The position numbers and the translations under genes are program-made. Below, piece after piece: positions 1 through 64,000 of a DNA stretch of 64,000 nt. Every line of letters starts with the position of its first letter. The stretch's first letter is position 1. The stretch comes from Thuidium tamariscinum (Eukaryota > Streptophyta > Bryopsida > Hypnales > Thuidiaceae), in NCBI GenBank assembly GCA_947034885.2, contig OX344753.2:6510001-6574000 (forward strand). The letters run 5' to 3'. The notes beneath the pieces were generated by a model. It searched no databases. It was not told where the DNA came from and saw nothing but the letters and a program-made list of their open reading frames with translations.

Positions 1-139
1 TTGAACATAAAAAAGTTGGGGAATCAAAAAATATTTCATCTCCAAGAAACCGTTTGCAATTTGGAGTCTTCAATCAAAAGTTATGAATAAATTTCAGAGG
101 CAGTGTTATAAAATGTTAAGAATTCTTTTTGTAAAATTA

Positions 140-470
140 ATTTTTTCAATAAATTTTGGACTAATGAAAGTTGTAGAATTGATATATCTTTCACCTCCAA
201 CGATTTTTTTGAGATTTAGATATTCTAATCAAAAGTTATGAACAAAAATCAGAGAAGAGTAGAAATGGACATTTTTTTTTACATTTTTAAACACCTTCTC
301 TGATTTTTGTCCATACCTTTTAATTGAAAGATCTAAATCTTAATTGGATTGTTGCAAGTGAAAGATATCTTCATCTTATAACTTTCATTGGTTCAAAGGT
401 TTTTTGAAAAGTTTATCTACTAGGACAAAATCGCCACTAAAGTCTACTAACTTTTGATGGGAAAAAAGTT
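140..470. repeat. fold-back (inverted repeat) element, copy 1
   Basis: Imperfect inverted repeat with its centre near 275. The left arm holds TCACCTCCAACGATTTTTTT and ATGAACAAAAATCAGAGAA. The right arm holds TTCTCTGATTTTTGTCCATA and the matching outer block near 350-370. No coding capacity is seen. It is closely related to the neighbouring copy at 610-985, so the two form a tandem pair of hairpin elements. Their class is unknown. Confidence 0.6.
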
Positions 471-609
471 AAAGAATAATATAATTAAAATTATATGTCT
501 GAACTCCAAATTCAAATATAAGTATAATTTTAATCCTTTTGTTTCTTTGTAAGCCTTTGAAATCTTAATTTTACAATGTAGATTTCTTTTTAAATTAAAT
601 CATCACAAA

Positions 610-985
610 TCGGATTTTTGAAAAGTCAGCAGACTTTAGGGGCAATTCAGACCTAGTAAAAGAACTTTTTTGAAAAAACTTTGAACTAAGGAAAGTTGAG
701 AAATAAAGTCTTATTTCACCTCCAACAATGTTTTTGAGATTTGGATCTTCCAATAAAAAGTTATGAACAAAAATCAGAGAGGGGTGGAAATGAACATTTA
801 TTTTTAAAATTTTCAAACTCCCTCTCTGATTTTTGTTCATAACTTTTGATTGGAAGATCCAAATATCAAAAAAATTGTTGGAGGTGAAAGAAGACTTTAT
901 TTATCAACTTTCTTTTGTTCAAAATTTTTCCAAAAAAGTCCTTTTATTAGGTCTGAATCGCCTCTAAAGTCTGCTGCCTTTAAAA
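610..985. repeat. fold-back (inverted repeat) element, copy 2
   Basis: Large imperfect palindrome centred near 800 with arms of about 175 bp. The left arm begins near 612 (AGCAGACTTTAGGGGCAATT) and the right arm ends near 983 (its complement, with GCCTCTAAAGTCTGCTG). The inner arms carry AACAAAAATCAGAGAGGG and its complement at about 768-838. The ORF that crosses it (595-840, minus) is an artefact of the palindrome. It shares both arm motifs with the element at 140-470. Confidence 0.7.
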
Positions 986-1039
986 AAGAATTGAAAAAAA
1001 TCTGAAAGAACTATCTAAATACATTTCTACTTCTCCAAC

Positions 1040-1200
1040 AACCACACATCTTGAGTGCTTGGTGCCTTGGCGAGAGCCTTGGCGAGAGCCTTGGCGAGAG
1101 CCTTGGCCTCCAACCATGAGGTTGTGGGTTCAAACCATGGTGGCCTCATTCCCTCAATAGCCGCCACGTGGCAATTGGATAGACACCACATGACACCTCC
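1040..1200 (+). repeat. tRNA-derived SINE-like unit
   Basis: Contains a good RNA polymerase III B-box match (GGGTTCAAACC, 1127-1136). It is preceded by GGCCTCCAACCATGAGGTTG, which resembles the head of plant tRNA-derived SINEs. The A-box region is unusual: the 12-bp unit CTTGGCGAGAGC is repeated about three to four times (about 1067-1108). No poly-A tail or target duplication was found, so it may be partial. Confidence 0.5.
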
Positions 1201-1426
1201 CTAGAAATTGAAATTTTTTATGAATTTTTTAAAATATATTTAAAAATAAGGTCCAAATTAACCAAAAAAATCAACACTTTTTTGTTAAAATTTGACATTT
1301 TTTTGTTAAAAAATCAACACTTTTGTGTTCAAAAATACCCAAATTAACACGTCCAAATCAACAAAAAAAATCAACACTTTTGTATTGAGTTTTGTTAATT
1401 TAGTCACTGTTTTTTTTCTACTAGTG
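1200..1426 (-). mobile_element. CACTA-type transposon terminus
   Basis: Read on the minus strand, the segment starts at 1426 with CACTAGTAGAAAA, followed by several copies of a subterminal motif around AAAGTGTTGATTTTTT (four or so between 1270 and 1380). Subterminal motif arrays and CACTA termini are typical of the En/Spm superfamily. The same sequence, including TTGTTGATTTGGACGTGTTA, occurs at another CACTA end starting at 62337. The opposite end of this copy was not identified. Confidence 0.55.
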
Positions 1427-1448
1427 CAGGTTCACTTGAGCAAAGGGA

Positions 1449-4030
1449 GTGTTTGATTCCAATAGAGATCTTTCTAGCGTTGTCTTTCAAAGTTGCACTT
1501 CTATGACTGGGAGGAAGAAAGTGATGGTTCCCAAATTGGACAATCTTGAGAAGCATGAAGGTAAACATACCTGTTTGGAGGACGGAGTGTTAGTGCTGCA
1601 GTTGAAGAAGGGCGATACTTTTACGAAGCTTGACTGCAAGCACCGTTAGCTTTGCAAAGTGTGGACCGGCAAAAAGCAAGCGGGCACTGTGGTGGACCAG
1701 CTCACAATAGGTTTGGAGGCTGATCTCAAAAGAAAAGGAGTACAGTTTTTAACTCTTTTTCAAATTTTGACATATAGACATCTAATGTGTGATTATGAGA
1801 GAGAAGAGAACTTGTTGAAGCATTTGAAGGTTAAAAATTTGCCTTGTAAGCATTGGTCCAAAACCACTGGATGGAAGATGAGTGAGCATATTCATGATTT
1901 TGTTTTAACTACTTTGAGGGATGTTGTGCAATCTACAAGGATTATATCTTTGAGTGCTGATGAAGTCACTGCAGTTGACAACACTTGTTGGATTGGAGTG
2001 CATGTGTATGCCATAGACAACTGGGAACAAGTGCCTCACTTGTTGTACTTGTCATGTGTTACAGAGGGTGGTACTGCAGATCAACTAACTAGTGTAATTA
2101 TACATGCTTTGTTACAGGAAGGTGGTCTTTCTCATGAGGAAATTGCCTCAAAAGTTGTTTGTTTTGGGGTTGATGGTGTGAGTACATTTGAAGGGCCTAG
2201 ATCAGGAGTTACAACTCAAATCAGGGAGAAATGGGCTCCCTTTAGTTTGGGAGCAAGTTGTGTGAGCCACAGGCTCAATCTTATTGTGGAGACTTTCTCC
2301 AAATATAGGACTCTTTCAATCCATCTACTCTTACTTTTGCTGCAGTAACAAGCGCCATACTAAGGTGCAGAAGTTTGCAAACCTCATGGAAACTAAAGGT
2401 TTGAAAATGTTGGAAAATGTAGATACTCGCTGGATCTCCATGAGGAGTCTAGCACAACACATTTTGGCAGAGTATTCCACTTTGATGTTGAAAATGGGCT
2501 TGGATATGGCGGGAGGGGTGGGGTAGAAACCAATCAGTGCTGTTGGGGAGAACTTTGATCTCTTGACTGATGTTGAGACTTTGTTATCTTTGGCTTACTT
2601 TGTGCCTCTAGTTAACGCAGTTCACAATCTCATGAAGCTCTCTTAGAGTTGAGACATTCTTGTCTATGATTTTATCCAGGCCGTCAAACTTTGTCAGCTT
2701 GAGTTGGCTTGACTGTTCATCGACAGTGCTACCTCTTTCAATAGAGGCGATTTCCCGTTGTACTCCAACCTTACTTTGGTGTAGTCTAGCCAAGTTCCGA
2801 TGAAATAGAACGCAGTACCTGGGGATTCCAGATTTGCTGATCTTTACTTTATTCTGGCTGACAAAACCGTCATGCATGCATGCATGACAAGCAAACGGGG
2901 CACCATTTGTTTGTAACCTAGCAGGATTTCCATCATGTACAAGACATTGTTGAGTGGCAGTTTTCAAGTTTCAATCCTTTGTTTCTTCCCTGTTGCTTAA
3001 ATTTTGATTTCCATTTTTTTTATTGATGTTTATCTAATATTTCATAGCTTGACTTAATCACTGTGTAATGTTGTTATACTGAAGCTTTTGTTTTGATTCT
3101 TTATTGTGACTTGTAGGAAGCATCTTATATGATTTCCAAATTTTTTTAGCTTTGTGGATCTGTTACTCTATAATTTTCTTGATTTTTCAGTGTAATGTTT
3201 GAAAGTTAGAAAGCTTGAATTACTTATTTATCTTTGCCTAGGGAGTGGTTTCTTTCATGATTTCCAATTTTTTTGTTATGTTGGTGTTTGGTTTGAAGGT
3301 TTTGATTATATTATGTTTGTAGATATGTTATGTTTTCTTTATATGGTTTTGTTATGTTTTGATTATATTATGCTTGTTAATGATGACAAACATTTTCCAG
3401 TCGCTCTACTCGAAACTGGAATGGAGGTTCTTGCAGCAAGAGCTGTTAGACGCTTTTGGTATTGTGTATTCACAATATTGGAGGCAAGATGGGATTGAGC
3501 AAATTTTTTCACATCACTCGGCATCTAAAAGCCTTTTATTTCCATTCACTTTTAGTGAATAAGGGGTAGCCTCTGTATGAGGGTGGCCAGCCCCATACAG
3601 CTGTAGAAATCCTTTCAACCTCTAAACTAGACCTACAGTAAGGATTATTCAGAGTCACTATGATGGCAATTAGTGAAGTTGCATGTAGCGAGTCCTTGAT
3701 GTGAATCCTGTTGTAAAACTGTGGCACAGGCTTTCACAGTCCCATCACTTGTCCAAATTGACATCTAAGTATTTCAAGCTGGCAGAGTTAGCATGTTGTT
3801 TGGTTCTTAGATCAATAGAAGATGAAAGGTGCTTCTCTACTTTGAAGTTTCTTAAATCTTGCCAGAAGAATAGACTCGGGAAGCATTTACCCCTTGTTGT
3901 GCAAATGTATGGCCAGAAGTACTTTTCTTTGGAGGATTTCCCTTATAGGAACTCAATTAACTCATGGAGAAATGCTATCAAGGTCGGCAGGCAAGGGATG
4001 TGTGATTTAGTATCCTTTTTAAGTAATTAG
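1449..4030 (+). pseudogene. decayed hAT-type transposase
   Basis: Remnant of a hAT-superfamily transposase, broken by frameshifts and stops. The best piece (1659-2348) has SADEVTAVDN, CFGVDGVSTFEGPRSG and CVSHRLNL, matching the RNase H-like core with its catalytic aspartates as seen in DUF4371-type hAT proteins. A shifted frame continues to 2526 (DTRWISMRSL), then about 2640-2970 reads through several in-frame stops. The C-terminal dimerisation region is recognisable at 3701-4030 (SIEDERCFSTLKFLKS, NRLGKHLPLVV). About 0.7 kb near 3000-3700 has no transposase similarity and is probably a later insertion. Terminal inverted repeats were not found. Confidence 0.8.
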
Positions 4031-4419
4031 TCATTTGAATTCTCCTTAGTTTTCATGAGGTTTTATCAGCTTTGCTGCTCACTTTCATGTGTTTCTTGAT
4101 GTTGAACATCACCTGGAATATTGGCTTGCTATGATCGTTGTTCTTCTGAGCTGATGATCTTGACTCTAGAAGTCGTTTGCAAGAGTTGGTTACATTGCTA
4201 GAGATTCCAGAAGTTGTCTAGGTTTGTTTCGGCTGAAGAGACGTGGAGTCGTTGTTGCTCATTGGAGTGCCCAACTGCCAAAGTGTCAATATACTGCGGC
4301 AGTGATCTTTCGCTCTGGTTACTATTTAAAAAACAAATACTAACTCCCTAATGTGATTGTCTTGTGTATAGAACTGACTTGTTTTGTAATACTAACCCTA
4401 CTAATGTGTCTTGTTGCTT

Positions 4420-4500
4420 GTGTGCAGAACACTGGCGCTACACTTAGGCAGCCTTGCAATTGCAAGAAGGGTTCAACTCCCTTGCCAGTGATAGTGCTTG
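4420..4500 (+). repeat. possible SINE fragment
   Basis: The block around GAAGGGTTCAACTCCC (about 4465-4480) resembles a polymerase III B-box within a short palindromic context (ACTGGCG and TGCCAGTG). No convincing A-box or tail is present. Weak call. Confidence 0.25.
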
Positions 4501-4638
4501 CAAAGTTTCCAAAAAAAAACACTATTGCATATTCAAGGAGAACAACTGAAAGTGGAAAATTTTTAACTTTATTCCAATAATCGCATCACAAAATCACCAA
4601 TGTTTGCAATCAGCTATGAATCACTTAGCACTTACAAA

Positions 4639-4990
4639 CACTACTGGAAAAACAAAGTAGCTAGAAGTTCAACTTACAACGGTTCTAATTTAGCGATTTG
4701 GCGCTATTTGAATAAAAAATAGGGAGTTGTATTGCCCCCTTTTTCATATCAAAGTATAAGCCAAATTTTCCAAAAACAAAGGGTTGTCGCAAACATGGCG
4801 ATTTCTTCACACTGCCATAACCAACCTTGCTAAATGACCTATAACCGTTCTGGGATCGTTGAGTAGCTCCCTGTTTTGTATGAATTTTTTGTTTTTCCCT
4901 ACTAGACATATGTACTTTTTTTCTCATTTTCAAGGTTGGGACTAATGAGGTCATATCACATGTCCCAAAGTGTCCCAAAGTTTGTTAAAG
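4639..4990 (+). mobile_element. possible CACTA-like terminus
   Basis: Starts with CACTACTGGAAAAAC at 4639, a terminus typical of plant CACTA elements. The following 350 bp have an open ORF on the minus strand that resembles no known protein. No matching 3' terminus was found, so the extent is a guess. Confidence 0.35.
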
Positions 4991-5244
4991 CACTCATATT
5001 AAAGAAAATAGTCTCTTGGGGATGAGTCTAGACATTGGCTATGGATTCAAGACCCTTTTAAGCTTTCAAAATCGTAGTGATTTTAGTTTGGGGAATAAAA
5101 TTATTAAAAAAAATTTGCAGTCTTCATATTTCCTATCTTCCTAAATAGAAAAATTTAAATAGCCTCATAATCCTCATAATTTGTTCCAAAATTGGGCATT
5201 GAAAACTTGTACAATAAATTTTCAATTTAAAGTCCCCTGAACAT

Positions 5245-5425
5245 TTTCGAGCCGTTGTAGATGAGTGGTTACCCTTCAATGCGGTTCACGCCGCATTGAG
5301 TGGGTGCCCCTACTAATCTAGTATAGGCTCACTAATTTGTTTCATACCTGCCCAGGCCACCTACGATTGGGTGATTGTACTTTAACCCCTCGCAGTAAAG
5401 GTTACCTTCACTTATGTCAAAAAAA
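5245..5425 (+). repeat. tRNA-derived SINE-like element with A-rich tail
   Basis: TAGATGAGTGGTTA at about 5259 fits a polymerase III A-box, and GCGGTTCACGCCGC (about 5281) is an approximate B-box. The unit runs through a unique body and ends in an A-rich tract next to a poly-C/poly-A stretch (5417-5446). Target duplications were not identified. Confidence 0.45.
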
Positions 5426-5449
5426 ATCCCCCCCCCCAAAAAAAAGAAT

Positions 5450-7925
5450 AGAAAAATAAAAATAAAAATTACAAAAAGATTCTTGCTAAAATTTAAATTC
5501 AAAATTTGAAGTTTCATCAGTCACTTTGGCAATCAAAAGCAAACCGAAATTGGCATTCCATCATGTATAGTAACTCACAATTGATAGTAGTAGGCCACTT
5601 TAGAAATTGCTATCAGAAATTGAGAAATTAGAATAATGAAGTCAAATTTTGGCATATTGTACAAAATGTAATGTGGAATGCATTATATTTAGACCTTCTA
5701 TTATTTGAAAGAAATTTATATTTAAAAATAAACTTCTTTTGAGATGTTGAGATGTCTCATTTTTTTTATATAGGAGGAATGTACATCTTGACTAGATTCA
5801 TATCTAATAAGTTCAATGAATTTAAGACTTTCATTCATTGCAATCTTATTAATTGATATGTGACCTCAAAATTGTGAAATATTTATTTTCCACTCCATAA
5901 ATTGCAAATAATACTATGGATTGTGAGAACAAATCCATCTTGAAGCATCACAAGCACTCCGTTATTAACCCTTCAAAGACAAACTAGTGGCTATGAAAAT
6001 CATGCATTTTGACATTGTATGACAACAAAGTTGGTTGATGAATGACAAATAATCAATCGACAATCAATTGTGTCATACTTTCCTGATACTTATGTAATAA
6101 TGTCAAAGCTGGAATCAATAGAACCTATTGACTACGTGCTTCAACTAGAAGAGTCTTCAACTTATGACAACTGTTTTTAGACTATGTATGTTTGTTTTAG
6201 TGAAAAAAATTTGGGGGTTGCTTTTTAGATGGTCTATCTTTCAAGGTGCGCATGTCCAACATCAAACCAATTTATAATTGATGTGAGAAATTTGTTGCAT
6301 AAAACTACGGATGTTGTACACAAATTTTGAAAACAATTAGTACTTGTATCAAGTAGAGTACCACCCAGATCAAAGAGAACAAACAAAGATGGGGCAGTTG
6401 AGGTCATCGTCATCGCAGGGCCATTGTTGTTGTCTTCTCCTGCCATAGTTACAACTGCTTGTGAAATAGAGCAATTGGCAAATAGGGTTTTCACTCACAT
6501 AAGCGCAATCCCTGTCGGAGTACTTGCACAGAATCTTCCACTCCAGTTGCTTTGAATTCAATTTTTCCGTCTCGAGTTGTCACATAAACCCACGAACATG
6601 AAATTGAAAATGGAGAATTTGGAGTTGATTTTCACGTTTTCAAACAAATTTGAAAGACAAATTTAGGAGTCTTGGTTTTGAGCTCTGGTGACGTTGAAAT
6701 GACTTGAGAGTTGAGCAAGGGGGCTAGTTCACCTTGACCAACAATTTGCACCCTCAAGAAAAAGAAGAAGAAAACAACAATGATAATATACACATCAAAA
6801 ACATTGAAATATTATAGAAACAATATCAAAAATCAATCAACTATATTGAATAACAAAAATCAAACATCAAATGTAAAATATCAATAAGCATCATTAAACA
6901 ACAAACATCAAATAAGAAAATATTGATGAACAATATGAAATTTCAAATATCAATTACGAAACTACAAACATTAATCATGAATATCAAATAACCATATATC
7001 AATGAACAATATCAAACATCAATTTCTAACTAGACATAAGTAAGCCTAGAGTTCTTGTAATACTATTTTTGCCAATCCTTGCCTAAAAATCCAATACAAA
7101 GTAATCAATGGGGGAAGCAATAACAAAAAAAAGATGTGCAAAACAAAATATGATACAAATAAAGCATATAGCTCAAATTTAATTTGGATACACAAACATT
7201 ACGTAAGGTAGAATTGCCCTACAATAAAATCACTTGAAACTCTCAATTAAAATTTTCCTGAAATCCAAAAGCACAATACCACAAAGCATATACAGAAGCA
7301 TCTTTAATCTATAAAACAATGTCATCAAGACACTTATCATGGGCCATTACAAATAGAAACACTCAAAATTTCAAAGATTAAAAACAATCATGTAACACCC
7401 TTATAAACATGCCAATAAAAAATGAGCAAAAAACTAATCACAATTTGTATAAAAAAAAAAGCACAGCTACTTCACATACACCTCATGGATTCATGTACCA
7501 TATGAAATAACTTTCACTTAATATGTATGATTTTAGCAAATGAACCTCACTATCATGACATCAATAAAGTTTTCAAATGAAGATGTAAGACTAGATAACC
7601 AAACCCAAAAATTGCAGTCATACGACAATCAAGTCATACAATTAATGTCTTTGTGCAATACACTATTTCATCAAGAACCCTACAGAAAAATTAACTCAGA
7701 AAATTATACAAACTTTTTGTAATATGTTCCATGACAACTATCCCATGTAGTCATTCAACAGCCTTGGTCATTAAATGACAATCAAAGCTATAGTAAGGTC
7801 AAACTTCTTGAAGACAAAATTAAAAAATCAACCCCGTAATAGCTCAGATGACTAGAAGTATCTCCTTTCATATATATATAGGAGGATAACACAATTGCAA
7901 AGTAACAATAGAAAGAAGAAATTAT
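5450..7925. other. AT-rich intergenic sequence
   Basis: No supported gene. About 5950-6040 shares a repeat block with 27860-27945 (ATCATGCATTTTGA and flanks). 6780-7030 is a degenerate stretch rich in ATCAAA/AAACATCAA. The short ORFs here have no recognisable domains. Confidence 0.5.
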
Positions 7926-8645
7926 GGATCATTGCAAGAAAGGGTGTCCATTTGTGTAGCGTTTTCGATTTGGACCTTTTTTTTTCCAGGAGTACTATTT
8001 GATTAGAAAAACAATTTTTAGAAAACATAAAAAATATGTAAAATGCATATACCTTAAAGAAGAAGGTACCCTATGAAGGAAAAACTTTGGAAAATTCTTT
8101 AAGTAGGAGAATTAGAAAAGTGCCAAAACTCATGAAAATGGGCATATTTAGATTTAATCTTGTAAAAAATAGGAAAAGTTATTTTTATTAAATCTAAAAA
8201 TTGGCCATTTGGATAGAGTTGGTGGTGATGAAATTTTACCAAAAAATTTATATTAGTACCATCATCAATGTTCAAAAATTGCATGCAATGGGAGTGCTAT
8301 TTGCACACATGTGGATGACATAAAGTAATATATTTTTTAGATTTCCTTTGGTAGGAATATGCTTTCCTACTATGCAAATGCACCATGAAAATTTCAGCTT
8401 TAGATCATTAAATTAGGGGACTCCAAACGTAGTAAAAACCCCTAAACCTTAGTTTGTGACAAATTAAGAAAAATAATTTTTAAATATAAAATGATTTTTT
8501 TAATTTCTGAAAAATAAGGGATGTGAAAACCATCAAGTTAGAGAGGTCCAATAATTATTTCATATTGTTAAATCTCTAGATTCAAAAGTTATAGTAGAAA
8601 AGAATGAGTGACGGAGAATAGGACCGGCGTTTCTTGCAATGACCT
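7926..8645. mobile_element. non-autonomous DNA transposon, family B, with 4-bp target duplication
   Basis: A 720-bp element with terminal inverted repeats GGATCATTGCAAGAAA (left) and AGGTCATTGCAAGAAA (right, read inward). It is flanked by the 4-bp direct repeat TTAT at 7922-7925 and 8646-8649. No transposase is encoded. The interior matches, in inverted orientation, the degraded copy at about 12410-13113 (for example the region around AAACCCCTAAACC and its complement). The termini resemble those of the elements at 10711 and 23154. Confidence 0.75.
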
Positions 8646-8649
8646 TTAT

Positions 8650-10706
8650 AACCTAGAATTCTAAATGATGAAAATGTATTTTGAAGATTGATATAATATC
8701 TAAATGAAAATTGTAAGTAGTGTATAATAAGAGTAGGTACTAATAATTAAGAAGTTGCTTTTTAATACAAAAATATATGTATACATGCTAGAATCTTTGT
8801 AATTTGAAGAATTTGCAAGTTTCCAACCCACAATGCATATGTAACCTAGCAATCTAATCAAAGCACTAACATAATGTTAGGGCTCATAATCTAAGATCCA
8901 TTCTCCTTGAAGCAATGATGGCTTTTTTTTTATCTCTTTCTAAGATACATAGACTTACAAAAATATTAGAGAGCGATTGTTCACAGGAATAATTGTAGAA
9001 CTTAAGCACCTACAATAGCAAACACATCTTCATCTAAGTTCCACATAACCACGCACATCATCATTGTTGTTGTGCTCTTACCCACACCAACCACGTTCAG
9101 TATATCAAAAAAAAGCATTGTCCTTATTAGAGTTACCAACAGACAATATTTGAGAGTAGTAGATGCAAAAGAAATGCAAATCCATTTAAGAAGACAAGTC
9201 TACAAAATAAAGGAAACTAGAAATAAAGAAGATATATGATTACCATGAATTCAAGCAACAACAATAAGGTCATAACCTTTTGTTACTTTCTCTAGTCAAG
9301 CATCCCTCTTAAGAATGCAAGAAAAAACAATCAATCCTAGACTCCACAATTTTGTTGATCAGTTTAAGAAGAAGAAACTAACCTTTGAATGACCAAGGAT
9401 TCATGGTTTTAAAATAACCAAATCAATTGATTATAGTGTGAAAAACATAGTAAGATGGATTCAAACTTGGAATCACTTCAATCAGCAAAGAACATTGCAT
9501 ATTTTGGTCAAGAAATTGAGTAAAAACTCATATGGGCATAATGAGGGCCAAGGTAGTATTGACCTCCTTATTCCCAAGAACCAACAATGCTTGACACAAC
9601 AAGTGCGTCAAGAGAAAGAACACCTGGAGGAATCATTTGGAAAACATTGTGGCCAACATACATATGAACACTATGATCTTTCAATTTACTTGCTCTATTT
9701 GTAGTTAGAGTTGTTCACTCGTGAACCCTAAGAAATCCACAAGTTAGAATTCAAATCAAAAGTCAAAATATTGCTTGCATACTACTCCATAGAATACTCA
9801 ATGTCTAGGAATTTCATAGCCTTGTCCACAACTTGGGACTTTCATCAAGACTATAAAAGATGGGAATGCCCATTGATTGCTCAAGCTCGATGACCTCTAA
9901 TGTAAACTCATTCCAAGTTCATGATGATGTCATGTTACAAATTACCATGAGCTGCAATCATAATATTCTCCATAGCTTGGAGTTTTGGAATTTCTAACTC
10001 AAACAACACAGATATTCAAAAACAATCCTATAACTGCAAAGATCACTTCTAACATCACATAAGAATCTTCACTAAAAGACATTTGTTTGAGATTCTTATA
10101 TACTCAACAAAATATTTGACAACTTGTTTTGCACACAAATTAAAACTTTCTCTATTGGGAGGAAGGATATCATAACTTTGGTGCTACTCCCTAACTTTTT
10201 TGACCTTGAATTTGTTAGCAATACTTGTATCCCCACTTGTATCTCTAGCAATGAAATTGCTAGCTTCATGTGAAAATTATTTTCTAGATACAAGTACAGA
10301 AATGTGCCTCTTGCTTGAAAATCAAGAGTTATTTTGAAATCTTGCTCGAAAATCTAAAAAAAGATCATTATTTTGAAACAAGTGCCAAACAAACTATTGA
10401 AGTAAAAAATTATGACATTTTTTGAATATAGATGTACCCACTAATGACCCATGGATGAGGTTGCGAAGAAGGCTCACTTTCTGGCAATGATGTTGCGTTG
10501 TAGAAAGCATGTCGGTCATTCAAATGATGATGTTGTGTCATCGCAATTAGATCTACGAGAAACTCGCTAATGTACTTCCTTGCTTCAATGGCTTCTATTA
10601 CATACCTTTGTTTACAAAAGAGGCACGTCCATGCACCCTCTAAACACTAGTGACCAAACTCAATATCCAAATTAGACCTAGAAGTAGAGGCAAGAGACTT
10701 TTTTAG
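8650..10706. other. AT-rich intergenic sequence
   Basis: No gene supported. An 88-codon ORF at 9438-9704 has no recognisable domain and no codon or splice evidence. The rest is AT-rich unique or old repeat sequence. Confidence 0.45.
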
Positions 10707-10710
10707 ATTT

Positions 10711-11449
10711 GGGTGATTGCAAGAAACACTTGTCTTATTTTTTATCCCCTTGGCCGTGGACAAGTGGGTTTTTACTCATAACTTTTGTGTTGTTTATCCA
10801 TTTTACACGAAACTTAAATGAAAGGTACATATGTAAGTTCTAGATACTATGTAACTTTTTGAAATTTCTTAAAATTATTATACTATTTTTAAATAGACCC
10901 TAATTGGATGTCTAACTGTCTACCTCGGCCAATTTGGAGGTTTTCAGTCCTGTTTTTGATCCAAAAATTCAAATTTTAAGCTCAAAATTGGCATTCTAGG
11001 ACTTCTACTAAAGTCACTGAAGCCTACAAAGAATTTTTTAAGAAATAGTAAACTTTTCAACTTCCACATGTGCTCAAAGTGCACTATCTTTGCCCAGGTG
11101 TAGACAACACAATTTATTTTTCCAAAGATGAAAATGGTTGAGGATGATCATCTTTAGGTTAGTAAATATGAATTTAATAATTTTATTCTTTAAAAAAATT
11201 TCACTATTTTAAAAATATCAAACATCAAAGTATCTATTTTCATTGTATTTCCATTGTGCTTATTTTGTGCATAACGTTTATCTGAGTTGAATTTTCTTAG
11301 GTCTGAATTTTAAGAGACACAATACTCTAATTTCTCTTCAAATTATCCATATTTTATTTTGTTTCAGAAAAATTTATTCCCAAAGTCACAAGACTCATTG
11401 GAATAGATCATTTTGAGCCAAAAACTGTAAGTGCTCCTTGCAATGACCC
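10711..11449. mobile_element. non-autonomous DNA transposon, family A, with 4-bp target duplication
   Basis: A 739-bp element with left terminus GGGTGATTGCAAGAAACACT and right terminus (read inward) GGGTCATTGCAAGGAGCACT. It is flanked by ATTT at 10707-10710 and 11450-11453. Its interior is the reverse complement of the element at 23154-23881: both carry the blocks around CAACTTCCACATGTG/CACATGTGGAAGTTG-type sequence, the Mg-poor AT tracts and TTGGCCGTGG/CCATTTTGG-like segments. No protein is encoded. Confidence 0.78.
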
Positions 11450-12409
11450 ATTTCACAAAACAACCATTTTGCCTAGGACATTGCATCAAGAGAGAGCTCT
11501 TGAGGAGAAAGATTGTGTATCTCAAAAAGGGCACAATGTCAATTAAGCACATCCTATCTAAAAAAAAACTCCTCAAAATCAACTTTATGTTGTTGACTTA
11601 AACCCATGTTTATCCAAGACCAAAAGAAATTGTATGAATTCTTTATGCTATGCATAAGTATCTAGATTCAAATTTTGATTAGAAAAAGATGTATTTGTAG
11701 ATGTTGTGAATTCATTTAGACAAATATCCAAATCCAAACATAATTATGAAGATGGCCTATAGCTAGAAGATTAAACATTACCATCACCTCTCAATAAGAG
11801 AATAGTATTCAAATCAACTCTATTGCCATGCAAAAAATTTGCTTCGCTTTCTTCTACAACCCCTCTACTCAAATCCAATGGTAAAATTTCAAGACCAATA
11901 TATAAGAAATGGTCCACAGTAAGATATTTTTCCGAAACCACATTATGAAATTCTACAAAATGGTCACCAACTCATCAGTGTAAGTTAATTTAAAATACTT
12001 CACAATGTAAGGAAGTTACATTTAAATTTATCTCAGCTTGAACCAAGAGGAATATGACAACTTGTTCAAAAGTAACTAATTGGTCAAACTAATAGGCTCA
12101 AAGATGCACTTCATTCTTTTCATATAAGGACCACATTGAAGTCTCACTTAACATCAAATATAGACCCATTTCTCTATTGTGCATATTGATCAACAATAGT
12201 AGATAGTGATTAGATCTTCAAGTATATTCATTCCATCTTCCATAGGTATCCACAAATGATGCAACATAAGTTTCCTATCTACTTCAATTATACGGAATGG
12301 TCTCTAGACAATCTTTTTAGTAAAATTTTACTAAAACCCTTACTTAAAGGTCATTACTTAAAAGACTATACTACTAGGATTATACTTAAAACCCCCCTTT
12401 TTTTTGTAG

Positions 12410-13113
12410 TGTTCTCTCGATTTTTGCTATGAATTTTGAAGCACAAGTCCATTGAACATGAAGTTTTTATTGAACATGTCTAACTTTGTAATTATTAGAT
12501 ATATTATTTTTTTAAATTAACAAAAATCATTTTATATGTAAAAATTATTTTTGTTAATTTGTCACAAGTTGACGGTTAGGGGTTTTCACTACGTTATGAG
12601 TCTCCAAATTTAATGATTTAGAGCTCAAGCTTTCATGGTCTATTTGTATAGTAAAAAAGCATGTATTCAGTTGAGGAAATTTGAAAACACATTATTTCAT
12701 ATCCTCGATCTACATAAGTATAAATAGCACTCCCATGGCACACAATTTTTGAATATTGACGATAGTTGTAAGATCATTCTTTTGGTGAAATCTCATCACC
12801 ATAAACTCTTACCAAATAAAAGTTTTTTTATTTCTTAAAAACTAATTTTACTATTTTTTTATAAATTAAAATGCGAAGTTACAGTGATAGTCACAATTTT
12901 TATAGGATTTTGCACTTTTCTAGTTCACATACTTAGAAAAATTTTCTACACTTTTTCTTCCTAGGGTACCTTCTTCTTAAAGATATATACATGAAACATA
13001 TCTCTTATTTTAAAAAAAAATTATTTATCTAATTTTAAAGTATTCTTGAATAAAAAAATGAGTACTATGAAAAATGCTATGCTTTTCGATTACCTTTTCT
13101 TGTTGCAATCCCT
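12410..13113 (-). mobile_element. degraded family B element
   Basis: Reverse-orientation diverged copy of the 7926-8645 element. Shared blocks include GGTACCTTCTTCTTAA (and complement) and the GGGGTTTTCACTACGTTATG block. Its terminus near 13113 reads GGATTGCAACAAGAAAAG inward. The other terminus is not recognisable, so the left boundary is approximate. Confidence 0.55.
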
Positions 13114-13974
13114 CATAGCAATTCAAAGCTTACAACAATATCCTCTTGACAATTTGTACACGTAAATAATTGACAACATATTCTCTTCTTTCATTTCTAC
13201 TGAGCCAAACATACCTCTGGCTACAACATTTGAAAAGTCTTACTTATAGACTTGAAAAGCACCAATTTGATTTGTAAGATAAGGAATTCTATCAATATCA
13301 ACACAACTTTAAAAGGGACATCTTTAGAAAATCACACCCTACATAACAAAAGAAGGTTAGGAACCAAACTACCTACTCTTCAAGGAAGTGTTGACCAAAA
13401 ATCAAGTTTTTTGGAAGTGAATGTTAACAAGGTATTTAATAATTAAGCCAAGTTTCTAAACTTGCAAGTTCTTATAATTCTTTGGAGGAGGATTTGAATT
13501 TTGTCTATAACATGATTGCCACATTGACCTTATATGAGGCTACTCAACGATTTGTTTTCAATTGAAGTCAAAAAGAAATAATTTAGGGAAGCAAAGTTGC
13601 CAAGGCAATAGCTTTTTTATGTTTATGGCTTAGGATTGTTGCATCAACACAAAATTAGGACTTCTGTCCTAATAGAACACTTAAAACTCACTCTCACATT
13701 ATAAGGCATGAAACTTGAGGACACTTTTATTTTCTAAGAAGAACTTTAATTTTACTTTTCAAACTTTAAACTTTTATGTGTCAAATATAATTAGAATTTT
13801 CCTATATTTAGGCTCTTCTAAGTTTTTAAGTTTACAACCAATTTCTTTATGAACTTTTACTTTTTGAGCCAAAAATAGCTTTACAAGCCACTTATAGTTT
13901 ATTAATAGAATTTACGTCTTTTTCTTTAAAAATTCACTCAAATTTAGCATTCAAGTTGGAACATGAGTTTCCTA

Positions 13975-13990
13975 AGGTATATATAAAGAA
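13975..13990 (+). promoter_or_regulatory. candidate TATA box of the aspartic protease gene
   Basis: TATATATAAAG about 155 bp upstream of the chosen start codon at 14141, the expected range for a plant TATA box plus a 5' leader of about 120 bp. Sequence match only. Confidence 0.45.
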
Positions 13991-14140
13991 ATTACTAGAT
14001 GATTGTTTCAATTTCATTGGTGGTTTATATTTTCACTTAGTTTTATTGCTTGTTCAATCAAATACTACTTAATTACTATTGCATATTTTATTCAACAAAT
14101 TGTGGTTCAATACTTATCAACCACTTGGTAGAATTAAAAC

Positions 14141-15469
14141 ATGGCAATCAACAAAGCTTTTTCTACTACCTTCAAATTAAGGTGGTTCGTTATACTAGGA
14201 TACTTGCAATTGTTAACAGTTTGTGGAAATAGGCTTTACATAAAGGATAATATAACATCTACAAATGAAGTCACAAGACTTACCACAAGTAATGAACCAT
14301 TTTTTCTCAAAATAATAACTGATGAATTAGCCTATTATGCACAAGTTTCATTGGGCACACCAACACAAGAAGTCCACATGCACATTGATACAGGGAGTGT
14401 ACAACCATGGATTCCTTGTTCCAATCGTCAAGATTCAAGACAAATATGGAATGCCTTCCATCCATCAATGTCATCTTCATTTCAAACAATCTTATGCAAT
14501 TCAAATCTATGCAAACCATATCTATTATCATGGTTAACATGCAACCTTGATCATCCTACTCCATGTAATTTTTCAGAATCATACGTTGATGGTGAAAACG
14601 AAGTAGGATTTCTATCACAAGATGCATTTACTTTTGGCAATCATGGCTTGCAAATTCCAAACATGACCTTTGGTTGTATATATAAAGATATTGAGAAACA
14701 TCGGCTAGATAATGGTTGGATCATGGGACGCATAGGTCTAAACCCCTATCCAGGGTCTGCTTTTGAACAATTGAGATCTGTTTATGGGAGTTATCCAATC
14801 ATGTCATATTGTCTTGCTTCTCCCAATTATGATGTGGAGGCCACAAGCTGGATGTCTTTTGGAGGCCAAAATACAAAAAATCTTAGCTTCACTCCTTTGG
14901 TTGGACCCAACAATGCATTTTACTTCACAGTCAATTTGAAAGGTATCACTATAGAAAATGTTGATGTTGATCTATCAAATACTACGAGACTTACTTATGA
15001 TCCTATTTCCCAAGGTGGAGGATTTCTACTAGACACTGGAACTATAGACACATGGCTTCCCGAACCACTTTATTCAAGGTTTGTCAATACTTTTGTTGCT
15101 ACAATGAGAGACAAAATAGGTGTTGATGTTGATTCCTACAAAACTAATGATGAGAATGTTTGTTACGAATTTGATAGTGATATTCCTATCTCAGACTTCA
15201 AAATTCCAAATGTCACTTTTCATTTTGAGAATGATGTGCATTTACATTTGAAATTTGAGAACCTTTTCCTCAACAGATATGCTAAAGGCATACCTACAAA
15301 AGATGAACAAAAATTTTGGTGTCTAGCTTTTAAGAAGATCAAAGAAAATCATAAAGTCCAGCTACGTATATTAGGAAATATTTTGCAACAAAATTTTCAT
15401 ATAGAGATAGATTACCAACATCGTAAAGTAGGATTTGGTCCTCTCATGTGTAAGAGCTTGAAGATTTGA
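14141..15469 (+). CDS. nepenthesin-like aspartic protease (family A1B)
   Basis: Intronless, 442 residues. Residues 13-30 form a hydrophobic signal peptide, so the product should enter the secretory pathway. The mature domain starts with YYAQVSLGTP (65-74). The first catalytic motif is HIDTGS (81-86) and the second LLDTGT (297-301), so both active-site aspartates are present. The flap tyrosine lies in ESYVDGENEVGF (146-157), and the C-terminal signature ILGNILQQNFHIEIDY (410-425) then GFGPLMC is typical of plant nepenthesin/CDR1-type enzymes. Length is usual for the family. The central psi-loop segment reads GWIMGRIGLN rather than the common GI(M/L)GLG(R)G, which may affect activity. An AATAAA signal lies 115 bp after the stop. 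It stands alone in an AT-rich, repeat-filled region. The start at 14141 is the first ATG that gives a signal peptide. Confidence 0.88.
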   Translation: MAINKAFSTTFKLRWFVILGYLQLLTVCGNRLYIKDNITSTNEVTRLTTSNEPFFLKIITDELAYYAQVSLGTPTQEVHMHIDTGSVQPWIPCSNRQDSRQIWNAFHPSMSSSFQTILCNSNLCKPYLLSWLTCNLDHPTPCNFSESYVDGENEVGFLSQDAFTFGNHGLQIPNMTFGCIYKDIEKHRLDNGWIMGRIGLNPYPGSAFEQLRSVYGSYPIMSYCLASPNYDVEATSWMSFGGQNTKNLSFTPLVGPNNAFYFTVNLKGITIENVDVDLSNTTRLTYDPISQGGGFLLDTGTIDTWLPEPLYSRFVNTFVATMRDKIGVDVDSYKTNDENVCYEFDSDIPISDFKIPNVTFHFENDVHLHLKFENLFLNRYAKGIPTKDEQKFWCLAFKKIKENHKVQLRILGNILQQNFHIEIDYQHRKVGFGPLMCKSLKI

Positions 15470-15583
15470 CCTTGTATTTGATAGCAAAATCCTAATGGAA
15501 TTCCTTTCAATGAAAATAGATAATTATCAAGTTTTTGAACCGGCAAATGATCCAAAAGTGTAAGAACTCTTTGTTGGATGCAT

Positions 15584-15589
15584 AATAAA
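15584..15589 (+). terminator. candidate polyadenylation signal
   Basis: AATAAA, 115 bp downstream of the aspartic protease stop codon. Confidence 0.35.
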
Positions 15590-15599
15590 GTTGAGGTAA

Positions 15600-18500
15600 A
15601 TGAGAAGGAAAAGATGGATTTAGTTTTTGAAAGTCACATAAAATGAATACAGTCAAATGTGACCTTGTGATTATTGTGTAGTTGAGTTTTCTATTTTGTA
15701 GAGAAACAATCATAAAGGAAAGATTGTTGTTGTAGTGGATTGATAGTGCAAGTACAATGAAAATTTGGGGATGTAATTTTGAAATTCAAAACAAAATGGA
15801 ATATTAATGTATTACTATGAAAATGTGTATTCAAACAACTTTACTCTTTATTAAGTTTTTTCCATTAGTCATGTATAAAAGAATTGAAGAAAACTTCAAA
15901 GAACTATAATACTTGAAATGATGTTATACTTTTCAAAAACAGTGAAACTACTACTTTATTCTTTCAATCATTCTAGTTAATGATTGCATCCTTTATCCTA
16001 TGGGAGTTGTTTGTCTACAACTAGCCAACATTTGGTTATTCTACATATACTATCATTGCTTTATTTCTAAAAGAAGAATTTACACCCCAAGGTTTCTTTC
16101 TTTCTTGCAACATTGTTCCATTAGGCTTTTGTCCATTGTTGAAAAGTCTCAATTTTATCTTTTTTGTACAAGTGTAGATTGTGACCTAATCTTAGGATAA
16201 GTATGGTTGACTTATCCTTATAAATAGGTTCTTAAATGTAGCCTTGGTAGGCCATATTATCACAAAAATATAACTAAAAAGAAATAATTTATAGTTTGAT
16301 GGATTTTTCAATTATTTTATTTGCTTAGAAATTAATCAATTTTTATATATATTTAATGTTTTGCATCAAATTTATTTAAATAAATGACAAAAATATGAAT
16401 TTGGAATGATTGGCTTTTTCAGCCAACCACTTTCAATGATAATTATTTCAAATTGGTCTTAGGTTTATAGTTTACGGCCATTTCTTTATGGTTCTACTTT
16501 TAATGTTTTAATGCGTTTGTTTCATTGATTGGCTCATGCTTTGATTTACAACAATTTGATATCTAAAACTTATGTTATTTATCTATATAAAAGAATTGGA
16601 ATGATAATCAATAAAATGATATTTGTTGTATTAATGTTTTACATAACTTGAATTATAGGTGCAATAAGTTCTTTTATGGATTCAACCTATTTTGTAAGTC
16701 TAGAGAAGCCTAAATACACCATGGAAAGTTACAAAACAATTTCATAGACTAAATGTAAAGAAGTGTTGTGATTCTTTGAGTTAAAAAAACAATCCTTTTT
16801 TTGAAAGAAAGATTTGATGTGGCTTATATTTTACAAGAATTTTTTATTATCAAAAGTTATAAAAGTAGCCACATTGATTTGATTCTTTAAATTGTTTGTT
16901 TACTTTGTTTTGTTTTTTTCAAATATTAAAAGATTTTTATTCTAATGAAGTCTTTCTAGTCAATGAATGAAATTGTAGAGGGTAAATTTTATCATCAAAA
17001 GGAAGACAATTTAGATTGTAGGGAGGTTTACAATTGAATATGAAAAATAAACTAGAATTTATTTCAAATAAATCTTTATTACACTCAATTTAGTTTGAAT
17101 TAAGGAGATATTTTGTTACGATTGAAGATTAATTAATCCTTATTTAAATTCCAAGTACTCAATGAGCAACCAATAGAAAATATAAAGAGGTTTCCTACAA
17201 ACTAAGTCAATTTTCAATGGATCTTTCTAAAGTTTAGATATAAGGAGTGGATGTGTATTGGTTTGTTGAGAATATACTAGTTTTTCCAATCAAGTGCCAA
17301 GATCAATTACTATGCTTCCCAAATATCCTCAAGAAATACAAAAGCAAGTAACTTCAAGCATAATGTGCAAAATACTTCTTCTTTCTACTTTTGAAATTTG
17401 ATTACACTTATGTAATTTATATGATCATTTTTTTAATAATCGCTTGTCTTAAATCTTTCTTTTGTGTCATTGTTATTGTAATCAAGAGGCATTGAAGACA
17501 TTTCAAAGTAGGAAATATTTATGAATCTTCTTTCATTGCATATTTTTAATTACTTGTCTTGTAAATAAGAGTAGACTATGTAGATTTGGTCTTTTATAGT
17601 ATGTTTCATTTTTGTAGAAGCATATGCCTTTACAGTTTGTTCCTCCATATTTAACCAAATAATGCAATAGTGACTTGGAGAAAGATTGGAAGCATTTATT
17701 CATCCCCATTTTTCTTGTGTGTTTTGATGTTGAGTTATAATCATCATAAAAGTTTCATTGGGAGTCTTACTAGTTGATTGAAAAATTGATTACAAAATCT
17801 ACCATTTTAATGTACTTTAGAAAATTGTTGCTCCTTGTTCAAAATCTAAAATTTCTATATAAAATTAAAGTGCTACTTTTGGAGGTTGGGTTTAATAATA
17901 AAATGAAGTTCATCCATTCTAGTTTCTATTCCGATTTTAACTTTGGAAAAATTCCTAAAATTGAATATTTTATTGCAATTCGAACTTTGGATCTATTTTC
18001 AATTTCAATTGAATTATCAATATAAAATGACACTGAAATTGAGTTTATAATTTAATATTATTATACAATACTGAAATTTTTTCAAATTTTTTGAATTGAT
18101 ATTTTATTTGATATGAATTGTCTTCAATTTTTCTTCACAAATATTAAAAATGAAACATTTCTTTCTTAAATCTAAATTTTTGGTGAAATAAAGAAGGCAT
18201 GTCATTTCATCTTTTCAAAAATTATTTTTTCTAAGCAAGAAGTAGTTAAAGCTTAATTATACAATTATGGAATTTAACCTTTAACTTTGTGGTCAACAAC
18301 TTCATGGTTAACATCTTCCTTGTGTGTCTAGTCCTTTGAAAAAATGGTCTTTACTTGCCATGGGCTCCAAGTGAATGCTTTGTTGAGGTTCTATTGTACT
18401 CCTACCATTTGAGGTATAAAGGAGTGTATAGTCCTTGCACTTATTGATAGTATACACTTTTCCTTTTTTGATGATCAATATTGTTTTTAATGAGTTCACT

Positions 18501-19930
18501 ATTGATTGGATATTGCTTGAGTTTCTCATTGTCTTTAATGATAGTAGTCATAAGCTAATAGCATCATCTTTGGTGAAATGTCTACTTCTATTGAGATATA
18601 TTGTTACTGAATTAATTCCTAAATGCCTAAGGCTTTTTTCAAGCTTCTAGAAATTTGCTCTAAAGTGAACTTTACAATGAGAATGAGTCAACTTTACAAT
18701 GAGATTTATCAATTTTTTTGAAATGTAACAGAACAAATTCAAACTAGACAAGTTAAAAATCATATAAGAAAAGAAAACATAACAATACCACTTATGGATT
18801 GGAAGATTATAATGTTTGATCATGAAGGTGTTAAAATTGCAAAAGTAATGTATAGCCTTTTAATCTTCTTTTCACAAGTCTATCTAAAAAGTTGATGCCT
18901 AAAAAAATATGAGGTTGAAGGGCCTAATGTGCATAACCCTAATCAATTTATAGCTTCTCAAAATTCACTCTACAATTTTTTTAAATGAATTTCAAATGAG
19001 ATTTTTTCTCCAAAATCTAGTATATGACTCATTTCCAAGAGCCCTCAATTCTATAGTGGAAACACCCAAAACCGTCCATTCAAGGAATTCAGCATAGTTG
19101 GAGTCATCTTTTTCTAAAAATGATATTTTTCTAATATTAGTGAGTGAAAATCATGAATATTCAGAAAAAAAATTAAATTTTTTGGAATCAATATGTAATT
19201 TCTATAAATTTCCAAAGTGTTGGCTCCCTAGACCACTAGAACCATCCTATAGGTGTACCTTTAACTGAACACTTGCTGAAATTAGATGTCAATGAATGAA
19301 AACTATACATGTGTCTTACAATTGCATCAGCAAATTAGAATTAAACATTTGTTGGAAGCTTTAATGAATGCTTATAGACAGATTTAGTGACACTCTAGAG
19401 TCCAAGAATAAGTACACGAACAGAAATGGGTGTTTCTCCCTTAAAAAAAATCAAGATTGCAATAGGTGCCCATGTATAAGATCTTGAATAAAAAAAATCA
19501 TAGTCAATCATTTTCAAGATCAAGTTTTTAATACTCAAAGTAGACATTGAAAAGAATTCTCCAAAAATACAAACTACTATGAATAAAAATTAGATTAGAT
19601 TTTCTTTAACTTCAAAGTTTTGCAAACACCAAATTTTGGTGCCTTGGGCATTTAGGGGTTAAACATTAAATTGTGCATTGTAGATGCCATCATAACCCCG
19701 TCTTTTAATGTTACCTTGTTAGGTTTAAATTTGCCATTACAGATTGTTTGTACGTGGAATGAAATTTGCATATTTCATGAAAATTAAGTAGCATATATTT
19801 ATATATTATGTGCATACATTCTTGAAGGTTGATTAGGATTTCTTTACATATTTCAATTAATGTAAAGCTTCAAATTTTCAAAAAACAAACAAACTACCAA
19901 ACTTAATATAATAGATTATCAAAATAATGC
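15600..19930. other. AT-rich intergenic sequence
   Basis: No gene supported. ORFs are short, AT-driven and without domains. No transposon termini were identified. Confidence 0.45.
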
Positions 19931-19980
19931 TCAAAACACCATGAGAAGCTTCGGTGATGATTGAATAAGACTTGTATGTG
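19931..19980 (+). repeat. 50-bp direct repeat, left copy
   Basis: Begins TCAAAACACCATGAGAAGCT and ends at GTATGTG. It matches 21675-21723 with one 1-bp difference. The two copies bound a GC-richer segment of about 1.7 kb. Confidence 0.85.
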
Positions 19981-21674
19981 CATCTGCAAACTATAATATT
20001 AGGACAAAACAACAAACAAAGTGCCTCTCAGCCAGAACTGATGAGTGCTGCGTTCTCAACAGCATTTCTAAATGTAACAAGGGGCAGACACCACAGTCTG
20101 TGCATACAACCACGAAATTTGCTTCTACTCATCGCATCAAATACACAGGCGCATGCAAAAGAACATTATGTTTCAAGGAGGTTCAAAACAGCTATTCAAC
20201 TATTTGTTACCATGGACTAAATGTCGACCAATCTTCAGTCAGCCAGGGATGGAAAAGGAATAGGCCGCATCACTTCTCAGCGCACCGTAACAGTAAGAAA
20301 CCGTTCCAAACCTGAACTTTCAAGTCATTATGATAGAACGTGGTTGCAACCCCCAGTTTTCAACAACAGCAGCATTCGACAGAAAGGCCACAGGTTAAGA
20401 GAGTCCAAAGTCATATGCAGCATCTACCGAGTGTGCTGAGTGTTATAGGATTGTGATACTCACCAGAAATTGTTGTGCATCGTCCATCACATGCAGAGTG
20501 CCAGAACAATCTCCAGCTGCGCAATGAAACATTCAGGTTTCAGATCATTCCTGCTACAAGGTATTACACCCAGCTTCCTAACCACTGAAACAACTGTTCT
20601 CCCTTAGCTTGGCCTCTAAAACTAAGAAGCTGTCAGTCAACAACTCAACAAAAGTCTTTCACATTCAAGATTTCATAATCAAAAATAACTTAATCAAGCT
20701 CTATCTCTACAAAACCAAACTGTCAGCAGAGTAGGTACACTGACCTCAAGAGACTCAAACTCCGTCGCCAACAAAACTAAACCCCCCTCTCTCACAGTGA
20801 ATCAGGTCAGAAGGGCCTGCAGAAGTTTCAGGACCTGAGGACGGATGGACGACCAATTGTACGAAATCCTCATCTAGTACGGCAGAGGCTGACAGGCACA
20901 TTTTTCTGAGAATACAAAATAGATACAAACAATTTCAGAGCCATTGAGCCTCTTTCTCTACGATTTCATGAGCATGAAAGTGCAAACTTACAAAGCGCAT
21001 AGCACAGATTAAAACCTATCCAAGCTCGTCCATCAGGTTATAGGCATAATTTGAACAAAAAACTTCATGCCAACTTCCAACAAGATACATCAAAATGTGA
21101 CCATCCCAAAACGTCGATTCTTTGACAGGCTTGGCAAGGTCTCAATGATGTAAAATTGAGGTGAAATCTTCTACCGCCCATCAGTAATAAACGTACATAG
21201 AAACAATAAAACAAAACTCAAGTACATAGTAGACGTCATTCCATGCAAAACATAACAGACTGGTCGATCATCTTGAAGTTCCCAGTCAACAATCTGATAG
21301 AACAAGATACTCATCTGTAAACATCCTCTTCCAGCAACACTAAATTTTGAGGTGAGACCTTCAAATTATAGCGGAGAAAAGGAAAACGTAAGGAAAACCA
21401 AGATTACAAAGCACCTGTTCACCGAATCCATGGCAGAGTTCAGCTGTCTGCCCAGAGTTCAGCTGTCTAAAGCAATGCAAACCCACAAGTTCATCCCCAG
21501 CCTGTGAAATTCAAAAATGGCGGATCATTTGAATTGTGCCTCCATCGTTCTAACCAAGAACCCCAAATGACAAAGGAAAATCATTCGGCACCATGAAATA
21601 TCACGAAGGATTCAAGGGATAGAATTCAAATATCACCAAGTATCTGTCACATCTATCACATCCCTTTGTCATGT
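19981..21674 (-). pseudogene. gene-like island, possible gene fragment
   Basis: This segment is clearly less AT-rich than its surroundings and reads like introns/UTR of a minus-strand gene. One splice-bounded candidate exon is visible at 20516-20464 (minus): acceptor TGCGCAG, donor GTGAGT, open in the frame GDCSGTLHVMDDAQQFL. An 18-bp unit (CAGACAGCTGAACTCTG) is duplicated near 21437-21470. No complete gene could be built and no family recognised. It could be a captured or duplicated gene fragment or a non-coding transcript unit. Confidence 0.35.
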
Positions 21675-21723
21675 TCAAAACACCATGAGAAGCTTCGGTG
21701 ATGATTGAATAGACTTGTATGTG
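21675..21723 (+). repeat. 50-bp direct repeat, right copy
   Basis: Second copy of the 19931-19980 repeat, one base shorter (GAATAGACTT instead of GAATAAGACTT). Confidence 0.85.
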
Positions 21724-21744
21724 AATAGTTTGAAGGTGAAATTA

Positions 21745-22095
21745 AGATTGTCCAAAAAAACAAGATTTTCCATAATTTTCTCTTCAATAGTCTAAATAGA
21801 ATCATTAATCAAATCTTTTCATGTTGGAAAAAATCCTTTATATAAAAAACAAAGTTTAAAAATTGTGTTTTTGTCTTTTTTGTGATTTTTTAATCTACGT
21901 TTCCAATAAACACCATTTTGGGCTTAGGGTGGAATAACTTTTGCTCTTGGGTATTAATTGAAAAAAAAATGATATTCTCAAAAGCTAATGTATGTATCTA
22001 TCTTCAAAAAAAGTTTTGTAAAATTCACAAAAGAATTGGGATTTTAGGAGCCTATGCAACATCTATTTTGTCCCTTAAATGGACAATGGGAGTTT
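21745..22095 (+). repeat. partial copy of family R repeat
   Basis: Diverged copy of the 3' half of the repeat at 24455-25690: shared AAGATTGTCCATAA-type block, CAAATCTTTTCATGT, and the end block near TTTTGTCC...GGACAAT. No coding capacity. Confidence 0.5.
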
Positions 22096-22099
22096 AACT

Positions 22100-23149
22100 A
22101 GGAGTTAATTATTTCAATAGAATTATTGAGCAACATCCTCATAAAATTTTAAGTGTTGATACATATTAACCACAAATTTTGTATGCTCATTAAGTCCATA
22201 GTGTCATTCATAATTTCATGATATTTCATTTTAAAATAATTACACAAGACATGATGAATTCTATTTCAATAGTGTGAGTGATGTTGGCATCCACCAAATG
22301 AATGTCATGTTTGGCTATTGAATAATTGTCAATGGATCTAGCCTATATTCAACAGACTTGTTTATGGCACCATAACATGAGATTGTACCATTTCAAGATA
22401 AAATATTTCTACTTTGGCTACTTTTTGCCAAATAAAAGTAATCCTTTTTTGCTAGAAATTTTTCATTGTATATAAAGTATAAATGAAATTACCAAATTTC
22501 AATGAAAAAATGCATGATTATGATTGAAGAGTGTTTTTTGGTCCAAAAGATGGATGTATATCGCAATACAATGCATCATCAAATTTACAATGATTGTCAT
22601 CGTGGCACTTCCTCAAAATAAAAAAGGGCTAATGTTCAACATTTTGGTATGATGAAGTCAAGGAGCCATTCCTTGTACAACAACTTACTACATAAGGTAA
22701 ACTAGTCCATAACCATTTGCAACCTAATTCCATCAAGTAGATTGGCCTATTCTTGTTTCTTACTTTTGGCTTCATTTCTAACTAAAATTCCCTCCAATTC
22801 CCTTGATTTTATGATGAAATCTGAGAATTCTATGACAAAATTAGGGATTCTATTACAAGATGGAATAATGTATGATTCCATAAATTTAGTACTTGATGAG
22901 GTGGTTTATAGATTGTTGATGGATTGTTTATGACTTTAGTTTAGGGGTGATTTTGTAATTTTAGCACTAACCACTTCAAAATTCACATAAATTATAATTT
23001 TGATTATAAAATTATAATTCTTCTTAGGCTTGAATGCTTGATTTATGAAATAAGTGCACACCTTTGAAAATATGTGCCCCTTTTGGGATTGACTTTAAGA
23101 TAGTCAAATTGCAAATCTAGGTGGTAATAGGCGTGTTTACCATAATAAC
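22100..23149. other. AT-rich intergenic sequence
   Basis: No gene or element boundary recognised. A 63-codon ORF at 22742-22933 has no known domain. Confidence 0.4.
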
Positions 23150-23153
23150 TTAT

Positions 23154-23881
23154 GGGTTGTTGCAAGAAACACTTACCGGTTTTAGCTCAAAATGGCTCAA
23201 AATCAATGAGTCCTGTGAGTCCTATGACCCTTTGAAATAAATTTTTTTTAAATTGAAAAAAATATGGATAATTTGAAGAGCAATGAGAATATTATGTCTC
23301 TTGAAATTCAGACCTAAGAAATTTTTTCTCTAAATGTTATAGACAATGGAAAATACAATGAAAATAGCTCTTTTTTCACTAATTTGGTAAAAATAGTAAA
23401 AAAATTCAAAAAATGAAAATAAAAAATCAGTTTTTTCTTCAAGTAAAGGTATTTCTTTTCCAACAAATTTCATCTTTGGAAAAAATAAATTCTATTCTCT
23501 ACACTTGCGCAAAGTCAGCCACTTTGACGACATGTGGAAGTTGGACAGTTTCATATTTTCAAGAATACTTTTTAGGGATTGTGTAACTATACTATAGATA
23601 TAAGCATGACAATTTTCAGCTCAAAATTTGCATTTTTGGGTCAAAAATAGGACTAAAACCCCCCAAAATGGCCAAGGTAGCCAGCCAATCAGGGGCAGTT
23701 TAAAAATAGTAAACTAATTTTTAAAAAATTGAAAAAATTACACAACATATAAAACTTTTGTGTGCACCTTCATTTCAAATTTCAAGTTCATAGGAAAAAT
23801 GATGCAAAAGTTATGAGCAAAAAACTACCTGTTGGAGGTCAAGGGGACAAAAAATAGGACAAGTGTTTCTTGCAATCACCC
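23154..23881. mobile_element. non-autonomous DNA transposon, family A, with 4-bp target duplication
   Basis: A 728-bp element with termini GGGTTGTTGCAAGAAACACT and (right, inward) GGGTGATTGCAAGAAACACT. It is flanked by TTAT at 23150-23153 and 23882-23885. The interior aligns, inverted, with the 10711-11449 element over its whole length. No ORF of note. Confidence 0.8.
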
Positions 23882-24146
23882 TTATGCATGAAGAAATCTC
23901 ATGAGCTTGTTTTGGGGGCATCATTCAAATTTGGGACATGCCAGGTAAATAGTATATTACATGGCATTTGTCATTAATATATCTTTCTACTATTCCATAT
24001 CTTAAAGTAGATTGTTTTGTTTTATTTGTTGTGTTGAAATCTTCAAAAACATTTGGACCTGGCTAGTATGTGAAAGTTATGAATTTTTGAAGTCCTTATG
24101 AATAAAAAAATTAGAAAATTACTTTTATTTATATTTTAGCTACAAC

Positions 24147-24296
24147 ATGAGTAGATGGCACACTAGTGTTCGTTGTCATTGTAAAGAAGTGACTTATGAA
24201 CAACTCCATTACAATCAAGTTAGAACTCTTCATGTCTTGAGTTTTTCTCACTTTGAAAAATATTGTAAAGGAACTTGTTATTTACCACCAAGGTGA
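24147..24296 (+). other. small cysteine/histidine-rich ORF
   Basis: A 49-codon ORF with RCHCKEVTYEQLH, then HFEKYCKGTCYLPPR. It has no recognised family and no expression evidence. It is listed only because the Cys/His pattern is unlike the AT-driven ORFs around it. Confidence 0.15.
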
Positions 24297-24454
24297 TCGA
24301 ATTTGGGGAATTTAAATTCTTACTTAGAATTAGAGACTCTAAGTGAATTCTATCTAGATCTAACCCTAGAGTCCTAAAATATCCATCAAACAACTTAAAT
24401 CAAACACTTGAAATTTGGGCAAGAACTAGGTGATTTGGAAAGTAGATGAGCATA

Positions 24455-25690
24455 TGACCCCTAAAGGTCTAAGGCCTTTTTTGTGCGAAAAAACACTTAA
24501 AACTCCCATTTCTATAGCAAAGAGTTAAAAAACTTGAAAATTATTTTTTTCACATCTAACCATAGGATCTTATACCTATTTAGTTTGAAAATATGAAAAA
24601 AATTTCAAGGATTTTGACTGCATAGATTGCAAGATATCTGGGTCTAAAGTAAAGAAAACAAGTTTTTCAGCACATTGCAAGATTGAATTATTTGACTTTG
24701 AACATCCTTAATTTTAATTTTTGGCACTATAGAGATTTGAGCTTAAAATATTTATGGCGAATTTTGTCAGAATGGTGGTATTCCATTAGTTTGATACTTT
24801 TAACAGTTCAAATCATGAAGTCTGAAATCTATATCTGTCATAGATTTTTGAAATCTAGACCTATCCAAGATGTTCTAGACCATGCGGTATAAAATCTAAA
24901 TCTATCATAGATTTTAGATATCTATGTGAGTCCTAGATATCTAAAAATGTATACCAGTTGTAGATGCTAATCTTCAATTCAAACCGTGTGGTCTGAAAAA
25001 TGGCATTTGGAATACCGCCATTTTAACGAAATTTGCCATATTTATAGTGGGGAATTGAGTTGAGGGTCTAGGAAAAAATAGGAAACATAAAAAAATTTAA
25101 TTTTTATTCTTAAAAAATTTGTTATATAGAAGTAGATACAAGATAGAAGGAAAAGTTAAATAATTTATAATTCTATGATGGAATTAAAATGCACTAATTC
25201 CAATGGTGAGATTATTCTAGCAAGCAAAATAAATCATGTGGAACTTTTTTTCTTCTTAAAATTGTAAAAACTGCATTTTGAAATGAATTCTACAATTTAT
25301 TTTTTTGAAAAGATGATCAAACTACCCGAAAAATAAGATTGTCCATAACTTTCTTATAACAAATCCAAATGGAATGAATGAAATCTTTTCATGTAGAAAA
25401 TAATATTACAATTTGTAAGAAGGAATTCTTTTTTTAATATCAAGTTAAATTTTTTTGGAGGGGCTACCCTCTCTCCCTTATTTTGAGCTTATTTGGATAT
25501 AACTTAAGCTCTAATTGTTCCTTGTTCCTTGTTCCTAAGCTCTAATTGAAAAAAATGTATTTCCATGAAGCTAATCAATTTTTTTATCTTCTAAAAAAAA
25601 TTCAAAAAATTAGGTCAAAAAATTAGCTGGTAGGACCTGTCCAAAATCCCATTTGTCCTATGAAGGGACAATGATCCTTTAGGGGTTTAA
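24455..25690 (+). repeat. family R repeat, copy with nested MITE
   Basis: Matches 49610-50520 in inverted orientation: ACCATAGGATCTTATACCTA near 24551 pairs with the complement near 50385, and ATTCCAATGGTGAGAT near 25197 with the complement near 50050. It is interrupted at 24756-25037 by a MITE absent from the second copy. No transposase was found. Confidence 0.65.
24756..25037. mobile_element. MITE with 8-bp target duplication
   Basis: A 282-bp element with termini GGCGAATTTTGTCAGAATGG and (right, inward) GGCAAATTTCGTTAAAATGG, flanked by ATATTTAT at 24748-24755 and 25038-25045. The interior holds reiterated TCATAGATTTTTGAAATCTA-like units. An 8-bp duplication fits hAT-type elements, but the GGC termini are not classic hAT ends, so superfamily assignment is open. 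Confidence 0.75.
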
Positions 25691-25699
25691 AGTTAATTT

Positions 25700-27319
25700 T
25701 TGCATGATGTAGATTGACAATCATTGTTTTCTAGTTCAAAGAAGGTAATTCTATACCCATGTGCATCCAAATACACATATCAACTTGGTGTGCCATGAAC
25801 TTTAATTTGTTTCATCTTATTGGCAATTGAAAGAATATTTTGGATTTCTTTAAATGATGATAGTATGTTTTGTGAGTAGAATACTATTTTTTGAAGAGTT
25901 GATTCTAGCTATCTAAGTAGACCCAAAATCAACAGGATGGTAGAAAAGAATAGATTTCATATATTTAGCAAAAATTTTGTAGGCATTAATTTTGTTATAT
26001 GGTTACAATTTTGTAAAGTTAATTTAGAAGAATAATTAGTCAATTACACCAAAACGGCAAGTTCACTTGCTCTAAAAAAAAGTAGAAAAATTCATCATGA
26101 ATTTAGGCTTGGTCAACTTGTAGACTTGACCACCATTTGAGAAGCTAGACCAATAGATGGTTAACCACTTAAAAAGCACCCTATTTGCATTGTTATAGAC
26201 TTCATACCTATTCACAAACTAAGATTCCTCATAACTTTCATTTTTGTAAAATCAAAATGGAATGATTCAAAACTTCCTGTATATATTGTTCTAAAAATTC
26301 ACTTTTCAAATTTTCAAATCTTAAAAAAGTGATTTTTAAGGAAGTTTCATGATTTGCTCGGCTTGCCCGCCAAAAGATGAAAATGACATATCATGCAATA
26401 ACTTTTTAACCGCATAGTCAAAAGTTATGAAATTGTTGCACCTTAAAGCTACTCTTTGGACACATGTTGAACATTTGAAAATTTTAAAGAAAAGACATCA
26501 AAACTCCATTGATAGTGAACTACCCAAAGTTACTATGTTGCCAGAAGATGATGTTTAGACCTTTAGGGGTTATGTAAGAAGATAGTTTCATGATACTTTA
26601 GAAGGACATAGTAATGGAAGTCTAGAAGGGACACATTTAATGGAAGTCTAGTTGGATAAAATGGTACATAGATGAGTACAAAGATGATTATGGATATTTT
26701 CAATTTAACTTTGTAGGGACACTAAAGACTAGAGTAGTCTAATGGATGACTTCAATTAGCACTAGAGGATGGGAAAAAAAGTTTTTTCATCATGTTTATT
26801 TATTTAGAGGGTACTTCAAGAATATATTTTGTAGTGAATAGTATTGCAATGCCCTTCACTTTTAAGTCTTATTGTTTTTTCTAAAGAAGAAGATGTTCAC
26901 TCTACATATCACCTTTGTAGTGTATTTTGGCCATTTCTTGCTATTTTCTCTTGATGTGATATCAGCTATAAAAATGATGTTTTTTGAATTTAAGTCCACC
27001 AATGAAATGAAGCTTACCAAGTGTAGTTTTTACTTCAAATAGAAAAATTTTAAAACTCATAAATTTCAAATTTTTATAGTAGTATAAATTGTAGTCCTAC
27101 AACTATGGTTTGTTGATTTTTTAATTTTAAAGTGACACAATAACTTTGGTTTATACCATGATGTTCTACACTATATTATTCATTTATGACTTGTAATGGA
27201 GATGTGACTTCACCTTTCAAAAATAGATTTAGAAATTTTCAATCATATACCTAGTTGCAAAGTGGCAACAAACCAAGTGATGAAAGACTAAGGCTTGAAG
27301 TTAGTGGTTATAAGCCCAC
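25700..27319. other. AT-rich intergenic sequence with old repeat fragments
   Basis: No gene supported. About 26200-26560 weakly resembles family R (CATAACTTTCAT... AAATGGAATGA). The rest shows no recognisable structure. Confidence 0.4.
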
Positions 27320-27612
27320 ATGACAAATTTCATTAAAATGGCAAAATTCCATTACTTTGACACTTTACACAATTTAGGATAAGTAGTCTAAAAACTAAAT
27401 CAATCATAGATTTTTGACATCTATACAAGTCATAGATGTTTGAAATCTACACTAGTCCAAGATGTTTCAAACTACGCATTCTGAAATTTAAATCTATCAT
27501 AGATTTTTGAAATCTATATGTATCCTAGATGTCTAAAATTCTATTTCTATCCTAGATGTTAGTTTTCAATGTAGCCCACATTGTCCAAAGAATGGCATAT
27601 GGAATACTACCA
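27320..27612. mobile_element. second copy of the 8-bp-TSD MITE family
   Basis: Termini ATGACAAATTTCATTAAAAT and (right, inward) ATGGCAAATTTTGTTAAAAT, with the same reiterated CTATCATAGATTTTTGAAAT motifs inside as the 24756 copy. No matching flanking duplication remains, so it is probably older. Confidence 0.6.
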
Positions 27613-27779
27613 TTTTAACAAAATTTGCCATTTGTCCCTTATGGTTCATTAAAGTAGGAGACTTGAACACCAACATGGCATTGAAATTGAGCAAGACTCA
27701 AAGGTACATTTTTCTTTCTTAAATGTACCAAATTTGCACATTTCATCAGGTGGTCACTTTTGATGGCCACAAATGACTA

Positions 27780-28202
27780 TTTTTTTTCAACTTCAAAAAT
27801 TTGTAACTAATTCTGTAAAGCTCCAAAAAATATGAAACAATTTGGATTAGATGCCTATTCCACTTGTCTTTAATCCTTGAAGGACAACCGGTGGCCGTAA
27901 AAATCATGCATTTTGATATTGTGTGACATCACCTACTTTGAGAAAGTCAAATATACTCATTGGAAGTTAAAGAACTCTAGAAGATCTTTCCTTTCCACCC
28001 CCAATACTGAGGATGAAAAGTTGCATTTTTGTCCTAGAAGGAAAGATTCTTTGTCATTTAAAAGACGTCAAGCATCCGTGGCGATGTTCAAGGGCTAAAG
28101 AAAAATTCACTAAAAAATATTTCAAGATGTTTCACCTCCCCCAAATTCAGTTCCAACCTTAGATGGTCGGTTTATAGACCTCGTCCCTTACATAAATTAA
28201 AG
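27780..28202 (+). repeat. interspersed repeat (copy also at 51268-51475)
   Basis: Contains GCTCCAAAAAATATGAAA near 27821 and CCTTAGATGGTCGGTTTATA near 28159. Both blocks recur in the same order at 51268-51475, with a shorter interior. Part of it (27860-27945) is shared with 5950-6040. Confidence 0.5.
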
Positions 28203-29529
28203 CCGGGCCATTCCACTTCAAGTCAGAGGGAGAGGCCCTGCAAGGAGAGCTTTTAGAAGCCTAGCTTGCAATGCAAGAGAAGCTGGTCAAAGCAAGGCGT
28301 GACTGTTGTGTGTCCCATTCGAACTGGAGCTGCCCGGCCAGAGGCAGCGGCGGAGCTGGAGCTGGAGCTGGAGCTGGAGTGACAGAAAATGAATGATCCG
28401 AACTCCACGGGAACCTCCTGCGCCGCTGTTGTGAGCTAGCTCGAACCGCGTGACTCAGTCGAAAGGACTCTCCGATCGGCTCTTCAATTCTTTCAAGTAC
28501 GTACGCATGCATGCATGTGCTCGATGCTCGAGCTCCCCGCGCGCGCCTAGCTATGCATTCCACTGAACAGCCGCGTGCTTGAGCTGATGATTGAAGAAAA
28601 GATCATGAGGTTCTCACCACCAGCTAGAAAGTACCTCAGTCCCTCTGCCGAAATTAATCTCAGTCCAACCCCTACGCTACCGTACCTGGCGCATGCAGAT
28701 TGGTCTCTCCGTCTCATGCATGCATAATGTCTGCGCGCGCGCATACATGTAGTTTCGAGTAAGTTCAGGAGCTAGTTTTGAAGTGGAGTCCTCAAGCTTA
28801 AAGAGGCGGTTTTCGATCAAACACTGCAACAGGCACGAGGCTGTGAAATTGTCATTGAAAGAAGCCAGGATAGTAATTGTGCAAATACTGGTTGATTCCC
28901 GCATTGGTATGGTACGTTTTGTACATAAGTCTGGGGTGACTTCGTACTAGTGAAGCAGACGAGATCGAGAGAGAGTTTTGCAATTGATGTTCAGGATTCG
29001 TTTGATTAATTCCGTGGTGAGGTATACATACATACGGTAGTACGTAATAAAGCTCTGTAGTTTCTCACGGGATTGCTTTGCAGTGGAATTCTCAAGCTTA
29101 AATACGGTTTTCAAGCACTGCAACCGGCACTGGACGACGACAACCCTGTGTACTCACCACTGTCACCACTCGCCAGTGAAAGAAGATCGAATTTTGTGCT
29201 GCATGTTGGGTATAGGTTGGAGCTTGATGGGTATCGTACGATTTGTAAGTTTGGGATGCATTCATGAGTTTTGCAATTGATCGATTACTTGATTGCGTGG
29301 TGACGTGAACGTACGGAGGCTGGGAGTTCGAGTAGGTTGTGTTTGGGGAACATCGAGCGTCCAGAAGTGAGAGAGAGAGATGAAATCAGCTACTGAGCGA
29401 GGCAGCTGGTAAGAGATTTCGATCGAGGTCGAGAGCGTTTTGCAATTGATGAGATTGTACGGAGCTAGGGAGAGTAGGTTGTGTTAGGGGGAGAGCTATC
29501 TAGAGAGACTGGTACAGTAGTGTTGATCG
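28203..29529 (+). promoter_or_regulatory. promoter/5' leader of the cation-chloride cotransporter gene
   Basis: A sharp rise in GC marks the start of the gene island. It contains a GAGCTG microsatellite (about 28350-28378), RY-type CATGCATG clusters at 28506-28518 and 28716-28727, and a tandem segment duplication (about 28770-29035 versus 29080-29320, sharing CTCAAGCTTAAA and GAGTTTTGCAATTGAT). The ORFs crossing it are not conserved. The transcription start was not determined. Confidence 0.5.
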
Positions 29530-32500
29530 ATGGTGAGAAGCAGTGAGGAGGAGACGACGATGGGGAGAGCAGCAATGTCCATGATGCAATCGCAAGGGCC
29601 GTGCGGGTGCGTGCCGACGCGCGTGACGGCGAGAGCTTCTTCGTCGTCGGAGTCGCTGGAGGGCGTACGAGTGAGTGCGAAGAAAGGCGCGTCCGCGCAA
29701 GGGGAGCGCTTGTGGTACAATGGGGTGCATCAGATGCGCGGCGGAAGGCGCGGAGGCCACCAAGGCAAGACGAGTGCCAGCACTGTTAGTGGCTTGGGGA
29801 CATGGAGCGGCGTGCTCATCCCCACTTGCGAGAATATGTGGGGTACGTGCGCCGAGATCTTCACCACGAGATAGCTTGCTTGCACCTTCAATTTCTTGCA
29901 ATTGCCTTCAATTCCCCGCCTTCATTCCGTGCCTCCAATTTCTTGCCTTCATTATGATCGAACGATCAGGCCGCACGCCTAGTCTGACCACTTAGCTCGT
30001 AGTCGAAGGTTGATAGTTGATACGAGAAGGTTGGTACAAGAAGGTTGAAAGGCTTATGTATTGACTAGCTGTTGCCTGCAGTCGATTGGTTTCTGACTTT
30101 GTCACTGAGTGAGATGATCGTCGTTCTCCTTACGGGAAAATCAGAAGTTTATCACATGATTCTTAAAAAATTTTGCACTAGGAAGGGACCGAGGGAAAAG
30201 CGAAAACATAGTTTGAAATCCGAGGCGCGAATTCTCCGGTTAGGCAAACATTGTAAACTTGAAATGTTAATCCGGGGGTCACAGATTATCCCTCTGCTAG
30301 CTTAGCTTGTTCTTGATCAAAAGGTATGAAAATGGAGAGCTAGATCTGTCAGTGACGAGTTCTTGAGTCGAATGCGATTTTGTGATTTCGTTCCCGACCT
30401 GGCACTGAGCTACGTTGAGGACCTTGTGGTCGGGTCGGAGCTTCTACATTCTTTGTATCGACATTTTCGCTGCGAATCTGGAGGACAAAAATTTGTGACA
30501 TAAGTCATGGACACAAAGCTTCAAAAACTAGAACTTGTATGAATTAACGTTTCATGCCGCCCTGAAAATTGCCGAAGTCGTGGAGTTCCTTCATTGTAAT
30601 GAAGTTGACTTCGATGTGCATCGGCAAGGAACGGAGTTACAGTCAGAGCGTGGGATATATCGTCCCATTTCATGACCAATATTGCTTGAATTAATGGTAT
30701 AGCTCTAGAGGTTACGACAAACTGGATGGAAGCTAACTAATGACAAAATAGCTCTGCAAACAGAGTACGGAGATTTGGTGTTGATTGATCGAGAAAGGTA
30801 ACTCTTTGAATTGTTGCGAATTAGACTAATTAATTTATGGAATCGTGACCGATGTTGGAACCGTTGTTGCCATGTCGGTGTCTATCTGCGTGCAGGGGTG
30901 CTCATTTTTTTGCGCTTCTTCTACATCGTGGGGAGCGCGGGCGTGTGGCAGACGTTCCTGATCGTGTTCGTCACCTTCCTGTGCGCCATGCTCACCACTA
31001 TGTCCTTGAGCGCCATCGCCACCAACGGCAAAATCGAACAAGGTGGCACTTAGTAAGTCCATGCAATGACGCTTCGTCAGCAATTCGCTCCTTCTGGAAG
31101 TGTTTTGAAGGCGGCTCAAGCTAGAGAATAATTTAAATCTAACGTGATGGGGAAATTAAAACAAACGTGCATGAGTATGTGACAGTTATCTCATATCTCG
31201 CGCGTTGGGACCCAAGCTGGGTGGAGCCGTGGGCTTGCTCTACTTCATCGGGGTAGCGCTCCTGGCTGTCATGGAGGTAAGAAAAGATTGAAATTAGGCC
31301 CTAGCTGCAAATACCTGCTGAGTTTGTTGGTGGTGAAGGTGGGTTCAGAGGTTGGGGTCAATGGTCCAAGCTAATCTCAATGGACCCCAAACCCTAAACA
31401 CACCAGGTCCATTTTTGCAAATAATAATCATTTTGGGGCAGAGTACCGTATAAGTCAGTTTCATTAGTCCCCACAAAATGAAATGCTTGTTGATTTCGTT
31501 CTTGTTCTTATTGGATTTGGGTTTGAATTTTAGGGTTTGGGGTCGATAGAGATACTGATGTTCACGTTCCCGGAGCTGGCATTTCCGCATGCGACTCGCA
31601 TGCTGGGTGCATTGGTGTTGCTTCTCCTGGGTACGCTGGTTCTGTTGGGCATCAAGTTTGTGTCCAAACTGGGTCTCTTCTTCTTCGCACTCGTGCTCTA
31701 CACTATGCTGTCATTCTACCTGGGGCTGGGCCTGGCGCCGCGCGGATCCGCCCATCCACCATCACTCAGTGGCCTGTCGTGGAGTACCTTCAAAGGCAAC
31801 TGGAGTCCGGGGTACCCACCCGGCAAATCCTTCTCCACGGCCGTGGCACTCTTCTTCCCCTGCTTCACCGGCATCCTCAGGTATGTACGGGACAATCCAT
31901 TGTTCAGGCTACAATAACAAACTCAATGCAATGTGAAGGAATGTTCAATCAAATCCAAACTATCTAAAGATTGAGGCATTGATTTTGCAAGTAAAATTGC
32001 TGACCGAATCCCATTTCCTATTGCCTGACCCCTGTTACCAGCTGCAACTCATCCCTTCGAATCAACCAACTTGGTTGGCCTTCAACTAGCATTGGGTGAA
32101 CAATGCCATGACTTGGATAAACTAATGTCCATGTCCTCTGATCTGTGAATATAAATCAGGGATTTTCTACTGTCCCTTTTTCAATAGTGGTCTACATGAT
32201 CTCCTTGTGGAATGATTGCATATGAAACCACCCTATACATTGAGTGCCAGAAGATGATGTTGATGCAAGAAAGTTTAATTGGATTTCTATATTTGTACTA
32301 CCCAATCGGCAATGTCAAATAAAGAGGCAGCTTTCCAAATGCCAAAAAGAGAATAGCAAGCGTTTTCCCATTTGTTAGATTTACAACACAACAATACTGC
32401 CATTTTATCCTTGAAACACTTCCATTTCAACGGAAATTTCCTTCAAATTGAGTGATTTGTCTAGTTAGCCCTAGAGAACAATCTCCCAACAAAAGCACAA

Positions 32501-35500
32501 TCCTACATATTGGGCTCATGTTCAATTCTAGATTGCAAGTAAAGCTCTAGATATGTGCTCATGGCTATGGTTGGATGGTTTTTTGGTTGCAGTGGAGCTG
32601 ATAGAGCGACCAACCTGCGGCGACCAGAGAAGTCCATTCCCCAGGGGACGTTGGGAGCCGTAGTGGTGAGCTTCGTCATGTACATCTCCTACATGGGGTT
32701 GTGGGCTGCCGTGGCACAACGGGATTACCTTCTGGGGAACTCAGGCTCAGGCGAGCATGCCATGCTTGATGTCGTCCGCATGGTGGCATTTCCAGTGCCC
32801 ATTCTCACGGAGCTTGGCATTGCTATCACTGCCATTGCTCAAGCAATGCAATGCATCATCATCGCACCTCGGTTACTCCAGGTAGGCTGGATCCATACCC
32901 CTGGCAACCAATTGATAGATCAAGTTTTAGTTGTTTGTTGTGGTCAATGACATTCTTAAAAAGTATGGCAGCATTCCGATGAAATGTATCCCGAGTTTTC
33001 AAGGCGGCAATTCTCATCAAATCCTTGTTTTAATGTGAAGAATCTCCTTCTGATCTTGCACGTAAGACAAGATACCACTATCTATGTCAGCAGTGGAATG
33101 TCCCGAGCACACATGATGAGGCCGTGAAATAGGCATTTGTACAACAGAAATGATATCACTTTCCTCGGGGGCCATTTAATTTCTCCTGATGGTTTGATTG
33201 TTTGTTGCTCGTTACGAGTGCAGGCGATTGCTGCAGATGGAGTGGTGCCCTTCTTGGGACCCTTTGCAGTGGTGTCCGAGAACGGGGAGCCTCGGAGGGC
33301 CTTGCTGCTCACGACTGGCCTTTGCCTTGTTTTTGCCATGATTGGGAGTTTAAACGCAGTGGCACCTCTGGTGTCCATCTGTTTCCTGACTTGCTACTCG
33401 GCTCTCAACCTCTCTTGCCTTGTCCTCTCCGTTGTCAATGCTCCCAGGTACGTAGTCCATCCTACCGTTAGTAACACGCACGGTTTTGAAATTATAGAGC
33501 AAAAAAAAACCCTACAAGGAGGACCACTCATATGCCATTACATTGGAAGGAGTGGTGCTGTACCTAGGTTGTGTCGCTCAAAAGAACTGGAACTTACAAG
33601 AGCACATTATTTAGGTTTCTGCTGTCAATTTTTCTATGACTCTAATGCACCAAAGCTTGAAATAGTTCTGTGGTTCTAATAATTACAAATTAAGGAGTTT
33701 CTTGCCAAGACCAAGAAATATCTTACATATCTGGAAAAGTCTTTGAAATTTGGCAATTCTGCAGCACTGTTGGGATGATCGACTGGCTTCCTTCTGTGTG
33801 TAGTTGGAGGCCCAAGTGGAAATACTATCACTGGTCTGCCGCACTTCTAGGATTCGTAGCTTGTGCAGCCATGAATTTTGTGATCGTGTGGTACTTCGCT
33901 CTGGTGGCGATGGTCGTCCTTGGTTTATTGTATGCCTACATCGACTACCGCCTGGTCTGTTGCTCTTGGCTTGTCCTAATTTACAATTCATCTCATTTGC
34001 GCAATTTATTTACATATGTTAGCCATGATGCACAAGGCCCTTTTCTCTGCACTTGAGAGAAGCTACTGCTTGATATTATTGAGGATTACGAAAGTTTTGT
34101 TGCTGTAAGGATGCGTGAATGGAAATTGACCTTTTTTTCCCTTTCTCTTTTTCCTTCAGGTAGAAGTGAATTGGGGAACAGGTTTAGGAGGACTCTGCCT
34201 CCAAATAGCAGTGCGGGGAATTTTGTCTGCGAGAGAGGAGGCCAGGTACACAGTGAATTGGCGACCTCAGCTCCTGTGTCTTTCCAAGCCTCGGTCCTCG
34301 TGGACTGATGAGGGTCATGCAGACCATGAATTTCTCTTCTTTACATCCCAGCTGAAGAAGGTGCTGGGATTTGCCTTGCCTTTCCATTTAACGTTTTTTT
34401 CTCAACTAAATTTGATTGCTTCTTGAAGAACTTGAATACATCATTAAGAAAATCCTCCCTGTGATTTTTAGGGTTTAGGTCTCTTTGTGGTCTTATTAAT
34501 CATTTGGAAGCCTCTCCATGAGCCTTCATATGAACATTGTGTGAAATTTCTTGAAATAGTGTAACTTGATTGAAAACCCTGATACTTCCTGCCTTCTCAT
34601 TTTAATTAAGGCATTTCTCCAAACTAAGATCATTTGTGTTTAAGTTGTGTGACTAAAGAATCAATTAGTTTGTGTCACAATTTCTAAGACGTTACTTAAT
34701 TGCACACTTTCACACCATGATGTATGTGAGGCTAACAGAGTATGGCATCGGCGACCATGTTGTTCTTGTGGAAATAACAGGGGCAAGGGCTGTGTGTTGT
34801 TACTGTCATTCTTGAAGGCAAACTTGAGGAGATGGCAGCTCACGCGGTGGGTGAAAAGGTGTGAATTGTTCTACGTTTTGTAATGTGTGCACAGAGCAGT
34901 GGTTTGATTTTCTTCTTGTGGGTGTCAAACTGTTATCAGAAAATTTTGAATGAAACATAAACGTCTTACTAAGTACCACCCACATTACATATCAAATATC
35001 AAACTAGCAGAAACTATATTATTTTCAGAAATCCAAACTGTTACTTAAGAGTCCCAGTTCACTTTTGAATGTTTCAGTCTGGTTGAGGCTCTTTCATTCT
35101 CGACTTAGAGCCTGTACGGAACCATGCTGTGAAGATTTCATGACACCCATACTTGGTGATTAATCAACAGGCTTTGAAAATGTTCTAATTCTCACTTCTA
35201 AATTCAGTAAAACTTCATTTGAACTCAATTTTAGACTGAAAAATATTAATTTTTTGTCGTAGATGAGATGAACCTAGTGTCCAGCTATGATATTTAGTTC
35301 TGACTCAGTCTGTTGCTTTGTCAAAGCAATTCTCTGACATACGTTCCACGCATTATCTGTGAACCTAGTCTCCCTGTTTCCAATTTTTTTGTTAATTTTG
35401 TGGCAATAGCATGATTTTCTACGCAGAATGGTTTTCTTAACCGGCGTGCATACATATTCTCGATGTGCAGATTGAGCTTGAGAATCGTATGAATGAAGCA

Positions 35501-38500
35501 AAAGTAACGGGATTTGGAAGGGTCTTGATTGCAAATTCATACCGTGAAGGCAAGACTTATGCCATTCAATCCTCAGGCTTGGGAAGCTTAGAGCCCAATA
35601 CCTTGGTTCTTGGTTGGCCTACAAAGTGGCGAGACGAGGGCCATGACGATAATGCAGAGGTAAATCATATTGAAAATAATAAGATGATTTCCAGTAGATT
35701 GGAAAATTCTGTTTAAAATTGCAAAACGTTAGTTCTAAACATCTAAACAACATCAATTTCATCAAAGTTTAGCAGATTTAACAATCAATCAATTGATATT
35801 CATTCTACTTCATCCTGGCTGTTTCTGATTGTCCAAGACTATCGCTTTTCTTTTTGAAAGGAATTTAAGTTCTCACTTCTTTGTGTTGATTATGATTGTA
35901 CATTTGCTTGCAGATTTTGTTGGAAACTCTAACAGAATGCCGGGCAGTAGACAAGGCCGTACTCATGTGCATGCACTTGGATCTGTTTCCTGGAAAAGAG
36001 GAGGTTCAAGAGGGAGTGATTGATGTTTGGTGGATTGTCCACGACGGAGGGTTGCTCTTGCTTCTGGCGTATCTTCTGCAGCAGCACAAGATTTGGCGCA
36101 AATGCAAGCTCCGTGTGCACACTGTAGCTGAAAAGCTTGATAACTCTGAACTAGTGAAAAAGAATTTGGAAAAAATCTTGGAATTGGTGAGCCCGTACTC
36201 TTCTTTCTTTACTGTTGTATTAACATTTTCTGAAATACATCGTGACTGAAAAATAATGTCACGGCAGCCAATTCTTCAGAGTCTGATTTTGTGTATTGGA
36301 TGTGGATGTGATTCTGCTCTTGGCAGGTGCGAATCAAGGCTGAGGTTCACGTTATAGAGCTTGATGAGTCATGTTTGGCACCTTACACATTTGACTACAC
36401 CATTTGGGCCGAGGAAGCGCGAGCTTTTGCTGAGGAAGTTGTGATGTATAGGTCGGTACTCCTTTTATTTTTTTACACTTATGGGACACTGAATTATGGA
36501 GATTTTAGTAAAATTACACAGTTTACCAATGGATTCCTTCCCCAGTCATGCTCATATTTTAGGTGCTAATATTTTAGGTGAAGTTGAAAATGGGTGCTCC
36601 AATCTTAGTCCCTATGACTTGATTAAAGAAACTCGAACCAAAGTTAAAATCATGTGATTTCAGAAAGACAAACGAACACCGAAGTGCAAGTCCTGAAACC
36701 TCAAGACGACAAGGTGAAATTCCCAAGTTAGGAGAAAAACTAGTCAAGGAAAAGGCGTTGGCCACCTTCCAGGTTAGTGAGCTTGAGGGGGGTGGCCATT
36801 CAAGGCGGCATCGGCGAAGCTCATCAAGTAAGTCGACCGATCTACATTGACAATCATCTAAAATATCACAAATTTTTGGAAACCTCATGTTTGTCGTTTC
36901 ATCTTCATCTACAGTACAATTGCAACATAGCAGAAATTTCAATTAAATTGGCAAGTTTCTGATTGCCGCAAATGAGATGTGCAAGCGTTTTCCCTTCGAT
37001 CATGAGGACCCATGTTAATACATTTAAGTTAAATACAACTGTATGAATCGTTTCTACTTTTACTGACAATTGCCAATGCACTGGGAGTTTGTTAATGTAC
37101 ATATGAATCTTCCAAACCGTAATTTATGGTGGTTCAAATTTTTCTTTTCCAGGTCCAAATGGTGGTAAGGAATCTCTTCAAAATGGTATGAGACCCGCCC
37201 ATTCAGACGAGGCTATCCATTGGAAAACCCCAAATGACGATAGCGTAGAGCTTGAAGCAGCTACTGCCAATATAAGTCCCTCAGAATACAAAAAGAAGAA
37301 GCCAAAGAAAAGCACACAATGGGCTGATGGTGGAGATGAAACTACGAGTAGGGGAGAGCTTCAGAACCCTCTGGAAATTGTCGTTGATAAAGGCCATCGA
37401 GGACTCGATACGTTGGACAGTGACGAGGTAAGTCATTTTACATGTGATACAGATTTCCTGAAGAAATTTATCTAACCCGTAGTCATCACAGCAACCCCTG
37501 GGGCTGACTTTTCAGTGGTTTGTTAAAACTATGCTATTATTTTCAGGGTTCCTTGTTCCACAAACTCTTAGATAACTTCATTTGCTTACCCTCCCTCAGG
37601 AACAATGATCAAAAGGAGACCTACCTATGAATCATGCAGAATATTCCCTTCATAATGTGCACTATCTTAAACTTCTGGAGATGGTCTAATTTTGTTACAT
37701 GTTTTCATCATTTCATCCTTCTTTCAAATGTTGTTGTAAGTGGATATTCCATAAGTTCAACACTTTGTATCATAGGCAAACCCTCTCTTATATCGTTGAA
37801 ACACCTCTAGATGGTCGATTTGATTGCGGCCATGAAGAGACCTCCCTCCCTAAGAATCATGGGAAAAAAAATCCCAAATGACGTGACCTCAACTCAAGAG
37901 TCCCGATCCTGAAATGGTCAAACATTACTACTAATCTTCATCCTTGACTACACATCTTGAACTTGGAATGTAATGGAAAGTGATCGCAGTTTGCATGTTT
38001 TTGTGATCGTAGAAGAGTTTGTGTAGTTCCTATTAAAAAAACGGAAGGAAATTATGTAAATTAGGCACGTCTGTGAAGCAAACATTATGGCTTTCAAATG
38101 CAGATTGAAGCGAACTTTTTGATTATAACATAGTTTCAGTGATTACTTTCCATGATTTTCCAATTTCAAGATGTGTATCAAGCTGTAGATTGTGCGTGAC
38201 TGGATCGTCCAACATTGATTTTCGGATTTTTAGAGCACTTACAAAGTGGCCCTGTGGCGATAACAGGACGACAAATCAGACAACGGCAGTGCCATCCAAA
38301 GGTCAAGCCAATTCTATCCCGAGTCTCCAGCAGGAAACCCACGAGCTGGAGCTCACGAGGATGCACCGGAACCGTTTCGAAGGACATGGGAAACAATGAG
38401 CCAAAGCTACGCGCCCAAGGAACTGAACGGCGTCATTCTGGAGCAATCCCGGGATGCGTCCCTGATCCTCATCAATCTTCCGGATCATTACCAGGGCATT

Positions 38501-38617
38501 CAACCCAACTCGTACATGCAGTATTGCGAGGAGCTTTGTGGTGGATTGGGCCGAGTGCTCCTGGTGCACGGGACAGGCAAAGAGCTTTGGGGAGGCCAAG
38601 CTCATCTTGGGCTGTAA
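29530..38617 (+). CDS. cation-chloride cotransporter, SLC12 family (KCC-like)
   Basis: Electroneutral cation/chloride symporter of the SLC12 family. Fifteen exons: 29530-29842, 30896-31052, 31186-31276, 31534-31880, 32593-32881, 33224-33447, 33804-33954, 34160-34360, 34781-34858, 35471-35659, 35914-36186, 36327-36451, 36664-36827, 37153-37427, 38267-38617. Phases match at every junction, giving 1075 residues, close to the family norm. Signatures: GVLIPTCENMWG then VLIFLRFFYIVG (about 93-117), SLSAIATNG (about 145), YYLISRALGP (about 158), FTGILSGADRATNL with KSIPQGT (about 297-320), APSWRPKWKY (about 473). The membrane part spans about 90-530. The rest is the cytoplasmic SLC12 C-domain (GRVLIANSYREGKTYAIQSS, DVWWIVHDGGLLLLLAYLL). 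A lysine- and serine-rich insert occupies about 815-985. The end reads RVLLVHGTGKE then a short non-conserved tail. The start is the first ATG after upstream in-frame stops. Confidence 0.9.
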
Positions 38618-38664
38618 GCTGAACTCAAAATCTCAAATGGTAAGTTCCAAACACGAGCTTGATT

Positions 38665-38815
38665 CATCTCTTTTGTACAGTCTGCCGCATGTGAATTAAT
38701 GTAAAAATTCAACCTCTTTTGTACAGTCTGCTGCATAAGAGTTAATGTAAAAATTCCACCACTTTTGTACAGTCATGCCGCATATGAATTAATGTAAAAA
38801 TTCGACCACTTTTGT
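38665..38815 (+). repeat. 46-bp tandem repeat, about 3.2 copies
   Basis: CTTTTGTACAG recurs at 38670, 38716 and 38762 (partial at 38809), each followed by a diverged TGCCGCAT...TTAATGTAAAAATTC unit. It lies just after the cotransporter stop codon, probably in its 3' UTR. Confidence 0.8.
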
Positions 38816-40258
38816 CATGGTGCTTAGGTGACTTGCCATTGCAAATTGTTTTGGCATGCACAACAGCCCGTGTTGTGGGCTACTTAGTTTTAATTAGTCG
38901 CCACTGAGAGAACTTACATATACTGATTAAACTAAAATTGTTCCAAGTGTATGAAGCAAAGTTTTCAAATGATTGTGTGCGACGTCAAAGTTCCAATCAG
39001 GAGGTATGGCTGTGGCGGCATCCATTGAGGCTTTTAGTTTCCGAATACCAGTTACAGAGCAGTCTACAATCAGACAGGCCTCTGTTTTAGAAATGTCTTT
39101 CTTGATGCATGATGAAAATTTAGTGATAGGGTTAACTAATTGCTGCTCATTACAAGGGTGCACTTTCTAATTGGACGTGGATTTGAATCTCAATTTAATT
39201 TAGTTTCAGAAGTGTTAGGAGGAAACAAGACAATGTATCCATACCCTACAGAACCTTTAAGTTTGATGCTAAGAGTTCCATGAGTGACTGGTTTACTGTG
39301 GTTCATAACCACACTTTGCCTTGGTCTTGGGTCAATCCTGCTCAGACTCTCAGAGTACTTCTCACACAACCCAATGTAACATCAATTTCATTGAAGTAAT
39401 GGAAATCCACAACTTTTCAATATGGGAGCCCTGAAACTTTAATCTACACTAAACCCAGTTCTAGAGCTTTCAGGAGCTGCTAAGTTATTCACAACTTTGG
39501 CGCAATGGATTGCACCAATATAACAGAAATGGCATCATGAGAGCTCTGGGGAAAACAATCTAAGAGAATCCACCAATGAGCTTTCCATATCATCTGCAAC
39601 AACTATATGCTACTTTAGCTGTATTATGATTGTGAAATTGAGGCAAAGTGATGTCCCTGACCTACAAGGTAATGCTGATGAAATTTTCTTATTTGGAAAG
39701 TCCGTAGCAGCCTGAAAATAAACCAATGAACAGACAACTATGAAGCTGAAAACATCAAGCAGCATTTGCATAGTAACTCATGGAAATCCCCTCAAGTGTA
39801 ATGACTTGCAATCTACCAAAGGCAGAAACACAGGCGATAAAAACTTGCTGCACAGATCTGATCTGATCAAATCATCCAACCATCTTCAAACTCTAAAAGT
39901 TGAATGCCTACATCTTAACAATTCACATAATTTACATCCGAGATTCTAAAATCCAATTAAAAACGACCATTTGCACCATTCTCCATGTCATGGATAGTCC
40001 TTTACTTTTGTGCTGCATGTCCAAAGAGAAACAGCAAAAATTTGACATGGTGTTGCTGGTAAAAAAAATTGTGGATTTACAAAGCCATTTTGTGCAGTCC
40101 AACTGCCACTTAAGGACTCCATGGTTCTAACCTCCTCTTTTCGAGAAATGGAATGGTTATGGCACAGGAACCGTTGCTTTTCTACACAATTCGCAATGAC
40201 CGCAAACTAGTTTAAGAAAACATTGTACATTTAGGATACTCTATTCAGTCCCCGTTTG
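38816..40258. other. intergenic region between convergent genes
   Basis: Lies between the cotransporter stop and the phosphatase stop, both 3' ends pointing inward. Presumably it holds both 3' UTRs. No further gene or element was recognised. Confidence 0.5.
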
Positions 40259-43200
40259 TTACCAGAACTTCCAACCTGGTCCTTCACCTTCTACCTGTGT
40301 TCGACTGCAAACATCACCCAGGAAATTAGAAGCAAGTTGGCACCCTGCAGAACTTTCACACATAACGTTCACAATTCCAACCGCCAAGTTATGATGCGGG
40401 AAAGCAAGTTCAATTTAATCACTTTGGTTCTTAGATGGTCGGTCAAGATTAAATGTTGAGTCAAATGCAAAGAAGTTGCATGCCAGGAAATAGAAAAAAG
40501 GGGTAGAAGTGAGTACAGCACCCGAAGTCAACGATAATTACGCTAACATTGTCCTGACTGCCCCGATTCTGCAACAGAGTGAAAAATGTAAATCATTCAA
40601 TGTCTCCTACAAACATGCAATTCAATAAACTCTGTTGCTCTGGCCGGTCCTAGACACTCACATCCTTAGCGCAGTAAAGAGTGTACTTTCATATTACAAC
40701 GAGGACTTCAAAAACAAGCAGGCAAAACTTGAATTTCAGGTGTTCAGGAGTGATCCAAGAGTATGCAACAGACCAGAGCTTCTTGTCCAACTTCTTCTGA
40801 TGCACGTTGCACATCGCCATGCTCCTTCAAGCGCTTTCTGACGAAATCTACGGCCTCAGCACTGCTCAAGCAACACAAGAAATTTCTCAAAACGCATTCA
40901 GTTAGCACCTACTTGATAGGGAAGACAATGCATCAGCGTTCTTGATTAACCCCAAAGTGCCCAATCTAAAAGAAGAAATTTCACTTCGGAAGCTAATAAT
41001 CACATTCAGAACATATTTCTGTCCTTCAGAAATGTAGTGCATGATGCCTTCCTTGAATGATTAATTTCAACTCCTATGGAAGCGGTCACTGTTGGCCATT
41101 AGAGCACTTAGGGATAAAAAAACAGTGAAGCGTTATTGGTGGCTACCTCTTCAAAGAATCCCAAAGGCCATCCGATGCTAGAATAAGGAATTCAACTTCC
41201 TCATTCACCGACAAGGAAGTCGTATCTGGCGCAGCAATCAGCCACTCCCCATCAAGGTTTCTCCTGCGCAGGAAAAGACGGATCAGCATACTAGTGCTTA
41301 TTCAATGCCCACCCTCCATGAAACCCAAAATCAAAACTCTGCACTATAGTTAATCCAACTATTCAACATTCTTACCCATTGGCGAAACTCTTAGTCCAAC
41401 GTCTGTCAGTAATTCCACTGTCCAACATCCTGCCACGACACAAGTCCAATTCGATTAGTTCCTGTCTCATCGCCGCAAAACCAAATAATTAAACAAACGC
41501 ACCTCCTCTAAAATCCGAAACCGGAAAGTTTAGAAACAAAACACATTAGGATGGATTAGGATCAACAACAAAACACTAGTAGCCAAACCTTCATGAACTC
41601 CAGAACCCAACCACACCAACATCCCGCGCTTTGAAAGACCCACCCGAAAGTAAAAATCTACTGCAAGAGATGCAGAAAGTTGAGCTATATATGTGACATT
41701 GACATACTGTTGCTTTCGAGTTTTGAATAGGATGTCACCAAAGGCTCGTGAGACAGACAGCACTCCGCATACTCGACCGTGGCTAACCTGCACAGTTGGG
41801 ATTCAAGTTCCACTGTTGAGTAGTGGCAATTGCACTCGAATTTCATTCATTGTAATTAGTTGCCTAGCTGGCTTACTTCAAATCGTAGCTAGCAATTGCG
41901 ATAGAAGCAAGCAAACACAATAACTAGTTCCTATTACGCACCCACCCTCCTGCTTCTTGAATTCTCTTGACTTCTAAGAAAGACTTCTTATCTCGTCCAA
42001 AGGGTCGATGATCAGTTGTGAGGTCCTGCGCTTTGCCATTCCTGCTTAAAACCTGAACACAGGTTCATGCACATAACATTGTTATTAACCATTTCCAGCG
42101 AAGTCACTGCTAGCCAGACTGTGGGCTTCCTAGTAAGGTATTAGTGATAACTTCCGTTAATAACCTCTCCAAGAAAACAAGAAGGGATGTTCCATACTCG
42201 GGTCAAAAAACCCTCATGGAGGAAATCACTGGACTACAGGATCTAGAGGGCCAAATCTGAAGAGTATGTCTTCCAAGGAAGGAAACCTCTGGGTTGTAGA
42301 GTTCCCTTGGAGGACAATCTCTACAAATTTGGTCCTCGAGTTCCAATCAGTTTCAACGTAGCAAACGATCCAATGTCCAAAAGTCATACAATTACCAGAG
42401 ATTGTGCCAAGAAGAACATCTGTCACATAGTACGTCTGCCGTCATGCAAAATCAAAATTCTGCAGGGATTGTGCAATAGTGAATTCAGGAAAGCAAACAG
42501 TCTTGGCAGCCAAATGACTACGAAATTTCTTATTTTGGCGATTGAATTCCTCAGCCGTTAGAGAGGGAGAGATATACGCACCACGCGGGAGTCACCAACA
42601 TAAGCAATCACCAAACGATCAGAGCGAGCAAATACAACCGTAGCCGTAGACCCAGACTCAGTTTCCTCCACCACTTTGCTGCTTTCTAGCCTGTGAACAC
42701 CACCGACATCATGAACCTCCCAACTCATCTCCACATTTACTGTCTTCTCTTCTTCAACTCGGCTGCTATTCTTGGTATAGTCAGAGTCGAAAACAGTAGA
42801 AGAAACATACAATTCTACAATCGAATTAACATACACCAAAACTTAATCGACAAAGCAATAACCTAGAGAAACAGTGCAAAGCCTGTCAAGTACCGGCTAT
42901 CTTCTCCAACGGGTCATGTTTAAGTGGTTGTGAATGATCGTAGGAATGAGGGAATGATCAATGGCTATACTTGAAGCCAAACCTTTCCAAATACCTATCA
43001 TATCTTAGGTGGATTCGAATGTCTAGATTATGTAAGATAATAATATTTCCAAAGGCCCACTCTGATTTGATTAAAAAAAATATACATAAAATTAGCTCTC
43101 TATGCAGATTGTTTGCGGTCAAAAATGCATCACAAACCGAGAAATGAGGCCCTGGTCCGTTTGCAGAAAGGCTCGAGACAGTGCTTCCTCCGCCTCCTGC

Positions 43201-44145
43201 AAATCGTTGGACTCCAGCATGGCGCCCCCTTCAAGCGCTGTCAAACACTCCTTATAAAGCTTATCCCTAAACAAACATTCAATGTCGTTAAAATGATTCA
43301 CAGCAAATTCAAATCACAAATGCTGTGACAATTCATAAGCTGTCATAACATTCTTGAATATGGAGGTCTCTCTACAGTGTCCCTGTCACAAGAATACTTT
43401 GTGGTAAAGAGGTCCACAATTCATGGGCAAGCTTGCTTTCAAGATTTTCTACAGGGACAAGGGCCTTGATTCAAGGGAGGCAAAGGGTGTCCTGCCTTGA
43501 AGCTCAAGAACGTTATGGCAGCCCATCCAAAAGATTGTCACAAAATTTCCAAGACAATTGCATTAGTAATTCATGGGCAAATTTGCATTCAAAATTTTCT
43601 ACAGTGACAAGGGCCTTGATTCAAAGGAGGCAAACGATACCCTGCCTTGAAGTTCACGAAGGTTATGGCGGCTCGACCAAAGACTATAACGAAATTTCGA
43701 GCCCAATTGCATCAGAAACAAACCTCAAAAAGGTCGCCGAGAACAGTCCCGCATGCCCATCGAAAATGCCCGCATACATGAATCCATGAGGCCCATCGAC
43801 GTCCACTATGATCTCATCCTCCATCTCCTCGCGAAGCCCTTGCACAAGAAACTGTCCCACAGTGAGGGTGCCCACCGCAGCGACCTCTTCTTGTTGCTGC
43901 ACGGATCCAGACGCAGAAGCTCTTAAACGATCAAACCCCTGCATCCTGCTCGTTGTCACTAGCTTCTGCTCCCGAACGAGGGAGCTACACGATGGGGAGG
44001 CAGTCGACAAACAACCAGGGAGGCGAGTGAGCGCCATAGCTGAAGAGCAAGATGCAATAGACGAAGTGGTGAAGCCAGACCGCAAGTAATCTAACGACGC
44101 CATTTCCGCAAAAACTCCTGCCCTCAACCCCAAGCTCGTCGTCAT
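40259..44145 (-). CDS. plastid PP2C phosphatase, TAP38/PPH1-like
   Basis: Mg/Mn-dependent Ser/Thr phosphatase. In Arabidopsis TAP38/PPH1 dephosphorylates LHCII in thylakoids and drives the return to state 1. Ten exons (minus): 44145-43724, 43266-43138, 42762-42582, 42052-41942, 41787-41708, 41429-41376, 41263-41147, 40861-40774, 40568-40522, 40304-40259, giving 424 residues with all phases consistent. All PP2C motifs are intact: REEMED (105-110), FDGHAG (128-133), ESGSTA (219-224), AYVGDSR (237-243), VSRAFGD (293-299), ASDGLWD (355-361), SQDN (398-401). TAP38-type marks are VCGVLSVSRAFGDILFKTRK, MLDSGITDRRWTKSF and the DFGRT end. The first ~90 residues are Ser/Thr/Arg-rich, as in a transit peptide. 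Unlike Arabidopsis TAP38, no C-terminal membrane helix follows DFGRT (ends GWKFW). The start could also be 44103 or 44244. Confidence 0.9.
43420..43712. repeat. tandem duplication of about 147 bp in phosphatase intron 1
   Basis: Unit 1 is about 43420-43567 and unit 2 about 43568-43712. Both begin AATTCATGGGCAA and share ACAAGGGCCTTGATTCAA and CCTGCCTTGAAG. Unit 2 ends 12 bp from the exon 1 donor. Confidence 0.8.
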
Positions 44146-44743
44146 TCTAGCTATCCCCTCGTCTCGCAACTCACAACACAAATTTGGACACACAAGAGCT
44201 ACAGCAAGTACTACAAGAGCTATAACAATTACAAGTGGTGACAAATTTCATGGTAATTGATCTACTTTCTTTCATTTATCATTCTAATGGTGTTGTAGAA
44301 CATTCCTACTAAGTCCGCCATGAGTTGGGTGATGGGTTGTTGTGTTGGGTTCCAGCGTTCCGAGGCCAACACTGGGCCTCTGTTTGTGTGCTTGAGGAGA
44401 ACACAGGCTTATCGCAATCTCAGACGAAGTGAACGATAAAGGCGAACTAAAAGAGTCAGCCTTCCAAGTACTACCACACTACCACAGTGGCCTTGAGTTG
44501 ATCACGTGGCTGAGTAGTTTTTGCGCAAATTGTACTGCAACATCTGCGGTAATGTCGGCGACACTGATCTAAGGTGGACAAATCTATGGTGGAAAACCAT
44601 CAGGGTATGGAGGGGCAGATCACTCGACCCATACCCGGCCGGGTCTCTAGGTGCGTTGTGGGGAACTGGGGAATGGGGAATCGGAAGCTCTGCCGATGTT
44701 CTATTCTTGTTTACAAGGACTGTGAGGCGCGTGTGCTTCACTC
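44146..44743. promoter_or_regulatory. divergent promoter region with G-box
   Basis: 598 bp between the start codons of the phosphatase (-) and the 2Fe-2S protein (+). A G-box core CACGTG lies at 44503-44508 (ATCACGTGGC) and a GATAA I-box-like site at about 44434. Both are common in light-regulated plastid-protein genes. Both downstream products are predicted plastid proteins, so shared light control is a reasonable inference. Confidence 0.55.
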
Positions 44744-47020
44744 ATGGCCACGGCGTTGCAATCGACGTCATCTTCCTGTGGCGCTGTTGTTGTTGCAGGA
44801 GAGAGAGCAAGGTTCGGTGGAAGTGAAAGAGCTGCCATATCTGTATGTGTACTGCCGCGAAGAGGAGTTGCTGGTTTTGGCAAGCTTCGTCTTCGTTGCT
44901 CAAGCGACGAGAGCAATGTTGGGGCACCGGTTGCGGATGTTGCTGACAAAGCTCCGCCCACCATTGATCTCGAATTTCTTGGGGTAAGCTCGGGCGTGAC
45001 CTATCTTCAAAAATTCTTGAACCCTGGTGCTCAATTGGTTTGCGCAAGTGGTTGGTTCAGTTGGTTTTGTATATTATTGCGGTGCTTGTTTAGGCCTTTC
45101 GCTGTTCCGTGTTTTCCTTGATTACGTGAGTGCTGAATTTCATCAATGCTTTGACCCGTAAACACTTTGCGCAATGGCTAACTCAACATTTTCGCAGTTG
45201 ATTTTCGTTGATTTAAGAGTTCTTCTCAGTGTCCGGAATTCTGAATTGAATGTGGTTTGTGTATGTATGTAGCCTGAGGCAGATGGAGTTGTGAACACGA
45301 CTTCGGTTGGGAGTGGAGAAAAGCTGCTCCGCAACATCATCCTCGACAACAAGCTGGAGCTTTACAACCTTTATGTAAGACTACCTATTTCTTTTTTTAG
45401 ATTGATTGTCGTTTGAAAGACTCATTGGAAGTAAATTAGGTGGGAAATCCTGCTGATTTGAAGAGAAGTCGCTGCTGCTGCAGGTGCAGCTATTTTATTT
45501 TTATCTGTGTAACTAGTCAACTGTCGCTCAAATCTCTTGTATGTCGCCCCAACTGCACGTCATTATAAATGCAGTTTTATACCACTATGACCTTCAATAG
45601 TGTTGCATGGGAATGGGGCAGTGACCCCTTAACAGCGAATTCCTGTGGACGAGTTAAATATGGAGATGAGAAAATTCCTGTCTAATTTCATGAAGAAGCT
45701 TTGGGCAATAGTGTTGCAAAAGTGTCGGATTGGGTACAGATGAATGTTAAAATGAGCCAAAAATGCACCAAGTAATTAGTTGCTACATATCATTGAAGAA
45801 ATGAAATGATGAAAGATTCTACTGAAATTTTTTATTTTCAAAATTTGTAGGCTGTAGCAATTTTGCTAATTTTGAGTAAACTTAACGTCACTTAGGGGAC
45901 GAACTTTTCACTATTAACTTTCGAGGAGAGAACGGAGCATGTCTCTGGGTTTCATATGGAGAGGCTGTATGAGTGGAACAGGGAAAAGTGATGAACTGCG
46001 GAGGTGGGGGCAGCTGTGGCACCTGCATTGTGGAGATCTTGGAAGGTAAGGAGCTTTTGAACGAGCGCACCGATGCCGAGTACAAGTATTTGAAAAAGGT
46101 AACACTTCTGTGGCATTATTACTTCTGTTATAACTCTAATTTTATGTCAGAACTTTCAATCCGATGATTCGAAAGTGTGAAAACAAGGCGGAATCTTGGG
46201 CGAGACTAAATAGGAATAACACTACTACATAAAACGTTTCATGTGTTTTTTCCCAAATGGACTTTGCTGATTTATCCTCTTTGATTGTGAGTGAGACATT
46301 AATATACCAAAGTTACATGATTTGTTAGATATTTACATTAGCGCAGGCCGCAATTTTACCGTATTGAACTAATATCTACCCAAAAGAGATGTGTGGGGAC
46401 GTTAATTTTTGACAGTTGGCAGCGCGCTCTCGAATACAATAAATCAGTGTAATTTATACTACAGAGGATCTGGAGGGAGGAAACTAGGGTTAATTACAAA
46501 GTTCTTCCTCCAGACTCGATGCTTTAAAGACGTGCATTCTACGGGTCCTGCATTCTACTCCTGTTTCTTTGAATGTGAGCTTAGATGGACATTTGATCTG
46601 GTTCCTATAACTTTGAACTTGCACAAGAGCAGAGCCAGCACTGATGAGCCAAAGTATGGACCTGTTAATCGACAGTGAATCTGCGACTCTTGTTCTCAAG
46701 ATGCGATTTAGAAATCTGGGTTGACATTGTCTCTAACTGCTAATTGTATCCACGATGCTTTGCGTGCAGAAACCTGAGAGCTGGAGATTGTCTTGTCAAG
46801 CAATTGTGGGAGATAAGTCAAACAGTGGAAAGGTATGGAAATAAACCTTTATCTTTAGGGATCAGATGTGGAATCGTGAACCTCTTTCAGTTGGAACTCA
46901 CACTCCTCGTAGGAACTTTCAAATTTGGAAGGATACAATTTAATCTGTGTTATTGGGTTGTCTATATGGGTACGATCGTTGCAGGTTGTTGTGCAAAGGT
47001 TGCCACAAAAGAAGAAGTGA
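44744..47020 (+). CDS. plastid 2Fe-2S ferredoxin-like protein (PnsB3/NDF4-related)
   Basis: Five exons: 44744-44983, 45273-45374, 45982-46098, 46770-46832, 46985-47020, giving 185 residues, all junctions GT-AG and in phase. Residues 1-51 are Ser/Arg/Ala-rich without acidic clusters, as in a transit peptide. The domain reads [20 protein letters not shown] (95-114), then [12 protein letters not shown] (118-129), KELLNERTD (137-145) and [12 protein letters not shown] (156-167). The cluster ligands would be C120, C126, C129 and C162. The spacing Cx5Cx2C is that of the NDF4/PnsB3 group, not the Cx4Cx2C of photosynthetic ferredoxin. It ends [11 protein letters not shown]. Arabidopsis has two relatives: PnsB3 (NDH complex) and an uncharacterised paralogue. 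The [15 protein letters not shown] wording favours the paralogue, so NDH membership is not claimed. Confidence 0.87.
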
Positions 47021-49600
47021 GTTCCAGGAAGGAGCTGCCTTTTAGGGTTGATACCGGTTCATCCTTTTATGACTGACTTAGAATACTCATTGCTGAAGAC
47101 CATCTAGCAAGCCCAATTGGCTTAGTCCATACCACACCGCTTTGAATGGGAGCACTGTATAATTGAAGCCATCAAGCAGTGCTTTATTTAGTAGAAAGCA
47201 GTGAGGCAGTAAAATCGTTTGTATGTTTCAGACTTTCGTTTATCGCCTTGACATGATATCAGGCCTTGTCGATTTTTTTATGGGTTGCACAAGGTGGAGT
47301 TGTATGCTGAGTAATGAGAATTTAGTGGAGTTCCAACAGGAAATTCTTGAAGAAGCGGGCAATACTTTGGGCCCAAGCACCTCTTAATTCAAGGAAGACG
47401 CAAGGTATTCAAGATGTTCTTACCCTAACTCTTTCCTTGACACACATTTTCCATCTTAATTTCAAAAAAATTGAATGGAGGCTTTGAAAGCAATCACTTC
47501 TATAACTCTTGAGCAATGCCTTCTATTGAAGATGGACACTTGAAGTTAAGGCCATGTCATTTCCCACTTTTGCCAAAACTAAAGATGAAGGAAGGCTTGT
47601 AGTGGACAAATTTAAAATCACATTGGGAGGTGATTCCAAGTAAATTTGTCCAAAGGACATAAGGCTTTGTTTTTGGTTTATTTGTTCTTTTTCACTTGTA
47701 TGTTTTGTTGTTCTTGATAGAACAATTCCTTTCATTGATGTTCGTAGGTTAATTGATTGTATTCAATTCATGTCCAAAATATTGTATGATTGCATCAAGT
47801 CTTGGTTTGGAAGCTTGGGCAATAGACTTGCATTGTTCATTGGGTTTGCATCATCATGTTTGAAGGTATCAATTTTGTATTCTAATTGAGTTTTTCTCCT
47901 CTTTATTTTAGTATGAGTGGTTTGTGTGGTTTGGAATTTTGTTGTTTTCTAAGTCTAATCAAGTTGCTCCAAAAGTCAATTGTGCTTGATCAATGGAGTT
48001 TCATTGTGTTTCACTAAACATATTAGTGTTTTGTTAGAGTTTCTTGTGATGTGGGATTTATTTTGTAAGAATTACAATATGTTGGGGATTAGGATTGTGA
48101 AAGTGTTGTAGTCATGCATGTGTTTGTTATGTTGTATGGGGGTGGAACATGAGAGTCCTGGTTAGTATAATGCAAGTTGTAAGTAATGCTTCTCCTAGTT
48201 ACCTAGCATGGTTTGTTCTTCTGAGGATCTTAAATTAAGTTACACCATGTAGCTTACTTAAGATTAGAGGATGATCAAGTTGTTTTGAGAGCCAATTGTG
48301 CTTTGATATTGAGCTTGGTGTATAATTCTTGTAATGCCATGGCCTATTTATAAAAATTACAATATGTTGGATTAGGAATGTGAAACATGCATTTGTTAAG
48401 GTATGTATACCTATGAGTGTTGAAATATGCATCTAAGCATGTTTGTGTTTTTAGACTACTTTTAAAAACTTTGTGTCTTATTGTGAAGTGATAGAGGTTT
48501 CCAAAAAAATGTAGTTTTTGTTGGTTTTGGGACACCAATTTAGCTAGACACCATTTGAATGAACTTTTGAATTTATGAAGTATTCATTTGATTCATGGTG
48601 TACCAAAAATCAATCTTAAGCTCTTATGTTGAGGCCCATGTACATTTTAGTCAACGATATGTGGGGGGTACTTTTTGGTAATGCTAGAAACTAAATGCAG
48701 TTAGCTTATGATGTCTAGAAATGGGACATTAGAGTCCTAATTTGTAGAATTTAAGTTGAAAGAAATCAATCAATTATAGTATTTTTGATTCTCTTATTAT
48801 CTTTGGTATTGATTTTGTTGCCCCAAGAACAATTAGATATATATTAGGGAGATGTGATGGCAAAGACCATCACCATAGCTTTCTCTAAACGAGTCCTTGA
48901 AGAAATCAACTACCATTCCATTGTCATTTTTGGACTTCTTGTCATTGATTCAAATCACATATGTAATTATATATTGGGGTTCTTTCAAAGGTCAGATTGA
49001 GTAAATGGTGAGAGAATTGTTGTGAAAATTTAGTGTAATATATTAGTTAAAGGATTTGGATGTGAGAATTAGGGTTGAAGATTTGTTGAGGATTTTTTCA
49101 TTATAGACTCCAAGTTTTATTTGGGACCCCTAATGATGATGGAAAGAGTCAAATATTGTATAATCTATGACAATTATAATTGTATACACTACTAGGTAAT
49201 AAGTGTACTATATAATTAGAATATCAAAGTTGCAACGGAAGATACTCTCGAAACAAATGGATAGTCAATTGCAACATGTACCAACTCATGTTACAACATG
49301 TATAGTTTTGCATATTTTAACTCTAATACAAAATGATAGATTATGTCTAAAGTTTAATAATGAGGCTCAAACTAAGCTTCAAAGATGCATATTTACATCA
49401 TCTAAAGTTGCTACTACAAAGGCTACATTATTGGAAGCTCAAAATTTAACAATAAGACCAATGGAAATCCTACAATCATGAATCAAAAGAGGCTGAAATT
49501 CTTGGTTGGAATTCAACTCTATCCTTGACTAGAGAAGAAATGTGTCCATGTCCAAATGCCATAGCAAAATTACCATTTAGTAGAAAATAGATTAGGAATA
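47021..49600. other. AT-rich intergenic sequence
   Basis: Beyond the probable 3' UTR of the 2Fe-2S gene no gene is supported. The ORFs are short and AT-driven. Confidence 0.45.
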
Positions 49601-49609
49601 TAGCTAAGA

Positions 49610-50520
49610 ACCAAGGACAAATGGGATTCGGGGCAAGTACCTACAGATTTTATTTTTGTCTTGATTTCTTAAAAAAAATTTGGAAGATAAAAAAATTGAT
49701 TAGTTTTGTAGGAATATAATTTTCTTTTCAATTGGTGCCAAGGAATAAAGTTATATTCAAATAAGCTCAAAACAAGGGAGAAAGGACATCCAAAAAAATT
49801 TAAGAATTTTTTTTTAAGATATTCTTTTTTCATAGATTATATTTTTGTCTACATAGAAAGCTTTGATTTGTTCCATTTGAATCTGTTATGAAAAAGTTAT
49901 GGACAATGATCTTGTTGTTCAAGCAATTTGATCAACATCTTTATGAAAAAATAACTTGTAGAATTCATTTTTCAATGCAATTTTTACAATTTTTTCAAGA
50001 AAAAAGTTCAACATGGTTTATCTTACTTGCTAGAACAATCTCACCACTGGAATTAGTGCATTTTAATTCCATTGTAAAGATATTAATAATTCAAATTTTT
50101 CTTCTATCTCTTATTCCTTCTACTTAACAATTTCTTAAAGAATGAAAATTAAGTTGTTTTGAATTCATATTTTTTCCTAAACCCTCAACTAGATTTTCTA
50201 CTACAAATATTTAAAGATGAAAAATCTATAGTGCAAAAAATTTTAATTAGGAAGATTCAAAGTCAAATAGTCCAATCCCACAATGTACTAAAATATATAT
50301 TTTTCTGACTTTGAACATGGATATCTTACAATTCGTGCAATCAAAATTTCTAAAAAAATTTCCACACATTTTCATACTAGTTAGGTGTAAGATCCTATGG
50401 TTAGATGTGCGAAAACATGGTTTCGAATTTTTTGACTCTTTACTATAAAAATGGCAGTCTAAAGTGTTTTCTTGCAAAAAAATGGCCTTGGCCCTGTAGG
50501 AATTAACATCATATGAAAAA
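49610..50520 (-). repeat. family R repeat, copy without the nested MITE
   Basis: Inverted relative to 24455-25690. The site matching the MITE insertion reads (minus strand) AAATATTTGTAGTAG near 50200-50214, with no element present. This serves as an empty site. Confidence 0.65.
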
Positions 50521-51267
50521 AGTTGTAAGCAATGCACTCACATAAAAACTAAAAAATGTCACAAAAGAAGCAAATAAATGGAATAGGTACTAGTAAGAGG
50601 AATCAGTCTCAGTTGGGTGAATGACACAAAAACAATTGATGTAGGGGAGGGCTCTAAAACTGACCAAGCATTTTCAACCATCCAGTGGGGGCTGTGAAAT
50701 GGACAATTGAACTAAGGGAAAATGAACTATAGATTACTATAGAACTTGATTAGATCTATCTTTACTTCTTCAATGGATGGTTTATAGAGCCACACTAGAT
50801 TCATTCCTAACTAAGTGGCTAGGTGTCTATTAATTTAATTCAAAATAAAAATTTATTGTTCAACTACCTTCTTACAAGTACTAAAAAATCTGAAATAATG
50901 ACTAATTCAAGCATTCATTTCAGATTTAAAAAGGGACACCATTACATTTAGTAGCAGACTATCACACTGCCTCCCAGCAGATGAAATGGTGTGGAATATC
51001 CCACACCATTCCATCCAGCACCAATGGTATTCCACACCAATCAATAACTAAAGTTGCAACTCCAAGAAATGTCAAATGAAAATTAGGTGATGGAAACTTC
51101 ACCAAGGAGAAGGCAATCCTTCCATGGGCTACTGAATGTTATGACTTTTAGAAACCATTTCCATTGCTTTATACATTTTGTAATGTTAGTTTTGAATAAG
51201 GCTTAGTTTTTTTTCAAACTATTCATGGATGGGTTTCCGAGGGCCAATGATCACAAATAGGGACCTA
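50521..51267. other. intergenic sequence
   Basis: No gene recognised. A short block around 50985-51040 repeats GGTGTGGAATATCCCACACC-like sequence as a small palindrome and direct repeats. Confidence 0.4.
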
Positions 51268-51475
51268 TAGCAAATTGTGTTTGAAAATTCATACCTGATT
51301 CAATAAAGCTTCAAAAAATATGAAATGACTTGTATTAGATTCCTCATCTATTTTTCTTTCACTGAAAAATAAACTAAAAATATTTCCATATCAGGAGATA
51401 CACGAAAAAGGCACATCAGCGCTTAGATGGTCGCTTTTTGAGCCTCTTACCTTATGCATTAAAACTCATACCCAA
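51268..51475 (+). repeat. interspersed repeat (copy also at 27780-28202)
   Basis: Shares GCTTCAAAAAATATGAAATG and CTTAGATGGTCG blocks, in the same order, with 27780-28202. Confidence 0.5.
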
Positions 51476-52030
51476 ACAAAAATAACGACACATTCTCTGT
51501 CTCTTCCAGTGAAAATTAAAAAAATCAGTTGCATGAAGTCTTCGAGAGAGTCCAGGCTAAAGTTACAACTCCAAATAGTGGAGAAAATTTACAAAACGTC
51601 AACACAATCCATCTACAGGCTACTTCTTCCTATCAACAAAAAAAAGCTCCGACGTGACGTTGAACAATGAGACCAATTCAATGGGAGAGTTCAGTGATCA
51701 CTTCAGCAGTTGGCCGATGATTCTAGAAACCACCACTGACTGATTATCTCCTGGCTAAATCAAACAACACCAGGGAGAAGTAGGATCACACAAGAGCCCG
51801 TATACATCACATGGAAGCAGTGCCACAACTTGCCTAATCAGTTACCTTAGGCAAAGGTTAGCAAAGTATAACGCTCTGTCATTTCCATCGTCTAATTGCG
51901 CATTGCATTGCAATTGAAAAAAGCGGAGAGTTCAGAGTCTTACCCCCCCCATCCTCCTCCCAATCCAAGACGTGACAGTCCTCATTGAACCTGTAGGCGA
52001 GGGTTTAGGCGAGGGGTTGGGGGTTGGGGA

Positions 52031-52044
52031 TTTAGGGTTTAGGG
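52031..52044 (+). promoter_or_regulatory. telo-box-like motif
   Basis: TTTAGGGTTTAGGG, two plant telomere units, just downstream of the Myb/SANT stop codon. Telo-boxes are usually promoter elements, so the placement at a 3' end is odd. Confidence 0.4.
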
Positions 52045-52076
52045 TCTCGGGCATCAACTGGTTGTTTAGTAAATGG

Positions 52077-54559
52077 TTAGTGGCGAATTGATGCCTGCAT
52101 GACCATGGCAAACTTGTCTAGGGCATCACCGATCCGGTTCAATGCGGTGATGTAACCAGTTCCCAGCTGCTTCTGAAGCTCAATCAAATCTCGATGCTTT
52201 TCTCGTTCAAATTGTAAGGTCTGCTTATGTCTGTTGTCCTTCCTGTCTTCGGCCAGCCTCAGGGCCTCCACAATGCTCCGGTTGTTTCGCTCGAGCACCG
52301 CCGCAATGCCATCCATTGCACCTAGTTTGGGAGCTCCGAACCGCCTCCGCTTCCCTGTGGACACGGGTCCTACATCATTCTCGTCGCTCTCGTCTCCCCC
52401 AGACCCAGAGAAGTCCATGTTGCTTGCTATTGCCACAAACTTCACACATTTTAGTCCTTGAGGGACAACAAACATTGATGTCATAATTACGGCCCAAATG
52501 GCCAAAAGAGGAGTGATACTTGATCATCAATAGCTTGAAATACACATAGCATTACAGTAGAACCTCTCGAAAGAAATAGGGCCGGGACTGAGCTGACTAT
52601 ATTACATTAGAGAGGGTCATTCCATTGATGACATCTGTAATCAGCCCAGGGCAGGACCGGGCAATCAATATTACCTAAGAGAGGTTATTAAATTTGAGGT
52701 CATTACACTAGAGAGTTTTACTTTAGAGAGGTTCTACTGTATCAAGAAGCTGGGAACCCTCACTACTCCACAGTAGCCTGAAAATTTTCAATCAATGTAG
52801 AGAACCATTTCATGGAATTCTAAACAATCGGGAACACGCCATTGCAAGGACTATCATGGGCTCCTTCAAGAATAGGCCCAATGGTGTGATTTGCAGCTCC
52901 TCAAGAATGCAACTGGCAGAACAACGTTGCAAGGTCGTAATAAAATTTCCTTCGGTTACATCATGTAATGAAATCACGACAGTGAGGTTCTGACCTGCTC
53001 CTCGAGAAGGGGCTAACGCATCGAAGAGGACGCCCGGGGGATCACCCGTGCGGCTCTTCACGTACCACTCTTGGAGCGCTGCAAACACCTCCTTGTGGAA
53101 ATTTGGCGGCAGGCGCAGCTTCTTCTTGTCGTCACTGCCTAGCTGCCAATACGACGGTTGTCCCATAGCCAGCTGCTGCTTCTCGTAATCGTTCACCTTC
53201 TTAAAGCCCGCCGTGATCCCCTCCCACTTGTCTTGGCATTGACCTGCACTCCGCTGCACGCCTTGCATCCAGCACCGATCCTCCATCCACTTCCAGCGCT
53301 CGTGGGCCGACCTGTTATGCGCTCGCTCCACTTCAGAGCTTTCACGCCACATGCCATTCTCAAGGACTCTGAGGGAGGGGTGGCAACACCCGCCATCAAA
53401 ACCAGCAGCGAACTCAAAGGAACACAACACAACATACCGTGGTTTCCACTCATCCTACTCCCAAGGGACACTTTTCCCAAGTAATAATATTTTGACATAC
53501 TCCCCGTACTTATTCTTTTGTACTTATTCTTTCGAAATCTAAATTTTTCGAGGCTCTTTTCAGGGGATGCAACAATATCTCTTGTGCATAAAGAGTATCT
53601 TAAAGTTTTGGCTATTTCATCGAAGTTCTCGCCGTCATATGGTCGATATCCAAAGAGCTCTAGCAGACAACTCAAAACAGTTGACCTTTGACTACTTCAC
53701 AGGGCAAATCGGAAACTATCCCCTTATTAGATTCAAAAAGTCGTTAAACGGAGAGTAAATGTTGATCTCATAGAACATTCGATCAATGTCAAGACAATGT
53801 CAATGAGACTAACATCAAAAATCAACACTATCAGTGCTACATTAACATTAACGTAACTTTAAATTCATCATGAGCACGATATGATTCTAGTGCCTATAAT
53901 TCACTTAGCGTTAAGACGTTTGTGGCGTGAAAGCTCTCCACTTCAGAGCTTTCACGCCATATGCTATTCTTATTCTCAGGGACTCTGAGGGATTGCAACA
54001 CCCACCACCAAAACCAGCAAATCCAAAGGAACACCACCACATGTGGAGATTTCAACACAAGGCACATCTCAAAATATCCCCCCAATTCCTTTCACAGAGT
54101 CGTTAACAGTGACAGTGAGATAATGTTGCTCGAATAGAACATTAGACCAATGTCGAGGCAATGTCAATGGCACTTCCATCACAAATCAACACTATCTGTG
54201 CTACATTAACGTGACATTAATTCATCAAGGGCACTTTAGGAATCTAGTGCCTATAATTCACTTCGCGTTAATAGGTCAATCACATGGGGATTTTTGTGAT
54301 ACATGCCTGGAGATGAACTGACTGACAGACTGAGTGAGTACCTGTGCTTCTCCCGGTTGCCCCCCTTCGCTTGACGCTCGAAATCCTCCCGTCGCACCGC
54401 TTGCAAAACCAGAAGCTCCGAAACCGTCCACATGCCTTTTTTATAATGCCGGATGCCCGCGTCGTCGCCTTGAAGCTCATCCGCCAAGGCATCCTCCACA
54501 ATTATAGCATCCTTAGTATCCAAATGCACGCTGGGCATGCTCTCGTCGTGACCAGCCAT
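52077..54559 (-). CDS. Myb/SANT-like (trihelix-type) DNA-binding protein
   Basis: Three exons (minus): 54559-54342, 53311-52995, 52426-52077, giving 294 residues with phases consistent and total divisible by three. Residues 41-110 form a Myb/SANT-like domain of the trihelix kind: KGMWTVSELLVLQAVRRED, then SAHERWKWMEDRCW and QCQDKWEGITAGFKKVNDYE, with the tryptophans that define the helices. A loop with PSYWQLGSDDKKK follows, then PPNFHKEVFAALQEWY. The C-terminal third has a basic patch (GKRRRFG) and a charged helical stretch (EALRLAEDRKDNRHKQTLQF), probably a coiled coil. It may act as a nuclear transcription factor. The fold also occurs in PIF/Harbinger accessory proteins, so a domesticated origin is possible. 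The start could also be 54577. GC-rich sequence upstream (54600-55150) is a likely promoter. Confidence 0.8.
52555..52739. mobile_element. pogo/Emigrant-like MITE in Myb/SANT intron 2
   Basis: A 185-bp element with 14-bp perfect terminal inverted repeats CAGTAGAACCTCTC at both ends, flanked by TA at 52553-52554 and 52740-52741. The terminus and the GGGCCGGGACTGAG segment that follows resemble Emigrant-type MITEs, which derive from pogo (Tc1/mariner) transposons. No coding capacity. Confidence 0.85.
53336..54275. repeat. tandem segmental duplication in Myb/SANT intron 1
   Basis: Copy A (about 53336-53915) and copy B (about 53939-54275) both start CACTTCAGAGCTTTCACGCC and end GTGCCTATAATTCACTT(A/C)GCGTTAA. 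They share AATCAACACTATC and GAACATT blocks. Copy B is shorter. Copy A ends up against exon 2. Confidence 0.75.
53923..53959. repeat. 15-bp stem inverted repeat
   Basis: TGGCGTGAAAGCTCT (53923-53937), 7-nt loop, AGAGCTTTCACGCCA (53945-53959): a perfect stem at the junction between the two units of the tandem duplication. Confidence 0.8.
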
Positions 54560-55160
54560 TCCTACTACCGACAACATGGGCCGCGTTCTTTCCAAACCCA
54601 CCAAAAGAAATCCAAACAACAGATCCAATTCACATACTGCAAACAAAACCTACGTGACCATGAGATCAATCCCCTCTCGCAATCCCTCAATCCCAGCAAA
54701 ACGAGTCAATCCATTTTCAAACTCAAACATTCAACCTTTCCTGCGCTTCATGATGCTGGAACACGACCGAAACGAGATTACTCACAGGAGGTAGCAAAAG
54801 GGGAGTAAGAGTTGGGGCGACTGAATGCAGGCAACTGAAACCCTAATTCGAAAATGCAATCGATGTAGGAAAGGATTTGAATTTCCAAGAGCTGGATAGC
54901 GGAGATTCTCGTCTGTATGTAAGCCTCACTGCGAGGTGCAAGGTGCGAGGTGCGAGATGCGAGATGGAGGGGTCGGGTCGGGTCGGGTCGGGAAGGCGAG
55001 CTCGCCGCTACCCTGGGAAACGTCGGCTTTGCGTGTCTCGAAGGTGTGCTTGCTTGCTTGGGGCGTTTCGAAGTAACTGGGTGACTGGCTGGGGTTACCG
55101 GATGACCGGATGTTTGTCGGTGGAACTGGGTTGCGGAGTTATTTGAGCCAAACCAATTAC
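54560..55160 (-). promoter_or_regulatory. GC-rich upstream region of the Myb/SANT gene
   Basis: Composition rises and simple repeats appear: GGTCG units (about 54970-54991) and TGCGAGG-like units (about 54928-54966). Probably promoter and 5' leader. ORFs on both strands here have no known domain. Confidence 0.45.
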
Positions 55161-55169
55161 CCCTATGAG

Positions 55170-58100
55170 GACACTGAGGCCTAAAAGATTTTATAAAAGG
55201 AATAAACCTATCATCGAGGGGTCTTGCCAAAAATGATTTGATTTTTGAATTAATGGGTACATTCTTCATTTTTCTAGTGAACTAGATTGTCATCTATTGG
55301 CCACTCTTTGATCTCAAAGTTCTTCTAGGGTTTATAAGACATGAAAATTGATTAGCTTCAATGGGAGTATAATTTTTATCTCAATTAGTGCTTAGGACAC
55401 TAACTCTTTTTTGAATTTTTGCACTTAATTGCAATTATGAATATACAAATCTATCATTCTTCTCGTAAATGATGGATCATAACAAAATACTATCTTTCAA
55501 AGATTTCAATGTTACTTTGGATGAATGAAAAGTTATTTGGACAAAATAGTGCTTGAAAATGCTTTATTCATCATTTCAAATATGGATTTTAGAGCTCTTA
55601 AGGGTAGTCAAGGTAGATTGTTGTAATATCAATTGTAATCCAATTTTTTCGTATTCAACAAAAATAAGTCATTGTAAAATATCAATTGACTAACATTTAT
55701 AATCTCGAGTTTTAAAGCAATTTAGCAATAAAATATTGTAGACTATTTTCGATTGGTGTTTTGTAATGAATGCAGTTGTTACATTATAATGACTTTAGGT
55801 CCATGGTTAATTGTACAATTATAACCAATTGAGGGACAATATAATTGCACCTAACTGTTAATTGCACCTTATGTTGCAAGAATGAGTATTTGAGCATCGT
55901 TTCTATTGAATAAGTTGCTTAAATTTAGGTGTAGTTACCTTAATGAATTTAATCCCTTGTTTTAGAAAAGGTGGAATCAAAACCCTAATTTTGAAAGAAG
56001 ACAATAAAATGTAGGTAGATTGTGTACAATCTTACATTGGTGTCATTTAAAAAAACAAAACAAAATGAATCATGGCATGATAGAAGGGACAAAAATGTAG
56101 CCTAGCATTGGTATACACTAGATACTCTCTAATTTTGTAAAAATAGAATAAAATTTTCTAAAATTAGCTTTTGTAAGTGGCATTTAGGTATAAAAATTTG
56201 GCTTGAAAGGTTTTATTTTGATTTTTTGTTTATCAAAGACAAAAAAATATTTAAAATCTAAAATGTAGTACAATTAGAGTACATTTCTACAATAGAGCAT
56301 GCACAATTTTTCACATTCTAAAATCTAGAAAGAAACTAAATCAATTTCATTTCACTTATTTCAATATTTGGTAGGTTAGTGTTACTAATGTGGTAGATAC
56401 TAAAATTGTTCCTAGTCCAAATCTTTGAATCACTATTTTGATAGTGAGTTTTCAAAGCCTATATAACATCAAAAGTAGTACAAGGAGATTGCACTTTGAT
56501 AGCCCTATCAAGAACCATGACCCATCAAATGAATAAATTATTTAAATGCAATTTAGAATAAGAAACAAGTTAGGGATGATATATAAGATGATATTTCACA
56601 ACTTTTTGTAAATCTTTAAAATTTGAATATCTTTATTATTATATGATTATTTACTAGTATATTTGATTTTTGTACATTTTCCTTAAATTAGTTTTTTTTT
56701 AAATAGAAATAGATAATTTATTAATAATTGTCATTTTGAATTAGCTAGTTTGGCAAATGAACTAGCTCATCTAAAACTAAACAAAGGTGGATACCCTCTA
56801 AACCACCACTTTCTAATATTGTACCTATCTACTATTATTAGATTAATTGGCAAGTGGATAGAAGCTGGAACACACTAAAAAGTGCAACATTGAATGGAGC
56901 ATGTAAGAATTACAAAGGGACAATTAATTGTTAGTAGATGTTCTAAATTAGTTTTTTCTACAAAGGTACATATTGATTTTCAAGATGGTAGTTCTAGGTG
57001 AGTGGCACATTGGTATTAGCTACCTCATTTAGTTCTCTTCACATTTGAATTGGACAATCTTGTAGTGTATAGTCATGTACAATAATCTTTCGACCAGACT
57101 ATTTGAGTCCCTACAAAGATCACTATTGGTTTTTTAGAAAACTACTTGAATTAAAAGATTGGGTATATTTTATTGAAAGGGAAAAAATTTATGCAATATG
57201 TAGAACTACTACAAGGTCCATCAAATGCTACATACTCAATTATATATAAATTAGGCTATGTAAAAACATCATGTAGTAGGAATTTTTATTAATAAGTTAG
57301 CATTAACAAATAGAAGTTGTGCAATTTTTTATATTACAATGAGCATAGATGTCAATAAGTAATCTCATGTAGATGATAAAATAGCTACAATCAAATTTAA
57401 GGAATCTTTAATGAAGAATATTTGATTGAAATTTGGCTATGGTACCAATAGTGTATACATCCAAAAATTTAAGTGTACCAATGACTCTATAAGACATTGA
57501 CCACAAGTGACAAAAATTGTCAAGTTACATGAATAGGGAGTTCACCCTAGTAGGTTCAACAAACTAAAAATTGTATAGCATAAGAATAGAATTTATAGTC
57601 CAATTAACTTCAATCTTTGAAGCCATATGTATTAAATACACTCATATTGCATAGGATGTTGATAGAATAGTTTCAATGGAGATTTTGGAGTATTCAATGT
57701 TAAACTTGTTATTATTTCCTCAACGATGGAGGATGTTTTGAAGAAGAAAAGTCTAAAATTTCCAAATTTGATGCATTGCCTCAAATAGTATTATTTTATA
57801 TAATTCCAACCATACAACAATGTATTAAACAACTAAGGCAATGTCAAGGAAATGAGCAAGGAAATCTTTTAACCCATTGACCATGTGGACTAAATGTTTA
57901 TAACATTTGAAGTGATAAAATCATTGTTTTCCCTACAAAACAAGGATAGAATACTTCAAGCCTTTTTACAATAAAATTTTTGATCTACACAAAATGATGA
58001 TTTTGACCATTCATGAGTATATGAAGTTAGGTTCATTTATAAAAATATCAAAAGCAAATGTAGAGTCTAACTTACTCTAAATCAACTAGCAATGAAAGGT

Positions 58101-58955
58101 GGTTAAATGCATTAGGACAAGACTAGTCATTTTTTGATGACTTCTTGTGTAGTGAGGAAAAATTTTATTTGAAATTAAAATAGTAAAAATTTGAAAAAAA
58201 ATTGGGGGGGTATAGAAAATTTGCTTACAAAGTTTGACTTCACAAATTGCAAGTTAAAAGAAAATGTCTTTCTTGAAGTCACCCCAACGTAACTAACAAA
58301 ATTTGATTCTTTTTAGAATGTAATTTGAGAAATAAATTTTTTTTTGACAATTTTATGCCATATTTTACTATTTAAATGCCAAATTTCAAAAATTAATGAG
58401 TAGTTATGCGAAAGATGCCCCAAAGTTGTCCATATTGCCTAGCCTACCAAAAAAATTTGATAAAACATAACTTTTGATTCAAACACCCAATTGGAAAAAA
58501 ATGATTTCTTCTATGGGGATAAATGTTTACACCTTGTGTCAAAATTTTGCAAACATTAAACCAAAATTGATTTCATAGGAACTTACCCAAATTTTCTATT
58601 GTTTATTCAATAAATAATTGGCCTTAAGGGATTAAAAACTACCACGTGGTCAAATGGGACTTAAATTGAATTGATTGCTTTTGGTTTCATGGTCCATATC
58701 CTATAAATGTATACATTTAAGGGGAGGCAAAATTTGTGAAGAAGGGTGGGAAGAATTTAAAAAAAAAATTTAATTTAATATATAAAATATTCCTATTAAA
58801 AAACCTACATGAATGAATTTACATAAACTATAGGATATTGGATATTTGTCCTTTGTAGCTTTTAGCTAACAATATAGTTATTTTAAATACAAAAATTAAG
58901 GTAAATAGCATGACATGAAATATTCTTTTAACTCGAATGTATACCTTAAATTATA
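55170..58955. other. AT-rich intergenic sequence
   Basis: No gene, and no element boundary recognised, over about 3.8 kb. Confidence 0.45.
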
Positions 58956-58958
58956 AGG

Positions 58959-59815
58959 AGTAATCTCACAAAGTTTGAACCATTAAATTTTTGTTGTACA
59001 ATGTGCACTATAATTGGTATATTTTGGTAAGCATAATTATCATTGTACGCTTATACAATCCCAATTAAGTACACTAAATTTCAATTTTGAAAAATCAAAA
59101 ATTCATTTTTGGAAAATAATTCAAGTCAATTTTCATGATTTTACATGATATTTTATTGAGAACAATTGGTGATGAGTTTTTAAAATTTGATTGTTGTGAT
59201 ATGTAGGAAGCATTTATATGCACATCTTCCCTTCAACAAGGATCTCCAAAAAAGTTTCACAATTCTTTCTATAGAGCCTTTGATGTGATGTGTCATATAA
59301 GTATATAACCAAATTTGGAAGATAGTTATTTCTAAGTATGTTAATTAGATTTTGGCAATGTAACTGTACCATTATGCTCAAAGGTAAGAAAATATGTACC
59401 ATTTGAGGAGCAAATAGAAAAATCTAGTTATAATAAAGACATATCTATTTTTACAAGATTTAGGCATTGTTGCTTTAACATTGAAATATCTATTGAAGGA
59501 ATTGTCTAACTTTTGTCAAGATACTTGTTGAAGGGATGATCTTGTATATAGATGCTTCCTACATTTTACAACAATCAAATTTTAAAATTCATCACCAATT
59601 GTTTTCAATAAACTATCATGTAAAATCATAGAAATTGACTTTTAAAATTTACTAAACATGAAGTTTTGATTTTTCAAAATTGAAATTTAGTATACTTGAT
59701 TGGGATTGTGTAAGGATTCAATGGTAATTATGCTTACCAAAATATATCAATTATACTCCACTTTGTACAATTTTGCTCAAATACTCTAGTTGTAAGATTA
59801 TTGTACCCAATTGTA
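58959..59815. repeat. large fold-back element
   Basis: Inverted repeat with arms of about 250-280 bp (left about 58959-59243, right about 59532-59815) around a spacer of about 290 bp. Examples: TTTTGGTAAGCATAATTA near 59023 against its complement near 59735, and TGTAGGAAGCAT near 59204 against ATGCTTCCTACA near 59550. The arms look roughly 85% alike by eye. No coding capacity. Confidence 0.75.
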
Positions 59816-60801
59816 CAACTTTCAAGTTTTCTTGTTAGGCAATTGCTTGATGTGAGTTTTTTGGTTAAAATTTTGCAAACACTTCATTTGGAAGGTGAAA
59901 GTGGAAAACTTGTTGAGAATTTGCATTGATTTTATAACATTATGCATTTATGGAGGATGGTTAGATTTACCATGAAACAATTAAAGTATTTTAATTACAA
60001 ACCTAATTTACTTAAGGTATAGTTCTACATCAACAAAATCTATGAGAAAATCTTGGCATGGTAAAAATGAGAAATTAAGAGTGATTTTTAGTAACATATT
60101 ATACATGTTAAGATTAATTATAAACATTTTAGATATAATTGATATTATTAGAAAATTTTCTTATCATACTTATTTCCTACTACAAGGGTTATATTATTTT
60201 TGTCCATATAAAATCTAATGTTTAGTAATTCTTTTGGTATTTCATTGTTTTGACAAATTTATAGACTAATCCTTTGAATTCAAGACCCAAATTTTCAAAA
60301 TTATAGAAAATGTACTCTAAAGTGCAACTTAGAATAATGTTAAGTAATTTTCAAATGTTTTTTTCATTGAGTTGAAAATATTGAGTTCAATCTATAGTAA
60401 GTTGAATTTATAGATTTTACTTCATTTATTTATTAAAATTTATTTTAAAGGATTATGTTTGTATTTGAAAATAATAATTTTTGAAGTCAAATATTAATAT
60501 CCTTTGAATCCTTGAGCTATAAAGATTTGCAAAAGGAAGTTGTAAAAATCTATACCATACAAATGGAAAGTAAATTTCTAAAAATCAACAAATATTTAGA
60601 TGGATGAAAAAATACAAAATAAAATGTACTTGAGAGGTGTTTACATTCATCTCTTTCTCAAGATTAGAATGTTCAAACATTTGGGGATAAAATTTTATAG
60701 ATTTTGTTAAGGATTTCTTTACTTGTTTTTATTTATATATTGTGTATCCAATACAATTGTTGTAATTGCCCTTGTTTTTGAAATTTTTAGTACCAAGCAT
60801 G

Positions 60802-61008
60802 CACTATAAGAAACTTATGTTTTAGGTGACGGATTTTAGGTGACATCCAATGTAGCAACACGCATTTTTATGTTAACAATGATGTCCACCATAACATTTT
60901 GATAACATCAAAATGTTATGGTGGACATCATTGTTAACATAAAAATGCGTGTTGCTACATTGGATGTCGCCTAAAATCCGTCACCTAAAACATAAGTTTC
61001 TTATAGTA
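60802..61008. mobile_element. near-perfect hairpin MITE with CACTA-type end
   Basis: 207 bp: left arm 60802-60903, 3-nt loop 60904-60906, right arm 60907-61008, 100 of 102 positions paired (mismatches 60802/61008 and 60841/60969). Left end CACTATAAGAAAC, right end (inward) TACTATAAGAAAC, flanked by ATG at 60799-60801 and 61009-61011, the 3-bp duplication expected of CACTA elements. Confidence 0.88.
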
Positions 61009-61443
61009 ATGAGTCAAAGTGGATGTAGCAAAATAGAGTAGAAGTCCAAATGTAGATTTGCTTAGAAAAAATGTGAGGCCTTGTAGAGACCTTTGGCTCC
61101 TATGAAGTTCTTATAGCTCATTGAAGTAGCCAAAAGATTGCCACATCCTCTACCAAATAAAATACTCTATATAGATCTTTGTCTAAAATATTAATTCTTT
61201 GAACATATGAGCATCACGATGATTTTAGGCACACCTATAATCAAGCCTTGAAATATTATATATATAAATTAGAATGGAACTTGTTACTTTGCAACAATAT
61301 AAAAAATTTCATCTAGCAATGAGTTTTCCTTGAGAAGATGCTTGGATGTGTTCAGGGATTTGCAAGAATAAATGAATGAAAAATTGTGTCACTGAAAATG
61401 TGATGGGTGATTGGTTGTACTCCCTGCCCACGCCCGCCGTACC

Positions 61444-61475
61444 TGGTCCACAACCCCGCTAGTACCTGTTGCGGG
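61444..61475. repeat. short GC-rich inverted repeat
   Basis: AACCCCGC and GCGGGGTT around an 11-nt loop (about 61453-61479). Function unknown. It stands out from the AT-rich surroundings. Confidence 0.4.
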
Positions 61476-61749
61476 GTTTGTTGGCTAGAGATTACTAGAC
61501 TAGGGGATCGCTAAACTACTAAAGCTCAATTCTTCCTATCTATATTGGATTTTTGCTAATAAAGACAAGGAATTGGGGTGCAAGGCTTTGTCGCCAAGTG
61601 ATGCTTCACCCTCTCTACCCTTCCTAATTTTGGAGAGAAAACATTGGATAGTTTCTAAAATGTTTTGGAAACTAAAATTTAGAAAGGATCATCACAAAAC
61701 GGGCCAATCCTTTCCAAGGGGTTGTTTTTAACACCCAACTAAGACTTTC

Positions 61750-62075
61750 CACCTCTAGGGGGTTCAAAGCTTTGTTGTAATATCCGTTTTTGACACACCA
61801 CTAAGACCTAAGTTTTGTTTTGATCCCTAGGGGGTTCAAAGCTTCATTGTCCCGATGGGACCAGTAAAAACGTCCTAGCTAAAAGAAGGGGGGAGTAGTT
61901 ACTTTGACCCCTAGGGGGTTCAAAGCTTTGCCGTCCCGATGGAACCGATAAAAACGTCCTAGATAAAAGAAGGGGGAAGAAGGGGGAGTAGTTACTTTGA
62001 TTCCTAGGGGGTTCAAAGCTTCGCTGTCCTGATGGGACCGATAAAAACGTCCTAGCTTAAAGAAAAGGGGGAGAA
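61750..62075 (+). repeat. tandem array, about 3.5 units of 83-94 bp
   Basis: The core CCTAGGGGGTTCAAAGCTT recurs near 61753, 61825, 61908 and 62002. The last three units also share GATGG(G/A)ACC and TAAAAACGTCCTAG. The units differ by purine-rich insertions (AGAAGGGGGAG). No coding capacity. Confidence 0.75.
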
Positions 62076-62336
62076 GAAAGAATATCTCATGATCATGTAT
62101 CAGTAGCTTCCTTCAATCACTCTAAGTCACCTCACATCTAGAGGCCCCCCAAACGACATCGCCAAGTCATAGGAGGGTGGTTCTAGGATTAGTTTTCCAT
62201 CTAAGGTAATCCTTTCAAGGCCTACACAACCTCTACAACGCTCCAACAAGTACCAACAATGGAAGGTCACAACTCACACGTGTTAACACCACGATTTGAA
62301 CAAAGTTTATCCAAGGAGGGTTCTCAAGCCTCCAAA

Positions 62337-64000
62337 CACTACTAGAAAATCCAGTGACAAGATCAACAGAACTGCAACACGGAAGTGTTGATTCTTTTTG
62401 TTGATTTGGACGTGTTACCTTGGGCAGTTCAGAACACAAAGTTGTTGAATTTCGAACAAAAATTTGTTGATGTAGGTTGATTACAGAACACTTTTCTGTT
62501 CCCTACGCTACACAATACTGCTGATTCCTAACAAAATACTGTTAACATTGCTGTTGATTTCAGCACTTCCCAAGCACTGTCAACAACGCTATTGAGGCTA
62601 CGTGCTTCATAAAGCAACAGCTTATTTCACATTTGGTGCGGTTGTATGTCATTCAGGCTTCTTCAAATATGATCACTCTAAAACTTTCGACTCCTTCATA
62701 GTATACTAAATGCAAAGGGCTGAGACAGAGAACTTCTACTTCAACTTCCTCATTCTACAGTCTGCCTCCAATCACAATTTCTCTAGTTTCATAAAGTCAT
62801 TTTCTACAAATTGATGATCGATCAGGCACAAATATGTCTGAGAAAGTCAATTTCGAATGAATAGCACCAATGAATACTTTCTCTCTGAAAGGCATACACC
62901 TTCAGAGTATGGGCTGAACAAATATATTGATGAAACAAAGCTACATGAGCATTGTTCCTGCTTGCATCTACAAATCAAGAAACAAATGACCTATACACTA
63001 TGTCCCATTGACAATCATCCTGGTTTCTTTAAACCAAGGAAAATAAAAGGTTCACAATATTCTGTCAATATCTCTGTGTTCTTCAAAAATAGTCTTCATA
63101 CCTAAACTCTGCATAACCACTAACGAAGGCATCGTCTCAAAACACACGTACCACCAAACCATTTCTTGAAGGTCCTGCATTGCAACAATTCCACTTCTAC
63201 TCAATTGCAACCTAAAGGTATAAAGTAAATTACCTTGTTATGAATTCACAAGGAACTCCATGACAGTCTCATTGAAATAATGCAGCATATGTATTGAAAA
63301 TGGTCATATGACATTTCCATTCAATGATTGACAACTTCTGAGCTCTACAGACGTATACTGATGTCTCAGTTCTTCAATGTACTGCATGATTTCCCACTAG
63401 TACTTCGAATATTTAAATCAAAGATTGAATTGCAAAGTGCACAACTTTGACAAGGTTGAAGACATAGGAGTACATAGCTTTGTAGTTCCCACAATACGAA
63501 TTAAAGAATGGGTAAAACGCAACAACTACTACAAGCGTTTCCTGCAATTCTGAGAGGAGTTAATAATGAAATTCCGTTGCAAGCAGTATTGGACTAAAGA
63601 TTCTGCGCCCTTACCAATGGTACCTCATCAAATGTGCTCAAGAAGCGAAACAGAGGATGAAAGCAGTTGCTGCTAACAGTTCTTGTTGCACATACGATCA
63701 CAGACAAGGGCAATCACAGCAGATGGAGGTGCCTACTGAGGCTCCATCTCGTCTCCGCCATTTGCCTTGCATTACTACTATCGCAACCTCGACTTTGTCC
63801 ACCCAACTTTCATGCACTCTGTAGTTTGGTACCCTTTCAGAGGTGTACCTTCATATCTTGTAAAATCCTGAAACAGATTCCAAGTTCATATGCTGTAAGA
63901 AACTAAATGCCAAACAAAGAAAATCAACTTCTTACCCAACCATGGCATCAGTCCTTCAGTCATGAACAACCAAAATATAAACTCGATCTATGACAGACAT
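62337..64000 (+). mobile_element. CACTA-type terminus and possible element body
   Basis: Begins CACTACTAGAAAATCCAGTG at 62337, then AGTGTTGATTCTTTTTGTTG and further GTTGAT-rich subterminal units, matching the inverted terminus at 1200-1426. The sequence to the window end is less AT-rich and may be the body of the element or unrelated. No transposase is recognisable and the other end is outside the window. Confidence 0.5.

Follow-up and report, generated by a model that had tools for sequence, protein, structure and literature searches.

The question raised by this locus is what a nearly perfect 207-bp palindrome, located at 60802–61008 in the 64-kb stretch of Thuidium tamariscinum DNA that was analyzed (hereafter the window), represents and how it came to lie there. 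The evidence presented below points to a recently inserted, non-autonomous DNA transposon that belongs to the CACTA (En/Spm) superfamily and takes the form of a foldback MITE, a reading to which we assign a probability of approximately 85%. On this reading, the hairpin is an instance of an already known element type. The coordinates of its parts and of the other CACTA-type termini in the window are listed in Table 1.

Table 1. Parts of the hairpin, its flanking duplication and other CACTA-type termini in the window.
Feature	Position	Strand	Identified by
Left TSD copy, ATG	60799..60801		flank reading
Left arm, 102 nt, starting CACTATAAGAAA	60802..60903	+	base-by-base pairing
Candidate subterminal repeat TTTTAGGTGAC, two copies in the left arm	60820..60844 (60820-60830, 60834-60844)	+	word search
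Loop, AAC, 3 nt	60904..60906		base-by-base pairing
Right arm, 102 nt, reading TACTATAAGAAA inward from its end	60907..61008	-	base-by-base pairing
Right-arm subterminal repeats, TTTTAGGTGAC (60980-60990) and TTTTAGGCGAC (60966-60976)	60966..60990	-	word search
Right TSD copy, ATG	61009..61011		flank reading
Terminus of another CACTA-type element, CACTACTAGAAAATC..., outside the hairpin	62337..62462	+	alignment
End of a CACTA-type element related to the preceding one, CACTAGTAGAAAA..., outside the hairpin	1300..1426	-	alignment

Base-by-base pairing of the 207-bp palindrome demonstrated that 100 of the 102 arm positions form Watson–Crick pairs. The two mismatches were C60802/A61008, which is the outermost pair, and T60841/G60969. 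Outward of the hairpin, only 2 of the next 19 pairs were complementary (60796/61014 and 60787/61023), indicating that the symmetry ends at the CACTA-type termini. The 102-nt arms, 3-nt loop, CACTA-type ends and ATG/ATG duplication described in the original prediction were exact to the base. A CACTA motif is present at the left end, where CACTATAAGAAA occupies 60802–60813. The right end reads TAGTA instead of TAGTG through one substitution at the outermost base (position 61008; expected G, found A), which could be a later mutation. Each arm also carries TTTTAGGTGAC twice at a spacing of 14 bases, the copies beginning 19 and 33 bases in from the end, and one of the four copies is changed. The arrangement resembles the subterminal repeats known from CACTA elements, but its statistical support is mixed: among 2000 shuffles of the arm, 3 contained an exact repeat of at least 11 nt, whereas 70 of 2000 pieces drawn at random from the window did.

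No frame of at least 60 aa overlaps 60802–61008, and the hairpin is therefore called non-autonomous. Ten frames near it showed no Pfam match at an E value of 0.1, and the setting is AT-rich, with a GC content of 26% in the left 200 bp and 33% in the right. The stretch around the hairpin thus looks non-coding. Several features by which a MITE is recognized were present: small size (207 bp), no coding content, a terminal inverted repeat (TIR) of 102 nt, and a 3-bp TSD.

The folding energy of the hairpin was far beyond that of shuffled sequences. As RNA, the + strand folded at -171.5 kcal/mol, compared with -39.9 on average for its shuffles (z, -32.7), and the - strand at -168.9 kcal/mol (z, -31.3), and none of 200 dinucleotide shuffles was as good in either case. 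One of the mismatches had been expected to become a G–U wobble upon transcription; this holds for T60841/G60969 in a + strand transcript, whereas a - strand transcript would have an open A/C mismatch there. When the whole window was scanned for ungapped palindromes with loops of up to 60, the hairpin scored 98, compared with best scores of 11 to 14 in each of five first-order Markov randomized windows. The same scan gave a score of 120 to another palindrome (622–981), whose arms are longer but poorer. This region, delimited as 616–987 with arms 86% alike, is accompanied by another copy of its repeat that has diverged further (132–946), and the two apparently form a foldback cluster of nested or tandem type.

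Some chimeras are recognized by inverted arms that are nearly identical, and an inverted chimeric read would yield such a palindrome as a sequencing or assembly artefact. This explanation is barely credible here: the two arms disagree at an internal base pair, the flanks are unrelated beyond the two complementary pairs, and the ends are transposon-type termini with a duplication. A chimera would also be expected to mirror the flank.

Another explanation is that the palindrome was formed in place by inverted duplication or template switch, with the CACTA-like ends and ATG flanks being coincidental. Fold-back synthesis can produce near-perfect palindromes, and a second copy of the hairpin was not found in the 64-kb window, where the best match outside the hairpin itself was no better than E 0.13. 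Equal triplets around CACTA-like pairs also arise by chance: among the YACTA...TAGTR pairs located 100–600 bases apart in the window, 5 of 138 had equal flanking triplets, the hairpin being one of the fitting pairs. Taken alone, the ATG duplication is weak evidence, and it counts as evidence because it is located exactly at the palindrome end. Against formation in place, the symmetry begins precisely at CACTA/TAGTA with ATG on either side, while the frequency of CACTA in the window is approximately 1 per 1000 positions and random 3-mers taken from it agree pairwise with a probability of 0.021 (about 1 in 48). Formation in place is accordingly considered very unlikely. The argument for a CACTA element rests on palindrome end, CACTA-type terminus and duplication falling together, and on none of them singly. 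The word CACTAYAAGAAA, allowing up to one mismatch, was found four times in the window against 1.21 expected by chance, and at least four occurrences were seen in 2 of 100 shuffles.

Published descriptions of CACTA elements give them CACTA termini and TSDs of 3 bp (PMC4938662; PMC2613891). The first 12 nt of the hairpin, CACTATAAGAAA, share 11 of 12 letters with the start of the TIR of a CACTA element in the radish RsMYB1 promoter, which is printed as CACTACAAGAAAA (PMC7210773), and 10 of 12 with each of the two other CACTA-type termini of the window. The corresponding values for the right end of the hairpin were 10 of 12 for the radish TIR and 9 of 12 for the two window termini. Aligned over 128 columns that start at their terminal bases, these two termini, 62337(+) and 1426(-), show 80% identity, a likeness which suggests that this genome probably contains CACTA-type elements. 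Past the terminal dozen bases, they showed no evident likeness to the hairpin, and the subterminal motif TTTTAGGTGAC was absent from both at up to one mismatch. Both termini open toward the window ends. Within the window, neither element was found to have a second end that matches, so the remainder of both probably lies at or past the window ends. Between the hairpin and the 62337 terminus, direct repeats of approximately 85–95 bp (61819–62076; at least three copies, 83–88% alike) contain CCTAGGGGGTTCAAAGCTT-like words.

No CACTA transposase was identified among the 18 window frames scanned with Pfam, and a 25-nt arm word of the hairpin had no matches in viral contigs, in line with expectation for plant DNA. 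A literature search for CACTATAAGAAA returned no paper on transposons by title; the matches of a search for CACTACAAGAAA include a paper on a CACTA element. Counting against a CACTA origin, this superfamily is described as the least represented in a MITE survey of 207 plant genomes (PMC12550479). Three-base-pair duplications are likewise made by PIF/Harbinger elements (PMC2213677), and the hairpin might accordingly be a Tourist-like MITE of that or another superfamily with such duplications. The ends of the hairpin are nevertheless CACTA-type, and the target here is ATG. Tourist-like elements prefer TAA/TTA targets, and we regard this assignment as highly improbable. Overall, the proposal that the locus is a hairpin MITE gained support from its ends and the 3-bp duplication beside them, from its lack of coding capacity, and from the CACTA-type termini located elsewhere in the window. 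The suggestion that it is very active gained no support in the window, where no second copy was found.

A CACTA foldback MITE of this design, in which a loop of 3 nt is all that separates the two terminal inverted repeats within 207 bp, probably reached its present site as follows. A CACTA transposase supplied by another element would have recognized the CACTATAAGAAA ends together with the subterminal motifs, and cut-and-paste movement in trans would have led to a single insertion at ATG, duplicating these 3 bp. From a state in which the arms were identical, the outermost base 61008 and one interior pair would then have changed. If the locus is transcribed, the resulting long duplex would be expected, by analogy with the MITEs of other plants, to be cut by plant Dicer-like enzymes into siRNAs that contribute to silencing the family.

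The age of the insertion was estimated from the divergence of the arms. With yearly plant substitution rates of 7e-9 and 1.5e-8 per site, two differences per 102 pairs would correspond to roughly 0.65–1.4 million years, on the assumption of arms that did not differ at insertion and underwent no later conversion between them. The hairpin had been called recent; the two differences in 102 pairs agree with this, but gene conversion from arm to arm could mimic youth. The 60841/60969 difference can be explained either by a C-to-T change at a left-arm CpG or by an A-to-G change in the right arm, and the latter is favored because the neighboring repeat copies read T. As both directions of change fit, deamination is not claimed as the cause of this difference. 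Other palindromes of the window are more decayed, with 616–987 at 86% and 58994–59770 at 76%; this comparison is a range of arm divergence in different repeats, not a series within one family. The latter is an older 777-bp palindrome approximately 1 kb upstream of the hairpin. It is 75.7% self-complementary, has TTGTACAA at both ends (read inward), and is flanked on both sides by TTTTG, a possible 5-bp duplication.

Whatever its transposon origin, the hairpin might now be used by the host as a small-RNA locus, either a proto-miRNA or a hairpin-siRNA gene, which would be compatible with the CACTA reading. It offers a near-perfect duplex of approximately 101 bp on either strand. Plant MITE hairpins are described as giving rise to 24-nt and some 21-nt RNAs (PMC3086885; PMC10004981), and structured regions of maize transposable elements are reported to be generally richer in small RNAs (PMC10760457). 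In the latter account, hairpins were predicted in 32.52% of CACTA elements and 62.82% of Mutator elements. On the other side, none of the left-arm 21-mers, in either direction, was found elsewhere in the window at up to three mismatches, and no nearby target was seen.

Rfam comparison provided a further argument on both sides. In a permissive scan of 411 bases around the hairpin, the family MIR6217 led the matches, reaching 111.7 bits on the + strand against a gathering score of 110; the - strand remained under it at 107.2 bits. The letters of hairpin and model agreed at 91 of 203 positions, which none of 2000 shuffles reached (mean, 57.4 identities; largest, 80), although the alignment was optimized and the shuffles were left unaligned. 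Nevertheless, the alignment rests largely on pairing-compatible columns, and the same stretch gave 45 Rfam matches at E values of up to 1, including mir-876 at 1.4e-10. Mir-876, like others of the matched families, is an animal miRNA family, and such a score suggests that Rfam E values are untrustworthy for so strong a hairpin. A scan of the whole window with gathering scores and default filters returned no matches. As controls, the other strong palindrome (560–1040) gave 19 matches, none at the gathering score, and the older diverged palindrome (58950–59820) gave none at an E value of 0.001. An identity with MIR6217 was set aside in view of the compatible pairs that carry the alignment, the identity of 91/203 and the many other families that match. 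The match looks like a generic effect of long hairpins, a judgement from sequence comparison that is not fully controlled.

A small-RNA locus is a plausible idea for such a hairpin in general, by analogy with other plants, but as an account of this locus we consider it unlikely. If the stem is transcribed, it would be expected to feed siRNA production of the DCL2/DCL3/DCL4 type rather than DCL1-dependent miRNA production, following the preference for such stems in published accounts (PMC10004981; PMC3086885). That the hairpin is transcribed and already yields RNAs of 21 or 24 nt which act in trans on its mobilizing CACTA family appears more doubtful still. If true, the element would have produced its own trigger of silencing and would be observed no more than about a million years after it inserted.

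The window that surrounds the CACTA-type hairpin holds other repeats and several coding frames. Three inverted dispersed repeat pairs, 73–74% identical, are located at 10711–11451/23152–23881, 25038–25659/49614–50210 and 7977–8566/12455–13058 and probably represent transposon families of some age; in the first pair, each copy ends in terminal inverted repeats in which TTGCAAGRARCACTT occurs. On the - strand, frames at 52077–54649, including one with a Myb/SANT-like domain (PF13837), accompany direct repeats at 53698–53914/54056–54271, and this region could be a trihelix gene or encode a transposon-borne protein. An uninterrupted frame of 443 aa contains TAXi_N and TAXi_C domains according to Pfam, a pair typical of plant nepenthesin-like proteases. 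Compared with solved structures, it matched seven distinct sequences, with plasmepsin V the best and one plant protein (conglutin gamma) among them. It is the domain pair, and not the structure comparison, that marks the window by its sequence as eukaryotic and probably plant, which also counts in favor of the CACTA reading. Two frames near this protease frame matched amino-acid permeases, one of them below the cut-off of Pfam.

Compared with known systems, the architecture of the hairpin, in which the whole element folds on itself, is that of the hAT-derived hairpin MITEs of beet ("hATpins") and other foldback MITEs. The hAT superfamily makes 8-bp duplications, unlike the 3 bp observed here. 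A CACTA-type TIR is common to the hairpin and to En/Spm, a classical CACTA element. The MITE-derived siRNA and miRNA hairpins of angiosperms share with it the type of stem cut by DCL2/3/4 (PMC10004981; PMC3086885), whereas the stem of a canonical DCL1 precursor is less perfect. Rfam MIR6217 (RF04195) is likewise a long hairpin of similar length, but its model starts with UGGCUACAAAAUA and not with CACTA. Tgmt* of soybean has a 3-bp duplication, as the hairpin does, and a repeated subterminal motif to which the candidate repeat of the hairpin would correspond; it differs in being described as 20.5 kb long with 13-bp TIRs and transposase functions (PMC2613891), whereas the hairpin has no coding content and consists almost wholly of TIR.

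The nearest published parallel found was pvCACTA1 of Phaseolus vulgaris, compared by description and not by sequence (PMC4938662). As described there, pvCACTA1 elements are likewise small, non-autonomous and non-coding, with CACTA...TAGTG ends, a 3-bp duplication and unusually long TIRs (145–158 bp in elements of 330–446 bp), and their copy number can exceed 12,000 (PMC4938662). The TIRs of the hairpin differ in meeting at a 3-nt loop within 207 bp, and its TSD is ATG, in contrast to the frequent WWW of pvCACTA1 (PMC4938662). The shape of the hairpin is thus unusual for a CACTA element but has a precedent, as small pvCACTA1 elements with TIRs of over 150 bp are described. If its family proves to be multi-copy, the hairpin would offer a subject for the origin of MITE hairpins, the speed at which their arms decay, and the onset and end of siRNA feeding. 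The locus represents a clean, datable and almost loopless CACTA-type foldback, and pvCACTA1 and other CACTA MITEs with long TIRs come close to this shape.
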